DNA of 64,000 bases from assembly GCF_004339085.1 (NCBI RefSeq), contig NZ_SMFX01000001.1, positions 819,227-883,226 on the forward strand. Direction: 5' to 3'. This document shows, piece by piece, positions 1 through 64,000 of this stretch. This DNA comes from Thiogranum longum (GTDB taxonomy: Bacteria; Pseudomonadota; Gammaproteobacteria; DSM-19610). Position numbers and translations under genes: made by a program. The notes under the pieces are model-generated. The model ran no database searches. It was not told the DNA's origin and saw nothing but the letters and a program-made list of their open reading frames with translations. How positions within the stretch are numbered: position 1 is the first letter of the stretch; every line of letters starts with the position of its first letter.

Positions 1-97
1 GACCACCCAGGCCGGCTCGTCCTGCGGCATAGGTCACCAGCGTTAGCGCCACCAGGATCAGCCATACCTGCAATCCCTTGTAAGCTATCCTGTCCAT
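1..97 (-). CDS. norF: NorF-like small membrane protein (partial)
   Basis: The first 32 codons of a gene that runs off the left edge. The reading starts MDRIAYKGLQVWLILVALT, giving a short basic start and then a hydrophobic segment. The ATG lies one base after the norE stop codon, so it is the last visible gene of norCBEF. NorF is a small membrane protein of the cytochrome oxidase subunit IV type that often follows norE and supports nitric oxide reductase. The assignment rests on position, size class and hydrophobicity, because the C-terminal half is outside the window. Confidence 0.55.
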   Translation of the reverse strand, partial: MDRIAYKGLQVWLILVALTLVTYAAGRAGLGG

Positions 98-98
98 T

Positions 99-688
99 TC
101 AGTGCAGGACATAGACCAGTGGAAACAGCACAATCCACACCAGGTCTACCATGTGCCAGTAGGATGCGCCCGTCTCGACACCGGTGTGTTGCTGCGCGCT
201 GTAGTCGCCCCGGTAGGCTTTCACGGCGACCACTGACAGAATGACCATTCCCATTAACACGTGCATGAAATGAAAGAAGGTCAGTGACAGGTAGAACATG
301 TAGAAGGTGTTGGTGCTGAGTGTCACGCCTTCTGCCTGTTTGGCGGAAAATTCGGCCAGTTTCAGGAAAACAAATACGCTCCCACTGAGTATAGCCAGTG
401 TTAGCCACAGGCTGCAGCGACGTGCTGCGTTACGGCGTATGGCATTGACCGCCATTACCACAAAGTAACTGGAGGTGATCAGTACCAGGGTGTTAATAGC
501 ACCGCTTTCACGATCCAGCGTCTGCTGAAAGGTATTGAAGAGTTCGACATGCCGCGCACGTGTGAAAGCATAGGCCAGAAAAAAAACGCCGAACACCAGC
601 AGTTCGGCGTAGATAAATATCCAGATCGCGAAATCACCCGGCAGACTGCTTTTTTCCCGAACAGCCGGGTGACTGGCGATCGCTTCCA

Positions 689-689
<1 letters not shown>
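99..689 (-). CDS. norE: NorE, cytochrome c oxidase subunit III-like protein of the nitric oxide reductase cluster
   Basis: A 196-residue membrane protein with the subunit III layout: an N-terminal stretch with FAIWIFIYAELLVFGVFFLA, then several further helices, a FYMFYLSLTFFHFMHVLMG helix and a final helix after GASYWHMVDLVWI. The HFMHV and WHMVD motifs are typical of the family. NorE is not part of the catalytic NorCB pair but supports its activity. Its ATG overlaps the norB stop codon in a TGATG arrangement, so the two are translationally coupled. A distant subunit III of a respiratory oxidase is the alternative, but the norB neighbour argues for NorE. Confidence 0.88.
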
Positions 690-2534
<1,845 letters not shown>

Positions 2535-2599
2535 GGCTGACTCACCTCTTTTTTCCGGGAACCTGTGGGCGATTTAACGATGCAGGCCGTGGCTTGTCC

Positions 2600-2613
2600 T
2601 TGATATACATCAA
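2600..2613 (-). promoter_or_regulatory. FNR/Dnr-type box upstream of norC
   Basis: TTGATATACATCAA is a perfect TTGAT-N4-ATCAA palindrome. Its centre is about 72 bases upstream of the norC start, leaving room for an activator at -41.5. Members of the Crp/Fnr family (FNR, ANR, DNR, NNR) recognise this sequence. The sequence alone does not show which member binds. Confidence 0.8.
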
Positions 2614-2630
2614 GCGACCTCACACACCGT

Positions 2631-2705
2631 CATTGCGAGCGCAGCGCGGCAATCTGTTTGATCTGGTGTGAGACTGTGGGAGATTGCCGCGCTGCGCTCG
2701 CAATG
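2631..2705. repeat. Palindromic intergenic repeat, CATTGCGAGC family, copy 1
   Basis: Two perfect 25-base inverted arms (2631-2655 and 2681-2705) beginning CATTGCGAGCGCAGCGCGGC and separated by 25 bases. The same arm recurs almost unchanged at 29524-29602 and 53533-53612. It lies in the gap between nirN and norC and contains no gene. It could fold as a long RNA hairpin and may slow transcription between the two operons. It resembles dispersed REP or small MITE-type repeats. Confidence 0.85.
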
Positions 2706-2714
2706 GCAGGGGGG

Positions 2715-4277
2715 TTAGTGGCTGGTGCCTTCAGAACGGGTGATTTTGTTGTAGACGTTGTATTTCCCGACCGGCTTGCTCATGGGCAGGCGCTTGATCT
2801 CTTTGAGCGTGCTGGCATCGTAGACGATGATGGCACCGTCTTTTTCCCAGATACTCAGCAGGGCTTTCTTGCCGTCACGGGTGAACTCGACATGCCCGGA
2901 GGTCTTGCCAGGCACGGGTTTCAGGGTTTTTACGATTTCCAGGGTTTTCTTGTCGATAACGTGGACTTCGTCGCGATGTGGCCCGACAAACACATCGACC
3001 CAGGCGTAAGGGGTGTTCTCATGACTGCGCAGGAAGAATCCCGGGCCGTCGGTGTTGATTTTTTTGATCGTTTTCCAGTTATGCATGTCGATAATGGTCA
3101 CCACACCGTCTTTCAGGTTGGGCGTCGCCAGTACACGCGTGTCAGCGTATTTCCAGGTGATGCCGGACCCGAGGTGGGGCATACCGGACAGGTCGATATC
3201 GGCAATCTTGCGCCCGACCAGCAGGTTGACCACCTGGCCGTTACGGGCGTTCCGCGCCGCACCGATCAGGTGTTCATAGGAGGGGTCGAAGAAAAAATCA
3301 TCCAGATAATCATTCAGACGGATGCGCCGTACCGGGAAGCGCCCGGTTTCGGCCAGGCCTTCTTTCAACTGGTAGTCGTGCATCAGACCGTTATAGACCG
3401 GCTCCGGATCATCGGCGTAGCTGATCTCCCAGACTTCCTTCAGGTCTTTCAGTGCGACTACAAAACTCTGCCGGGGTGGTGCAGTATACACGGCACTGAC
3501 ACGTGAGCTGTGGCCGAAGTCATCTTTAACATCAATGATTTTGATCAGGCTGAGATCTTTCGCGTCCAGCAGCACCAGGCTGTGCGGCAGGTAGTTTCCG
3601 ACCATGACATAGCGGTCGTCCGCAGACACGGCTGCATTACGGGTATTGATACCGGCGCGTATTTCGGCGATGACTTCCAGCCGGTACATATCGTACTTGG
3701 TGATCCAGCCATCGCGCGAGGCAAAATACACATAACGTCCGGTAGAAGAAAATTTGGGGCCGCCGTGCAGGGCAAAGCGTGATTTGAAACGTTTAATGGG
3801 TTCCAGGCGGTCGCCATCGAGTACCGTGACATGGTGGTCGCCGGCTTCTACCACCAGGAACAGGTTCAGCGGGTCGGCGTCATACACCGGCTTGTCGGAC
3901 GGGCTTGCCTGTTCAGCCGCCGGGTAGACAATATGGCTGGCGCGGATTTCCTTCTCGCCCCACACCGGGGGGTGTTCCGGCGGTGAATAAATGTAGTCGA
4001 CCAGCGTGGTGATTTGTGTGTCAGTCAGTTTTTTGCCAAAGGCCGGCATCTGTGTGGCGGGCAGGCCGTTGGCAATTACACCGGCAGCCTTGTTTTTGCG
4101 CAGGCGGTGCAGGTTCTCCGGCAGCAGGGCGGGACCCATGGCGCCCAGGCGGTTATCACCGTGGCAACGGGCGCACTGTGACTGAAACAGTTTTGGCGCA
4201 TCAGGCGCAGCGTCGGCCCGGGCCGGTCCCGATGTCAGCAGCAGAAACGTTGAGCAGGCGAGGACGATCCGCTTCAA
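2715..4277 (-). CDS. nirN: NirN, dihydro-heme d1 dehydrogenase (cytochrome c plus d1-type propeller)
   Basis: A 520-residue periplasmic protein of the NirS/NirN/NirF superfamily. A Sec signal (KRIVLACSTFLLLTSGPARA) is followed by a cytochrome c domain with heme motif CARCH and a predicted methionine ligand in ATQMPAFGKKL. The rest is an eight-bladed d1-type propeller. NirN carries out the last step of heme d1 synthesis, introducing the acrylate double bond, and can hand d1 to NirS. The start overlaps the nirJ stop by four bases (ATGA), so it is the last gene of the heme d1 operon. It is distinguished from NirS by a separate, complete nirS at 10479-12203 and by its position in the d1 operon. 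Confidence 0.9.
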   Translation of the reverse strand: MKRIVLACSTFLLLTSGPARADAAPDAPKLFQSQCARCHGDNRLGAMGPALLPENLHRLRKNKAAGVIANGLPATQMPAFGKKLTDTQITTLVDYIYSPPEHPPVWGEKEIRASHIVYPAAEQASPSDKPVYDADPLNLFLVVEAGDHHVTVLDGDRLEPIKRFKSRFALHGGPKFSSTGRYVYFASRDGWITKYDMYRLEVIAEIRAGINTRNAAVSADDRYVMVGNYLPHSLVLLDAKDLSLIKIIDVKDDFGHSSRVSAVYTAPPRQSFVVALKDLKEVWEISYADDPEPVYNGLMHDYQLKEGLAETGRFPVRRIRLNDYLDDFFFDPSYEHLIGAARNARNGQVVNLLVGRKIADIDLSGMPHLGSGITWKYADTRVLATPNLKDGVVTIIDMHNWKTIKKINTDGPGFFLRSHENTPYAWVDVFVGPHRDEVHVIDKKTLEIVKTLKPVPGKTSGHVEFTRDGKKALLSIWEKDGAIIVYDASTLKEIKRLPMSKPVGKYNVYNKITRSEGTSH

Positions 4278-5485
4278 CTGGCCCGCCTTATGGTGCGAAT
4301 TTCAAGTTCTGACGGTTCCGGTTTGTCGTCGCTATAGTCTGCTTCGGAGATACCCAGTTCCTCATCGTCCAGGTAACAGGCCGGGTCCTCCCACCAGGGA
4401 TCGCCGGTCAGCTGGAAAGCTCGCACGCGGGTGTTGCCGCCGCAGACATCCTGGTAATGGCACACCCGGCAACGTCCCTTCAGTGGGCGCGGCGATTGTT
4501 TCAGCCCGTCCATCAACGGGTCGTTGCGATCCTGCCAGATTTCAGAAAACGGCCTTTCCTTTACATTGCCCAGGTTGTAGTTCCACCAGAAGGTGTCGGG
4601 GTGTACGTTGCCAAGATTATCGATATTGGCGATGTTGACGCCGGACGAGTTACCGCCCCACTGTACCAGGCGCTGGTGCAGGTAATCATAGCGCTCCGGC
4701 AGGTTACGTTTTACCCATTGCAACAGGTAGACACCGTCTGCATCGTTGTTACCGGTGACATACTCGGTCGACCGGCCGGCCTGGATATCTTCCCGGCAAC
4801 GTTCGAACAGCAGGTCCATCACCCGGCGGGTAGCCTGGTGGACAACGTCCGAACGCCGGTTGCGGTTACCACGCCCGCCGTAGTTCAGGTGTGAGACATA
4901 CAGCTTGTCGACCTGCTCCTCGCGCATGACATCCAGCATCTGTGGCAGCTCGTGGGCGTTATCCTGTGTCGGCGTAAAGCGCATGCCGACCTTGATTCCG
5001 GCTTCACGGCACAGACGGATGGCGTGCATTGAAGCCTCGAAGGCACCCTCTTTCTGGCGAAAGCGATCGTGTGTTTCGCGGATACCGTCGATACTGATGC
5101 CGACATAGTCATAGTTCATGGCAGCGATGTCAGCGATATTGCCTTCGTTGATCAGGGTGCCGTTGGTCGACAGGCCGACATAAAAGCCTTTCTCCTTTGC
5201 GCGCCGTGAGATATCGAAAATATCCGGGCGTAGCAGTGGCTCACCACCGGACAGGATCAGTACCGGCACGCCGAAGTTGCGAAGATCATCCATTGTGGTG
5301 AAGACTTCATCGGTAGACAGCTCGCCGGGAAAATCAATGTCAGCGGAAATGGAATAACAGTGCTTGCAGGTCAGGTTGCAGCGCCGCACCAGGTTCCAGA
5401 TGACCACCGGCCCCGGCGGCTGGCGTGACACCGGGTTATCCAGCGGCTGTTCAAGTTCCTTCATGTACTGTGATATGCGGAACAT
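4274..5485 (-). CDS. nirJ: NirJ, radical SAM enzyme of heme d1 synthesis
   Basis: A 403-residue radical SAM protein. The SAM-binding cluster motif is CNLTCKHC near residue 36, followed by the GGEPLLRPD motif. A C-terminal SPASM-like region has clustered cysteines (GRCRVCHYQDVCGG). NirJ removes propionate side chains from 12,18-didecarboxysiroheme and installs oxo groups. AGGAGG just upstream supports the ATG at 5485. The gene lies between nirH and nirN in a tight operon. Related heme-pathway radical SAM proteins (AhbC/AhbD) are the alternatives, but the nirDLGH neighbours settle it. Confidence 0.94.
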   Translation of the reverse strand: MFRISQYMKELEQPLDNPVSRQPPGPVVIWNLVRRCNLTCKHCYSISADIDFPGELSTDEVFTTMDDLRNFGVPVLILSGGEPLLRPDIFDISRRAKEKGFYVGLSTNGTLINEGNIADIAAMNYDYVGISIDGIRETHDRFRQKEGAFEASMHAIRLCREAGIKVGMRFTPTQDNAHELPQMLDVMREEQVDKLYVSHLNYGGRGNRNRRSDVVHQATRRVMDLLFERCREDIQAGRSTEYVTGNNDADGVYLLQWVKRNLPERYDYLHQRLVQWGGNSSGVNIANIDNLGNVHPDTFWWNYNLGNVKERPFSEIWQDRNDPLMDGLKQSPRPLKGRCRVCHYQDVCGGNTRVRAFQLTGDPWWEDPACYLDDEELGISEADYSDDKPEPSELEIRTIRRAS

Positions 5486-5486
5486 A

Positions 5487-5999
5487 TCAGCCTCCTATTC
5501 TCAAGCCGGTTTTTTTAAGGATGCGGGTGCTGAACAGGATATCATGGCTACGCGCCCGTTCACCCAGCAGATCAGCAATCGCATCCACTTCCTCCATGAC
5601 TTCCTGGCGGTCGTGTCCATGCACCATGGCGAACAGGTTATAGGGCCAGTCCGGCAGATGCCGTGGCCGCTGGTAGCAGTGGCTGACACTGTGCAATTGC
5701 CCGACCTGGCGACCGACATCGTCGATAATATCATCGGGTATATCCCACACTGACATACCGTTTGCGACATACCCCAGCCGGTAGTGATTGGGCAGTACAC
5801 CGATACGCCGGATACGGCCATCTTCGAGCATGGCCTGTACGCGCGCCATGACCTGCTCCGGTTCGACGCCGAGTTCGGTCGCCAGCCAGTGCCAGGGTCT
5901 TGCATGAAGTGGCAGCCCGGCCTGGGTGGCAAGCACCAGCCGCCGGTCCAGGTCGTCCGGCGTTTCAATAATCTCACTGTGTGCTGCAGAATCCGTCAT
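5487..5999 (-). CDS. nirH: NirH, siroheme decarboxylase subunit
   Basis: A 170-residue Lrp/AsnC-like protein with no separate DNA-binding role known in this pathway. It has an N-terminal winged-helix-like part (DDLDRRLVLATQAGLPLHAR) and an AsnC-type fold with RRIGVLPNHYRLGY, CYQRPRHLPDWPYNLFAMVHG. NirD, L, G and H together decarboxylate siroheme to 12,18-didecarboxysiroheme, the second step of heme d1 synthesis. The CYQRP-R-LP-WPYNLF-MVHG segment is shared with the second half of NirDL. One base separates it from nirG. NirH and NirL are similar, so the letter is assigned by order. Confidence 0.88.
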   Translation of the reverse strand: MTDSAAHSEIIETPDDLDRRLVLATQAGLPLHARPWHWLATELGVEPEQVMARVQAMLEDGRIRRIGVLPNHYRLGYVANGMSVWDIPDDIIDDVGRQVGQLHSVSHCYQRPRHLPDWPYNLFAMVHGHDRQEVMEEVDAIADLLGERARSHDILFSTRILKKTGLRIGG

Positions 6000-6000
6000 G

Positions 6001-6444
6001 TCATACCTGAAGGTTCAGACCAACGTAGTACTCCGTCTGCTTGGGGAAGTTGTAAACTTCCAGACCGGTACAGCGTTCAATATTCTGAATGGCCTCGTCC
6101 AGTTGTTGTGGCGTTTCAGTGGCCAGTACGAACCACATATTCATTTCATGCTCGCGCTGGTAGTTGTGCGCGACTTCAGGGAAACTGTTTACTTTTCCCA
6201 CCACTTCATCAAATCTTGCCTGAGGCACTTTCAGTGCACAAAGACTCAGGGCCCCACCCATACGTTCTGCATGAAACAACGGGCCGAAGCGTGTCAGCAG
6301 TCCGTCATCGAGCATGCAGCGGATACGGGTGATCAGCTCACTCTCACTGGTATCCAGTTTGCGCGCCGCATCCCGGTACGGGCGTGCGCTGACCGGGAAC
6401 CCGCCCTGTAGTTGATTAATGATGCGGCGATCGAGATCATCCAT
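6001..6444 (-). CDS. nirG: NirG, siroheme decarboxylase subunit
   Basis: A 147-residue Lrp/AsnC-like protein starting MDDLDRRIINQLQGGFPVSA, a typical NirG opening. It has the RFGPLFHAERMGG and NYQREHEMNMWFVLATE blocks seen in NirD/NirG-type halves. It works with NirDL and NirH in siroheme decarboxylation. Its start overlaps the end of nirDL by eight bases, and nirH follows one base after its stop, so the three are almost certainly co-translated. Confidence 0.88.
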   Translation of the reverse strand: MDDLDRRIINQLQGGFPVSARPYRDAARKLDTSESELITRIRCMLDDGLLTRFGPLFHAERMGGALSLCALKVPQARFDEVVGKVNSFPEVAHNYQREHEMNMWFVLATETPQQLDEAIQNIERCTGLEVYNFPKQTEYYVGLNLQV

Positions 6445-7438
6445 TCAGCTGCGTACCCCGGTAGCGTGCACCACGTTGTTTGAAGCGTCGGCCGCTGAAC
6501 AGGATCGATTTGTCGAGTTGCTCGAGCCCGAGTCCTTCGACCATCCGTTCGACGCAGGCCAGCACATCGTCGCGGTCCCTGCCGTGCACCATGCAGAACA
6601 GGTTGTAGGGCCACTGCGGAAGACGGCGCGGACGCTGGTAACACAGGGTGACACAGTCCTGCCGGCCCAGCTGGTAACCCAGCTGATCGACAAACTCGTC
6701 CGGCACGTCCCAGACCACCATGGCATTGGCGCGGTAACCCAGTTCATGATGCCGCACGACGACACCCAGTCGCTTGATGACGCCGCTTTCCAGCATTTGT
6801 TGCAGCCGCTCGATCACCTGTTGTTCCGACCAGCCCAGGCGTTCGGCAATCTCCCGGTAAGGCCGCGCGACCAGCGGCAGCCCGTCCTGGATGGCATCGA
6901 TCAGGTCCTCGGCACTGGCCGGGTCCGTGGGGGTGATAGCCTGGTTCGGTATGAAAGGTGTCTCTTCCAGCGTGACAGGTTCGGGTTGCTGATCAAGCTG
7001 CATAGGGAAACCCAGATCGATGTGGTAATCCTTGACCAGTGGCAGGGAAAGCACCGGGTAGCCTGCGCGTTCCTCGACTTGTCGCAGGCTCTGTACCAGT
7101 GCCGGCTGGTCCCTGGCGGTGACCACGAACCACAGGTTATATTCGTGCTCGCGTTCATAATTATGGTTTACCTGCGGAAATGCGCTGATAATCGGCGCCA
7201 CGCTCTCCAGCAGGTTGTCCGGTACGGCAATTGCCGCCAGCGTGCTGACACCCACGGTATTAGGCTTGAAGACAGCGCCGACACGGCTCACGGCGCCGTT
7301 TTTCTGCAATTCCCTGAGGCGTTTCAGTACGGTGCCTGAATCAGTGTTCAGTGACTGCGCAATATGTTCAAACGGTGCCGGCAGCAGCGGGAAATTCCGC
7401 TGGTAGTTGTTGAGCAGACGTTCAGTCAGGACTTCCAT
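6437..7438 (-). CDS. nirDL: NirDL, fused siroheme decarboxylase subunits
   Basis: A 333-residue protein made of two Lrp/AsnC-like siroheme decarboxylase units. Residues 1-150 match the NirD/NirG type (VGAVFKPNTVGVS, NHNYEREHEYNLWFVV). Residues 175-333 match the NirL/NirH type (RPYREIAERLGWSEQQVIE, CYQRPRRLPQWPYNLFCMV). A proline- and acid-rich linker joins them near residues 148-172. In Pseudomonas nirD and nirL are separate genes; fused NirDL is known in other denitrifiers. It follows nirF with only two intervening bases. Confidence 0.92.
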   Translation of the reverse strand: MEVLTERLLNNYQRNFPLLPAPFEHIAQSLNTDSGTVLKRLRELQKNGAVSRVGAVFKPNTVGVSTLAAIAVPDNLLESVAPIISAFPQVNHNYEREHEYNLWFVVTARDQPALVQSLRQVEERAGYPVLSLPLVKDYHIDLGFPMQLDQQPEPVTLEETPFIPNQAITPTDPASAEDLIDAIQDGLPLVARPYREIAERLGWSEQQVIERLQQMLESGVIKRLGVVVRHHELGYRANAMVVWDVPDEFVDQLGYQLGRQDCVTLCYQRPRRLPQWPYNLFCMVHGRDRDDVLACVERMVEGLGLEQLDKSILFSGRRFKQRGARYRGTQLNG

Positions 7439-7440
7439 AG

Positions 7441-8610
7441 CTACAGCCCCGTCCGGTGTGCGCGGTCGGTAAAGAAGATCCCGCTGGGTTTTTCAGCCGG
7501 CAGTTCTTTAAGTAGCGTCATTGTTGCTGTGTCGTATACCTGGACACGATTGTCGTCACGCACGGACAGCCACAGTTTTTCACCACGGGGTGTGAACTCC
7601 ATGTGCAGAACAGCTTTGCCGGGTTTCAGGGTCTTGATGATGTGTTGCGATTCGGCATCGATGACCTGGACGGTATCGTTGTCCGGGTGTGCAAAATTCA
7701 CCCACACCTGGCGTCCGTCAGGACGCGCCATGACGAATACCGGCTGGCCGTGCACATCGATTTCATCCAGTATGGTCCAGTCAGCTGTATCGATAACCAG
7801 CACCTTGTGTTGCCCGACAGCGGGGACGAAAGCCTTGCTGCCGGCAACCGCCCAGCCTTCCAGGTGCGGCATTTTGTAGACCGGCAGTTTTTCATCGTGC
7901 TCTGCATAACCCTTGAGTATTTTCCGCACCCCGTTTTCCGGGTGCCACAGGTCCAGCAACGCCATGCTGTCTTCGCCAAACAGGCCGGCAATGTAATAGC
8001 GGCCGTCCGGTGTGATCAGGGCATCATAGGGCGCCCTTCCGATATGTTCGAAGCGTGTTATCGCGGGCTTGTGGGGGTCTTTCATATCCACCAGCCAGAT
8101 CTGGTCGCCATCATACAGGCTGAACACAAACCGGTTGCCGGGTGCATCCACCAGGCCGACTGTCTTGGAGAGTTTGCCCGGGGTATATTCGGCGGGGATA
8201 TCGGCGACCATCTCAAGTGTAGTCGCGTCGAAGATTCGCACCCCCCCCGGCTTGTAGTTGGACACTGCGACCCACTTCCCGTCCTGTGAGATAGCACCAC
8301 CGATACTGTTGCCGGACTGCATCACCCGCTTTACTATGCGGCCCTTCAGCAGGTCCACCTTTGTCAGCCCGCCATCGCGGCCGAACACATAGGCGTAGCG
8401 TTCATCTCGTGAAAACACGACAGAAGCATGAGACAGGTCGCCGAGCCCCTCGATTTCCGAGAGACGGGTATCGCCGGTGTGTTCAACGACCAGCAGTTTA
8501 CCGTTGGCACGTTCCACCACTACGCCGAGATCACCCGTGCCGCGCAGATCGCCGGCCAGTGCGCTGCCTGCAAGGGAAAACGCGAGGAGGGTAGCCAGCA
8601 ATGATCTCAT
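7441..8610 (-). CDS. nirF: NirF, periplasmic d1-type propeller protein of heme d1 synthesis
   Basis: A 389-residue protein with an N-terminal export signal (MRSLLATLLAFSLAGSALAG) and an eight-bladed d1-like propeller without a cytochrome c domain. NirF acts between NirJ and NirN in heme d1 maturation. Signatures include DLGVVVERANGKLLVVEHTG, SRDERYAYVFGRDGG, and PHLEGWAVAGSKAFVPAVGQ. The ATG at 8610 overlaps the nirC stop by four bases (ATGA) and begins directly with the signal peptide; an in-frame extension to 8682 would lie inside nirC. Confidence 0.93.
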   Translation of the reverse strand: MRSLLATLLAFSLAGSALAGDLRGTGDLGVVVERANGKLLVVEHTGDTRLSEIEGLGDLSHASVVFSRDERYAYVFGRDGGLTKVDLLKGRIVKRVMQSGNSIGGAISQDGKWVAVSNYKPGGVRIFDATTLEMVADIPAEYTPGKLSKTVGLVDAPGNRFVFSLYDGDQIWLVDMKDPHKPAITRFEHIGRAPYDALITPDGRYYIAGLFGEDSMALLDLWHPENGVRKILKGYAEHDEKLPVYKMPHLEGWAVAGSKAFVPAVGQHKVLVIDTADWTILDEIDVHGQPVFVMARPDGRQVWVNFAHPDNDTVQVIDAESQHIIKTLKPGKAVLHMEFTPRGEKLWLSVRDDNRVQVYDTATMTLLKELPAEKPSGIFFTDRAHRTGL

Positions 8611-8927
8611 TGTGTTGTCTCCGGTGTTTTCAGGTAGTCGACAATCCAGTTGATCTCTGCGTCGGTGAGTAACGGCTGCCACGTCGGCATGGGCGTTCCG
8701 GGCCGTCCTGAACGGATGGTCGTAAACAGGGATTTGTGGTTCCTGCCCTGCAGTGCCTGCGGTGTTAACGCAGGCCCCAGTCCGCCGGTCAATCGCATCC
8801 CGTGACAGGAACCGCAGTCCTGGTGGACAAGGTTACGCAGTTCGGTCTGGCGTTGCGCGGTAACGGCTTCCGCCGTAGCAGACATCGTCAAGGTGCACAT
8901 GGTGATAAACAGAATCACCCTAGGCAT
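8607..8927 (-). CDS. nirC: NirC-like small monoheme cytochrome c
   Basis: A 106-residue exported cytochrome c with a signal peptide (residues 1-20), heme motif CGSCH near residue 38 and a likely axial methionine in TPMPTWQPLLTDAEINWIV. This is the cytochrome c55X/NirC type that serves as electron donor or acceptor in heme d1 synthesis and for NirS. It overlaps nirF by four bases and nirE by eight, placing it inside the operon. A general class I cytochrome is the only alternative. Confidence 0.88.
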   Translation of the reverse strand: MPRVILFITMCTLTMSATAEAVTAQRQTELRNLVHQDCGSCHGMRLTGGLGPALTPQALQGRNHKSLFTTIRSGRPGTPMPTWQPLLTDAEINWIVDYLKTPETTQ

Positions 8928-9699
8928 ATTTAAGTTCCATTTCCTTCGCCCACGGCATAAACCATTCCAGTTCTTCCGCCAGTGAAACGACCTGGCCGAT
9001 AATCAGCATGGCCGGTGACGTGATCGCGTGCTGTTCTACAGCCTGCTGTAGTTCATCGACAGTGGTAATGACAGTGCGCTGGTTTGAGGTGGTGCCGCGC
9101 TCGACAATCGCCGCCGGTGTATCTCCGGGCCGGCCGGCTTCGACAAGATCACGGATGATCCGGGACAGGTTTGCGAGACCCATATAAATCACCAGTGTCT
9201 GTTCCGGGTCAGACAGGGCCGCCTGGTCAAGTACCAGTGTTTCGTTATTCTTGCTGTGCCCGCTGACGAATTGCACCCCCCGGGCAAGACCGCGATGGGT
9301 CAGGGGGATACCCGCATAAGCAGCACAGGCCTGTGCCGCAGTAATGCCCGGTACCACTTCAAAAGCGATATCGTTGCGTGCCAGCGCCAGTGCCTCTTCA
9401 CCGCCACGACCGAAAATAAAGGGGTCGCCCCCTTTCAGACGCACCACACGCTGGCGTTTCCTGCCCAGGTCTACCAGCAGGGCATTGATTTCTTTCTGGC
9501 TGAGGGTGTGGTGACCGGTTACTTTACCGACGTACACTCTGGAAGCGGAGTGAGGTATCAGGTCGAGAACTTCCTGTGACACCAGCCGGTCGTAAACCAC
9601 AGTGTCAGCTGACCGGATCAAACGCTGTGCCTTGACCGTGAGAAGATCCGGATCACCAGGTCCTGCACCAACCAGATAAATTTTTGCCTGTATGCTCAA
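8920..9699 (-). CDS. nirE: NirE, uroporphyrinogen-III C-methyltransferase
   Basis: A SUMT/CobA-family enzyme of about 259 residues that uses SAM to methylate uroporphyrinogen III at C2 and C7, giving precorrin-2, the entry to siroheme and heme d1. Family motifs are LVGAGPGDPDLLTVKA, VVYDRLVS, VRLKGGDPFIFGRGGEE and VVPGITAAQACAAYAGIPLTHR. The TTG at 9699 is chosen because GGGAG lies eight bases upstream and little of the family precedes AKIYLVGAG; an ATG at 9753 gives 18 more residues but lacks a ribosome site. First gene of the heme d1 operon. CobA or the CysG methylase is biochemically the same activity. Confidence 0.9.
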   Translation of the reverse strand: MSIQAKIYLVGAGPGDPDLLTVKAQRLIRSADTVVYDRLVSQEVLDLIPHSASRVYVGKVTGHHTLSQKEINALLVDLGRKRQRVVRLKGGDPFIFGRGGEEALALARNDIAFEVVPGITAAQACAAYAGIPLTHRGLARGVQFVSGHSKNNETLVLDQAALSDPEQTLVIYMGLANLSRIIRDLVEAGRPGDTPAAIVERGTTSNQRTVITTVDELQQAVEQHAITSPAMLIIGQVVSLAEELEWFMPWAKEMELKYA

Positions 9700-9798
9700 C
9701 CGATATCTCCCGAATACCCCATTGTCTGTGGTGACGAACTCCCGCCCGCCCATGCGGCACTATTGGGCTTATATTGGAGGTGGGGGTTTTTGCTGTCC

Positions 9799-9812
9799 TT
9801 GATATAGGTCAA
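9799..9812. promoter_or_regulatory. FNR/Dnr-type box between nirE and the hemerythrin gene
   Basis: TTGATATAGGTCAA matches TTGAT-N4-ATCAA with one substitution. It lies between the divergent nirE operon and the hemerythrin-like gene. Its centre is about 106 bases upstream of the proposed nirE TTG (53 bases from the alternative ATG) and about 143 from the plus-strand ATG. It could serve either promoter, more probably the nir operon. Confidence 0.7.
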
Positions 9813-9948
9813 GGGTTTATATTGAGTCTAATACAGGATGTTGAAAGCCGTTCGGGAAGGGGCAACACCCGGAGGTTCGCGGCCGTCCCCTTGACTCGTC
9901 CGGCCCGGGGGATTCTTATAGCACCATGCAATTACGGGAGGGGGCTCC

Positions 9949-10416
9949 ATGGGCAGCACAGACAACTGGCTGACACACGAACATTCACTGTACGAGAATC
10001 TCATTTCCCGTTGTATGGAAGCGATTGAAGTCGAGGACTGGCAGACAACTGACGTGCTATTCATGAAAATGGTTGCCCACCTGAAGCGCCATATGGCCCT
10101 GGAAGAGGAAGTGCTGTACTCCGCCTATGAAGCGGCAAGCCATGCTCCCCAGGGACCGACAGTGGCCCTTCGGGAGGAGCATGATGACATCGTCCGTCTT
10201 GTTACGGACATGGCGCAGGTCATCAAGTCCAGGAACTCGGACCTTGTTCTGGATTGTATGACTCGGCTGGAAGACCGGATGATCAAACATCATGAAAAGG
10301 AGGAGGATTTCTTTTTACCCATGGCCAGTCATATACTGGACGCCAGCCGGGAAGAAATTTCACAGCAGCTCGATACATTCGATATGTCGAAATCAGACAG
10401 GAAATGGGATATCTGA
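9949..10416 (+). CDS. Hemerythrin HHE-domain protein
   Basis: A 155-residue all-helical protein of the hemerythrin-like superfamily, which binds a di-iron site through spaced histidines and acidic residues. Visible ligand candidates are THEHSLYENL near the start, KRHMALEEEVLY, REEHDDIV and KHHEKEEDFFLP. A strong ribosome site (GGGAGGGGG) precedes the ATG. It is the only plus-strand gene in the denitrification block. Hemerythrin-like proteins in nir/nor clusters (for example DnrN/YtfE-like or NorA-like proteins) are linked to nitric oxide binding or iron-sulfur repair. This one lacks an obvious N-terminal ScdA domain, so it is a single-domain form of unknown exact role. Confidence 0.85.
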   Translation: MGSTDNWLTHEHSLYENLISRCMEAIEVEDWQTTDVLFMKMVAHLKRHMALEEEVLYSAYEAASHAPQGPTVALREEHDDIVRLVTDMAQVIKSRNSDLVLDCMTRLEDRMIKHHEKEEDFFLPMASHILDASREEISQQLDTFDMSKSDRKWDI

Positions 10417-10428
10417 ACGCATAAAAAA

Positions 10429-10458
10429 ACGGGAAGGGGAGTGACCTCCCCTTCCCGT
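10429..10458. terminator. Bidirectional terminator between the hemerythrin gene and nirS
   Basis: A 13-base perfect stem (ACGGGAAGGGGAG with CTCCCCTTCCCGT) closed by a TGAC loop. Seven A residues flank it on the left, which read as a U-tract for minus-strand nirS, and TCTGTTT flanks it on the right for the plus-strand gene. It sits between the two convergent stop codons. Confidence 0.88.
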
Positions 10459-10478
10459 CTGTTTCAGCGCAAGCCGGA

Positions 10479-12281
<1,803 letters not shown>

Positions 12282-12314
12282 TTGACCGGTGAAACAGCAT
12301 CGGCTGCACAAGCA

Positions 12315-13913
12315 TCATTTCTCCATGCCTCTGATGCGTTCCAGTGCCGCTTTACTTTTCTCCCTTCTGATACGTTTTTCCGACAGTGGCGGGCACTTGT
12401 GATCGTCCCAATACGTTACCTGGCAATCCAGGCAGTAGTGGCACTCATTGGGGTTGATCTCGCCGGTTGGCCGTATCGCCTGGACTTCACATTGCCGGGC
12501 ACAGATCTGGCAGGGTCGGCCACACTCCTTGCGACGTCGCAGCCAGTCAAAGATGCGAAGGGGTGCCGGGATGGCCAGTGCCGCGCCAAGCGGGCAAAGG
12601 TATTTGCAGTAAAACTTGCGGTTGAAAGCCGCTATAACAAGCAGGGCAAGGGCATAGCCCAGTACCACACCATCCCGGTTGAAGTGCAACACAATCGCGG
12701 TCTTGAAAGGTTCCACTTCGGCGGCCATGGCGGCGTAGCCGATGGATTGCAGGGACAGGCCAAACAGTGCCACAAAAATAATATATTTCAGTGCGGTAAG
12801 GCGTTCATGTACAACTGGCGGAAAGTGATACTCAGGAATTTTCAGCCACCGGGCTATCTTGCTGATCAATTCCTGCAGGGCGCCAAACGGGCACAGCCAG
12901 CCGCAATACACACCGCGTCCCCACAGCAGTAGTGTCAGTGCCACGAAACCCCACAGAATAAATATCAGGGGATCGACCAGGAAGGCTTCCCAGCTGAACT
13001 GATGCAGAATGGCATTGATAAAAGTCAACACGTGAATAATTGAAAGCTGTGCCAGACTGTACCAGCCGATGAAAAACAGGGTGAAAACCAGGTACCCGGT
13101 ACGGATGTACTTCAGCAGTGCTGGTCGCCGGGTCAGCCAGTCCTGGAACAACAGTATAAAAACCAGCACGCCAAGTGCGACACACAGTACCGTGATCTGC
13201 CACAGGCGTACACGCCATACGGAGACCCAGAAAGGCTCATGGGTCGCACCCATCCACCAGGCCGGGGCCGGGTGGTTTTCTGTTGCCTCGGCAGCAGGCG
13301 CGACCACCGGCGCTGTCGACGCTGAGCCACTGGTCGGCACGGGTATTCCACGTGAACGGGCAACCTTGTTGACCGCTTTCATTACGGTTGCGTTCATGAC
13401 CATGGCCGTAATGGTCGCACCGGTAATTCCGTCTATGGTCACGTAACCCTTTCGCTCCACGCCTCCCAGCTTGACCCGTTTGCGGGCCGATATTCCACGG
13501 TACTGGTCAACGTAGTGTTTCAGCTGCTTCTCGGAGATGCCGGCGGCCAGGATGGGTTCGGAGTGCTTGATGATCTGAAGGCCGGTAATCCGGCCATCGA
13601 GTCCGAGGCCGACCAGCAGGGTGATCGGTTTTCCGGAATAGGCAGGGATGGCTGCAATGTCTGTGGTGCGCAGTACGTAGCCCAGCAGGCGGTCACCCTT
13701 GTAGACCGGTGCCGCGAGTGGATCACCCTGGAACTCACCGACCTGGTCTGCCTGCGGGAAAAAGGTTCGGGCCAGGTCGTCTACAGGGTCAGCGAAAGCG
13801 GTACTGATCGTAGCCGCCAGCAGCAGCAAGCAGCCAGCCAGCCAGGCTGGAACAGCGACGAACTGCCGGTAAAACAGCTGTGCTCGATGATGTATTACTG
13901 GTGAATTCAGCAT
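12315..13913 (-). CDS. nirI: NosR/NirI-family membrane flavoprotein with 4Fe-4S clusters
   Basis: A 532-residue inner-membrane protein. After a signal-like helix there is a periplasmic FMN-binding domain (DGITGATITAMVMN near residues 165-180, with the S/T-GAT flavinylation type motif). Several membrane helices follow, with the CGWLCPFGALQE and CKYLCPLGAAL motifs of the NapH/NosR family. A C-terminal ferredoxin-like part has CGRPCQICARQCEVQAI and CHYCLDCQVTYWD. NosR supports N2O reductase and NirI supports NirS. Adjacency to nirS and absence of nosZ favour NirI. It is shorter than full NosR (about 700 residues). Confidence 0.82.
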   Translation of the reverse strand: MLNSPVIHHRAQLFYRQFVAVPAWLAGCLLLLAATISTAFADPVDDLARTFFPQADQVGEFQGDPLAAPVYKGDRLLGYVLRTTDIAAIPAYSGKPITLLVGLGLDGRITGLQIIKHSEPILAAGISEKQLKHYVDQYRGISARKRVKLGGVERKGYVTIDGITGATITAMVMNATVMKAVNKVARSRGIPVPTSGSASTAPVVAPAAEATENHPAPAWWMGATHEPFWVSVWRVRLWQITVLCVALGVLVFILLFQDWLTRRPALLKYIRTGYLVFTLFFIGWYSLAQLSIIHVLTFINAILHQFSWEAFLVDPLIFILWGFVALTLLLWGRGVYCGWLCPFGALQELISKIARWLKIPEYHFPPVVHERLTALKYIIFVALFGLSLQSIGYAAMAAEVEPFKTAIVLHFNRDGVVLGYALALLVIAAFNRKFYCKYLCPLGAALAIPAPLRIFDWLRRRKECGRPCQICARQCEVQAIRPTGEINPNECHYCLDCQVTYWDDHKCPPLSEKRIRREKSKAALERIRGMEK

Positions 13914-14006
13914 GAGTTATGAAAAAACCATCCGTAGCACACTCCCTTGACTGGTGTGTGTCAATCATTAATGGCTATCTTAAGCGCCGGCCGGCCACTC
14001 CTGTCA

Positions 14007-14020
14007 TTGATTTAGGTCAA
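14007..14020 (-). promoter_or_regulatory. FNR/Dnr-type box upstream of the nirI-like gene
   Basis: TTGATTTAGGTCAA matches TTGAT-N4-ATCAA with one substitution, about 100 bases upstream of the nirI-like start. The gap 13914-14147 otherwise shows no convincing gene. The plus-strand housekeeping gene starting at 14148 could also be affected, but that seems less likely. Confidence 0.65.
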
Positions 14021-14147
14021 GCTGACTCCGGCACCCGGGTAACCGGCGCTGATTACCGCAAGTATGAATTTGGCCTTATAATGGCAGGCCTGCTGGAAGT
14101 AACCGGTCACATAAAGGAAGCGGGCAACAGAGCTTGCCGACCCTCGT

Positions 14148-14921
14148 ATGAATAATATCTTTGTTTTCGATATCGAGACCATTCCGGACATCGAGAGTGG
14201 CCGCAAGCTGTATGACTTGCCCGATCTTGATGATGCCGATGTCGCCAAGGCCATGTTTCACCTGCGCCAGCAAGCCACCGGCAGTGAATTTCTGCCCTTG
14301 CACCTGCACCGGATCTGCGCCATTTCCGTCGTGCTGCGCCACAAGGACAAGCTCAAGGTCTGGTCACTGGGTGAGCCGGATGCCGGTGAGGCGGAACTGG
14401 TACAGCGGTTTTTTGATGGTGTAGAGAAGTTTACGCCCACCCTGGTGTCCTGGAACGGCGGTGGATTTGACCTGCCCGTGTTGCACTATCGTTCCTTATT
14501 ACACGGCGTGCAGGCGCCGCGCTACTGGGATACCGGTGAAGATGACCGGGATTTCAAGTGGAATAACTACCTCAGTCGCTACCACGCGCGTCATACTGAC
14601 CTGATGGATGTATTGGCCGGCTACCAGATGCGGGCCAGTGCCAAACTCGACGAGGTGGCGACCATGCTGGGTTTTCCCGGCAAGATGGGGATGAGCGGTG
14701 CGAAAGTATGGGACGCCTTTCACGCCGGCGAGGTCGAGGGAATCCGCAACTATTGCGAAACCGATGTGCTGAACACCTGGCTGGTTTACCTGCGTTTTCA
14801 ATTGATCCGCGGCCACCTGACGCACAAGGCCTACGAGCAGGAGCTGGAATTGCTGCGGGAAACACTGGTGCAGGAAGACAAGCCGCACTTTACTGAATTT
14901 CTGCAACACTGGCAGCCATGA
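14148..14921 (+). CDS. PolB-like 3'-5' exonuclease domain protein
   Basis: A 257-residue DEDD-type nuclease. The first motif is VFDIETIPD (ExoI with D and E), the second LVSWNGGGFDLPVLHYR (ExoII), and the third NYCETDVLNTWLVYLR (ExoIII, with the YxxxD-type aspartate). The fold belongs to the family annotated as predicted 3'-5' exonuclease related to the PolB exonuclease domain. No polymerase domain is attached. Its stop codon overlaps the rlmD start (ATGA), so it leads an operon with rlmD. The substrate is unknown. Confidence 0.85.
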   Translation: MNNIFVFDIETIPDIESGRKLYDLPDLDDADVAKAMFHLRQQATGSEFLPLHLHRICAISVVLRHKDKLKVWSLGEPDAGEAELVQRFFDGVEKFTPTLVSWNGGGFDLPVLHYRSLLHGVQAPRYWDTGEDDRDFKWNNYLSRYHARHTDLMDVLAGYQMRASAKLDEVATMLGFPGKMGMSGAKVWDAFHAGEVEGIRNYCETDVLNTWLVYLRFQLIRGHLTHKAYEQELELLRETLVQEDKPHFTEFLQHWQP

Positions 14922-16255
14922 GTAAACGTCGCAGAAAACCCAAACTGCCCAACTACCCGGTGCGGGTCACGGTCGAATCCATGACCCACGACGGGCGCGG
15001 CGTAGCGCACGTCGAGGGCAAGGCGGTCTTTATTGATGGCGCTCTGCCAGGTGAGGAACTGAGTTTTCTGTACACGGCCAAATCACGCAAACACGATGAA
15101 GGCAAGCTGTGCGAACTGTTCCAGGCTTCGGATCAGCGTGTCGAGCCAAAGTGTGCGCATTTTGAAATCTGCGGCGGTTGCAGCCTTCAGCACCAGGCAC
15201 CCGCCAGCCAGATACTGACCAAGCAGCAGACCCTGCTGGATAACCTGGAGCGTATCGGTAAAGTCACGCCCGAGCGGGTGCTCGAAGCACTGACCGGGCC
15301 AGCCTGGGGTTATCGTAACAAGGCGCGGCTGGGTGTGAAATTCGTGCGCAAGAAGGGTCGGGTGCTGGTCGGCTTCCGGGAAAAGCGTAAACCGTATCTT
15401 GCCGATATCCGGCGCTGTGAAGTCCTGCACCCTTCGGTCGGTGAACGTCTCGACGAGCTGGCCGGGATGATCCAGGGCCTGCAGGCGCGTGAACGTATTG
15501 CGCAGATCGAAGTAGCGGTCGGGGAGCAGGCCACGGTACTGGTATTTCGCAACCTCGACCCCCTGTCAGACAGTGATACACAGCGTCTGAAAGACTATGC
15601 AGAACAAAGCGGTCTGCATGTCTGGTTGCAGCCGGGCGGGCCGGACACGGTTGCGCCATTGTGGCCGGAGGATTCACAACTGTCCTATCACTTGCAGGAC
15701 CATGATATCGAGATGCAGTTCCAGCCAACGGATTTCACCCAGGTCAATGCTGACATCAACCGCGCCATGATTCGCCAGGCGCTGGAACTACTGGAACCGG
15801 ACAGTGACAGCAAGGTGCTGGACCTGTTCTGCGGGCTGGGTAATTTTACCTTGCCACTGGCGCGAAACGCTGCACAGGTTGCCGGTGTGGAAGGTGATGT
15901 CAGGCTGGTGAAAAGCGCACGGGAAAATGCCGCGCGAAACGACATCGATAACGTCGAATACCATGCTGTCGATCTCACACAGGATCCGGCCGGCCAGGGC
16001 TGGATGCAACAACAATACGACCGTATCCTGCTCGATCCGCCACGCAGCGGCGCACAGGAAATGATGCCACATATCGCGGCATTGGGTGCCGAACGTATTG
16101 TCTATGTATCCTGTCATCCCGGCTCACTGGCACGTGACGCCGGTCTGCTGGTCAACGAACACGGTTACCGGCTGGTTGCAGCCGGTGTTATGGACATGTT
16201 TCCGCATACGGCGCACGTGGAGTCCATGGCCATGTTCGAGAAGAGCCATGGCTGA
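14918..16255 (+). CDS. rlmD: RlmD, 23S rRNA m5U1939 methyltransferase
   Basis: A 445-residue RNA m5U methyltransferase. It has an N-terminal TRAM domain (VTVESMTHDGRGVAHVEGKAVFI), a 4Fe-4S cluster site CAHFEICGGCSLQH with a further upstream-type cysteine arrangement, the SAM motif VLDLFCGLGNFTLPLA, and the catalytic DPPRSGA and VSCHPGSLARD motifs. The enzyme methylates U1939 of 23S rRNA. RlmCD or TrmA paralogues are the alternatives; the CGGCSLQH cluster and the length favour RlmD. Confidence 0.94.
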   Translation: MSKRRRKPKLPNYPVRVTVESMTHDGRGVAHVEGKAVFIDGALPGEELSFLYTAKSRKHDEGKLCELFQASDQRVEPKCAHFEICGGCSLQHQAPASQILTKQQTLLDNLERIGKVTPERVLEALTGPAWGYRNKARLGVKFVRKKGRVLVGFREKRKPYLADIRRCEVLHPSVGERLDELAGMIQGLQARERIAQIEVAVGEQATVLVFRNLDPLSDSDTQRLKDYAEQSGLHVWLQPGGPDTVAPLWPEDSQLSYHLQDHDIEMQFQPTDFTQVNADINRAMIRQALELLEPDSDSKVLDLFCGLGNFTLPLARNAAQVAGVEGDVRLVKSARENAARNDIDNVEYHAVDLTQDPAGQGWMQQQYDRILLDPPRSGAQEMMPHIAALGAERIVYVSCHPGSLARDAGLLVNEHGYRLVAAGVMDMFPHTAHVESMAMFEKSHG

Positions 16256-18044
16256 AGCGGGTAATACAGAAACCACAGACGAGCATTACACCTGGGAGCG
16301 TGTGATGCGTATTGTCCGTGAACACCGGCGTGAGCTGGTGTGGGCGAATGTTATTGCCATGCTGGCCGTGCTGGTCAGTGTGCCATTGCCCCTGATGATG
16401 CCGTTACTGGTTGACGAAGTATTGCTCAAGGAGCCTGCAACGCTGGTCAGCACAATGAACCGGCTGTTCCCGGAAGGCTGGCACGGGCCGGTGCTATATA
16501 TCACCGCAATATTACTTGCCACCATCGCGATGCGTTTCGCCAGCGTGATATTTACCGTGTGGCAATTACGCGAGTTCAGTTTTATTTCCAAAGATGTTGT
16601 GTTCCGTATACGGCGTGATCTGTTGTTACGCTTGCAGCGAATTTCACTGGCCGAGTACGAGGCTATGGGGAGCGGCGAGGTGACGTCACATTTCGTGACT
16701 GACCTGAATGCCATCGATACCTTCATCGGCATGTCGGTGAGCAAGTTCCTGATCGCGGTGCTGTCACTGATTGGCGCCGCCGGGGTGTTGTTGTGGATGC
16801 ACTGGAAGCTGGCGTTACTGATCCTGTTCCTGAACCCGGTTGTCGTGTACTTCACTGTATCACTGGGCAAGCAGGTCAAACAGCTCAAACGTCGTGAGAA
16901 CCAGGCCTTCGAAGTTTTCCAGGGCGCGCTGACGGAAACGCTGGATGCCATTCAACAGATACGTGCTTCCAACCGCGAAGGTTACTACCTGAAACGCGTC
17001 ATCGAGCGTGCACGGCAGATCAAGCATGATTCAGCCGCCTTCTCGTGGAAAAGCGATGCCGCCAGCCGCCTGTCATTTTTTGTTTTTCTGGTCGGCTTCG
17101 ACCTGTTTCGCGCAGTCAGTATGCTGATGGTGCTTTATTCAGGACTCAGCATAGGCGAGATGATGGCGGTATTCGCCTATCTGTGGTTTATGATGGGACC
17201 GGTCCAGGAAGTATTGAATATCCAGTATGCCTTCTACAGTGCGCGCGCCGCACTGGAGCGCATCAACAGCCTGCTCGATTTGCGCGAGGAGCCCCGCTAT
17301 CCCACAGAGCGGAATCCGTTCAAGGGCAGACGTGGCGTCTCGGTTCAGGCGGACAATATTCATTTCTCCTACCGTCCCGATGAACCGGTGCTGAACGGTG
17401 TCAGTCTGAATATCGAGGCCGGTCAGCGTGTCGCGCTGGTGGGCGCCAGTGGCGGTGGCAAGTCGACACTGGTGCAGGTGTTACTGGGCCTGTATCAGCC
17501 ACAACAGGGTCAGATCTGTTTTGATGGTGTGCCTGTCCGGAAAATCGGACTCGAAGTAGTACGCGAGCATGTGGCTACGGTGTTGCAGCACCCGGTACTG
17601 TTCAATGACACAGTGCGTAACAACCTGACACTGGGGCGCGACTACCCGGATGAGTCGTTATGGGAAGCATTGCGAGCGGCACAAATGGAGGATGTGGTGC
17701 GCGATATGCCACAACAGCTCGATTCACAACTGGGTCGGCAGGGTGTGCGCCTGTCCGGTGGTCAGCGTCAACGTCTGGCGATTGCCCGCCTGCTGCTCAA
17801 TGACCCGCAGGTGGTTATTTTCGATGAAGCCACCTCGGCACTGGATACCGAAACCGAAGCGCGTCTGCACGAGGCGTTGAAGCCGTTCCTGGAAGGTCGA
17901 ACCGTGTTGATTATTGCGCATCGCCTGAGCGCGGTGAAACAGGCAGACCATGTTTACGTATTCGAAAATGGTCAGATCGCCGAGCAGGGTACGCACGGGG
18001 AGTTACTCAGGTCGGACGGTCTGTACAGTCGTTTATACGGTTGA
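16248..18044 (+). CDS. ABC exporter, fused permease and ATPase (MsbA type)
   Basis: A 598-residue half-transporter. Residues 1-330 form a six-helix type I exporter domain; residues 370-598 form the ATPase with Walker A GASGGGKST, Q-loop VLQHPVLF, signature LSGGQRQRLAIARLLL, Walker B VVIFDEATSALD and the H-loop IIAHRLSAV. It should function as a dimer. The ATG at 16248 overlaps the end of rlmD by eight bases; a longer in-frame reading from 16086 lies wholly inside rlmD. The substrate cannot be told from sequence; lipid, peptide and drug exporters share this layout. Confidence 0.88.
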   Translation: MAEAGNTETTDEHYTWERVMRIVREHRRELVWANVIAMLAVLVSVPLPLMMPLLVDEVLLKEPATLVSTMNRLFPEGWHGPVLYITAILLATIAMRFASVIFTVWQLREFSFISKDVVFRIRRDLLLRLQRISLAEYEAMGSGEVTSHFVTDLNAIDTFIGMSVSKFLIAVLSLIGAAGVLLWMHWKLALLILFLNPVVVYFTVSLGKQVKQLKRRENQAFEVFQGALTETLDAIQQIRASNREGYYLKRVIERARQIKHDSAAFSWKSDAASRLSFFVFLVGFDLFRAVSMLMVLYSGLSIGEMMAVFAYLWFMMGPVQEVLNIQYAFYSARAALERINSLLDLREEPRYPTERNPFKGRRGVSVQADNIHFSYRPDEPVLNGVSLNIEAGQRVALVGASGGGKSTLVQVLLGLYQPQQGQICFDGVPVRKIGLEVVREHVATVLQHPVLFNDTVRNNLTLGRDYPDESLWEALRAAQMEDVVRDMPQQLDSQLGRQGVRLSGGQRQRLAIARLLLNDPQVVIFDEATSALDTETEARLHEALKPFLEGRTVLIIAHRLSAVKQADHVYVFENGQIAEQGTHGELLRSDGLYSRLYG

Positions 18045-18061
18045 TGGGTGGTGTATCGACT

Positions 18062-19414
18062 TCAGCCCAGGGTAAAGTAAAACGTTGACCCCTCTCCCAT
18101 CGTGCTTTCAGCCCAGACGCGCCCCTGGTGACGCTGGATGATGCGCTGGACAGTGGCAAGCCCTATGCCGGTGCCTTCATATTCCTTGCCGTGCAAGCGC
18201 TGGAAAGCCATGAACAGCTTGTCAGAGTAGTCGGTGTTGAAGCCGCAACCGTTATCCCGGACAAAGAAAACCTGTTCGCCCTTCTGTTCCATGGCGCCAA
18301 ATTCAATACTGGTAGTGCCGGTGTTTCTGCTGCTGTACTTCCAGGCATTACCCAGCAGGTTTTCCAGCGCGATGTGTAGCAGATCAATATCACCTTCGGT
18401 GTGCAGGTTATCACTGATCCGCCATTCAACCGTGCGGGAAGGGTCCTGATTGTGCAGTTCCCCGGCAATCTCCGTCACGGCCTTTGACAGGTCAACATCG
18501 GAGTGACGGATGTCCTTGCGTGTTACACGTGACAGGACCAGCATGGCATCGATCAATTCACCCATATGCCGTGCGGCAGCGGACACGCGTCTCAGGTAAT
18601 CCTTGCCGGTGTCATCCAGCTGATCGCTGTTGTCTTCCAGCAGCGCTTCCGAAAAACCGTTGATGCTGCGTAGCGGTGCACGCAGGTCATGCGAGACTGC
18701 GTAGCTGAAGGATTCCAGTTCCTTGTTGCTCCGTTCCAGCTCCTGTGTGCGAACACTGACCTGTTGTGCAAGATTATGTCGGGCTTGCTGGACTTCGTGA
18801 AACGAGGAGAGCAGGGCTTTCCGGGTCATGTGCTGGAAAAGGATAATCAGCGACAGCAGGTAAAGGACAAGCAGAATGGCAAGTATCTGCAGTATCTGAC
18901 TGGCCTGCCGGCCGCGGTCTATATCCTGGTGGATGGGTTGCTCACCAAGCGCGAGGACTTCCATGGCATTGAGGAATTCGTCGATGGCCGCTTCATGCCG
19001 TAGTTCCAGCTGTTTCAGTTTCTCCAGACTGTCTCTTGCTTCAACCAGGCTGATACGATATTCCCACAGGGCTTTTTCATTATTCAGCCATTTGTCGATG
19101 ACCCGGGAGAGCTGTATGACATGTTCATGCAATACCTGATTGTATTGTGAAGCTTCGAGGTATTGTGCGACGCGTTTTCTCAGTTCAGTGGCAGACTGGG
19201 TGAATGTCGCCATGGCGGCAGGCATTGACGAGGAGCCTTCGGCTTTCTCGATAGCCAGCATGGGCGGACGCATGGCATCGAGGAACTGGATAGCGATTTG
19301 CGCGTGGTTACCCGTTATGATTCGTGCAGGGATATCCAGTAGCAGCAGTGCTGCAATAAAAGCGACACTGCCGGCCAATGCGGCCATGAGCATACGAAAC
19401 GTGTTTTTAGGCAT
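18062..19414 (-). CDS. Membrane sensor histidine kinase
   Basis: A 450-residue kinase. Two helices near residues 8-28 and 174-196 bracket a periplasmic helical sensor of about 145 residues. A short coiled-coil follows, then HisKA with phospho-acceptor H in SYAVSHDLRAPLRSING and HATPase_c with N box LENLLGNAWKYSS, G1 DNGCGFN and G2 GTGIGLATVQRI. The pattern matches phytochrome-type or bacteriophytochrome-like kinases that often pair with a response regulator elsewhere. No regulator gene is adjacent, so it is an orphan here. It converges on the ABC exporter gene with a 17-base gap. Confidence 0.9.
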   Translation of the reverse strand: MPKNTFRMLMAALAGSVAFIAALLLLDIPARIITGNHAQIAIQFLDAMRPPMLAIEKAEGSSSMPAAMATFTQSATELRKRVAQYLEASQYNQVLHEHVIQLSRVIDKWLNNEKALWEYRISLVEARDSLEKLKQLELRHEAAIDEFLNAMEVLALGEQPIHQDIDRGRQASQILQILAILLVLYLLSLIILFQHMTRKALLSSFHEVQQARHNLAQQVSVRTQELERSNKELESFSYAVSHDLRAPLRSINGFSEALLEDNSDQLDDTGKDYLRRVSAAARHMGELIDAMLVLSRVTRKDIRHSDVDLSKAVTEIAGELHNQDPSRTVEWRISDNLHTEGDIDLLHIALENLLGNAWKYSSRNTGTTSIEFGAMEQKGEQVFFVRDNGCGFNTDYSDKLFMAFQRLHGKEYEGTGIGLATVQRIIQRHQGRVWAESTMGEGSTFYFTLG

Positions 19415-19514
19415 TTATTACAACTTCCTGTGCCTGCTACATCCTGTGCGTTAGACCTAGCTTAGCGTAAGGGCCTGGAATTACAAAAAGTGGTTAGTCG
19501 ATCGGAGCCCTTGA

Positions 19515-20081
19515 TTACAGACGATACCAGCGTTTTGACAGGGCGCTGAACACCCGTTGCGGGTACCAGGTCTTTCCCACGCTACCGTTGTAACGCGCCA
19601 GCGCCCGCGTGCGGTCACCTTTTTCCCGGTCGAGATAAAGCCTCAAAATGGTACAACCCATACGCAGGTTGGTATGAATATCGAACAGGTCATCATCGGG
19701 ACGGCCGATTTCGTCCAGCCAGAATGGCATCACCTGCATCAGGCCGCGCGCGCCGGCGTGTGATATCGCGAAGTGGTCGAAGTTACTTTCCACCTCGATC
19801 AGCGCCAGTACCATTTCAGGGGGCAGGTTGGCGCGAGTCGCTTCATAGTGCGCGGTTTTCAGGATCAGCAAGCGTTCTTCAGGGTCGGGGATTTTGCGTG
19901 CCAGCCGCTTCGACATGTCCGTCAGCCAGACCTCGGCGTGGAAACGGTCCTCGAAGCTGTCGGAAGATTGCACGGCGTGAATCAGGAGCTCGCGCATTTC
20001 GTCATCGGGGCGTTCCTGGGTGGCGGCACCGGCAAGACTACAGTACAGGAGGGTGAGCAAAGGCAGCAGAAAAACCGGCAT
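19515..20081 (-). CDS. Lytic transglycosylase, SLT domain
   Basis: A 188-residue exported protein with a signal peptide (MPVFLLPLLTLLYCSLAGAA) and an SLT domain. The catalytic glutamate lies in LALIEVESNFDHFAIS, followed by SHAGARGLMQVMPFW and the ARYNGSVGK block. It cleaves peptidoglycan glycan strands. The ATG at 20081 is chosen because it begins the signal peptide; an in-frame extension to 20249 would run inside proS. It lies 37 bases downstream of proS and is probably cotranscribed with it. Confidence 0.88.
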   Translation of the reverse strand: MPVFLLPLLTLLYCSLAGAATQERPDDEMRELLIHAVQSSDSFEDRFHAEVWLTDMSKRLARKIPDPEERLLILKTAHYEATRANLPPEMVLALIEVESNFDHFAISHAGARGLMQVMPFWLDEIGRPDDDLFDIHTNLRMGCTILRLYLDREKGDRTRALARYNGSVGKTWYPQRVFSALSKRWYRL

Positions 20082-20118
20082 GCGCCGTGATGACGATTTA
20101 ATACGCCGGGATAACGAA

Positions 20119-21840
20119 TTAATCAGATCTTCCCTGGGCCAGCTGTGACGTGAGGAAGTCAATAATCCCGTCACGCGCAATATCCTGGTTGTCGCCACCA
20201 CGGCGCGATTTGTACTCCACCAGCCCCTTGTCCAGATTTTTTTCACCAATTACCACCCGATGCGGTATGCCAATAAGTTCCATATCGGCAAACATGACCC
20301 CGGGCCTTACCTCTCTGTCATCAAAAATGACATCCAGGCCGGCGGCCAGCATTTCCTCGTAGAGCGCGTCGCAGGCTTCGCGTACCCGCTGGGACTTTTT
20401 GCGGTTCATGCCCAGCAGCGCCACCTGGAAGGGCGCCAACGCCGAAGGCCAGCGAATGCCCTGCTCGTCGTGGTTCTGCTCGATGGCAGCGGCGATGACG
20501 CGTGACACGCCAATCCCGTAGCAGCCCATTTGAATGATGATTTCCTTACCATTTTCGTCCAGTACAGTGGCTTTCATGGCACGGCTGTACTTGTCTCCGA
20601 GCTGGAATACATGGCCTACCTCGATGCCGCGGGCGATTTTTGCCACACCCTGGCCGTCCGGGCTGGGGTCACCCTCAACCACATTACGGATGTCGGCGAC
20701 CTGTGGCTCCGGGCAGTCACGGCCCCAGTTGACGCCGGTCAGGTGCTGGCCATCGACATTGGCGCCGCACACGAAATCGGCCAGATGCGCAGCTGCCCGG
20801 TCGGCGATGACGGGGATATCCACTCCGACCGGCCCGAGTGAACCGGCACCGCAACCGGCGGCTGCGCGAATCTGCTCGTCGCTGGCCAGGGTCAGGGGTT
20901 GCGCCACCTGCTCCAGTTTTTCCGCCTTGATTTCATTCAGGGTGTGATCACCGCGCAGGCACAGTGCCACTACGCCGCCGTCGGCACCTTCAACCAATAG
21001 CGTTTTAATGGTTTGTTCCGGATTGACATCCAGTGCCTTGCAGACGTCTTCGATGCTATGTACGCCGGGCGTATCGACAGTTTGCATTGCTTTACCCGGT
21101 GCGGGGCGTTCCCCGGCAGGTGGCAAGGCTTCGGCCAGTTCCAGGTTGGCGGCATAGCCACTTGCACTGGAAAATACGATGGCGTCTTCACCGGAATCCG
21201 CCAGCACATGGAACTCATGCGACAGGGCGCCGCCGATGGAACCGCTGTCAGCACGCACGGCGCGGAAGTCGAGTCCCAGTCGGGTAAAGATGCGGGTATA
21301 GGTGTCGTACATCTGCTGGTAGGTTTCATCCAGCGAGGGCTTGTCGATGTGGAAGGAGTAGGCATCTTTCATAAGAAATTCGCGCGCGCGCATTATGCCG
21401 AAACGCGGACGAATCTCGTCACGAAACTTGGTCTGGATCTGGTAATAGTTGAGCGGTAGCTGCTTGTAGCTGCGCACTTCCCGGCGCACCAGGTCGGTGA
21501 TGATTTCCTCGTGGGTCGGGCCGATGCAGAACTCACGGTTATGGCGGTCGGTGAAACGCAGCAGTTCCGGTCCATACTGTTCCCAGCGGCCGGATTCCTG
21601 CCAGAGTTCTGCCGGTTGCACGGCGGGCATCAGCAGCTCCAGCGCACCGGCGCCATTCATCTCCTCACGTACGATGGCTTCGGCCTTGCGCAGCACGCGC
21701 AGGCCAAGGGGTTGCCAGCTGTACAGGCCGGCAGCGATTTTGCGGATCATGCCGGCGCGCATCATCAGCTGGTGACTGATGATTTCGGCGTCGGCGGGGG
21801 TTTCTTTTACCGTGGAGAGAGGGAAGCGGGAGACTTTCAT
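20119..21840 (-). CDS. proS: Prolyl-tRNA synthetase
   Basis: A 573-residue class II synthetase of the bacterial type. It has motif 1 [22 protein letters not shown], motif 2 [26 protein letters not shown] and motif 3 [17 protein letters not shown], with an inserted YbaK-like editing domain around residues 225-380 and an anticodon-binding domain at the C-terminus. The length matches E. coli ProS. A gap of about 130 bases separates it from the MIF-like gene. Confidence 0.97.
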
Positions 21841-21969
21841 TCGGATTTTATCAATTAGTAGGGGTCAGGGGCGGGATTGTAGCGGTCGGGGTTGGGGGAG
21901 TATAGGTTTTATCCGGGTGGCTTCGAGTCAGGTGGCTTCGAGTTGTGGCCCTGTGCTTGAAACACATCG

Positions 21970-22320
21970 TCATTCCTGGAAGGTCCCTTCATTCCAGCCC
22001 CACATGTGGCGGGCTGCATCGGCGAATTCGATATAGACACGATCGGCGGGGAGGTCCAGGGAGGTATTGAGCAGCTTGCAAAGGCCGCTCGACAGTTCGC
22101 CCGTCCGTGATTCTGGCAGGCCGATACTTTTCAGCTCCAGGTAGGCGAGCGGCTCGTCGCTGCCGCCGAATACCATGTCAGGGTTGTGTTCGAGGCTGAC
22201 CATGACATAGCGCTCGGGTTTGCCCAGTAGTTCGGCGACGCGTGCAGAGGCGTCTTTGATCAGGGTTTTTGCCGTTGTTTCATCAATGGCCTGATTGGTC
22301 TGGATTTTAAGCAGGGGCAT
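21970..22320 (-). CDS. MIF-like tautomerase family protein
   Basis: A 116-residue protein of the macrophage migration inhibitory factor / phenylpyruvate tautomerase superfamily. It starts MPLLKIQTN, so the catalytic proline is the second residue and would be exposed by methionine removal. The SLEHNPDMVFGGSDEPLAYLEL and DRVYIEFADAARHMWGWN blocks match the family. Family members act as trimers. The physiological substrate in bacteria is not established. Confidence 0.88.
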   Translation of the reverse strand: MPLLKIQTNQAIDETTAKTLIKDASARVAELLGKPERYVMVSLEHNPDMVFGGSDEPLAYLELKSIGLPESRTGELSSGLCKLLNTSLDLPADRVYIEFADAARHMWGWNEGTFQE

Positions 22321-22348
22321 GTTCGGTCTCCTCCGTCATGGCCGGGCT

Positions 22349-22795
22349 TCAGGAACAGTTATCCTTGAGATATTTCTTTGATTCATCGATACGGCGACGG
22401 GTTTCTTTCTCGTCAAGTCGCTGGACGCTGCCGTCCGGCATGCGATAACGACGGTTACCACCGCGTTCCAGCAGTTGCACGGTTTTACGCGCGTTGTCGC
22501 AATTCTGTTTCAGCTGCGCGGCACGTTCCTTTTCCTGGTTCGCCATCTGTGCGTTTTCCCGATCCTGGCCCTGTTTTTCCTCCAGCGCCTTGACGCGGTC
22601 CTGCAGGCCGGGGCCGGATTTACCGGACGACGAAGCGGGGGCGTGCGGTGTTTTCATCCGTTTGGCTTCGACCCCGGCAGGCGGGAACTGGCCGAACTGG
22701 GTGTTGCCATGTTCGTCTTTCCATTTATACATGGCGGCTTGGGCACCGGCCATGGCCAGTAACAGGATGCCTCCGATGAGTGTCTTAGCAATCAT
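22349..22795 (-). CDS. DUF4124 domain protein, exported
   Basis: A 148-residue protein with a signal peptide (MIAKTLIGGILLLAMAGAQA) and the DUF4124 start MYKWKDEHGNTQFGQFPPAG. A charged, probably coiled-coil part follows (residues 68-105), and the end is basic. Such proteins are common in Gammaproteobacteria with no assigned function. It lies 28 bases upstream of the MIF-like gene on the same strand. Confidence 0.8.
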   Translation of the reverse strand: MIAKTLIGGILLLAMAGAQAAMYKWKDEHGNTQFGQFPPAGVEAKRMKTPHAPASSSGKSGPGLQDRVKALEEKQGQDRENAQMANQEKERAAQLKQNCDNARKTVQLLERGGNRRYRMPDGSVQRLDEKETRRRIDESKKYLKDNCS

Positions 22796-22984
22796 GTAAA
22801 TCCCCTTGGTTGTCGTCGTATTTCAGATACTTACCACGCGGATACGTGCGCGGCAAGTAATGGGTTCACGGCCGCGGGAGGAAAACGTTGAGGGGGGCGG
22901 GTGAATTCATCAAAAACAGGTCTGGATTCTGTCTGAAAAGGGTGGCAATATTAGCCAGTTCTGAACCTGCACTTTTGTGCATGT

Positions 22985-23007
22985 GCCCGATATACGGGCT
23001 TTTTTTC
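22985..23007 (+). terminator. Intrinsic terminator or attenuator upstream of ilvB
   Basis: GCCCG-ATATA-CGGGC followed by eight T residues. It is oriented with ilvB and lies about 40 bases before its start, yet no plus-strand gene lies immediately upstream. It may therefore be an attenuator in the ilv leader. No leader peptide rich in Ile, Val or Leu was recognised. Confidence 0.7.
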
Positions 23008-23046
23008 TGGTTTTTATTTTTTGCCTGCACCCGGGAGACAAAACAG

Positions 23047-24741
23047 GTGGAGCTGACTGGCGCGGAAATTTTTGTACGTAGCCTCGAAGAGCAGGGGGTC
23101 AAGCATGTGTTTGGCTATCCCGGCGGCGCGGTGTTGCCGATTTATGATGCACTTGACCAGCAGGACAAGGTCGAGCACATCCTGGTGCGCCACGAACAGG
23201 CTGCCACACACGCCGCGGATGGCTATGCGCGCTCCACCGGCCGTCCCGGCGTAGTGCTGGTGACCTCGGGTCCCGGTGCGACCAATGCGGTGACAGGTAT
23301 TGCCACCGCCTACATGGATTCAATTCCAATGGTGATTTTCAGTGGCCAGGTGCCGACGGCGCTGATCGGTAACGATGCCTTTCAGGAAGTCGACAATATC
23401 GGCATCACGCGCCCCTGTGTGAAACACAACTTCCTGGTCAAGGATGTGAAGGATCTTGCGCTCACCATCCGCAAGGCATTTTATATCGCGACCACAGGTC
23501 GACCTGGCCCGGTGGTGGTCGATATTCCCAAGGACGTCAGTACGCTGAAGGCGGAGTTCCATTACCCGAAGCGCGTCAAAATGCGTTCCTACAACCCGGT
23601 CACCAAAGGGCACCCGCGGCAGATCAAAAAAGCTGTTGACCTGATGCTGTCGGCGAAACGGCCCATGCTGTACACCGGTGGTGGTGTGGTGGTTGGTAAT
23701 GCCAGTAAGCAGCTGGTGGAGATGACGAAGCTGCTGAACTTCCCGATTACCAACACACTGATGGGTCTTGGCGCCTACCCGGCGACGGACAAGCAGTTTG
23801 TCGGCATGCTGGGCATGCACGGGACATATGAAGCCAACATGTCCATGCATAACTGCGATGTGCTGATTGCGATCGGCGCGCGCTTCGACGACCGTGTCAC
23901 CGGTAATGTTGAAAAATTCTGTCCCTCGGCGAAGATCATTCACGTCGATATCGACCCGGCCAGTATCTCCAAGAATGTCGGTGTCGATGTACCGATCGTC
24001 GGACCGGTTGACCAGGTCCTTAAGGAAATGATCGCCCAGCTGATTACCAGCAAGGTGAAACCGGATGCGGCAGCGCTCAAGGCCTGGTGGAAGCAGATCA
24101 ACGAATGGCGCGCCATGGATTGCCTGAAATACAGTACCGATTGCGAGCACATCAAGCCGCAGGCGGTGGTCGAAACCCTGTACAAGGTGACAAAGGGCAA
24201 TGCCTTTGTGACCTCGGACGTGGGTCAGCACCAGATGTTTGCCGCGCAGTTCTACAAGTTCGACAAGCCGAACCGCTGGATCAATTCAGGTGGGCTGGGC
24301 ACCATGGGCTTCGGCCTGCCCTCGGCGATGGGCGTGCAGATCGCGCATCCCAAAAGCACCGTGGCCTGCATCACCGGTGAGGGCAGCATCCAGATGTGCA
24401 TCCAGGAACTGTCGACCTGCCTGCAGTACGGGTTGCCAATCAAGATCATTAACCTGAATAACGGGTTTCTCGGTATGGTGCGTCAGTGGCAGGAATTCTT
24501 TTACCAGGGGCGCTACGCAAGTTCGTACATGGAGTCATTGCCGGATTTTGTCAAGCTGGCCGAGGCCTACGGGCACGTCGGCATGCAGATCAGCAAGCCG
24601 GAAGATGTCGAGGGCGCACTGAAGGAAGCCATGAAGCTGAAAGATCGCCTGGTGTTCATGGATTTTCTGATTGACCCGAACGAGAATGTATACCCGATGA
24701 TCCCGGCCGGCGCCGGCCTGAACGAAATGATACTGGTGTAA
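23047..24741 (+). CDS. ilvB: Acetolactate synthase large subunit
   Basis: A 564-residue ThDP enzyme that condenses two pyruvates (or pyruvate with 2-oxobutyrate), the first common step of branched-chain amino acid synthesis. It has the glutamate-bearing [14 protein letters not shown] and [18 protein letters not shown] blocks, and the ThDP motif [29 protein letters not shown]. The GTG at 23047 is chosen because GGGAG precedes it and the protein then opens [17 protein letters not shown] as in the family; an ATG at 22888 would add 53 residues spanning the terminator hairpin. First gene of ilvB-ilvN-ilvC. Confidence 0.95.
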
Positions 24742-24743
24742 CG

Positions 24744-26290
<1,547 letters not shown>

Positions 26291-26302
26291 CCCGTAATCA
26301 CA

Positions 26303-26330
26303 GGGGCTGCCGTTGCAGCCCCTTTTCTTT
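26303..26330 (+). terminator. Intrinsic terminator after ilvC
   Basis: GGGGCTGC-CGTT-GCAGCCCC followed by TTTTCTTT, an eight-base GC-rich stem with a U-tract. It separates ilvBNC from the phospholipid genes, though some readthrough is likely. Confidence 0.9.
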
Positions 26331-26344
26331 CCGAGCCCCACGCT

Positions 26345-26959
26345 ATGGCGACAGGCCGTTACCCCTACTTTTCCCGTGCCGGCTGGTTGCCGTTTCTGCT
26401 GTTTGCCATTACCGGGTTTGTTGTCGGAAATGCCGTCGGCTGGCTCTGGTCGTCGCCTTTCTGGCTGCTCTGCCTGTTTGTCCTGTTTATCTACCGGGAT
26501 CCGTATCGCGATATACCGGCGAGTCCGCTTGCCGTTGTGAGCCCTGCCGATGGTATTGTTTCTCAGGTGGAAAACGTTCGTGATCCGTATCTGGATCGTG
26601 ATGCAATTCGCGTCCTGATCAATATGAGCCATATTGGTGTGTACAGCACGCGTAGTCCGGTGGAAGGAAAAGTCATGAAGCCGCCATACGATGGGGGTGC
26701 CGACCGACCACACGGCGTGTGGCTGAAAACCGACGAGGATGATGACCTGGTGATTGTCATGCATCGCAGTCCCTTGCACAATCTGCCGCGCTGCTATGTG
26801 GGTATAGGAGAACGGCTCGGGCAGGGGCAGCGCTGTGGATTTATCCCGATGGGCGGACAGGTCGAGATCTATTTGCCGTGTAACAGTCGTGTGCAGGTAA
26901 AGGCCGGCTCGCACGTACGGGCCGGATCTGATGTAATAGCCCTTCTGGTCCACAAATAG
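26345..26959 (+). CDS. Phosphatidylserine decarboxylase-like protein without the pyruvoyl serine
   Basis: A 204-residue Psd-family protein with two N-terminal membrane helices and the conserved VVSPADGIV block. Family members self-cleave at a Gly-Ser bond (FGSR in short Psd, LGST in long Psd) to make the pyruvoyl cofactor. Here the aligned segment is CGFIPMGGQVEIYLP: the serine is replaced by glycine. The DVHVNR-type block also reads HIGVYSTRSP. It is followed by pssA, the usual partner. It may be inactive as a decarboxylase or have another role. The family assignment is firm; loss of activity is inference. Confidence 0.8.
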   Translation: MATGRYPYFSRAGWLPFLLFAITGFVVGNAVGWLWSSPFWLLCLFVLFIYRDPYRDIPASPLAVVSPADGIVSQVENVRDPYLDRDAIRVLINMSHIGVYSTRSPVEGKVMKPPYDGGADRPHGVWLKTDEDDDLVIVMHRSPLHNLPRCYVGIGERLGQGQRCGFIPMGGQVEIYLPCNSRVQVKAGSHVRAGSDVIALLVHK

Positions 26960-26980
26960 GCTTCGCGCCCGGGCAACAGT

Positions 26981-27751
26981 ATGGACGAAGAACAGCAGAC
27001 CCGACCTCGTCGCAGGGGTATCTATCTCCTTCCCAACCTGTTTACCACGGCAGGTTTGTTTGCCGGGTTCTACGCCATTGTGTCGGCCATGAGCGGTAAC
27101 TTCGAGGTGGCGGCGATCGCCATCTTTGTTGCCATGGTTATGGACGGAATCGATGGCCGTGTTGCACGCCTGACCAATACCCAGAGTGAATTCGGTGTCC
27201 AGTACGACAGCCTGTCGGACATGGTGTGTTTCGGACTCGCGCCTTCACTGATTATTTTCGAGTGGGCGCTGCGCAGCATGATCGAGCAGGGCTGGATCTG
27301 GAACAAGTTAGGCTGGTTGTCGGCGTTTGTGTATACCGCCGGTGCAGCACTGCGCCTGGCACGATTCAATACCCAGGTTGGCAGTGCAGACAAACACTAT
27401 TTTCAGGGATTGCCGAGTCCTTCGGCTGCCGCTGTGCTGGCCGGACTGGTGTGGTTCAGTGAAGACAATAACCTCAGTGGTGAGGATATGTGGATGGTTG
27501 GTGCAGTACTGGCCGCCGCCATGGGTGCACTGATGGTCAGCAACGTGCGCTACTACAGCTTCAAGGAAATCGATTTCAAGAATCGGGTGCCGTTCGTGGC
27601 ACTGGTGCTTACGGTTTTCGTGTTTGTAGTGATTTCCAGCCACCCGCCCAGTGTGCTGTTTTTCGGTTTCCTGTTATATGTAATCTCCGGGCCGGTATTG
27701 ACGCTCTACCAGATACGTCAGCGTCGGCGTCAGCGCCGTCAGTCCCAGTAG
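26981..27751 (+). CDS. pssA: CDP-diacylglycerol-serine O-phosphatidyltransferase
   Basis: A 256-residue integral membrane enzyme of the CDP-alcohol phosphotransferase family (bacterial/archaeal PssA type II). The signature DGxxAR-x8-G-x3-D-x3-D is seen as DGIDGRVARLT...GVQYDSLSD. It makes phosphatidylserine from CDP-diacylglycerol and serine. A ribosome site is weak, but it lies 21 bases after the Psd-like gene. The two form the psd-pssA pair common in Proteobacteria. Confidence 0.93.
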   Translation: MDEEQQTRPRRRGIYLLPNLFTTAGLFAGFYAIVSAMSGNFEVAAIAIFVAMVMDGIDGRVARLTNTQSEFGVQYDSLSDMVCFGLAPSLIIFEWALRSMIEQGWIWNKLGWLSAFVYTAGAALRLARFNTQVGSADKHYFQGLPSPSAAAVLAGLVWFSEDNNLSGEDMWMVGAVLAAAMGALMVSNVRYYSFKEIDFKNRVPFVALVLTVFVFVVISSHPPSVLFFGFLLYVISGPVLTLYQIRQRRRQRRQSQ

Positions 27752-27849
27752 GTAATATCGTGTATACGTGCGGAAATTTTCTTAATTTTCGCCATATAAA
27801 TTAGCAATAACGCTAAAACTATATAAAATAATACTAAATTTAGCAGTAT

Positions 27850-27880
27850 TGACAAGTATAAATCTGGGCTATACTTGTCA
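27850..27880. promoter_or_regulatory. Operator palindrome before hipBA
   Basis: Perfect 11-base arms TGACAAGTATA (27850-27860) and TATACTTGTCA (27870-27880) with a nine-base spacer. A TTGACA and a TATACT lie within it, 15 bases apart, so a bound repressor would cover the promoter. It ends four bases before the hipB ATG. HipB-type proteins usually repress their own operon from such a site. Confidence 0.75.
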
Positions 27881-27883
27881 CAT

Positions 27884-28147
27884 ATGACCATATCTATTCA
27901 AAAACATGACACCGTGGTTGCTGGTCTGATGCAGGATATTCTTCGTCAGGCACAGGACCGTGGCTGGTCGCAGGGCGAGCTGGCCGAGCGCGCTTCGGTT
28001 CCCGATTCCAGTATTTCCCGTATTAAAAGAACAGGGCGCGCGGATCTCGCCACGTTGGCCAGACTGGCCAGTGCGGTGGGGCTCAGGTTGACGCTGGTAC
28101 CGGACAGTGACTTTACGGAAAAACTGACGCGGGGTGATCTGTTCTGA
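27884..28147 (+). CDS. hipB: HipB-like antitoxin, HTH domain
   Basis: An 87-residue HTH-XRE protein. The helix-turn-helix runs QGELAERASVPDSSISRIKRTGRADLATLARLASAVGL. It should bind the palindrome at 27850-27880 and neutralise the adjacent HipA-like kinase. The ATG at 27884 is preferred to a TTG at 27875 that would lie inside the operator. Its stop overlaps the hipA start (TGATG). A generic phage repressor-like protein is excluded by the hipA neighbour. Confidence 0.82.
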   Translation: MTISIQKHDTVVAGLMQDILRQAQDRGWSQGELAERASVPDSSISRIKRTGRADLATLARLASAVGLRLTLVPDSDFTEKLTRGDLF

Positions 28148-29505
28148 TGCAGGATGTGCAGTTCAGTATCTGGACCCGGGCCGGCGGGCAAGCGGTGAAG
28201 ATGGGTAGTCTCTATGTCACAGACACCGAGGCACGCTTTTCCTATACGGCGGACTTCGTGGACAGTGGTCTGCCTGGCCTGAGCCTGGTTTATTCACCAC
28301 AACTGTTTGCAGAAACAACCATAGTTCACCACCAGAGTGGTTCGTTGCATCCGCGCTTTCGCGCATTAATACCTCCCGCCGATGAGCAGAATTTCCAGCG
28401 CAAGCTGATGCTGGCTTTTTTACGTGAGAAGGGTGTTGAGCCGGGCAGTGGCTTTGCGGCGGATCTTGCCTTGCTGGCCCATACCGGTCACGGCGGGATC
28501 GGTCATGTCGATGTATTCCCCGATGACGATGCCGCGCAGCGCTGGTATACCAGCGATGATAGCGGTCCACTGGTACCGATCGGCGATCGTTTCGGTTTCT
28601 CGCTCAAGGACATGATTTCCTGGCTGGATGCGGATGCACGATTTATTCTCGAAAGCCTGGGACCGACACCGTCGGTGGGTGGTGCAATCCCCAAGTTACT
28701 GGTGGCGATACCGGCGGAAGGTTGGGACGGCCGCATCAGTCTGCCAAATCGTATAGCGCGCGATGATCGTATCGATGTGGTGCTCAAGATCGAACGTACC
28801 CAGGCGTACCCCGGGCTTGCTGCACTCGAGGCGCTGGCGCTCGATCTGCATCGCGAAGCCGGTTTTAAAACGCCGCGTTACTGGTTTGCCGAAGTTGGCG
28901 GGCTACCGGCGCTGGCGGTGGAGCGCTTCGACCGCAGTGATGACGGGAACCCGTTACCGATGGAAAGCCTGTATTCACTGCTGGCCTCCGGTGCCAGAGA
29001 TATTGTCCGGCACACGGACGGTTCCCTGGATCGCATCGGCAAAGTGATAGACCTGGCGGAACCCTTGCTGATGGCGGATAAAAAAACCGCAAGAATACAT
29101 CTGCTGGAGCGTCTGTTGCTGGCCCTGTTAACGGGCAACGGTGATATGCACCTCGAGAACCTGTCGCTTATCGGCGCGGAAGGCAAGGCGCAATTTTCAC
29201 CTGTCTACGATCCGACGCCCATGCGGGCCTATAGTATGCACAACATGCTGTGCGCCGTGACATTCGGGGAATACGGTGAACACCCGGACGAGGACGACCC
29301 CCTGCAGGCAGCGTGTATACAGTTTGCGCATAACATCGGCCTGCGGCGTGCAGACCTGGGGCGTTGTGTAGAACGTCTGCTGGAGGTGACGGCAGGTTAT
29401 GGCGAGCGAGTCGGAGCGCTGGACACTTTACCCGGCGAGAATCGCGAACGCCTGGAAGGGATTCATCGGGACATGCGGCAGCGTTTGCGCGGGCTGCAAT
29501 TATAA
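28147..29505 (+). CDS. hipA: HipA-like serine/threonine kinase toxin
   Basis: A 452-residue HipA-family kinase. An N-terminal HipA_N-like domain is followed by the kinase core: P-loop-like TPSVGGAIPKLLVAI, catalytic GNGDMHLENLSLIG and Mg2+ block FSPVYDPTPMRAY. In E. coli HipA, the kinase phosphorylates glutamyl-tRNA synthetase and induces persistence. HipA families differ in target, so the target here is unknown. The catalytic aspartate and asparagine are present, so it looks intact. Coupled to hipB with a one-base overlap. Confidence 0.86.
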   Translation: MQDVQFSIWTRAGGQAVKMGSLYVTDTEARFSYTADFVDSGLPGLSLVYSPQLFAETTIVHHQSGSLHPRFRALIPPADEQNFQRKLMLAFLREKGVEPGSGFAADLALLAHTGHGGIGHVDVFPDDDAAQRWYTSDDSGPLVPIGDRFGFSLKDMISWLDADARFILESLGPTPSVGGAIPKLLVAIPAEGWDGRISLPNRIARDDRIDVVLKIERTQAYPGLAALEALALDLHREAGFKTPRYWFAEVGGLPALAVERFDRSDDGNPLPMESLYSLLASGARDIVRHTDGSLDRIGKVIDLAEPLLMADKKTARIHLLERLLLALLTGNGDMHLENLSLIGAEGKAQFSPVYDPTPMRAYSMHNMLCAVTFGEYGEHPDEDDPLQAACIQFAHNIGLRRADLGRCVERLLEVTAGYGERVGALDTLPGENRERLEGIHRDMRQRLRGLQL

Positions 29506-29523
29506 GCAAGGCCGGAATAATTC

Positions 29524-29602
29524 GTCATTGCGAGCGTAGCGCGGCAATCTTTCTGGCCAGGTGCCAGTCTGTGTGAGATTGCCGCGCTACGCTCGCAATG
29601 AC
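29524..29602. repeat. Palindromic intergenic repeat, CATTGCGAGC family, copy 2
   Basis: Perfect 27-base arms starting GTCATTGCGAGCGTAGCGCG (29524-29550) and mirrored at 29576-29602, separated by 25 bases. Compared with copies 1 and 3, one base pair of the arm is changed in both arms (GCGTAGCGC versus GCGCAGCGC), a compensatory change that keeps the stem. It lies between the convergent hipA and HD-GYP genes. Confidence 0.85.
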
Positions 29603-29604
29603 GA

Positions 29605-31680
29605 TTAGTCCTGGTTCGTATTATCAACCCAGTCCGACCAGTCGCTGCGATTCTCGGCGACATGGAACAGGGCTGCAACCACATGACGGTCATACTTGCT
29701 GCCGGCTTCCTGCAGTAACTGGTCCAGTGCCTGTTCGATGCTCACAGCCTGCCGGTAGGCGCGCGGGCTGACCAGCGCAACAAAGGCATTGGCTACCGCC
29801 AGTATGCGTGCGGTCAGAATAATCTCGTCGCCACGCAGGTGATCGGGATAACCGCTGCCATCCATATGTTCCTGCTTCTGGCGGATGGTGTCGAGTACCG
29901 GGCCATCGAAGTCCAGGTCCTCGAGCAACTCCACGCCAAACTGGACGTGGCGCTGCAGCAGTGCCTGTTCTGCCTCGGTCAGTGGCGAACGTTTTGTCAG
30001 AACTTCCTTTGGAACAAATATCTTGCCCAGGTTGGCCAGGCTTGCGGCGAGGTCGAGGGATTGCCGTTGTTGTTCGTCGAGGTTCAGCTCGGCAGCTACT
30101 GCATTGGCAACTTCCACCATGCGTGCGGTGTGATCGGCGGAGTAGGGGTCATGCAGATCGACGACATGCATGAGGGTTGCGACCAGGCGGCGTAGCAGTT
30201 CGGCATGTTTCTGCTGTGCCTGCTGCAAGTCCGTGATGTCGTGCAGTACCAGTAATACGGCATTGTCGCGTTTGCCAACCCGATCGACCGGAATCGCGGA
30301 GCACTGAAAGGTTCGTGTTGTTTCGGTGAGCGTGAGTTCAAGCGTATCGTGATGGCTTTTGCGGTCTGACTGCACCTGTTCAACAAGACGGTTTAACGGC
30401 GCGGCATTCGCCGGTCCCAGTACGCCTGTCAGGGAGTTTCCAACCAGTTCCTGTGGCCTTGCGCCTGTCGTGCTGGCGATGAGGCTGTTGGCGAACAGAA
30501 CCTGCTGCTGTTCGTCGAGCAGCAGGATATGCGCTTCGGTATTGTCGGTTACAGCGTGCAGCAGTTCGGTCTGGTTCTGGAGTTCGTGGGTTTTTGCGCG
30601 CAGTTCATCGGCATCCTGCATGGCGCGTACGCTGCTGCCATGCCGCCAGGCGGCGACCAGAATGGCGGCAATGAAAAACAGCAACAGCGAGAAAGTGATA
30701 ATCAGCGAACGGCGGTGGCGGTTGGACTCCTGCAGTGCCTGGGCGGCGTTGACCTCTTGCACCAGAACCCATGGCAGTGAACGTAGCGGGCGGCTGGTGG
30801 CAAGTACCGGTTCACCCCGGTAATTGGTAAATTCACCGAACTGACCAGGTTGCATGACCGCGCGGGCGGCCGCAAGTCCTTCACGATCGAGAGGGAGTGT
30901 CTTGCGTGTCGGGATGCCGCCCGAGGCTGTCGGCGACAGGTAGACGACCTGCGCGTCCTGTTTTGTAACCAGTAGCGATTCATCGCTGGGCGCCACCGGT
31001 ACACCGCGGCGCAGCAACGGGTAGATGCTGCGTGCTGCACTATACACACCGAACACAATACCGCTGTGGCTCTGGCCGGATTCGGCGCCGATGACGACCG
31101 GAACAGGAACGGCGATACCAAACAGTACACGGTCGTGCGAGTCGGTGACCAGTTGAGAGTATTGTGTTTCGCCGGTTTGTAGTGCCTTGTCGAGGGCAAG
31201 CTGGAAGGCCTTGCCGATCTCCGGCATGCCCCGGGTAGCGGCAACAAGACGCCGGTTGTTATCGAACAGTGCAAGTCCCGTGTCATGGCGCTGCGGCAGA
31301 TTGGCCGGAATGGCCGGTTGTCCGCTATCGGGAGCAAGTCCGGAACGTTCGGCGCTGGCGATAATCAGATTGCGCAGGTAGGTCAGTTGTGCGGGCTCGG
31401 CGGAATTTTCTTTTTGTTCGCGTTGCGAGAGTTGCCACAGGTAGAGTTGCACGGAGGCATTGTTGGCCAGTTCGCCAAGTGTTCCACGTTGTTTGCCCAG
31501 CCAGCTTTCGATAGCTTCAACGCGTGTTTCGGCCACCAGCCCGAGGCGAATGGCCCAGTCATCCAGGTCACGCTGCCTTTCCCTGTTGACATAGGCATTG
31601 ATCAGCAGACCGCCCACCAGCAGTATGCTGGCCAGTATCAGTATGCCTTTGCGGATCTGTTGTGTATCTGTCTGGTTCAA
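29605..31680 (-). CDS. Membrane sensor with PAS and degenerate HD-GYP domain
   Basis: A 691-residue protein. Helices near residues 12-30 and 327-350 bracket a periplasmic sensor of about 300 residues (dCache-like in size). A cytoplasmic PAS domain lies near residues 375-495 and an HD-GYP domain near 500-690. GSGYP and the GYP part are present, but the metal site is eroded: canonical LHDIGK reads LANLGK (H and D to A549 and N550), HHE reads KQE, and the ADxxDAL block reads ANAFVAL. It is therefore probably not an active c-di-GMP phosphodiesterase and may act as a receptor. It lies 18 bases downstream of a LapG-like protease gene. Confidence 0.8.
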   Translation of the reverse strand: MNQTDTQQIRKGILILASILLVGGLLINAYVNRERQRDLDDWAIRLGLVAETRVEAIESWLGKQRGTLGELANNASVQLYLWQLSQREQKENSAEPAQLTYLRNLIIASAERSGLAPDSGQPAIPANLPQRHDTGLALFDNNRRLVAATRGMPEIGKAFQLALDKALQTGETQYSQLVTDSHDRVLFGIAVPVPVVIGAESGQSHSGIVFGVYSAARSIYPLLRRGVPVAPSDESLLVTKQDAQVVYLSPTASGGIPTRKTLPLDREGLAAARAVMQPGQFGEFTNYRGEPVLATSRPLRSLPWVLVQEVNAAQALQESNRHRRSLIITFSLLLFFIAAILVAAWRHGSSVRAMQDADELRAKTHELQNQTELLHAVTDNTEAHILLLDEQQQVLFANSLIASTTGARPQELVGNSLTGVLGPANAAPLNRLVEQVQSDRKSHHDTLELTLTETTRTFQCSAIPVDRVGKRDNAVLLVLHDITDLQQAQQKHAELLRRLVATLMHVVDLHDPYSADHTARMVEVANAVAAELNLDEQQRQSLDLAASLANLGKIFVPKEVLTKRSPLTEAEQALLQRHVQFGVELLEDLDFDGPVLDTIRQKQEHMDGSGYPDHLRGDEIILTARILAVANAFVALVSPRAYRQAVSIEQALDQLLQEAGSKYDRHVVAALFHVAENRSDWSDWVDNTNQD

Positions 31681-31698
31681 ATGATCGTTGCGTCCGTG

Positions 31699-32355
31699 TC
31701 AGTTACTCAGGTGGATCCACCAGTGTGATTCGTTGATCGAGTATACCGGTGCATAGTGCACGATTTTCCGGTGCGAGATGACTTCGCTGGTCTGGTTGTC
31801 CAGGATCAGGATATCATCATGGTCCGCAACGGCCAGTACCGCGTGTGGAATCCGCAGGTTGGTGTCCTGCAATACCACAATGCGCAGGCTGTCCTGGTCA
31901 AATCCGAGCCATAGCAGCGAAAACATTTTGGTGATGGCGTAGTCCTCGCAGTCACCGTTGTTATAGAGAAATTCCTTTGGGACCGCCCAGTAGTCTTCGA
32001 TGCCATAGTTGTCTATGTCCAGCACGTAGGGCTTGTTGTTGGCATACCGGTTTACGGCCTCCAGCTGTTTGTCGCGTGGCAAATGCTTGAGAGATTCGAG
32101 AAATGTCAGCCAGTTCCGCAAGTGGCAGCGATCCAGTTTTGCGCTTGAGCAGTCGCCTTCCGGCACATCGATTAATATATGCCTTTCAAGCGCTTGGACC
32201 CATTGTCCGAAGATAGCGGTGTCGGATTGAAGGGTCTGCTGGTAGCCGAAAAGGTTGGTGGGGAACGCTGCAGGGGAGGCCTGAGCAGAAGGGTACAGTA
32301 CCATCAGTGCGGCAAGCACCAGACCGGGCCAGGGAAGCAGGGATCGAATGTTCAA
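31699..32355 (-). CDS. LapG-like transglutaminase-type cysteine protease
   Basis: A 218-residue protein with a signal peptide (LLPWPGLVLAALMVLYPSAQA) and the bacterial transglutaminase-like cysteine proteinase fold. The triad is visible: Cys in YNNGDCEDYAITK, His in RIPHAVLAVAD and Asp in ILILDNQTSE. LapG in Pseudomonas is a periplasmic protease that releases large adhesins and is held by the c-di-GMP receptor LapD. This protein is upstream of the degenerate HD-GYP sensor in a two-gene unit. No LapD (GGDEF-EAL) is adjacent. Confidence 0.82.
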   Translation of the reverse strand: MNIRSLLPWPGLVLAALMVLYPSAQASPAAFPTNLFGYQQTLQSDTAIFGQWVQALERHILIDVPEGDCSSAKLDRCHLRNWLTFLESLKHLPRDKQLEAVNRYANNKPYVLDIDNYGIEDYWAVPKEFLYNNGDCEDYAITKMFSLLWLGFDQDSLRIVVLQDTNLRIPHAVLAVADHDDILILDNQTSEVISHRKIVHYAPVYSINESHWWIHLSN

Positions 32356-32433
32356 TTGTTTTTGCCAGTTAATTCTTTATAATATTTTGGTAATATACAG
32401 CATAATAAGCACAAAACTAACTGGGGAAGCGTC

Positions 32434-33740
32434 ATGGTACAAGACATAATAAAAACAAAACAGTGTCGGAGTTTACTGATGGGGGCAGCTCTGGCGTTCG
32501 CCATGCTGCCGTTAGCGCAGGCGGAAGTGAATGTAGATCCGGAGGTTGAGGCGACATTCCAGGAGGGTATTGGCGCCTTGCAGGAAGAGCGTCTGAAAAC
32601 TGCGATCAGAGCCTTTAGCAAAATTCTTGATATTAACCCCCGTCTGCATCGTGCAAAGCTCGAGCTGGCACTCGCTTACTATCGTTCCTTGCGTTACGAG
32701 AAGGCAGAAAAGCTTGCCAAGGAGGTACTTGATAACCCTGCAACGCCTCCTGAAGTACGCGTAACCATCCTGGCCTTTCTTGCCCAGGTCAAACGCGATT
32801 CTCAGCAGTATGGGCAGAAGAATGCGTTCAAACCCTTCATTTCCGGCGGTGTCATGCATGACAGCAATGTGAATGTCGGGCCCAATGACAGCATATCCGG
32901 GTGGGTGATATTGATCTGAATCTTACCCCCGGGTCACTGGCGAAGAGCGATAATGCCTATGTCGTCAATGCTGGTCTGGATCACCTCTACCAGTCCGGCA
33001 AGCGAGTTGAGCTTGGTGAACGTACCGGTATGCTGGTATGGCAGACAAATGCCAGCGTTTACTCCCGCAAGTACAACAAGTTTGATGAATTCGACCTGGC
33101 AGTTGCCAGTGTCAGTACCGGGCCTGCTGTGTTGATGTTGAGGCACTGGCGTGCATCTTTGCAGGTGCGTTCGGACTACCTGACACTTGGTGGCCACGCG
33201 CTTGGCTGGTTTAACTCGGTTAACCCTTCCATCACCTGGCAGTTCGAGAACGGAGAGTTGAACTGGGATACGATTTATACGCGGCGTGCTTATAACCGTA
33301 AGGTCGATGATGGACGCGAGGGCGATTATATTGCTACCGGGCTCAATCTTGGGCGGTATTTCAATAATCGCCAGGTGGTTACCACCCTGGGTGCAAAAGC
33401 CATCAAGTTTTTTGCCGATGACGATCAGTTCGGCTACCTGGGTGGCCAGGTGAATGCGGGTGTGAGTACAGATACCTGGCACAATGGTTCGGCCTATGCC
33501 CGCGGGCGCATTTCTGCATTTCAGTACGATGGCCGTGACACGCTGTTCAACAAGGAGCGTGACGATGTCGAATATCGTACTACCGTGGGCTTGTTGCATG
33601 AGTACAAGGATGACGGTGACCTGCTCAAGGATTCGGTTCTCAGTGTGTATTGGGAAAGAACCTTCAACGACTCAAACATCGGGGCATTGTATAGCTACAT
33701 ACGGAATCAGTGGATGATAAGCCTGACAAGAAGTTTTTAA
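32434..33740 (+). pseudogene. Slam-type (DUF560) outer-membrane translocator with a frameshift
   Basis: Two reading frames together form one surface lipoprotein assembly modifier. The first (32434-32919) has a signal peptide (GAALAFAMLPLAQA), TPR-like helices (residues 30-120) and the barrel start PFISGGVMHDSNVNVGPNDSIS. The second (32901-33740) continues with GDIDLNLTPGSLAKSDNAY and the strand-rich barrel ending RNQWMISLTRSF. Restoring one G in the run at about 32898-32906 joins them as SGVGDIDLN. The break is a mutation, a sequencing or assembly error, or less likely a recoding site. Slam moves proteins across the outer membrane (type XI secretion). The next gene encodes a likely cargo. Confidence 0.82.
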
Positions 33741-34028
33741 ACGAGGCGAGATAAACGTTCGTCGGAAAACTTTACGTTTATACAGGGGTTTTGGCAACCT
33801 CCGGGTGTTGTCTGGCAACCTATTGAAATATAAATAACAATATTCAATATGCCAGGGTAGACCCCAACCCGCCATTGACGGATTTATTTACATTGCTCGG
33901 GGCTGTTGGTGTCGCCTGATTCGTTAAAGCCTTGCGGAACATACAGTTTTTCATGACGGCATAATCGTTGCTTGGGCTATATTAATCAGTCTTTAATTTA
34001 CGTGTCATTGAAATCGGGGATATTCACG

Positions 34029-35126
34029 ATGAATACCGCAAGAAATATCATTGTTGCAAGTATCGCACTGGCTCTGGGGCTGAGTTCTGTAGCCGACGCA
34101 GCAAAGAAAAAGGAAGAAGATTCCGCTTACAAATGGGGTCGTTGGGCCATACTCAGTCCGGCTGCTGGCGGTCCCGAGACGTATGTGGCAAAACTCACAC
34201 CGGAGGCGGCACACAATACCCGTCCCCAGGACAGTGACGAGTTTCATCCAGAACTTGCGGACACGCCTGTTGAAGTCACGAATTTCTGCAGTGCGGGTTC
34301 GAATTGTGGCTATGCTACTTACTACACTGATGATGGCATGGTCGAAGCCGCATCGGCTGTTGAGGGCTATGACCAATCCGAAAATAATCCGGGTGGACCG
34401 GTTCTGGCCCGATTCAATCTCGAGGCATCGGATTCAGCAGACACATCGACAGGTGTCGAGGCGGCTGCTGTTGGCGGTGGCGCGGGTGGTGTTCAGCAGG
34501 TGAATTTCGAAGTCACCGGTACTGAAAATCCGGACTTTCCTGATATTGCTTCTGTCGATATGGAAGGTGAGGGAAGCTATACCGGCACAGTCACCAGTCG
34601 CGAGATCGTGCGTGAAGAGAATGGTATACGTGTCACGCAGCAAAGCCAGACTTCAACGCTTACCGAGCAGTTTGACTTCGATGCTGATACTGGTAGCTGG
34701 AGTGACGAACAACTGACCCAAACACGAATTAATACGGGTGGTCCTGTAAATCCTCCCATCATCGACTTCTTCTCTGCAAACGGTTACTTTGCCTTTGGAA
34801 GTACGCCAACCATTGAACAGATGGAAACATTTGCCGCCGGCAATGTCACGGCTATCTACCAGGGTGTCGTGCTGGATTACAATTCGGCAGTTACCATGGA
34901 GTTCAATCTGGGCAATGACACGGTGGTAGGTCGCTTTGCTTCCGAGAATGGATTTAACGGCTTTGAAGCAACAGGTGCTGTGGAGGGAGTGAACTTTACA
35001 GCAGCAGATGGTGATAATGGTTTTGTAGGCAGTTTTTTCTCCGGGGGTGAAAATGCTTCCGGTGCAGTAAAGAATGCGACCCAGCTGGGCATTTTCTCTG
35101 CAGACCATATTGTCGACGCAAAGTAA
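34029..35126 (+). CDS. Secreted protein with TbpB-like C-terminal barrel, likely Slam cargo
   Basis: A 365-residue exported protein. The signal peptide (NIIVASIALALGLSSVADA) lacks a lipobox, so it is a soluble secreted protein. A lysine-rich segment (AKKKEEDS) and a variable region follow. The C-terminal 100 residues (GNDTVVGRFASEN, GVNFTAADGDNGFVGSFFSG, ATQLGIFSADHI) resemble the TbpB-type eight-strand domain that Slam systems recognise. GGGGA precedes the ATG at 34029. The gene follows the Slam-like gene and ends in a terminator. Its ligand is unknown; known relatives bind transferrin, haem or other host iron carriers. Confidence 0.75.
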   Translation: MNTARNIIVASIALALGLSSVADAAKKKEEDSAYKWGRWAILSPAAGGPETYVAKLTPEAAHNTRPQDSDEFHPELADTPVEVTNFCSAGSNCGYATYYTDDGMVEAASAVEGYDQSENNPGGPVLARFNLEASDSADTSTGVEAAAVGGGAGGVQQVNFEVTGTENPDFPDIASVDMEGEGSYTGTVTSREIVREENGIRVTQQSQTSTLTEQFDFDADTGSWSDEQLTQTRINTGGPVNPPIIDFFSANGYFAFGSTPTIEQMETFAAGNVTAIYQGVVLDYNSAVTMEFNLGNDTVVGRFASENGFNGFEATGAVEGVNFTAADGDNGFVGSFFSGGENASGAVKNATQLGIFSADHIVDAK

Positions 35127-35149
35127 TAGCCTTTTTCAGGAAAACTACC

Positions 35150-35180
35150 AGGGCGGATGATCGCAGGATCTTCCGCCCTT
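35150..35180 (+). terminator. Putative terminator after the Slam cargo gene
   Basis: Inverted arms AGGGCGGA and TCCGCCCT with a 14-base loop, followed by a short T-containing tract (TTGTCGTTT). It lies 24 bases after the stop at 35126. Confidence 0.6.
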
Positions 35181-35247
35181 GTCGTTTCCGGCCGCCCGGA
35201 AATTTGTTGCGGGTTGACTGGAAGCTGAATCTCTCCATACTTGGCGC

Positions 35248-35751
35248 ATGCTTGAGTTATTCCTGATCCGTCATGCCGAGGCTGTTTCGCCCAGCCCGGG
35301 TGTCGCTGATTTCGATCGTACGCTGAGTCCGCACGGAGAGCAGGATGCTGTGCGCATGGGTCGACGCCTGGCGGAGTTGGGTTTGGGTGTCGACTGTATG
35401 ATATCCAGCCCGGCCCATCGGGCCCGGGAGACCGCACGGCTTGTCGCAGCGGAAGTGGGCTTTCCGGCGCACAACATTCGCTATATCGATGCTTTCTATA
35501 ATGCCAGTGCCGACGTCTTGCTGGCCGAAGTGCAGCGTACCACCCCGACCTGCCGGCATCTTGCGCTGGTCGGGCATAACCCGGGGATCAGCTGGTTGCG
35601 GCAGATGTTGACAGGTGATTCGCTGGATATGCCGGCCGGTGCTGTCACGGTCATTCATTTTGATGTCGATGACTGGCAGGTGGTGCACAGTGATACAGGC
35701 TGGGTTGCGCACTACGCGTATCCCGCCGGGTTGCCTGATAGTGGCGCGTAA
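35248..35751 (+). CDS. sixA: SixA-like phosphohistidine phosphatase
   Basis: A 167-residue histidine phosphatase. The catalytic RHG-type motif is LFLIRHAEAVSP, with the second histidine in LALVGHNPGISWL. Family members remove phosphate from phosphohistidine, notably from the ArcB HPt domain in E. coli. It is isolated from other signalling genes here. Length and motifs match SixA; a general phosphoglycerate mutase-like function is possible. Confidence 0.88.
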   Translation: MLELFLIRHAEAVSPSPGVADFDRTLSPHGEQDAVRMGRRLAELGLGVDCMISSPAHRARETARLVAAEVGFPAHNIRYIDAFYNASADVLLAEVQRTTPTCRHLALVGHNPGISWLRQMLTGDSLDMPAGAVTVIHFDVDDWQVVHSDTGWVAHYAYPAGLPDSGA

Positions 35752-35815
35752 AAAAATATTGCAGACCAGCAGCGGTTTGCCTATAGTTTCCGCTGAACTT
35801 ACCGTTAGCGATGAC

Positions 35816-35911
35816 ATGACACATTACAGCGACAATTCGATGTCCTTTCCGGCCCGGGATCTCCGCGGCCTGTCGCTGTCTGCACGACTGCTGCTGCCGC
35901 TGCGCGGCTAA
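35816..35911 (+). CDS. Candidate leuA leader peptide
   Basis: A 31-codon reading frame starting MTHYSDNSMSFPARDLRGLS and ending SARLLLPLRG, with seven leucines in its last 16 residues. It lies in the 282-base gap before leuA. Leucine-rich leaders control leu genes by attenuation in enteric bacteria. No classical U-tract terminator was seen between it and leuA, and its ribosome site is weak. Confidence 0.4.
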   Translation: MTHYSDNSMSFPARDLRGLSLSARLLLPLRG

Positions 35912-36033
35912 TACTCAGCCTGGCGAGGCGAAACGCAACACCCCGAAATAACAGATGAATTTGATGCGCAAGCAGCGCCCGTTTTGGTATGCTGCGTGCG
36001 CGGGACGCGGCCTGTGCCGCGCTGGAGCAGAAC

Positions 36034-37581
36034 ATGAACAGCGATCGATTAATCATTTTTGATACCACCTTGCGCGACGGCGAGCAGAGCCCGGGCGCGT
36101 CAATGACCAAAGACGAGAAGGTCCGCATTGCGCGGGCACTGGAACGTCTGCGTGTCGATGTCATCGAAGCCGGATTCCCCATCGCCAGCCCCGGAGATTT
36201 CGAGTCGGTGCAAGCGGTGGCGCGTGCGGTGAAGGACTCGACCGTGTGCGGGCTTGCCAGGGCGCTGGATAGGGATATCGATCGTGCGGGCGAGGCGCTG
36301 GCTGATGCGGCCTCGGGCCGCATCCATACCTTCATTGCAACGTCACCGATCCACATGAAGATGAAATTGCGCATGGAGCCCGAGCAGGTCATTGAGCAGG
36401 CGGTAAAGGCGGTAAAGCGCGCCGGAAAATACACCGACAACATCGAATTCTCACCGGAAGACGCCGGGCGTTCGGAGCTGGATTTTCTCTGCCGCGTGCT
36501 GGAAGCGGTGATCGATGCCGGTGCCACCACGGTGAATATTCCCGATACCGTCGGCTATAACCTGCCGCACCAGTTCGGCGAATTGATTCGTCAGCTGATC
36601 GAGCGGGTACCGAATTCAGACAAGGCTGTATTTTCCGTGCATTGCCACAACGACCTTGGCCTGGCCGTGGCCAATTCGCTTTCCTCCGTGATCAATGGCG
36701 CGCGCCAGGTGGAGTGCACGATCAACGGACTGGGTGAGCGTGCCGGTAACGCCGCACTTGAAGAAGTGGTGATGGCCGTGCGCACGCGGCGTGATGTCTT
36801 CACCTGTGATACACGGCTGGAAACCCCGGAAATCATGGCCTGTTCCCGGCTGGTGTCGAGCATCACTGGTTTTGCCGTGCAGCCGAACAAGGCGATTGTC
36901 GGTGCCAATGCCTTCGCCCATGAATCCGGTATTCACCAGGACGGTGTGCTCAAGAGCCGCGAGACGTATGAAATCATGCGTGCCCAGGATGTTGGCTGGG
37001 CGGCCAACCGCATTGTGCTGGGTAAACACTCGGGTCGTAATGCGTTCCGCACCCGTCTTGAAGCACTGGATATCCACCTCGATTCTGAAGAGGCTTTGAA
37101 TGAAGCCTTTGCGCGCTTCAAGGAACTTGCCGACAAGAAGCACGAGATTTATGACGAAGACCTGCAGGCACTGGTGACCGAGGCCAGCCAGGAGGCTGAG
37201 AACGAACAGTTCAAACTGGTGGCCTTGCGCGTCTGTTCCGAAACCGGCGAAACCCCGAGCGCCGATGTCACGCTTAATATCAATGGTGAAGAGAAACGGG
37301 CAAGTGCTTCCGGTGGCGGGCCTGTTGATGCGACATTCAAGGCCATTGAATCCATTGTTGGCAGCGGTACGGAATTGCAGCTCTACTCGGTCAACAATAT
37401 CACCAGTGGTACTGATGCACAGGGTGAAGTCACAGTCAGGCTGGAAAAGGCCGGGCACATCGTTAACGGGCAAGGTGCGGATACCGATATCGTGATTGCA
37501 TCGGCGCGCGCCTATGTGAACGCCTTGAACAAGATTATCGAACCGGAGGGGCGTGAGCATCCGCAACTGGGTGACGTGTAG
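36034..37581 (+). CDS. leuA: 2-isopropylmalate synthase
   Basis: A 515-residue enzyme that condenses 2-oxoisovalerate with acetyl-CoA, the first committed step of leucine synthesis. The start is [35 protein letters not shown] and the GHxGxNAF-type block [17 protein letters not shown] follow, and a C-terminal leucine-binding regulatory domain spans residues 390-515. The ATG at 36034 is the family start; an upstream ATG at 35989 adds 15 residues with no support. Related clusters place leuA next to pssA; here they are 8 kb apart. Confidence 0.96.
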
Positions 37582-37586
37582 CAGAC

Positions 37587-38426
37587 ATGAACCGGGGTGG
37601 CGATACAGCAGGTAACGCGAAGCAGCAGTACCTTGATGCCATGGGTATTCTGCGCTGGCAGCGGAGAGCGTCAGGGCTGCCGGAAAATGCGCAGCCGGCA
37701 GGAGATGAGGTGGATGTATCCCTGCCCCCCGACAATCATGAAGGCGAGCGTTCACAGGAGCATGCCCGGGCTGCTCCGCCACGGAAATCTCACGACAGCC
37801 CTGCTGTCATCAGGACTGAGCCTGAAAACGACAGTGCAGGGAAGGGCTCCCCGCAGATTGCGGGACTGGACTGGGACACGTTGCGGTCCCGTGTCAGCGA
37901 ATGTACGGCCTGTGAACTGCACACCAGTCGCACGCAAACCGTATTCGGCACAGGTAACCGGAATGCCGACTGGCTGGTGATCGGCGAGGCACCAGGTGCA
38001 GACGAAGATGCGCAGGGTGAGCCTTTTGTGGGGCGCGCCGGGCAGTTGCTGAATGCCATGCTGCTTGCCTGCGGGCTGGAGCGGGAACAGGTCTATATTG
38101 CAAATATCCTCAAGTGCCGACCACCCGATAACCGTGATCCACGGCCCGGGGAAGTGGCGAGCTGCGAGCCTTACCTGATGCGTCAGATCGAACTGATCCA
38201 GCCAAAACTGATCCTGGCCGTAGGTCGCATTGCGGCGCAGAACCTGTTGCAGTGCGATACACCCATCGGAAAACTGCGCGGTAGCGTGCACACATTCCGC
38301 GATACCGGCATACCCCTGGTGGCAACCTATCACCCCGCCTACCTGCTGCGCTCGCCGGCAGAGAAACGCAAGGCCTGGCAGGATCTTCAGCTGGCCATGC
38401 AGATTGTGAACGAGGCTTCTTCGTGA
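37587..38426 (+). CDS. Uracil-DNA glycosylase, family 4
   Basis: A 279-residue protein. The first 95 residues are low-complexity. The glycosylase domain has the cluster cysteines [18 protein letters not shown], then [40 protein letters not shown] and the final YHPAYLLR. This is the iron-sulfur family 4 layout, which removes uracil from DNA. The gene starts six bases after the leuA stop and overlaps rimI by four bases. Confidence 0.92.
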
Positions 38427-38893
38427 GCGCGATTCTCTCTGACCAGGGAGAACGTCTGCGTCCCATGACAGTGAATGATCTGGAAAGGGTTATGGCGATC
38501 GAACCGTTAGCCTACGAATTTCCCTGGAGCGAAGGCATATTCCGTGACTGTCTGCGTGTCGGGTACTGCTGCTGGTGTTACGAGGAAAATGGCGAGTTGC
38601 TGGGCTACGGTGTGATGAGTGTCGCCGCCGGTGAATCACATATTCTCAACCTGACGGTGCATCCTGAATCACAGCGCAAGGGGATAGGGCGGAAATTGTT
38701 GATGCACTTCATCCAGCTGGCCCGTCGTCACGGGGCGGACACCCTGATGCTGGAGGTGCGGCCTTCGAATACCGCTGCGATCCGGCTTTATGACGCGATG
38801 GGGTTTAACGAAATGGGGCGTCGTCGCAATTACTACCCGTCAGAGAATGGGCGTGAAGATGCGCTGCTGCTGGCGCTGGATTTGACTACCTGA
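38423..38893 (+). CDS. rimI: RimI, ribosomal protein S18 alanine N-acetyltransferase
   Basis: A 156-residue GNAT acetyltransferase. The acetyl-CoA motif is VHPESQRKGIGRKLLMHFI, and RPSNTAAIRLYDAMGFNEMGRRRNYYP is the RimI C-terminal pattern. It acetylates the N-terminus of S18. The GTG start overlaps the glycosylase stop (GTGA). Other GNAT enzymes are the alternative, but the family blocks fit RimI. Confidence 0.9.
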   Translation: MSAILSDQGERLRPMTVNDLERVMAIEPLAYEFPWSEGIFRDCLRVGYCCWCYEENGELLGYGVMSVAAGESHILNLTVHPESQRKGIGRKLLMHFIQLARRHGADTLMLEVRPSNTAAIRLYDAMGFNEMGRRRNYYPSENGREDALLLALDLTT

Positions 38894-39047
38894 TTAATTG
38901 ACCGGCTCAAAAGCCGCGCAAATTTCTGTCAACCTGTTGATTAACAATATTATAAGTGCGGGCTAATACGCCTGTTTTATTTCGGTGATATAGTTATACG
39001 CAGTCTTGATAAAAGGTATCTGGCAGGATCTAGTCAGGTAGAGAAAA

Positions 39048-39485
39048 ATGAACAAGAATGCAGGCTTGATTCTATTGGGGGTTGTACTGGTTACTGGACT
39101 TGCAGTCTTTCTGATGTCCGGCAAGAAACCGGAAAGCTCGACTCCACTCACCGGAAAATCCGCTCCATCCCAGCCCGCTGGTCAAACGGCCCCTGCACTA
39201 CCGTCTCAGGGAGATAGTCTGCCTGGCACCCCGGAGCATGCAAACTCAGATGTGTCACCCACGTCTCCTGAGCAGGCCCCGGAACTGGAACCTGAAATAC
39301 GCGATGCGCTGGGAAAAATACTGAGTACCTCGTCAAAAGGGCTTGTTGAAAAAACCACAAATGGTGTTTCAAGTGTAGATTTAAAAGGACGTTTTCAGAC
39401 TGCGCCGGTGGCAACAATTGATAAGGATGGAAATATACAGATTACAGACTACACCCACTTGCCCGCGACATCGGGACAACAATGA
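39048..39485 (+). CDS. Hypothetical single-span protein with a Pro/Ser-rich linker
   Basis: A 145-residue protein. One N-terminal helix (NAGLILLGVVLVTGLAVFLM) is followed by a Pro/Ser/Thr/Gln-rich stretch to about residue 80 and a short C-terminal domain (PEIRDALGKILSTSSKGLVEK...). It could be anchored in the inner membrane facing the periplasm. Its stop overlaps the start of the protease gene by four bases, so the two are coupled. No family recognised. Confidence 0.7.
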   Translation: MNKNAGLILLGVVLVTGLAVFLMSGKKPESSTPLTGKSAPSQPAGQTAPALPSQGDSLPGTPEHANSDVSPTSPEQAPELEPEIRDALGKILSTSSKGLVEKTTNGVSSVDLKGRFQTAPVATIDKDGNIQITDYTHLPATSGQQ

Positions 39486-41422
39486 AAAACCTGGAGGTGA
39501 TCAAGTCAGGAATAGTGGCTATTTTCCTTTGCCTGTGTAGTCTGAATGCACAGGCTACACAAATAATCATATCGAACCTGGATGGCGCAGGCGAAGGTTT
39601 TAACGACCCAACGGCGATTTCACCGGCAGGCGGGAACCCGGGCACAACACTTGGTCAGCAACGTCTCAATGTTTTTGAACAGGCTGCCAAGATCTGGGAA
39701 GCGGTTGTAGACAGTAGTGTTGACATAGTTATTGATGCGCAATTTAATCCCCTGAGTTGCACCTCTACACAGGCTGTACTTGGATCAGCCGGGACAACAA
39801 CGATCCACGGGAACTTCCGTTTTACGCCGGTCAGGGATACCTGGTATGCAGCAGCACTGGCTAACAGTCTGTCAGGTCAGGATAAGAATGCGTCTACTGC
39901 AGAAATTACCGCCACCTTCAATTCAAGCATCGACAATAATAATGGCTGCCTTAACGGCACCAACTGGTACTACGGTCTGGACGGCAACCGGCCAGCCGGC
40001 ACGATTGAGTTATTGAGCGTCGTTCTTCACGAGATCGGTCACGGCCTGGGTTTCCAGACGTACGTTGATCTTGCCAGCGGCGCCAAATTCAGCGGCCAGA
40101 ACGATATTTTCATGCTTAACCTGGAAGACCACAGTATTGGACAAACATGGGACCAACTGACTGACGCAGGCCGCCTGGCCTCGGCGACCGATACCAATGA
40201 CCTGCACTGGACGGGTCCGGATGTAACAGCGCAGGCTGCCAATTACACTTCGGGTGCCGGACTGGGGCATGTCGAAATGTATGCGCCAGCAGCATTGAGC
40301 GGCGGGTCATCAGTCTCACATTTCAGCAATGCCTTGACGCCTAATGAACTGATGGAACCGATTGATACCGGACCCAAGTCCGGTCCGGGGCTTGCCTTGC
40401 AGCTAATGACAGATATCGGTTGGTCGGCATTTCCCGATGCAGTTCCGGTTATTGCGCAGCTGGGTGATCAGAGTGCCATGGACGGGGAAACGATCCCTGT
40501 AACCGTCCTGGTACTGGACAATGATACGCCACTGTCAAGCTTGAGTCTGACCGCTGTATCTTCAAACTCAGCTATTGTTGCACCCGCCGGTCTGGCCTTC
40601 AGTGGAAGTGGCCGTCAGCGTACCTTGTCGGTGACGCCGGAAACAGGGAGTTCCGGGAGTGTTACCATTACGGTAACGGTGTCTGACGCGACCGGCAGTG
40701 CAAGCGAAAGTTTTCAGCTGAACGTGACATTGAATAACTCGCCGGTCGTAACGATTACCAGTCCTGCGAATAATGCAATGTTTCTGGATACCGACCTGGT
40801 CAGTCTGCAGGCGGATGCAAGCGATATCGAGGACGGAGATGTAAGTGCTTCCCTGACCTGGTCATCAAATATTTCAGGCGCACTGGGTGGTGGCTCCCCA
40901 CTTGCGGCTACCCTGGTTGAGGGTACGCATACGATTACTGCTACGGCCACAGATTCCCTGGGCAGGACAGGCAGCGCGAGTCTGACAATCACCAGTTATG
41001 GCAACAGTGACACTGACGTTGATGGCCTGCCGGACAACTGGGAGTTTTCCAACTTTGGCACGCTGGCAGAAACGGGGTCCGGTGACTTCGATAGTGATGG
41101 ATTGTTGAACGTGGATGAGTTCGTTATCGGTACGCTACCGACCGTGCAGGATACGGACGGTGACGGTCTCACCGATGGTGATGAAGTCAATGTCTATGGC
41201 CTTGATCCAAACGTGTCTGATAAAGGCGATATAGGACCACGTAATAACCCCGATGGATTGTACAATGCCGGCGATGTTGTGGTCATGACGCGCCTGGTGA
41301 CGGGTGTCATTTCGCCGACCGCACTGGAATTGGCGCTGGCAGATATCAATAATGACAATTTTCTCAACGTAGCAGATCTCCTGTTGTTACAGAAGGCTGT
41401 CCTGGTGGGCACGACACCCTGA
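39482..41422 (+). CDS. Secreted zinc metalloprotease with Ig-like, TSP3 and dockerin-like modules
   Basis: A 646-residue exported protein. A signal peptide (residues 8-25) is followed by a metalloprotease domain with the zinc motif HEIGHGLGFQ near residue 183. Ig-like regions fill about residues 330-505. Calcium-binding TSP3-like repeats follow (DTDVDGLPDNWE, DFDSDGLLNVDE, DTDGDGLTDGDE), and the end resembles two dockerin segments (NNPDGLYNAGDVVVMTRLV and DINNDNFLNVADLLLLQ). A usual third histidine of metzincins is not obvious after HEIGH. It may act on the cell surface or outside. The partner of a dockerin (cohesin) is not seen in the window. Confidence 0.82.
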   Translation: MKNLEVIKSGIVAIFLCLCSLNAQATQIIISNLDGAGEGFNDPTAISPAGGNPGTTLGQQRLNVFEQAAKIWEAVVDSSVDIVIDAQFNPLSCTSTQAVLGSAGTTTIHGNFRFTPVRDTWYAAALANSLSGQDKNASTAEITATFNSSIDNNNGCLNGTNWYYGLDGNRPAGTIELLSVVLHEIGHGLGFQTYVDLASGAKFSGQNDIFMLNLEDHSIGQTWDQLTDAGRLASATDTNDLHWTGPDVTAQAANYTSGAGLGHVEMYAPAALSGGSSVSHFSNALTPNELMEPIDTGPKSGPGLALQLMTDIGWSAFPDAVPVIAQLGDQSAMDGETIPVTVLVLDNDTPLSSLSLTAVSSNSAIVAPAGLAFSGSGRQRTLSVTPETGSSGSVTITVTVSDATGSASESFQLNVTLNNSPVVTITSPANNAMFLDTDLVSLQADASDIEDGDVSASLTWSSNISGALGGGSPLAATLVEGTHTITATATDSLGRTGSASLTITSYGNSDTDVDGLPDNWEFSNFGTLAETGSGDFDSDGLLNVDEFVIGTLPTVQDTDGDGLTDGDEVNVYGLDPNVSDKGDIGPRNNPDGLYNAGDVVVMTRLVTGVISPTALELALADINNDNFLNVADLLLLQKAVLVGTTP

Positions 41423-41475
41423 GCAAAAGTCCTGTCGTTCGGGTAAAATGGCCGTTTTAGTTAACCGGCAGCAAA

Positions 41476-43056
41476 ATGAGCAGTATCTCCGATCAGGCAA
41501 AGCGTCGCCGTACCTTTGCCATTATCTCCCACCCGGATGCGGGTAAGACCACGCTGACCGAAAAGCTGCTGCTGTTCGGTGGTGCCATCCAGCTTGCGGG
41601 TACCGTCAAGGGCCGCAAGGCAGCCCGGCATGCAACTTCAGACTGGATGACAATGGAGAAAGAGCGCGGCATTTCCGTGACTTCATCCGTCATGCAGTTC
41701 CCCTATAAAGACGCCATGGTCAATCTGCTGGATACACCGGGCCATGAGGATTTTTCCGAAGACACCTACCGCACCCTGACGGCTGTTGACTCGGCGCTGA
41801 TGGTCATCGACGTGGCCAAGGGTGTCGAGCAACGCACCATAAAATTGATGGATGTCTGCCGCTTGCGTACCACGCCGATCTTTACCTTCATCAACAAGCT
41901 CGATCGTGAAGGGCGTGATGCCATCGATCTGATGGACGAAGTGGAAGAGGTGTTGAAGATAAAATGCGCCCCCATTACCTGGCCGATAGGCATGGGAAAA
42001 CGTTTCAAGGGTGTCTATCACATCGAGCAGGACAAGGTCTTTTTGTACCAGGGTGGTGATGCCAGCAAGAAGCAGGCGGTCACGGTGATCGATAGCCTGG
42101 ATAATCCGCAGCTCGATGAAGCGCTGGGCAGTCAGGTCGATGAGCTGCGCGAGGAAATCGAACTGGTGCAGGGCGCCAGTCACGGCTTTGACAAGGAAGC
42201 CTACCTGCGTGGAGAACTGAGTCCTGTGTTTTTCGGTTCAGCCATCAATAACTTCGGTGTGCAGGAACTACTGGATTATTTTGTCGAGCATGCGCCGCCG
42301 CCACAACCACGCGAAACCACCACGCGCAGCGTAGATCCCACCGAGGAAAAGCTGACCGGTTTCGTGTTCAAGATACAGGCCAACATGGACCCACAGCACC
42401 GTGACCGCATTGCCTTCTTTCGTGTCTGTTCCGGCAGCTACACACGGGGCATGAAAATGCGCCACGTACGTATCGGGCGCGACGTGCAGGTGGCCAATGC
42501 CATGACCTTTCTTGCTTCAGACCGGGGGCATGTCGAAGAAGCTTTCCCGGGCGATATTATCGGCCTGCACAACCACGGTACGATCCGCATTGGTGATACC
42601 TTTACCCAGGGCGAAGCGCTTAAATACACAGGCGTCCCAAACTTTGCGCCGGAACTGTTCCGTCGTGCGGTGCTGAAAGACCCGCTGCGCATGAAAGCCC
42701 TGCAGAAAGGCCTTGAACAGCTCAGTGAAGAAGGCGCCACACAGCTGTTTCGTCCATTACGAAACAATGACCTGATTCTTGGTGCCGTTGGTGTGTTGCA
42801 GTTCGAAGTGGTTGCGCAGCGTCTCAAGGACGAATACAAGGTCGAATGTGCCTTTGAAAATATCTCCGTCGCCACGGCGCGCTGGATCGATTGCGATGAT
42901 CCGAAAACGCTGGAGAAATTTCGTGAAAAGGCCTACGACAACCTGGCGATCGACCAGGCCGGTGAGCTGGTGTATATCGCCCCGACGCGCGTAAACCTGG
43001 AGCTGGCCATCGAGCGTCACCCGGATGTACGATTCCTGGCGACGCGCGAGATCTGA
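41476..43056 (+). CDS. prfC: Peptide chain release factor 3
   Basis: A 526-residue translational GTPase that removes RF1/RF2 from the ribosome after termination. G1 is [13 protein letters not shown], the switch region is [19 protein letters not shown]3 is [15 protein letters not shown], and G4 is [11 protein letters not shown]. The length matches E. coli RF3 (529 residues). It is a single gene followed by a repeat and a convergent LysR gene. Confidence 0.97.
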
Positions 43057-43060
43057 TTAG

Positions 43061-43130
43061 CGTCATCCCGGCGCAGGCCGGGATCCAGCGCTTTCAATGA
43101 CATGGATACCGGCCTACGCCGGCATGACGA
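43061..43130. repeat. CGTCATCCCGGC-type palindromic repeat
   Basis: The left part CATCCCGGC-GCAG-GCCGGGAT is a short stem-loop, and the right part carries GCCGGCATGACG, which mirrors the left CGTCAT end. The related CGTCATTCCGGC unit occurs at 55551-55581. It lies between the convergent prfC and LysR genes. Such repeats are frequent in Proteobacteria and may act as transcript ends. Confidence 0.7.
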
Positions 43131-43146
43131 ATGAATCGGGGGCAAT

Positions 43147-44034
43147 CTAAATATAGTCCCGGATACGACTCTCAAGAAAGTCGATAAACAACCGGACCCT
43201 GGCCTGCTGGAAACGGCGATCAGGGTAAACGGCATAGACACCCGCGCTGCCGCAATCATAATCCGGTAACAGTCGCTCCAGGCGTCCGGCGCGGATGTCA
43301 TCACCAACCATAAAGTTCGACAGGGCGGCAATCCCCGAACCGCCCAGTACGAACATCCGTACGGCGACTGCGCTGTTGGTTTTCAGGCGTCCCTTTGCAT
43401 GGACAACCTGTTCCTTCCCGTTACGTATGAATGTCCAGTGGTGCGGTGTCGGAAGCTGGCTGAATATAATGCACTCATGGCTGGCCAGTTGTGCCGGGGT
43501 TTCCGGTTTTCCATTACGCTCGATATAGTCCGGTGAAGCGCACAGCAGGCGCGGTGAGTCACACAACTTGCGGGCGATAAGGGTTGAATCACTCAGCCAG
43601 CCCACGCGAACGCTTAAATCGATCCCTTCCTCCACCATGTCAACAACACGGTCATCCAGTAACAGTTCTACGCTCAGTCCGCTGTATTGCTGAGTAAAGA
43701 GATTCACCAATGTCGCAAGCTGGCTGCCAAAACCGGTCGGGCCGGCAATGCGCAGTGTCCCGGTCGGCTCGTCCTGCAGCTGGCTGATGCGGCGTGTTGC
43801 CTCCTGTGCCTCGGCCACAATACGCGCACAGCTCTGGTAATACGTTTCCCCGGCTTCCGTCAGGCTCAGGCTGCGTGTGGTGCGGTTGAGCAGTCGGACC
43901 CCCACACTTTGTTCCAGCAGCGAGATGTGCCGGCTGATGGCCGAGCGGGCTATGCCCAGACGTCGCGCCGCGCCGGAAAAGCTCTTCGTTTCAACCACGT
44001 GAGAGAAGATCACCATGCGTTTCAGGTCATCCAT
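43147..44034 (-). CDS. LysR-family transcriptional regulator
   Basis: A 295-residue regulator. The N-terminal winged helix (SGAARRLGIARSAISRHISLLEQSVGVRLLNRTTRSLSLTEAG) is followed by a substrate-binding domain with the CrgA-like start IAGPTGFGSQLATLVNLF. It is divergent from the small membrane protein/SRPBCC pair at 44152-44868, which it may control. The effector is unknown. Confidence 0.93.
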   Translation of the reverse strand: MDDLKRMVIFSHVVETKSFSGAARRLGIARSAISRHISLLEQSVGVRLLNRTTRSLSLTEAGETYYQSCARIVAEAQEATRRISQLQDEPTGTLRIAGPTGFGSQLATLVNLFTQQYSGLSVELLLDDRVVDMVEEGIDLSVRVGWLSDSTLIARKLCDSPRLLCASPDYIERNGKPETPAQLASHECIIFSQLPTPHHWTFIRNGKEQVVHAKGRLKTNSAVAVRMFVLGGSGIAALSNFMVGDDIRAGRLERLLPDYDCGSAGVYAVYPDRRFQQARVRLFIDFLESRIRDYI

Positions 44035-44151
44035 ACGCCTATTGATCTCCTTTTGAGAACAAAGATGTATAACAAATCAGTATTGTTATCGTACTGATAC
44101 ATTTCTACAATTTTTCTCACGTTGATGCAAGTGACTGTGAAGGAGGTAGAG

Positions 44152-44346
44152 ATGACCCGGGCAAGTAAGGCAATGCGATTTTTTCTTTTCAATGCATCGG
44201 TTTTCATAACGGTGGGTATCTGGCTCACCGGGTTCGATAAGGTGCACTGGTTTCTTTATCTGGTACCTGGATTTTTCCTGTTCGCCGCGCTGGTCGGGAT
44301 ATGTCCCGGGCTGATTCTGGCCCAGAAGATTTTTGGCAAGGAGTAA
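44152..44346 (+). CDS. Small membrane protein, DUF2892-like
   Basis: A 64-residue protein with two hydrophobic segments (ASVFITVGIWLTGF and FLYLVPGFFLFAALVGICPG), similar to DUF2892 (YgaP transmembrane-type) proteins that often accompany rhodanese or stress genes. GGAGG precedes the ATG at 44152. A longer in-frame reading from 44122 includes that ribosome site as coding sequence, so it is rejected. It is followed closely by the SRPBCC gene. Confidence 0.75.
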   Translation: MTRASKAMRFFLFNASVFITVGIWLTGFDKVHWFLYLVPGFFLFAALVGICPGLILAQKIFGKE

Positions 44347-44349
44347 ATT

Positions 44350-44868
44350 ATGAACCCGAAAAATATCCATCACGAAACCCTGATACGTACCACACCTGAA
44401 CAGATGTGGAAGGTGTTGTCACAATACGGCAATGTTTCCCGTTTTCACGGTGGTGTCGTTGAATCACATGCAGAGACGGGCAGTGAAAATACTGCATCGC
44501 CAGGGTGCGAGCGCGTCTGTCATATCGTTGATATGGGGCTGAAGATCACCCTCAAGGAACGTATTACTGACTATGAAGAGGGCCGTTCGTATAAATACGA
44601 GGTCTATGAGTGGAAAAACTTTCCAGTCCGGGAGATGTCATTCACTTTTACCATACTTGACTCCACGTCAGATCACACACGGCTTGCGATCGATATCAAT
44701 TACCTGGCAAAGCCTGCCTTGCTTACGCCGCTACTGGTACCGAAAATGAAGGGACTCGCACGTGATGTGCTGCTGGGTTACAAACATTACGTTGAAACCG
44801 GTGAGCGCAGGGTGCCGATCGGGACGCTGAAAAAGCACTACAGAAACCAGCAGCCGGCTACTGCCTGA
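44350..44868 (+). CDS. SRPBCC (polyketide cyclase/START-like) family protein
   Basis: A 172-residue protein of the START/SRPBCC superfamily, which forms a deep hydrophobic pocket. It has the N-terminal HETLIRTTPEQMWKVLSQYGNVSRFHGGVVES helix-grip start and a long final helix (KGLARDVLLGYKHYVETGERR). The family includes ligand binders and enzymes. The partner is the small membrane gene three bases upstream. The ligand is unknown. Confidence 0.82.
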   Translation: MNPKNIHHETLIRTTPEQMWKVLSQYGNVSRFHGGVVESHAETGSENTASPGCERVCHIVDMGLKITLKERITDYEEGRSYKYEVYEWKNFPVREMSFTFTILDSTSDHTRLAIDINYLAKPALLTPLLVPKMKGLARDVLLGYKHYVETGERRVPIGTLKKHYRNQQPATA

Positions 44869-44876
44869 TAATTCCA

Positions 44877-44923
44877 CGTCATTGCGATGCCTTACCCTTG
44901 CGGGTCAAGGCATCGCAATGACG
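44877..44923. repeat. CGTCATTGCGATGCC-type inverted repeat
   Basis: Perfect 17-base arms (44877-44893 and 44907-44923) with a 13-base loop that contains a second small stem ACCC-TTGC-GGGT. The outer ends match the CATTGCG ends of the larger repeat family. It lies between convergent genes and may act as a terminator-like hairpin. Confidence 0.7.
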
Positions 44924-44933
44924 TCTAAATTAT

Positions 44934-46634
44934 TCAGAGTGCCAGTGCGGCAATCGTGGTTGCCATGAAGATGATTGCCAACGCACGCCAGAATGCCACC
45001 GGGTTGCGTTCGATGAGTGGCTGTTGATCCAGGCGGGTGTAGTGCTCATTCGGGTGAGACAGGTCGTAGATAAACTCTGACAACAGGCTGTGGCGACGCT
45101 CCGGGTTGATGGCAACGGCCTTCATCAGCGCGCCGTCGACCCAGGTCGGTATCACCTTGTCGTGTTCACGAATAGAAACATAACGAACCTTGTTCAGGTT
45201 GTTCTCCCTCAATTCCTTCGGGTAGGGCAGTTTCCCGCAAAGCATTTCGTAGGTGATGACGCCGAGCGAAAAAATATCGGAGCGGTTGCTGCCACTGTGG
45301 CCGCGCAGGTACTCGGGTGCGGTGTAATGCCGGGTGCCCAGCACGTTGTCGCGATCCAGCGGTGTCGTTATTTCCGAGATACCGGCTATCTTGGTCGAGC
45401 CGAAGTCGATAATCTTTACCACACCGTGTTCATCGATCATGATGTTTTCCGGCTTCAGGTCCTGGTGGATCATTTCCTGCCGGTGCATGGCACGCAGTCC
45501 GCGCGCGACCTGTTCCACGATGTTGCGCACCGCGTCGATCGAAGGTTTCGGGTTGTCGCGCATCCACTGGCGCAGCGTTTTACCTTTTATATATTCGGTG
45601 ACGTAATAGAGAAACTGACGCCGTCCGTGTGGATCCAGCACCTTGAGTATGTGCGCACTGTTCAGGCGTTTACCCGCCCATTCCTCGTGCAGGAACTGGT
45701 CAATGTATTCCGGGTCGTCATCGAAATTGACCGACGGGGTTTTCAGTACCACCTGTGTATCGGTTTCCGTGTCCAGCGCGAGGTACACCTGGGTGCGGTT
45801 ACTGGCGTGCAGTTCGCGCAGGATACGGTAGCCGTCCAGCACCATGCCGGGTTCCAGTGGTGGAGGGAAGGGCAGCTGTGTGAGCTTGCGGAAGAATTCG
45901 TGCTCGTCACCTTCCGGCAGGTCCTGGATGTACAGCAACTGTGCGCTCAGGTTGTCGTTGCTGTTGTTCATTGCCGCCTTGCGGATAATGACTTTCACCG
46001 CTTCCTCGGGGTGTTTCAGGTTCTCGAGTACCAGGCGTTTTAACGTGGTGTCATCGACAAAATCATGTATACCATCGGTCGTCAGAAGATAGGCGTCATT
46101 CTTTTCCACACTGAAAGAATGAAAGTCGATATCGAGGTGGGTATCTATGCCCATGGCACGACTGAGATAGCTTTTGTCCGAGCTGACTGTCACGCGATGG
46201 TCGTTGGTCATTTGCTCCAGATCGCCATCGCGCAGGCGGTAAATGCGCGTATCACCAACATGGAACAGGTAGGCCGTGGTGGATTTAATCACCATAACGC
46301 TGAGTGTCGTCACCAGCCCCTTCGGCGTACCGTACTGCTGGTGCCCCTGGCTGTAGAGCCAGCTGTTCAGTGCGCCCAGTATTTTCTCGCCGGAGGTTTC
46401 GACCGTCCAGGACTCGGGGGTACTGTAATAGTCGTTGAGGAAACCCTTTACGCTGTAGTCAGCGGCCTCACGCCCGGCTTCGCTGCCACTCATGCCATCG
46501 GCAATGACAGCGGCGACACCCTTGTCTTTCAGGAGCGTGCTTTGTTCCGGAATACGAATCCCGCAGGAGTCGTCGTTGCTCTCCTTGAGGCCGGCTTCCG
46601 AGCGCTGGCCGGCGATGACAGTCAGTTCAGGCAT
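44934..46634 (-). CDS. Bifunctional PP2C phosphatase / Ser-Thr protein kinase
   Basis: A 566-residue fusion. Residues 1-240 form a PP2C-like phosphatase (GVAAVIADGMSGSEAGREAADYS and DAYLLTTDGIHDFVDD). Residues 270-530 form a protein kinase: lysine in TDTQVVLKTPS, catalytic loop IHQDLKPENIM, and DFGSTKI. One C-terminal helix (VAFWRALAIIFMATTIAALAL) anchors it. Related PP2C-kinase fusions sit beside nitrate transporter and nirB/nasA genes in other Proteobacteria such as Pseudomonas, implying a role in nitrate assimilation. It is the second gene after the transporter, 17 bases away. Targets are unknown. Confidence 0.9.
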   Translation of the reverse strand: MPELTVIAGQRSEAGLKESNDDSCGIRIPEQSTLLKDKGVAAVIADGMSGSEAGREAADYSVKGFLNDYYSTPESWTVETSGEKILGALNSWLYSQGHQQYGTPKGLVTTLSVMVIKSTTAYLFHVGDTRIYRLRDGDLEQMTNDHRVTVSSDKSYLSRAMGIDTHLDIDFHSFSVEKNDAYLLTTDGIHDFVDDTTLKRLVLENLKHPEEAVKVIIRKAAMNNSNDNLSAQLLYIQDLPEGDEHEFFRKLTQLPFPPPLEPGMVLDGYRILRELHASNRTQVYLALDTETDTQVVLKTPSVNFDDDPEYIDQFLHEEWAGKRLNSAHILKVLDPHGRRQFLYYVTEYIKGKTLRQWMRDNPKPSIDAVRNIVEQVARGLRAMHRQEMIHQDLKPENIMIDEHGVVKIIDFGSTKIAGISEITTPLDRDNVLGTRHYTAPEYLRGHSGSNRSDIFSLGVITYEMLCGKLPYPKELRENNLNKVRYVSIREHDKVIPTWVDGALMKAVAINPERRHSLLSEFIYDLSHPNEHYTRLDQQPLIERNPVAFWRALAIIFMATTIAALAL

Positions 46635-46651
46635 GACAGGATGATGTCACA

Positions 46652-48121
46652 TTAACTCACCTTGATCATCTGCACAGTGCCGTCCGGCAGGACTTCGGTC
46701 ATGTGCCCCTCGGGTTCGTCGAGGAAGAACAGTACGGCAACCAGTACCACAACGGCGGCGCCACCAATGACCAGAAAGAATACGTTGGGCGCCACGAAGG
46801 ACAGCACGGTCAGGAATGCCACGCCACCGACATTACCAAAAGCGCCTGCCATCCCGGCGATCTGCCCGGTCAGGCGACGCTTGACCAGGGGAATAACGGC
46901 AAACACGGCACCGTTGCCGGCGTTGACGAAAATGGAACAGAAGATAACGACGGCAACCGCCGCAGGCACGGACCAGCCAGCGTCAATATAGCTCATCAGC
47001 AGGTAGCCAACTGCCAGACCGGCCATGATAATAACAAGAGAGCGCTTGCGCCCGAATTTGTCACTGATCCAGCCGCCGGCCGGACGCATAACAAGATTTA
47101 GCCCGGCGAACACCGAGGCGATCAGGCCGGCTTTTACGATAGACAGGTCGAAAGTGTCCTGGAAGAACAGCGGCAGCATCGATACCACAGCCAGCTCCGA
47201 ACCAAACGTCACCATGTAGGCCAGGTCCAGTACGGCGACCTGTTTGAATTTGTAACGTTCGATCTCCGGTACCGGCTTTTTGAACACATGACCGTTGATC
47301 TGGTAGATGCGTATGGTCTGGAAAATGTACAGGCTGAGCAGTATCGCGTAGATGATATCCACCACAGGCTCACTGAGCATACCGAGGTTGGCCGGGCTGA
47401 GTTTCCAGGCCAGCACCGCCAGCGCCGCGTACAGCGGAATGTTCATGACCAGGTACAGGAAGAAATCACCCGGGCTGGTGATCTCCAGCGCGCCGTTACG
47501 CTTTGGTTTGAAATAGGTCGATCCTTTCGGCGTGTCGCTGGTAGAAAAGAAATACACCGCGGAGTAGATCAGTGCCAGTACGCCGGTGCTGCCGATGGCG
47601 TAGCGCCAGCCGTCGTCGCCACCGAATGCAACTGCCAGTGAAGGCAGAATCAACGCAGCGCCTGCGGAACCGAAGTTGCCCCAGCCACCGTAGATGCCCT
47701 GTGCAATGCCGGCCTGTTTGGCGGGATACCATTCAGTGATCATACGGATGCCGATCACAAAACCGGCACCGGCAAAGCCGAGCAGGAAGCGCATCAGCGC
47801 CAGTTGTTCATAACTGTCCGCAATCGCAAAGCCGAAACACAGGAATGCAGACACAAACAGCAGGCCCGAGTAGATGCGCCGTGGCCCGAACGCATCTACC
47901 AGCATACCGATGATGATGCGCGCCGGAATCGTCAGCGCGACATTGAGTATCAGCAGCGTCTTGATCTGCTGGTCGCTGAGGCCAAAGGTCTCGCGCATGG
48001 CGCCGAGCAGCGGGGCGTGGTTGAACCAGACCAGGAAACTCAGAAAGAAGGCGAACCAGGTCAGGTGCAGGATTTTCGTTTCGCCGGAAAATGAAAATAG
48101 TTTGAATCCTGTGGCTTGCAT
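46652..48121 (-). CDS. Nitrate/nitrite MFS transporter (NarK/NasA type)
   Basis: A 489-residue 12-helix MFS transporter. The nitrate signatures are AGFVIGIRMITEWYPAKQAGIAQGIYGGWGNFGSAG and NAGNGAVFAVIPLVKRRLTGQIAGMAGAFGNVGGV, with the arginines in MRFLLG and MRPAGG. The ATG at 48121 fits the usual start, FKLFSFSGETKILHLTW; an in-frame extension to 48235 has no family support. It is divergent from nirB and leads a two-gene unit with the kinase fusion. Whether it takes up nitrate or exchanges it for nitrite is not shown by sequence. Confidence 0.9.
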   Translation of the reverse strand: MQATGFKLFSFSGETKILHLTWFAFFLSFLVWFNHAPLLGAMRETFGLSDQQIKTLLILNVALTIPARIIIGMLVDAFGPRRIYSGLLFVSAFLCFGFAIADSYEQLALMRFLLGFAGAGFVIGIRMITEWYPAKQAGIAQGIYGGWGNFGSAGAALILPSLAVAFGGDDGWRYAIGSTGVLALIYSAVYFFSTSDTPKGSTYFKPKRNGALEITSPGDFFLYLVMNIPLYAALAVLAWKLSPANLGMLSEPVVDIIYAILLSLYIFQTIRIYQINGHVFKKPVPEIERYKFKQVAVLDLAYMVTFGSELAVVSMLPLFFQDTFDLSIVKAGLIASVFAGLNLVMRPAGGWISDKFGRKRSLVIIMAGLAVGYLLMSYIDAGWSVPAAVAVVIFCSIFVNAGNGAVFAVIPLVKRRLTGQIAGMAGAFGNVGGVAFLTVLSFVAPNVFFLVIGGAAVVVLVAVLFFLDEPEGHMTEVLPDGTVQMIKVS

Positions 48122-48389
48122 GGTGCGTTGTATCCCCGGTTGAATATGACTGCTGATGCCTTCAGCAAGGACTATGCCATGCACCCGGGCTACCGTTATC
48201 TTGTATGGCTGGCGGGTGCACGGCAGGGATGACATGCGTGGTCTGAAACCCCGTGGTAGTCGTCCTTTGCGGGCGCCTGCACGCTGACCGGCCCGGTTGG
48301 TTTTTCTGCCAGCGCCCGTTTACCGGGCAAGCGTCAGCCCTTTATCAAGCGCCTGTGCTGCTCCATGCCAAGGCATTAGCGTATAAGCA

Positions 48390-48406
48390 CGCACTAATGT
48401 AGTGCG
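48390..48406. promoter_or_regulatory. NtrC-like binding site
   Basis: CGCACTAATGTAGTGCG is a perfect palindrome inside longer 9-base arms (48388-48408). It fits the NtrC pattern TGCAC-N7-GTGCA in spacing and core. Its centre is about 120 bases upstream of the start site predicted from the sigma-54 promoter at 48492, a normal enhancer distance. It sits in the 419-base gap between the transporter and nirB and could act on both. Confidence 0.7.
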
Positions 48407-48491
48407 TGGTGTGATGCATAGTGTCCGGACGCAACCCATCGTATATAGCTATCTTTTTGTTAAATAAATTAAAAATATGAATTCAGTGGTC

Positions 48492-48507
48492 TGGCACAGC
48501 GCTTGCT
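48492..48507 (+). promoter_or_regulatory. Sigma-54 promoter of nirB
   Basis: TGGCACAGCGCTTGCT matches the -24/-12 consensus TGGCAC-N5-TTGCW, with GG and GC 12 bases apart. Transcription would start near 48518, 22 bases before the nirB ATG. Together with the NtrC-like site upstream it points to nitrogen-limitation control. Confidence 0.82.
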
Positions 48508-48540
48508 AAACACCTGTCAGACCCTCACTGGAAAAGTTAC

Positions 48541-50979
48541 ATGAAAGAGAAACTCGTTTTAATCGGCAATGGCATGGCCGGCGTGCGCGCCCTTGAAGAG
48601 TTGCTGAAGCTGTCACCCGAGCAGTACGACATCAGCGTGTTCGGTGGTGAACCTTACGGTAACTACAACCGTATCCTGTTATCGCCGGTGCTGGCCGGCG
48701 AGAAGACCATCGAAGAGATCATGATCAACGACGAGCAGTGGTACGCCGACAACGGTATTACCCTGCACAAGGGCAAATGGGTCGAGGACGTTAACCGTGC
48801 AAAGCGTATCGTGTGTGCCTCGGACGGCACTGAAGAAAAATACGACCGTTTGATTATTGCCACCGGCTCTCATCCTTTCATCATCCCGATTCCCGGTAAC
48901 GAACTGGACGGTGTGATTGCTTTCCGTGATATCGCCGATGTCGACACCATGCTCGAAGCCGCGAAGAAAAAAAACGGCAAGGCGGTGGTGATCGGTGGAG
49001 GACTGCTCGGTCTTGAAGCGGCCAATGGCCTGATGAAGCAGGGCATGGATGTCACCGTGGTGCACCTGATGGATACCCTGATGGAGCGTCAACTCGACAA
49101 GCCGGCCGGCGCACTGCTGAAAGCCTCGCTGGAAGAGAAGGGCATGAAGTTCCTGATGGAAGCGCAGACCGAGGCCGTGCTGGGCAAGGACAAGGTCGAG
49201 GCTGTGCGTTTCAGGGACGGCCTGGAAATTCCCGCCGACATCGTCGTCATGGCGGTCGGCATCAAACCGAATATTGAGCTGGCCGAGAAGATCGGCCTGC
49301 ACTGCGAGCGTGGTATTGTCGTTAACGACACCCTGCAGACCTTTGACCCGCGCATCTATTCTGTCGGCGAGTGTGTACAGCACCGTGGTACGACCTATGG
49401 TCTGGTGGCGCCGCTGTTCGAACAGGCCAAGGTGTGCGCCAATCACCTTGCGCACCTGGGTATTGCCCGTTATGAAGGTTCGGTGACATCGACCAAACTG
49501 AAGGTAACCGGTATCGACCTGTTTTCTGCCGGTGATTTCCACGGCGACGAACATACCGAAGAACTGGTATTACAGGACCCGGGCCGCGGCATTTACAAGA
49601 AAGTGGTACTGCGTGACAACCGCATCATCGGCGCTGTCATGTACGGTGACACCATCGACGGTACCTGGTACTTCGAACTGTTGCGCGACAACACCGATGT
49701 GTCCGACATCCGTGACAACCTGCTGTTCGGTCAGGCCCACCTCGGTGATTCCGGCCACGGTGATGACAATCGTGTGGCCGCCATGGCTGCCACCGCCGAG
49801 ATTTGTGGTTGTAACGGTGTCTGCAAGGGCGATATCGTTGATGCCATCACCAGGAAAAATCTGTTTACCCTGGACGATGTGCGTGCACACACCAAGGCGT
49901 CCAGCTCCTGTGGTTCCTGTACCGGACTTGTCGAAGCCTTGCTGGCGCACACACTGGGCGGCGACTACTCCGAGTCACCGGCAAAGAAACCGCTGTGCGG
50001 CTGCACTGAATTCACGCACGATGAAATACGTGCCGGCATCCGTGAGCACGAACTGAAAGATATTCCCTCCACACAGCAGTTCTTCGAATGGAAAACACCG
50101 GATGGCTGCGCCAAGTGCCGTCCTGCGCTCAACTACTACCTGCTGTGCCAGTGGCCGGGTGAGTTCGAAGACGACAGCCAGTCGCGCTTTATCAACGAGC
50201 GTGCCCACGCCAACATCCAGAAGGATGCTACCTACTCGGTGATTCCACGCATGTGGGGCGGTGGCACTTCACCAAAAGAGCTGCGCGCTATCGCGGATGC
50301 GGCGGAGAAGTACAACATCAAGACGGTACACGTGACCGGTGGCCAGCGCATCGCGCTGTACGGCCTGAAGAAAGATGAGCTGCCGAAAATCTGGGGCGAG
50401 CTGAATGAAGCCGGCCTGGTGTCCGGTCACGCCTACGGCAAGGCGCTGCGCACCGTAAAGACCTGCGTGGGCCGCGAGTGGTGCCGTTTCGGCACACAGG
50501 ATTCCACGCAGATGGGTATAGACCTGGAGAAGATGACCTGGGGGTCATGGACGCCACACAAGTACAAGATGGCCGTGTCCGGCTGTCCGCGTAACTGTGC
50601 CGAGGCGACCATCAAGGATCTCGGCGTGGTCTGTGTTGATTCCGGTTACGAGCTGCACGTGGGGGGTAACGGTGGCATCAAGGTGCGTGCAACGGATTTC
50701 CTGTGCACGGTCAAGACACCGGAAGACGTCAAGGAATACGCTGCCGCCTACATGCAACTGTACCGCGAGGAAGCTCACTACCTGGAGCGTACCGCGCCCT
50801 GGCTGGAGCGCGTAGGCCTGAGCTACGTGAAGGAAAAAATCGTCGAGGACGATGAAGGCCGCAAGGCGCTGGCAGAACGCTTCCTGTATGCCCAGAAATT
50901 TGCACAGGATGATCCGTGGGCAGAACGCGCCAAAGGTGGCGAAGCACACGAATTTACCCCGATCACGCAGGTAGGTTAA
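48541..50979 (+). CDS. nirB: Assimilatory nitrite reductase large subunit
   Basis: An 812-residue protein that reduces nitrite to ammonium in the cytosol. FAD and NAD(P)H domains (KLVLIGNGMAGVRALEELL and KAVVIGGGLLGLEAANGL) come first, then a BFD-like 2Fe-2S region (CGCNGVCKGDIV and SSCGSCTG), a second cysteine cluster (CGCTEF), and the siroheme/4Fe-4S domain (TCVGREWCRFGTQDS and SGCPRNCAEATIKD). This is the full NirB layout. It starts the operon nirB-nirD behind the sigma-54 promoter. Confidence 0.96.
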   Translation: MKEKLVLIGNGMAGVRALEELLKLSPEQYDISVFGGEPYGNYNRILLSPVLAGEKTIEEIMINDEQWYADNGITLHKGKWVEDVNRAKRIVCASDGTEEKYDRLIIATGSHPFIIPIPGNELDGVIAFRDIADVDTMLEAAKKKNGKAVVIGGGLLGLEAANGLMKQGMDVTVVHLMDTLMERQLDKPAGALLKASLEEKGMKFLMEAQTEAVLGKDKVEAVRFRDGLEIPADIVVMAVGIKPNIELAEKIGLHCERGIVVNDTLQTFDPRIYSVGECVQHRGTTYGLVAPLFEQAKVCANHLAHLGIARYEGSVTSTKLKVTGIDLFSAGDFHGDEHTEELVLQDPGRGIYKKVVLRDNRIIGAVMYGDTIDGTWYFELLRDNTDVSDIRDNLLFGQAHLGDSGHGDDNRVAAMAATAEICGCNGVCKGDIVDAITRKNLFTLDDVRAHTKASSSCGSCTGLVEALLAHTLGGDYSESPAKKPLCGCTEFTHDEIRAGIREHELKDIPSTQQFFEWKTPDGCAKCRPALNYYLLCQWPGEFEDDSQSRFINERAHANIQKDATYSVIPRMWGGGTSPKELRAIADAAEKYNIKTVHVTGGQRIALYGLKKDELPKIWGELNEAGLVSGHAYGKALRTVKTCVGREWCRFGTQDSTQMGIDLEKMTWGSWTPHKYKMAVSGCPRNCAEATIKDLGVVCVDSGYELHVGGNGGIKVRATDFLCTVKTPEDVKEYAAAYMQLYREEAHYLERTAPWLERVGLSYVKEKIVEDDEGRKALAERFLYAQKFAQDDPWAERAKGGEAHEFTPITQVG

Positions 50980-50983
50980 AGAC

Positions 50984-51325
50984 ATGAGTAACGATAACTG
51001 GATTAAAGTCGGCAAGATCGGGGAAATCCCGCGCCAGGGTGCGCGCGTGGTCAGCCGCGCCGAAGGCGATATTGCCGTGTTCCGCACCGTGAACGACGAG
51101 ATTTTCGCCTTGCGCGACCAGTGTCCGCACAAGGGCGGGCCGCTGTCGCAGGGCATTGTGCACGACAAGCGTGTGGCCTGTCCGTTGCACGACTGGAAGA
51201 TCGGGCTGGATACGGGTGAAGCGGTGGCGCCGGATGAAGGGTGTGCGGCGAGTTACCCGGTGAAGATCGAGGGTGATGTGATTATGTTGTCGCTGACACC
51301 GAATGAGGGGTGTCCGAACGCCTGA
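50984..51325 (+). CDS. nirD: Nitrite reductase small subunit
   Basis: A 113-residue Rieske-type protein. The 2Fe-2S motifs are CPHKGGPLSQG and CPLHDWKIGLDTG. It is the NirD partner of NirB. It starts four bases after nirB and overlaps the next gene (TGATG), so the operon continues. Confidence 0.94.
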   Translation: MSNDNWIKVGKIGEIPRQGARVVSRAEGDIAVFRTVNDEIFALRDQCPHKGGPLSQGIVHDKRVACPLHDWKIGLDTGEAVAPDEGCAASYPVKIEGDVIMLSLTPNEGCPNA

Positions 51326-53505
51326 TGCTTTTCGGACGTCACAAAAAGAACCCCATTAAACTGGCCGACAAGGGCGCGGTGGAGTGGAAGTACACGACCT
51401 GCGGTTATTGTTCTACCGGTTGTGCGATTGAAGTCGGCCTGAACAAGGACGGCAAGGCGGTGTCGGCGCGTGGCGTTGGTGATGCCGATGTGAATCGTGG
51501 CAAGCTGTGTATCAAGGGTATTTTCGAGTACGAGTTGTTCGAAAGTGGCGGCCGTGGACGCGTGCCGCTGATGCGTGATCGTATCCATGAGCCGTTCCGG
51601 GAAGCAAACTGGGACCAGGCGATGGACAAGACTGCGTCCGAGATCCAGCGCATCCAGGAAGCGCACGGCCGTGATGCGTTCGCCATTGTGTCTACCGGCC
51701 AGATCATGACGGAAGAGTTTTATACGCTGGGTAAACTGGCGCGCGGTGTGGTTGGGACCAATAACTATGATGGCAATACTACCTTGTGCATGGCATCGGC
51801 GGTATCAGGTTACAAACGTTCATTCGGTTCCGACGGCCCACCCGGCTGCTATGATGATTTTGAACATACGGACTGCCTGCTGGCAATCGGCTCCAACCTG
51901 CCGGAACAGCATCCGATTATTTACTGGCGCATGCGCGAAGCGCGCGAGAAGCGGCCTTTCCCGTTAATTGTCGTCGATCCGCGTGTAACCATGCTGGCGC
52001 AGAATGCCGACATGCACCTGCCGATCAGTCCCGGCACAGACCTGGTGCTGTTGAACAGCCTGGCGTATGTGATCCTGGAAGAAGGCCTGCAGGACGAAGA
52101 CTATATCCGCGCCCACACCACAGACTTCGAGGCCTTCAAGGCCACGGTGCAGGACTACGACCCGCTGACGGCCTCGAAGCTCTGCGGTATCGACGAAGAC
52201 ACCATCCGCAACGTCGCGCGCGTCTATGCCAAAGCCAGCTCGGCCATGACCATCTGGACCATGGGTATCAACCAGTCCACACACGGTTCCGACGGCGTGG
52301 TAGCCATCAACAACCTCAACCTCATCACGGGTAACATCGGCAAGCCCGGTGGAAGCAGCCTGTCCATCACCGGCCAGTGCAACGCCATGGGCACGCGCGA
52401 GTGGTCGTCCTGTTCCGGCCTGCCGGGTTACCGTGCGCTGGAGAAGCCGCAGGACCGCAAGGACATTGCCGAATTCTGGGGCATCGACGAAGACTTCTTC
52501 CCGGAAAAACGCGGCCTGTTCATGACCGATATTCTGCCTGCGATTGAAACCGGGCAGATCAAGGGCCTGTGGCTGATCGCCACCAACCCCATGACCTCCA
52601 TGCCGAACACGGCACGCATCCGCAAGACACTGGAGAAACTGGACTTCCTGGTAGTGCAGGATGCCTACGCCGATGTCGAGACCAACGAATACAGTCACGT
52701 GTTCCTGCCGGCCGCCATCTGGGCCGAGAAGGAAGGTGTGTTCACCAACACCGAACGCCGCGTCAACCTGATCCGTAACGTCATGCCACCCTTCGGTGAT
52801 TCAAAGCCGGACTTCTGGATCTTTAACGAAATGGCGAAGCGCATCGAGCGCGACAAAAAGCCGAACTTTCCCGAGACCACCGAACAGGCCTTCGAGGAGA
52901 TGAAACAGCTGTCGAAAGGGCGTCTTCTGGATATCTCCGGCATGAGCTACGACAAGATCGAGGAGAAGCGAGGCTTGCAATGGCCCTGTCGCGACGGTGA
53001 CGAAACCGGTTCGCAGCGTTTATATACCGATGGCGTGTTCCAGTACCCGGACGGCAAGGCCAAACTTATTCCGCTGCCGTTTGTCGACAACAACGAACGG
53101 CCTGACGATGAATACCCCCTGTGGTTGAACAGCGGCCGCGTGGTAGAGCATTTCCATACCCGCACCCGCACCGGCAAGGTCGGTAACCAGAACAAGTTCA
53201 GTCCCACGCCTTACATGGAAATGAACCCGGATGCTGCCGCGGAGTTTGGTGTGGAGCACGGTCAGTATGCGCGCCTGGTGTCCCGGCGCGGTGATGCTGT
53301 TGTGCTGGTGCAGAGCACCCAGCGCGTACCGCGCAACATGATCTTCGTGCCGTTTCACTACCACGAGTGCGTGAACCGCGTCAGTCTCGGCTTGCTCGAT
53401 CCCCATTCGCGCCAGCCGGCCTATAAGCAGTGCGCCGTGCGTGTGGAGCCGATCGAGGACCAGCAGGCGGCAGCAGAATTGAACCTTGCGGCGCGGGCCT
53501 ATTGA
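51325..53505 (+). CDS. Molybdopterin nitrate reductase-like catalytic subunit
   Basis: A 726-residue molybdopterin enzyme of the NarB/NasA/NapA type. An N-terminal 4Fe-4S site reads CGYCSTGCAIEVGLN with a later C in GKLCIKG. The likely Mo-ligating cysteine is in TTLCMASAVSGYKRSFGSDGPPGCYDDFE. No Tat signal is present, so it is cytoplasmic. The ATG at 51325 overlaps the nirD stop (TGATG); an in-frame GTG at 51310 abuts the GAGGG and is less likely. It differs from NasA at 56305, which carries a BFD domain. Its likely partner is the ferredoxin/DmsC fusion downstream. Formate dehydrogenase-like function is a less likely alternative. Confidence 0.82.
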   Translation: MLFGRHKKNPIKLADKGAVEWKYTTCGYCSTGCAIEVGLNKDGKAVSARGVGDADVNRGKLCIKGIFEYELFESGGRGRVPLMRDRIHEPFREANWDQAMDKTASEIQRIQEAHGRDAFAIVSTGQIMTEEFYTLGKLARGVVGTNNYDGNTTLCMASAVSGYKRSFGSDGPPGCYDDFEHTDCLLAIGSNLPEQHPIIYWRMREAREKRPFPLIVVDPRVTMLAQNADMHLPISPGTDLVLLNSLAYVILEEGLQDEDYIRAHTTDFEAFKATVQDYDPLTASKLCGIDEDTIRNVARVYAKASSAMTIWTMGINQSTHGSDGVVAINNLNLITGNIGKPGGSSLSITGQCNAMGTREWSSCSGLPGYRALEKPQDRKDIAEFWGIDEDFFPEKRGLFMTDILPAIETGQIKGLWLIATNPMTSMPNTARIRKTLEKLDFLVVQDAYADVETNEYSHVFLPAAIWAEKEGVFTNTERRVNLIRNVMPPFGDSKPDFWIFNEMAKRIERDKKPNFPETTEQAFEEMKQLSKGRLLDISGMSYDKIEEKRGLQWPCRDGDETGSQRLYTDGVFQYPDGKAKLIPLPFVDNNERPDDEYPLWLNSGRVVEHFHTRTRTGKVGNQNKFSPTPYMEMNPDAAAEFGVEHGQYARLVSRRGDAVVLVQSTQRVPRNMIFVPFHYHECVNRVSLGLLDPHSRQPAYKQCAVRVEPIEDQQAAAELNLAARAY

Positions 53506-53532
53506 TCGTTATGAGCAGTATTAAAAACTTCC

Positions 53533-53612
53533 GTCATTGCGAGCGCAGCGCGGCAAGTTCCCACAGTTTGTTGCAAGAGTTAGAAAGATTGCCGCGCTGC
53601 GCTCGCAATGAC
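53533..53612. repeat. Palindromic intergenic repeat, CATTGCGAGC family, copy 3
   Basis: Arms of 24 bases starting GTCATTGCGAGCGCAGCGCG (53533-53556 and 53589-53612), identical to copy 1 in their shared part, with an unrelated 32-base loop. It lies inside the nitrate operon, between the catalytic subunit and the ferredoxin/DmsC gene. Confidence 0.85.
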
Positions 53613-53641
53613 AGTGATTTATTCAGGCAGTCAATCAACTT

Positions 53642-55513
53642 ATGTTCAAAGTAAGAAACAACGAACCGGAATACGCCTTTATTCCGGACTCCGAAGCGCC
53701 GCAGACCAACTGCTACGGCAAGCCCATCCAGCTGATCGATGAAAATGATCCACTGGCTGGACAAAGCCTGAACATCAACGGCGACAGCAGCGTTGGCGAC
53801 AACCCCAACCGCTACAAGCAGCACGGGTTCTATTTCAATGCCGACAACTGCATTGCCTGTCACGCCTGCGAGGCCGCCTGTGCGGAAAAGAACGATACGC
53901 CGGCACACCTGGCATTCCGTTCCGTCGGGTATCTTGAAGGTGGCAGCTACCCGGCGGTAGCGCGCCTGAATATTTCCATGGCCTGTAACCATTGCGACAA
54001 CCCGGTGTGCCTCAAAGGCTGCCCGACGCGCGCCTATACCAAGTTTGCCGAGTACGGTGCTGTGCTGCAGGACCCGGACATCTGCTTCGGTTGTGGTTAC
54101 TGCACCTGGGTGTGCCCGTACAACGCACCGCAACTCGACCCGGTCGCCGGCCATGTCTCCAAGTGCAACATGTGTGTCGATCGCCTGGAAGTCGGCCTGA
54201 AACCGGCCTGTGCCTCGGCCTGTCTCGGCGGTGCGCTCGACTTTGGCGTGATCGAAACCGTCCCGGAGAACCGCGAACAACTTTCCACCAGCATTCCCGG
54301 TTTCCCCGACACCTCGATTACTCAGCCCAATATCCGCTTTCAGCAGACGCGCAGCCTGCCACGGGAAATGCGCCGCACCGACAGCACCCCGATCCGCTAC
54401 GTGCGCGATGACCAGAACGCAAAGCCGGAGCCCGACGTTAAAGGCGGGCAGGGAACGTACCGCAGCGCAGCGCTGAAGCGAACCAATAAACCCAGGCAGT
54501 GGAACCTCACCAAACTGCGCTCACGCGAAGATCCGCTGGTGCTCTTTACGCTGATTACCCAGGCCGTGGTCGGCGCATTCCTGCTGTTATTCCTCGGCCC
54601 GCCGTTCGGACTGGCGTCGCTGGGCGCTGCCGCTCACCCGGTTGCCTACCCGGTCATGCTGTTCGGGTTGATTGCAGTACAGACCTTTGCCCTGGTGATC
54701 TCCACCCTGCACCTGGGACGTCCGCACCGCTTTTACCGTGCCTTTAATAATTTGCGCCATTCGCCGGTCAGCCGTGAAGTTGCCGCTGTCGCCGTGTTCT
54801 ATAACCTGCTTGGCGCCTATGCCGTGCTGACAGGTTTGCCGCAGTTGTTTGCCTGGTTACCGGAAGGCCTGGTCAGCGCTGTGCGCGAGCTGTCCGGCTG
54901 GCTGGCGGTCATTGCCGGCCCCGTGTCGATTTATTTCATGCACCGCATCTACCGCATCCCGGCGCGCCCGTTCTGGAACCACTGGCAGGTGCTGACCAGC
55001 TTTTACGCCAGCATGCTAACGCTCGGCTCGCTGGCCGTGGCGCTGGTGTTCGTACCGTTGCTGGTCGTACAGGACACCGATTACACGCCCCTGTTGCAGA
55101 CACTGACACTGCTGGCGCTGGCCGGACTGGTGATCGAGGCGTTTGGTCTTTACCGTCACGCGGACTACCTGCGCCACCACAGCGGTGAAGGGCAGGCCGC
55201 GTGGATGGAGCAGACCACTACCTTCGGCAAAACCTACTGGTTACGCAATGCGCTGATGCTCGGCGCCGGCCTGTTGATCGCACTCGCGGCCCTCAGCGGG
55301 CTGCAAGGTGTTGCCGGTTTTGTCCTGTGGGGCCTTGCGGCACTGGCCCTGTCGGGCGCTGCGCTGATCGGTCGCGCACTGTTCTACGTACTGGTCATCC
55401 CGACCACCCTGCCCGGTGCCTTCTTCTGGAAGAACCCGGCATTCGAGGAACACGCGCGCGAGGCGGGACTGGCCGACATGACACAGGTCGGCGTGCAGGT
55501 CGCCGAGCACTGA
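53642..55513 (+). CDS. Fused 4Fe-4S ferredoxin and DmsC-like membrane anchor
   Basis: A 623-residue fusion. Residues 50-230 are a DmsB-like four-cluster ferredoxin: CIACHACEAACAEKND, CNHCDNPVCLKGCPTRA, CFGCGYCTWVCPYNAPQLD, CNMCVDRLEVGLKPACASAC. Residues 295-620 form eight or so helices of the DmsC quinol-oxidising anchor type (LGRPHRFYRAFNNLRHSPVSREV). In DMSO reductase these are separate subunits. The fusion would carry electrons from quinol to the catalytic subunit upstream, giving a membrane-linked cytoplasmic complex. The repeat at 53533 lies between the two genes. Substrate is inferred from the catalytic subunit and context. Confidence 0.88.
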   Translation: MFKVRNNEPEYAFIPDSEAPQTNCYGKPIQLIDENDPLAGQSLNINGDSSVGDNPNRYKQHGFYFNADNCIACHACEAACAEKNDTPAHLAFRSVGYLEGGSYPAVARLNISMACNHCDNPVCLKGCPTRAYTKFAEYGAVLQDPDICFGCGYCTWVCPYNAPQLDPVAGHVSKCNMCVDRLEVGLKPACASACLGGALDFGVIETVPENREQLSTSIPGFPDTSITQPNIRFQQTRSLPREMRRTDSTPIRYVRDDQNAKPEPDVKGGQGTYRSAALKRTNKPRQWNLTKLRSREDPLVLFTLITQAVVGAFLLLFLGPPFGLASLGAAAHPVAYPVMLFGLIAVQTFALVISTLHLGRPHRFYRAFNNLRHSPVSREVAAVAVFYNLLGAYAVLTGLPQLFAWLPEGLVSAVRELSGWLAVIAGPVSIYFMHRIYRIPARPFWNHWQVLTSFYASMLTLGSLAVALVFVPLLVVQDTDYTPLLQTLTLLALAGLVIEAFGLYRHADYLRHHSGEGQAAWMEQTTTFGKTYWLRNALMLGAGLLIALAALSGLQGVAGFVLWGLAALALSGAALIGRALFYVLVIPTTLPGAFFWKNPAFEEHAREAGLADMTQVGVQVAEH

Positions 55514-55550
55514 CAGGTTTACAGTAGTGATCCCGTGCAAAACACCTCCC

Positions 55551-55581
55551 CGTCATTCCGGCGCAGGCCGGAATCCAGCGG
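55551..55581. repeat. CGTCATTCCGGC-type palindromic repeat
   Basis: CATTCCGGC-GCAG-GCCGGAATC forms a small stem-loop; it is the same family as 43061-43130. It lies between the DmsC-fusion gene and the small membrane gene. Confidence 0.7.
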
Positions 55582-55616
55582 ATAAATTCGACAATGACCT
55601 GGAACGTGCCGTGTTC

Positions 55617-55895
55617 ATGGTGCAGTACCAGTCACTGCGACAGCGCGTACTGCGGTTGGCCGGTGTCCTTTTGATCGTTGGCAAGCACGGTCTGCGTGGC
55701 CTGTTGTATGTCTGGCCACTGACCTTGCTGGTGTTTGTCGATTTCCCCGGTCTGTGGGATGTGATTCGTCTGACACTGCTGGTACTGGCGACCGCTGGCT
55801 GGTCACGTTTTGTGTATGGCTCGGTGCGTGACGACTACCGACGTTTCATTGGTGGCCGCCTGCTCGAACCCCGTAGCCTGCGCACGGTATTTTGA
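55617..55895 (+). CDS. Small membrane protein of the nitrate cluster
   Basis: A 92-residue protein with two hydrophobic segments (GLRGLLYVWPLTLLVFVDF and DVIRLTLLVLATAGWSRFV) and a basic C-terminus. An in-frame reading extending upstream to 55527 would translate the repeat at 55551-55581, so the ATG at 55617 is used; its ribosome site is weak. No family was recognised. Its position between the DmsC fusion and the DsrC-like gene suggests a role in the same complex. Confidence 0.6.
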   Translation: MVQYQSLRQRVLRLAGVLLIVGKHGLRGLLYVWPLTLLVFVDFPGLWDVIRLTLLVLATAGWSRFVYGSVRDDYRRFIGGRLLEPRSLRTVF

Positions 55896-55929
55896 TAACA
55901 AGCTGTCTGGTAATTGATGGAGTAATGAA

Positions 55930-56271
55930 ATGACCCTTGAAGTAAACGGTACCGAAGTCAGTCTCGATAACGAGGGTTTCCTGCTCTACCCGGAAGAGTG
56001 GGATATGCAGGTTGCCAATGCACTGGCAACGCGCGAACGGATTGACATGAGCGATGACCACTGGACAGTTGTTTACTTTGTGCGGGGCTACTTTGAAGAA
56101 CGCCAGACTGTCCCCGAAGCACGCCATGCGCTAAAAGCACTGCGGGAAAAACTCGGCAAGGAAAAAGCCAGCCGCAAGTTCCTGTACTCGCTGTTTCCCT
56201 ACGGCTACGGCCAGCAGGCGTGCAAGATTGCCGGCATGCGCAAGCCGCTCAAGTTGATGCTCGATATCTGA
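55930..56271 (+). CDS. DsrC/TusE-family protein with a modified C-terminus
   Basis: A 113-residue member of the DsrC/TusE/RspA family. The family core is DEGFL-like LDNEGFLLYPEEWDMQVANALA and the SRKFLYSLFPYGYGQQACKIAGMRKP segment. In DsrC the C-terminal arm ends GMPKPxGC(V/I) with a penultimate cysteine, and TusE keeps that cysteine. Here the arm ends GMRKPLKLMLDI, so only the upstream cysteine (QACKIAG) remains. It probably does not do the two-cysteine persulfide chemistry of DsrC. It sits 34 bases before nasA. A role with molybdenum or siroheme enzymes is inference. Confidence 0.8.
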   Translation: MTLEVNGTEVSLDNEGFLLYPEEWDMQVANALATRERIDMSDDHWTVVYFVRGYFEERQTVPEARHALKALREKLGKEKASRKFLYSLFPYGYGQQACKIAGMRKPLKLMLDI

Positions 56272-56304
56272 TGCCGCACCTCGGCCAACGGGTATAATGG
56301 CCGA

Positions 56305-58965
56305 ATGAGTAACCCCGAAATCCGAACCACCTGCCCCTACTGTGGCGTCGGCTGCGGCGTACTGGTCAGCGTCGACGAGGCGATGAACGTCAGTGTGCGC
56401 GGCGACCCCGATCACCCGGCGAACTTCGGGCGCCTGTGCTCCAAGGGCGCAGCGCTGGGCGAGACCGTCGGGCCGGATAACCGCCTGCTGTACCCGAAGG
56501 TCGATGGCGAAGTCACCGACTGGGGCCGCGCGCTGGATCACGTGGCCGGTGAGTTCAAACGCGTGATCGAAACACACGGCCCCGATGCCGTCGCATTTTA
56601 TGTCTCCGGCCAGTTACTGACGGAAGACTACTACGTCGCCAACAAGCTGATGAAAGGCTTCATCGGCTCCGCCAACATCGATACCAACTCGCGCTTGTGC
56701 ATGTCCTCGGCGGTGGCCGGTTACAAGCGCGCCTTTGGCACCGACACGGTGCCGTGCAGTTACGAAGACCTGGAGCGCGCCAAGCTGATTGTGCTGGCCG
56801 GCTCCAATACCGCCTGGTGCCACCCGGTGCTGTTCCAGCGTATCCGCAAGGCCAAAAAAGACAACCCGGATCTTATGGTCGTGGTGATCGACCCGCGTGC
56901 GACGCCAACCTGCGATGTTGCCGACCTGCACCTTGCCGTGCGTCCCGGTTCCGATGCCATGCTGTTCAACGGCCTGCTGTGCTACCTGCAAGACAGCGGC
57001 GAACTGAATGCCCTGTTCGTGGAACGCTGCACCGATGGCGCCGATGAAGCGCTGGCCAGCGCGCGCGCATCCGCCGGTGAGCTTGACGTAGTTGCAACCG
57101 CTTGCGGTATCGATACTGACACGCTGCGCGAGTTCTACCGGTTATTTGCGCGTACCGAACGTGTGGTCACCGTATTCTCGCAGGGCATCAACCAGTTCTC
57201 CTTCGGCACCGACAAGGTCAACAGCCTTATCAACTGCCACCTGCTGACCGGCCGTATCGGACGGCCTGGCATGGGGCCGTTCTCCTTTACCGGGCAGCCC
57301 AACGCCATGGGCGGGCGTGAAGTTGGCGGGCTGGCCAACCAGCTGGCCGCACACATGGAGATCGACAACCCGCAACACCGCGAACGCGTGCAACGTTTCT
57401 GGCAGTCCCCGGCCATCCCCGGGCAGGCCGGACTGAAAGCCGTGGACATGTTCCAGGCAATGGAGACCGGCAAGATCAAGGCTGTCTGGATCATGGCCAC
57501 CAACCCGGCCGTCAGCCTGCCCGACACCCAACGCGTACGTGCTGCACTCGGGCAGTGTGAACTGGTGGTGGTGTCGGACTGTGTGGAACACACCGACACC
57601 ACCCAATACGCCGACGTACTGTTGCCCGCACAAAGCTGGGGCGAAAAAGAAGGCACCGTCACCAATTCCGAGCGGCGTATTTCCCGTCAACGCGCCTTCC
57701 TGCCGACCCAGGGCGATGCACGGCCGGACTGGTGGATTGTCAGTGAAGTCGGACGGCGCATGGGCTATGAAAGTGCATTCGACTACCCGGCTGCCGTCGA
57801 CGTGTGGCGTGAGCACGCCGCACTGTCCGGCTTTGAAAACGACGGCGAGCGTGATTTCGACATCAGTGAACTGGCCGGCCTCAGTCACGAAGACTACCAG
57901 TACCTGCCCCCCGTGCAGTGGCCGGTCAGTCATGCCGCCCCGCAGGGCAGTGCGCGCATGTTCAGCGATGGCCACTTCTTTACCCGCAACGGTCGCGCGC
58001 GCTTCGTGCCGATCAACAACCCGCAACCGGCGCATGCCATCAGCGATGACTACCCGCTGGTGCTGAACAGCGGCCGCGTGCGCGATCACTGGCACACCCT
58101 GACACGTACCGGTAAATCACCGCGCCTGTCCGGTCACATCGTTGAACCCTATGCGGAACTGCACCCCGACGATGCCACGCAGTACAGCGTCGAAGATCAC
58201 GGCCTGGTCAGGCTGCACAGTGCGTGGGGCGAGATCGTGGTGCGTGCCCAGGTCACGGGTACCCAGCAGCGTGGCAGCGTGTTCGTGCCCATGCACTGGA
58301 ACCTGCAATTCTCCAGCGTGCCAAGTGTGGATTGCCTGGTCAGCCCGGCTACCGACCCGGTGTCCGGACAACCCGAATTCAAATATACCCCCGTGGCCAT
58401 CGAACCCTTCCCGGTCGTCTGGCACGGCTTTATCCTGTCGCGCCGCCGGCTGGAGCTGAAAAATGCGGCCTACTGGTCCTGCGCCAAAGGGCAGGGCATG
58501 TGGCGCTATGAAATCGCCGGCGAGCAAAGCCCCGAAGACTGGGCCCGTTGCGCGCGCGATTTGTTATGCAGCCACGAAACCGACGTCGACTGGCTGGAAT
58601 ACTTCGACCCGGCCGTCAACCGCTACCGCGCCGCACGGCTGGTCGATAACCAGCTGGAAAGCTGCATCTTCATCGGCCCCGATATCCACCTGCCATCACG
58701 TGACTGGTTATCAAAACTGTTCGAACAGGGCCCGCTCGACGATGCCGCACGCACCAGCCTGCTTACCGGCAAACCTGCCATCGGTCAGAAAGACGCCGGG
58801 CCTATCGTCTGCTCCTGTTTCAGTGTCGGCATCAATACCCTGGTCGATGCTATTCAAAGCCAGCACCTCACCAGCGTGGAACAGATCGGTGAAGCGCTGA
58901 AGGCCGGCACCAACTGCGGGTCCTGTGTGCCCGAACTCAAGGCGTTGCTGGCGGACCAGGACTGA
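56305..58965 (+). CDS. nasA: Assimilatory nitrate reductase with C-terminal BFD domain
   Basis: An 886-residue molybdopterin enzyme that reduces nitrate to nitrite in the cytosol. The N-terminal 4Fe-4S site is [14 protein letters not shown] with C in GRLCSKGAA. The Mo cysteine is in [19 protein letters not shown]. The C-terminal NirB-like BFD 2Fe-2S domain reads [17 protein letters not shown] and [15 protein letters not shown], as in NasA of Klebsiella and Pseudomonas types. Its final 29 bases overlap the end of the convergent integrase gene. It closes the nitrate assimilation cluster that supplies NirBD with nitrite. Confidence 0.95.
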
Positions 58966-59956
58966 ATGAATTGCCGCTGCCGAGGATGTCCACCAACGGA
59001 CTGATCACTGCATTACCGCCACGCTGTAAAACATGGGTATAGATCTGCGTAGTGCGAATATCCTTGTGTCCCAGTTGTTCCTGAACGGTGCGAATATCCA
59101 TACCCCGTTCCAGCAGGTGAGTGGCAAAGGAATGTCGCAGCGTGTGGCAACTGGCGGGTTTGAAGATACCTGCCCGGCGCAAGGCGCGTTTGACGGTTTT
59201 CTGCAGACAACTGTCATCCAGATGATGACGCCGCCTGATACCGGAGCGCGGGTCGTTACTGCGCTTGCTGGCCGGGAACACATACTGCCAGCCCCATGAT
59301 TTCGGTGCCTGCGGGTACTTGCGTTCCAGTGCATAGGGCAGCCACACAGCGCCAAAGCCATCGGCCAGGTCCTTTTCATGAAGATTCCGAACCAGTTCAA
59401 GCTGGCGCTTCAGGGGTTCGATGCAGGGGTCCGGCAAGGTGACCACACGGTCCTTGCCGCCCTTGCCACTGCGCACCGTGATGGCGCGATGCTCAAAATC
59501 CAGATCCTTGACGCGCAAGCGCAGGCACTCCATTAACCGCAGGCCGGAACCATACAGCAGGCAGACCGGTAGCCAGCAGGGGCCATCAACCTGACGGATC
59601 AGCCTGCGCACCTCATCCTGTGACAATACCGTTGGCAGTCGCTGTGGCTGTTTGGCGCGAACCACATTCAGAATATCCCCCAGCGGTTGGCCTATAACCT
59701 GTTTGTAGAGAAAAACCAGCGCATTCAGCGCCTGGTTCTGCGTACTGGGTGATATACGACGCTTGACAGCCAGATAGGTCAGAAACTCGGCAACGTGCTT
59801 TTCGCCAAGGTCCTTCGGGTGCTGTTTGTTATGGAACAGAATGTAGCGATGAACCCAGCCTACATAAGACTTCTCGGTACGAATGCTGTAATGCCGGGTC
59901 CGGATCGTATTTCGAACCTGGTCAAGAAAAGGCGAGCTGTGGCGTTTCCTGGTCAT
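58937..59956 (-). CDS. intI: Integron integrase
   Basis: A 339-residue tyrosine recombinase. The N-terminal SAM-like domain contains [21 protein letters not shown]. The catalytic domain shows the Arg in [48 protein letters not shown] with the nucleophilic Tyr. The integron-specific insert is [20 protein letters not shown] near residues 210-230, which separates IntI from other recombinases. The ATG at 59956 is used since GGAGG precedes it; an in-frame extension to 60268 would cross the promoter and attI. Its 3' end overlaps nasA. It excises and inserts cassettes. Confidence 0.95.
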
Positions 59957-59976
59957 AATACATATCCCTCCATGGA

Positions 59977-59992
59977 CTGTATGGATGAACAG
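59977..59992 (-). promoter_or_regulatory. LexA box overlapping the intI promoter
   Basis: CTGTATGGATGAACAG fits the SOS box CTG-N10-CAG and overlaps the -10 of the proposed intI promoter. LexA control of intI is established for class 1 and Vibrio integrons. Binding here is inferred from sequence. Confidence 0.8.
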
Positions 59993-60018
59993 TATAATAG
60001 CCTGCTCCCGGATTGCAA
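59991..60018 (-). promoter_or_regulatory. intI: intI promoter
   Basis: On the minus strand, TTGCAA (60013-60018) and TATACT (59991-59996) are separated by 16 bases. The LexA box at 59977-59992 begins at the -10. The start codon lies about 35 bases downstream of the -10. No equally clear plus-strand cassette promoter (Pc) was found between here and the first cassette. Confidence 0.65.
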
Positions 60019-60194
60019 GGCGTGGATAGATGGAAAATTGAGTTAATTCTACAGGTGGGGTTGATCCGTAACTGGTGCCAGTAAGCAGGTTTGAGGTGTG
60101 TAGCGGCTTGAAAAGAAAGGGATACAAGCGTAGGTTTACAGACAAGAAACGGGGCGCACCGGAACAACCCTGTGCGGGATATACGGAAAACGCA

Positions 60195-60236
60195 CGTGTT
60201 ATAACACGGCGTTTTTCCAGATATACAATGTTATGT
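60195..60236 (+). other. attI-like recombination site at the array boundary
   Basis: GTTATGT at 60230-60236 is the first core site; the crossover falls between G60230 and T60231. Its reverse complement ACATAAC starts the attC of the first cassette (60675-60681), which proves the boundary. A 14-base palindrome CGTGTTATAACACG (60195-60208) lies upstream and may be an extra integrase-binding element. The whole gap 59957-60246 holds no gene. Confidence 0.75.
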
Positions 60237-60246
60237 TTAAGAGAAA

Positions 60247-60669
60247 ATGAATAGGAAACTATTGGCAATCGGGTTTGTTGTTATCCTTGCAAGTGGTTGC
60301 GTATCATTGATGGTGCAAAATCCAACATTGCATGATTTGTCAGGATCATGGGAATCTACTGGCCCGCTTTCATATTTTAGGTTATCTGTAAACGAAAATG
60401 ATGCCGGGATAATGGCAATAGTTTTTAATGAAAACTCTATAAAGCTTTATAAAATTGATTCGTTTCAATCACTACAAGAAAAGTTCAAAATTAAACTTGT
60501 TGATATAAATGGAGAGGAAGAACCAGTACTCCTAGAAGGACACCTTGTTTTAGGGCGCTTAGCCTTAAATAACATATCAGAGCCAGATGAAATATTGTGG
60601 TTCATTAGGTCTGAGGATCTTTTGAAATACCGGAAAGCAGCAATCGATGAAATTAACAAGCACCAGTGA
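60247..60669 (+). CDS. Cassette 1: lipoprotein of unknown function
   Basis: A 140-residue protein with a lipobox (VVILASGC near residue 17), so it should be an acylated envelope protein. The remaining part reads [20 protein letters not shown] and shows a beta-rich pattern, with no recognised family. It lies 16 bases inside the cassette start. Coding is AT-rich compared with nasA. The ribosome site AAGAGA is close to the ATG. Confidence 0.75.
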
Positions 60670-60674
60670 TATTA

Positions 60675-60792
60675 ACATAACAAAAAGTTCAACCTGACAT
60701 GTTTTACAACGCGCCTTTTTGTAGCCTCGCTGCGCCCGATAATGTCACAAAAAGGCGCGTTGTAAAACATGCAGGTTAACTAAACGTTAGGC
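60675..60792. other. attC1 (118 bases) with a long perfect stem
   Basis: Core sites ACATAAC (60675-60681) and GTTAGGC (60786-60792). In the middle, 25-base arms (60698-60722 and 60747-60771) are perfect reverse complements, separated by 24 bases. The crossover falls between G60786 and T60787, ending cassette 1 (60231-60786). Confidence 0.92.
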
Positions 60793-60801
60793 GCTAATTG
60801 G

Positions 60802-61317
60802 ATGGATTATGAATGGGTTTGCAATGTTTGCAGAGCATTGAATGAATCTGAGGCTCATTCATGCCGTAAATGCAATGCGCCGGCCGAATTAAATCAGTTT
60901 GAGATTGTTGAGCTGAGAAAAAAGCTTGCTGAAGGAGAGGTGATTCAGCCCTTAACTCGAAGTTCTAGTCCTAGCTTGAACCGTTACTACTGGTTTGTGG
61001 AAGTATCAGACGGGAAAAATTTTGTTGCTAGAACTATTGGCAATACCGTGTGGTGGTTAGGGCTTGGAATGCTAGCAGCCATGCTTCTTGTAAAGGTCTT
61101 ATTGCCGGAGAGCTTGGACATTGAGTGGATTGCGATCCCTCTGATATTTCTCGGCATCCTGGAGATACGAAACTTTAGCCTAGGAAAAGAAACATTTCTG
61201 GGCTATGTCGTAACTCCAGCAACGGAAGAGAACGCGGTTTGGCGCTGGCTCGGTTTGGTCCTCGATATGTGGATTATTAGTATTGGGGTTTCGATGGTGT
61301 CCTTTGGTGGCGCCTAA
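60802..61317 (+). CDS. Cassette 2: membrane protein with RanBP2-type zinc finger
   Basis: A 171-residue protein. Its N-terminus fits the RanBP2 zinc finger W-x-C-x2-C-x3-N-x6-C-x2-C exactly: WVCNVCRALNESEAHSCRKC. Two or three hydrophobic segments follow (TVWWLGLGMLAAMLLVKVLL, WIAIPLIFLGILEI, WLGLVLDMWIISIGVSMVSF). Its stop codon lies within the core of attC2. Function unknown. Confidence 0.78.
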   Translation: MDYEWVCNVCRALNESEAHSCRKCNAPAELNQFEIVELRKKLAEGEVIQPLTRSSSPSLNRYYWFVEVSDGKNFVARTIGNTVWWLGLGMLAAMLLVKVLLPESLDIEWIAIPLIFLGILEIRNFSLGKETFLGYVVTPATEENAVWRWLGLVLDMWIISIGVSMVSFGGA

Positions 61318-61369
61318 CAAGCCCTTCCAGCCGACGCAAAAACCGCGCAGCTGAAGGGCGACGTTAGCC
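61312..61369. other. attC2 (58 bases)
   Basis: Core sites GCCTAAC (61312-61318) and GTTAGCC (61363-61369). The inner arms CAAGCCCTTCCAG and CTGAAGGGCG pair with a small bulge, typical of short attC sites. Crossover at 61363/61364 ends cassette 2 (60787-61363). GCCTAAC is the complement of GTTAGGC at the start of this cassette. Confidence 0.92.
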
Positions 61370-61376
61370 TTAAAAC

Positions 61377-62018
61377 ATGGACAAGCAACGAACAACAATA
61401 TTATTCGCCTTGATGCTCGCTAGTACAGTAGGGCTTACTGAGCCTATTGAAAAAGCGGCTCCACCCTGCAACGACAAGCTTATCGAAAAATATCAGAAAG
61501 GCGTAGAAGACAATAATGCGCAATCCATCTACATGATGGCGCGTTACTACAGCACGGGTAAATGCCTAGCTGGTGATGGAAAAAAAGCAATACAACTGTA
61601 TTTTCAGGCGGCCGAGCAATCATACCCACCCGCTTTTTATAACGTCGGAATGATATTGGCAGCAAATCAAGAATTTGAGCAAGCAGCAAAAATGTTCTTT
61701 GCGGGTGCGGCGCTAGGGCATCGAGGCTCAGAATTGCAATTGGGCATTCTGTATTCACTTGTACCACCACCTATAGGTAATGACCTTCAGGCTTATGCTT
61801 GGTTGTCTTTAACCGCAGGAAGATCAGAACCCGTCGCGGAGGAGGCGAAAAGTATTCTTAAGAGGGTAAAATCGCGATTGAGTGGATCAGAGTTGGAGCG
61901 TGCTCAAGAGTTGGCTAAGAAAATTAACGCTGATTTCGGCTCATTACCACCTTTCAAGCATGAAGAGGCTAACAAGCCCATCCAGCAGATGCCAAAGAAC
62001 GGCGCGGCTGATGGGTGA
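61377..62018 (+). CDS. Cassette 3: Sel1/TPR-like exported protein
   Basis: A 213-residue protein. A signal-like N-terminus (TILFALMLASTVGLTEP) precedes Sel1-like repeats (AQSIYMMARYYSTGKCLAGDGKKAIQLYFQAAEQSYPPAFYNVGMIL and FAGAALGHRGSELQLGILY). The last 15 or so codons are read through attC3. Sel1 proteins act in protein-protein contacts. No partner recognised. Confidence 0.76.
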   Translation: MDKQRTTILFALMLASTVGLTEPIEKAAPPCNDKLIEKYQKGVEDNNAQSIYMMARYYSTGKCLAGDGKKAIQLYFQAAEQSYPPAFYNVGMILAANQEFEQAAKMFFAGAALGHRGSELQLGILYSLVPPPIGNDLQAYAWLSLTAGRSEPVAEEAKSILKRVKSRLSGSELERAQELAKKINADFGSLPPFKHEEANKPIQQMPKNGAADG

Positions 62019-62026
62019 CGTTAGCG
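61967..62026. other. attC3 (60 bases)
   Basis: Core sites GGCTAAC (61967-61973) and GTTAGCG (62020-62026). GGCTAAC complements GTTAGCC that begins cassette 3. Crossover at 62020/62021 ends the cassette (61364-62020). The cassette 3 gene ends inside this site. Confidence 0.92.
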
Positions 62027-62051
62027 CTAAGAATAAGGAGAATCAACAATA

Positions 62052-62624
62052 ATGAATATTGCTATTAAGTTTTCAATGCTTGTTTTATTTGCAGCATTAG
62101 TCGGGTGTGCAAATCCCCTCAACCGCGCAACATCTGATCGTTACTCGCAAACATGCTCGGAAGCTGAAAGAGCAGGAAACATGCAAGTAGCAGCGGAGGC
62201 ATGCTATCGAGCCTACGTTAACGTCGAGTGGGGTAACTTAGGGCCAGAGGCGAAATCCGAGAAATTATATAATTTTGGTAGAGTGCTACGTAAATCAGGC
62301 CGTTACACCGACGCAAAAGAGGCGCTTACAAGGTCGCTCGCTGAAGAAGAAAAGCTGTCTGGTAAAAGTAGTATAAAAAGTGGCAGAAGAATGGCAGAAC
62401 TTTCAGCAACCTACCTAGAATTAAATCAGTTTGAAGATGGCGCTAAATATTTGGATGCCGTTCTTCCTATCACCGCCCAATACTCTAAGAGTGAAAAGCA
62501 ATTTATTGCGGCACTGTTGTACTTTTATGGCAATAACCTAAAGGATGTACAAAAAGCTAAAAGCTACCATGCAAAGATGGCCGAGCTTGGTTACTCAGAG
62601 GCAGATTTTGAGCAAAAGCGCTAA
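62052..62624 (+). CDS. Cassette 4: TPR-like lipoprotein
   Basis: A 190-residue protein with a lipobox (VLFAALVGCANPL). TPR-type helical repeats follow (NFGRVLRKSGRYTDAKEALTRSLAEEEK, AELSATYLELNQFEDGAKYLDAVLP). AAGGAG precedes the start codon by a few bases. The stop codon lies in the attC4 core. Function unknown. Confidence 0.78.
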   Translation: MNIAIKFSMLVLFAALVGCANPLNRATSDRYSQTCSEAERAGNMQVAAEACYRAYVNVEWGNLGPEAKSEKLYNFGRVLRKSGRYTDAKEALTRSLAEEEKLSGKSSIKSGRRMAELSATYLELNQFEDGAKYLDAVLPITAQYSKSEKQFIAALLYFYGNNLKDVQKAKSYHAKMAELGYSEADFEQKR

Positions 62625-62690
62625 CAAGGCGCTCGTTCGGACGCAAACTACGCTGCGCTTCGTTTGCGCCGCACAGCTTTGGCGTTATGT
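62619..62690. other. attC4 (72 bases)
   Basis: Core sites CGCTAAC (62619-62625) and GTTATGT (62684-62690). CGCTAAC complements GTTAGCG at the start of cassette 4. An inner hairpin GACGCAAAC...GTTTGCGCC is visible. Crossover at 62684/62685 ends cassette 4 (62021-62684). Confidence 0.9.
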
Positions 62691-62715
62691 AGTTAATGAT
62701 TAATTTAAACCGATC

Positions 62716-62904
62716 ATGATAATTAATATGAAATACATAGTAGGTTCTTTAATTATAAGCTTTGGCATTATTTTTGTAGCGGTTGTATTGTTGATTTCGC
62801 TGAATGTGCAAGCGCCAGAAAGTGTTATGAAATATTTGGGGTTGGCATGGGCTGTATTAGCGATTGTTTCATACCCACTAGCAAAAAAATTGATTCGTAA
62901 TTAA
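62716..62904 (+). CDS. Cassette 5: small two-helix membrane protein
   Basis: A 62-residue protein with two hydrophobic segments (YIVGSLIISFGIIFVAVVLLI and YLGLAWAVLAIVSYPLAKKL). Very AT-rich. No family recognised. It is the only gene that fits the cassette, which supports that it is real. Confidence 0.6.
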   Translation: MIINMKYIVGSLIISFGIIFVAVVLLISLNVQAPESVMKYLGLAWAVLAIVSYPLAKKLIRN

Positions 62905-62928
62905 TGAGGTGCCAACGTATTTAATGCC

Positions 62929-62994
62929 ACATAACAACCGCCTCAAATTGACGCGGTGCGTAAACGCGCCTCACAATCTAGGCAAGCGTTATGT
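62929..62994. other. attC5 (66 bases)
   Basis: Core sites ACATAAC (62929-62935) and GTTATGT (62988-62994). ACATAAC complements GTTATGT that begins cassette 5. Crossover at 62988/62989 ends cassette 5 (62685-62988). Confidence 0.9.
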
Positions 62995-63015
62995 GTTTAA
63001 ACAACAGACTAATAA

Positions 63016-63558
63016 ATGAACCCTCAAGAAGTCATTGATTATTGGTACTCAGATCAGGTCAGAAGCCAGTGGTTTTCATCTACGCCGGAGTTAGATGCCG
63101 AGATTCGCAGTAAGTATGAAACTGTTTGGGAGCGAGCGGTAGAAGGCGAGCTAGATGGGTGGAAAAAGGATGCTCTGGGTAGCTTAGCTTTAGTTCTAAT
63201 ATTTGATCAATTTCCGCTCAATATGTTTCGAGGTGAAGCAAAGAGCTTTAAAACCGAGGGAGACGCGATAGAAGTTGCAAGAGCTTCTATTAATAATGGT
63301 TTTGTACCTCAGCTCAATGATGAGCAATTGTCATTTTTATTTATGCCGTTTATGCATAGTGAAAAAATAGAGGATCAAGACCTAGCGGTTAAGCTTTTCC
63401 GTGAAAACGAATTAGAGGGAAATCTTGAATTCGCGAAACATCACAGAGATATAATTCGGAAGTTTGGGCGTTTTCCTCACCGAAATAGAATATTGGGGCG
63501 AGAGAGCACTGTTAAGGAGCTTGAGTATTTAGGGAGTAAAGGTTCATTCAATGGGTAA
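63016..63558 (+). CDS. Cassette 6: DUF924 family protein
   Basis: A 180-residue protein of the DUF924 family, with VIDYWYSDQVRSQWFSSTPELDAEIRSKYE, LALVLIFDQFPLNMFRG, FLFMPFMHSE and the KHHRDIIRKFGRFPHRNRILGRES end. Such proteins are frequent in integron arrays and bacterial chromosomes and are all-helical. Function unknown. Confidence 0.88.
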   Translation: MNPQEVIDYWYSDQVRSQWFSSTPELDAEIRSKYETVWERAVEGELDGWKKDALGSLALVLIFDQFPLNMFRGEAKSFKTEGDAIEVARASINNGFVPQLNDEQLSFLFMPFMHSEKIEDQDLAVKLFRENELEGNLEFAKHHRDIIRKFGRFPHRNRILGRESTVKELEYLGSKGSFNG

Positions 63559-63564
63559 AGAAAC

Positions 63565-63681
63565 ACATAACCAGGCGTTCGAGCTGACCCAAAACCCGTG
63601 GTTTGAATTGCGGTGTCGCTTCGCGTCACTATACCGCAATTCAAACCACGGGTTTTGTGCTGCTCAACTTGGTCGTTATAC
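63565..63681. other. attC6 (117 bases) with a long perfect stem
   Basis: Core sites ACATAAC (63565-63571) and GTTATAC (63675-63681). The inner 24-base arms (63591-63614 and 63633-63656) are perfect complements separated by 18 bases. Crossover at 63675/63676 ends cassette 6 (62989-63675). Confidence 0.9.
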
Positions 63682-63709
63682 CTCTGAAAAATAATCGCTT
63701 TTATCTACA

Positions 63710-63738
63710 TTGACATGTACACGGAATGTACATACACT
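63710..63738 (+). promoter_or_regulatory. Promoter with an operator filling the spacer, before brnT
   Basis: TTGACA (63710-63715) and TACACT (63733-63738) are 17 bases apart. The spacer is exactly TGTACA-CGGAA-TGTACA, two copies of a 6-base palindrome. A repressor such as the partner antitoxin BrnA could block the promoter. The start codon follows six bases after the -10, so the leader is very short or absent. Confidence 0.75.
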
Positions 63739-63744
63739 TATCTC

Positions 63745-64000
63745 ATGGACTTTGAGTGGGATCCAAGGAAGGCTGCCGAAAATCTCCGCAAACGCGGGGT
63801 GGACTTCGCTGATGCGGTGATTGCTCTAGAGGATGAAAACGCTCTTACCATTGAAGATAGGGATCACCCGGAACAACGTTTTAAAACATTGGGACTGGGG
63901 CCGCAATTGAATGTCCTTTTCGTTGTTCACGCTGAACGTGGCGAAAATTGTATTCGCATTATTTCAGCCCGGAAAGCCGATCGCAGTCAAACCAAACAGT
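63745..64000 (+). CDS. brnT: Cassette 7: BrnT-family toxin (partial)
   Basis: The first 85 codons of a BrnT-like protein, running off the right edge. The start MDFEWDPRKAAENLRKRGVD is the family opening, then FADAVIALEDENALTIEDRDHPEQRFKTLG and VLFVVHAERGENCIRIISARKADR. BrnT is an RNase-like toxin of type II toxin-antitoxin systems, neutralised by BrnA, which usually follows directly and is not in the window. Confidence 0.85.
   Translation, partial: MDFEWDPRKAAENLRKRGVDFADAVIALEDENALTIEDRDHPEQRFKTLGLGPQLNVLFVVHAERGENCIRIISARKADRSQTKQ

Follow-up and report, generated by a model that had tools for sequence, protein, structure and literature searches.

How is a LapG-type periplasmic protease controlled in a genome that carries no LapD, and which protein does it cut? 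This question is raised by a pair of neighboring genes, protease and receptor, separated by 18 bp on the same strand of the window (the whole 64,000-nucleotide stretch of DNA that was analyzed):

31699 to 32355, minus strand: LapG/DvhG-like periplasmic cysteine protease (Peptidase_C93, 218 amino acids, TTG start, signal peptide, triad C136-H171-D186)
29605 to 31680, minus strand: DvhD-type receptor (691 amino acids) made up of a transmembrane (TM) helix, a periplasmic dCache domain, a second TM helix, a PAS domain, and a degenerate HD-GYP domain

The initial annotation had described both genes, and its coordinates, spacing, and C-H-D triad were all confirmed.

By its sequence, the first of these proteins is a member of the BTLCP/Peptidase_C93 superfamily, with the domain, the C-H-D triad, and the calcium-site residues all present. 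Its score against Pfam Peptidase_C93 was 68.5 bits, where the cut-off is 27, and the solved LapGs 4fgo and 4u65 were among its PDB matches; against the NCBIfam LapG equivalog NF045674, it scored 77.1 bits, below that model's cut-off of 320. The triad showed no variation across 15 relatives, and neither did the Cys-flanking residues D135 and E137, the counterparts of the DvhG calcium-site residues D316 and E318.

The receptor has predicted TM helices at about residues 13 to 31 and 326 to 344, and Pfam detected PAS and HD_5 domains in it, the latter at 151.7 bits. Within the HD-GYP domain, HD is replaced by AN (in LANLGK), HH by KQ, one Asp by Asn, and another by Val, so the losses named in the initial annotation (the HD pair, both His residues, and an Asp) are real. 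The degenerate motifs LANLGK, QKQEH, and VANAFVAL are retained in relatives at 60 to 82% identity. Across 23 relatives from several families, down to 35% identity, the second motif residue is Asn and the metal-binding Asp is Asn in all 23, and the first HH position is Lys or Ser in every one. Because the loss is fixed across these relatives, the degeneracy is conserved rather than a product of decay, and the HD-GYP domain appears to be maintained as a nonenzyme. The named relatives, found by protein search, were Thiohalobacter metagenome-assembled genomes and one unclassified gammaproteobacterium; a scan of genome contigs for the receptor gave five loci, three of them close relatives.

The initial annotation had also proposed that a protease paired with a dead HD-GYP receptor would be a new arrangement. 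This did not hold, since the same arrangement has already been published for Desulfovibrio vulgaris, in which DvhG is a LapG-type protease and DvhD is a receptor with dCache, PAS, and HD-GYP domains (Font et al. 2026, PMC13090378). In the HD-GYP domain of DvhD, SQ replaces HD, and M and N replace the two His residues; the protein binds c-di-GMP (Kd of about 99 nM) without hydrolyzing it, and crystal structures have been solved (PMC13090378). Control of DvhG by DvhD was reconstituted in P. fluorescens, according to reference 30 as cited in PMC13090378.

We compared the window's receptor with DvhD, taking the DvhD sequence from its PDB chains. The DvhD PAS/HD-GYP chains were the best match by sequence (E value of 9.7e-50, about 34% identity over PAS/HD-GYP), far above other solved HD-GYP proteins. 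A receptor model built on 23 sequences (mean pLDDT of 82) matched DvhD 9rc0 at Z 25.6 (288 aligned residues, rmsd 4.7) and 9rbz at Z 25.0 (198 aligned, rmsd 2.9). Among solved dCache domains, the periplasmic DvhD structure 9rc2 came first (Z 21.9, 245 aligned, rmsd 3.3); the others reached about Z 18, behind all three DvhD structures. Because these three structures lead the fold matches, the periplasmic domain included, the receptor is, by sequence and modeled fold, a DvhD ortholog over all of its domains. In both systems, a C93 protease gene adjoins that of a receptor with dCache, PAS, and degenerate HD-GYP domains, and the dead motif positions and the periplasmic fold are the same.

Next, we examined the ligand site, for which all of the DvhD residue numbers of PMC13090378 fell on the right letters in our alignment. 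All 23 relatives retain L577, Y621, and R650, and 22 of them retain P567; Y652 is Tyr or Trp. Six of the eight canonical c-di-GMP contacts are identical in the window's receptor; K582 and M646 are replaced by Gln and Leu, and the bridging-site residues K520 and R569 are replaced by His and Glu. From these residues, we infer that the receptor binds c-di-GMP.

The pair was then set against the LapD/LapG system of Pseudomonas fluorescens and its relatives, with which it shares the protease superfamily, the active site, and the proposed inside-out control. LapD combines a LapD/MoxY periplasmic domain with a degenerate GGDEF-EAL module, whereas the window's receptor contains none of these. The window's genome is complete (a single 2.9-Mb contig), and the LapD domain PF16448 was absent from it, although an equal search detected this domain in 76 of 369 gammaproteobacterial genomes. 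With one C93 gene in the genome as well, the LapD-free state that the initial annotation had suspected was borne out, and a classical LapD encoded elsewhere in the genome was rejected. It is very likely that a dead HD-GYP receptor for c-di-GMP controls a LapG-type protease from the inside out in this LapD-free setting, and we have high confidence that receptor and protease form a DvhDG system whose lineage and context are new.

Among the 369 genomes, DvhD-like receptors occur in 15, from 11 genera, and in each of the 15 a C93 gene adjoins the receptor gene (24 to 174 bp between the matches in 14 of them). C93 is present in 70 genomes overall, and two genomes (G262 and G362) each encode one protease linked to DvhD and another, separate one linked to LapD. 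In a comparison that leaves out L067 and L073, the readable DvhD-linked proteases are mostly 50 to 70% identical to the window's protease (L071, 37%); the LapD-linked proteases are 28 to 34% identical to it (28 to 37% with the solved LapGs included) and 50 to 61% identical to the solved LapGs. DvhD-linked proteases also have an additional N-terminal segment with two conserved cysteines (C69 and C77) that was not seen in LapD-linked LapGs. DvhD orthologs are thereby placed in several gammaproteobacterial families, sometimes alongside a separate LapG-LapD pair in one genome, and this bears on the route by which DvhD took the place of LapD, a question raised in PMC13090378. The class-level distribution figure of that paper may already include gammaproteobacterial DvhDG pairs.

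Unlike DvhDG, the window's pair resides in a gammaproteobacterial host, and its protease has a predicted signal peptide, whereas DvhG has a TM anchor plus a linker. The neighbors differ too. DvhDG lies beside a type 1 secretion system (T1SS) and a giant adhesin, and no such T1SS/retention-module adhesin operon is adjacent to the window's pair, which is flanked instead by genes for a Slam-like outer-membrane protein and a secreted PAAG protein:

32434 to 32919, plus strand: Slam-like outer-membrane protein, TPR half; this gene and that of the protease diverge, their start codons 78 bp apart
32901 to 33740, plus strand: Slam-like outer-membrane protein, barrel half (in a relative, the modeled protein has a TPR region and a 14-strand barrel)
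34029 to 35126, plus strand: secreted protein with an N-terminal DS..WGxW..PAAG module, the proposed client of the protease
34134 to 34145, plus strand: WGRW of the module (residues 36 to 39)
34158 to 34169, plus strand: PAAG (residues 44 to 47), the predicted cleavage motif, invariant in 18 aligned sequences

In relatives, the DvhDG pair usually diverges from two genes, one for a TPR-barrel protein and one for a secreted protein. The TPR-barrel gene is intact there, and in the window it is split into two frames at 32890 to 32920 (about 32910) by a 1-base deletion relative to those genes. The window's genome yielded no second strong copy, and the frameshift could be genuine or could stem from the assembly. 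The encoded protein is best called Slam-like on its sequence and predicted fold. At E values of ≤0.1, TPR_Slam matched 21 of 21 such proteins and SlipAM matched 8 of 21, and the four members scored against Pfam all fell below the curated cut-offs. The model of a relative's protein (mean pLDDT of 86.5) has a TPR region and 14 strands. A fold search with it returned 14-strand porins such as OmpG and CymA, with no Slam structure among the matches listed, and the Slam-like profile matched only TPR proteins among solved structures. The modeled TPR plus 14-strand barrel resembles outer-membrane proteins of Slam/type 11 secretion (T11SS), with weak Pfam scores in this clade.

Apart from the first Met, the invariant positions in an alignment of 18 partner sequences, 12 of which come from one genus, are D31, S32, G37, W39, P44, A45, A46, and G47. 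PAAG agrees with the cleavage consensus published for LapG/DvhG, [T/A/P]AAG (PMC13090378); deviating partners carry PLAG (L076) or PEAG (L125). The motif lies about 20 residues past the predicted signal peptide, and the partner has no separate retention domain. Whereas the N terminus is conserved across the family, the rest varies, with a TbpB-like barrel in some members and a proline-rich tail in others. The L069 partner exceeds the TbpB_B_D cut-off (27.7 versus 26), and Pfam gave no TbpB-like hit in the window's partner. The TbpB-like C-terminal barrel at some loci resembles T11SS cargo; unlike such cargo, the window's candidate has no lipobox and carries a WGxW-PAAG module. At three loci, a gene for a short PAAG protein is followed by a gene for a secreted protein (L070:4806-5567, L072:4638-5297, and L124:8949-9683), and PEP-CTERM/VPLPA-CTERM scored over its cut-off in two of these secreted proteins and below it in one.

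We also searched the 369 genomes with a profile of the module. It was found in 11 of the 15 DvhD genomes, or 12 with the PLAG variant (L076) recognized by eye, and no module was accepted in any of the 299 genomes without C93. Outside the DvhD genomes, the only accepted matches were in G108 and G177, where classical LapG-LapD genes adjoin a Slam-like gene. These two were accepted only by position, after a signal peptide and beside the Slam-like and LapG-LapD genes, as their E values are similar to those of weak matches in G138, G114, and G286 (0.002 to 0.007), which were rejected as chance hits inside unrelated or spurious frames. The G108 partner (L124) reads WGHW-MEDDIAKRILLGADP-SQITEP-TAAG, which we took as a helix, DP, and TAAG; this WGxW-helix-DP-TAAG order agrees with the published LapG substrate consensus. 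The G177 partner carries PEAG. In G053, a genome lacking C93, a Slam-like gene matches strongly and has no PAAG partner. The Fisher test of module against C93 gave 2.5e-11, a figure to be read only as a guide: the genomes include relatives that do not count as independent, part of the calls relied on inspection by eye, and DvhD loci had supplied the sequences for the profile.

Taken together, these results point to a DvhDG-type c-di-GMP switch with the PAAG neighbor as its most likely client in this lineage, a scheme to which we assign a probability of roughly 0.6. The dead HD-GYP domain would bind c-di-GMP and leave it uncut, and binding would change the stalk, the TM helices, and the dCache domain such that the periplasmic protease is restrained. 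When c-di-GMP falls, the protease would be freed and would cut the N-terminal PAAG of the neighboring secreted protein between its two alanines. The outer-membrane protein encoded by the divergent Slam-like gene would handle the protein that is thereby released or processed. The protease family, active site, dead catalytic site, ligand residues, linkage, and invariant PAAG are established at the level of sequence and model. By analogy with the known systems, the receptor would sequester the protease. From its motif and its linkage, the PAAG partner, whose gene lies outside the coordinates of the initial annotation, is a plausible and, in our judgment, probable client; its export by the Slam-like protein is a weaker proposal. 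If the neighbor is cleaved, c-di-GMP would control the shedding of proteins associated with another route of export across the outer membrane, and PAAG offers a direct handle for biochemical testing of this claim.

The LapG-family clients described before are of two kinds, T1SS adhesins and two-partner adhesins (CdrA). At somewhat less than even odds, we tentatively propose a third: proteins handled by Slam-like (type 11) outer-membrane proteins, tagged with WGxW-(helix-DP)-[T/P]AAG and released under c-di-GMP control through either DvhD or LapD. A partial literature search found no paper tying LapG-family proteases to Slam/T11SS or DUF560 proteins, and none tying T11SS to c-di-GMP, and we did not find the neighborhood of a Slam-like protein and a PAAG protein beside the pair in print. 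That the pair lies beside this exporter and a secreted protein bearing the recognition motif of the protease hints that the release switch has acquired a new client.

In an unlikely alternative, the pair works as a plain DvhDG system on a large T1SS adhesin encoded elsewhere, and the Slam-like/PAAG linkage reflects only shared regulation or ancestry. DvhG itself cuts two large adhesins, one encoded away from the dvh operon (PMC13090378), and the window's genome has one full-length LssB-like T1SS locus with a substrate of 2,699 amino acids. That substrate, however, contains no [TAP]AAG, and family searches found no LapA retention module (NF033682) in the genome, so the LapA-type adhesin that the initial annotation had looked to was rejected as the client. 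The genome was searched for adhesins by family only, which leaves some room for a distant one. Several well-assembled relatives (e.g., G011 and G015) retain the pair but lack a full-length LssB-like ATPase. The PAAG of the partner is invariant, and the partner accompanies LapG-LapD loci too. In one family (f57; L073/L075), a giant tandem-repeat protein and a TolC-like gene are found near the DvhDG pair in place of the usual neighbors, so the client may vary by lineage. The f57 giant tandem-95-repeat protein (L134:15743-19001 and L073:3-3005) starts with MKLLKLENRIVLDAA.

Less probable still is a reading in which the small PAAG protein is not exported as a client but acts as a regulator, plug, or decoy, occupying either the protease or the Slam-like barrel. 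A length of just 100 to 170 amino acids or so, with a proline-rich tail and no barrel domain, is seen in several partners, but others run into a TbpB-like barrel, a known T11SS cargo signal, which in L069 passes the Pfam cut-off. Finally, that the degenerate HD-GYP domain reads another ligand or only dimerizes while the dCache domain senses an external one is very improbable: DvhD does bind 3'3'-cGAMP, more weakly (PMC13090378), and some canonical-site residues are altered here, but the core contacts to c-di-GMP are retained, and the genome, with at least 19 near-full-length EAL domains, is rich in c-di-GMP signaling.

Beyond the proposed DvhDG switch and its PAAG client, two further elements lie at the 3' end of the pair, the first of them just past the receptor stop codon:

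29522 to 29604, no strand assigned: 29-nucleotide perfect inverted repeat with a 25-nucleotide spacer, possibly a terminator or a REP-like element
27875 to 29505: an HTH antitoxin-like gene and a HipA-family gene, between pssA and the receptor gene

The HipA gene was seen only in some relatives (L036, L037, L042, and L048) and so looks like a variable insertion.
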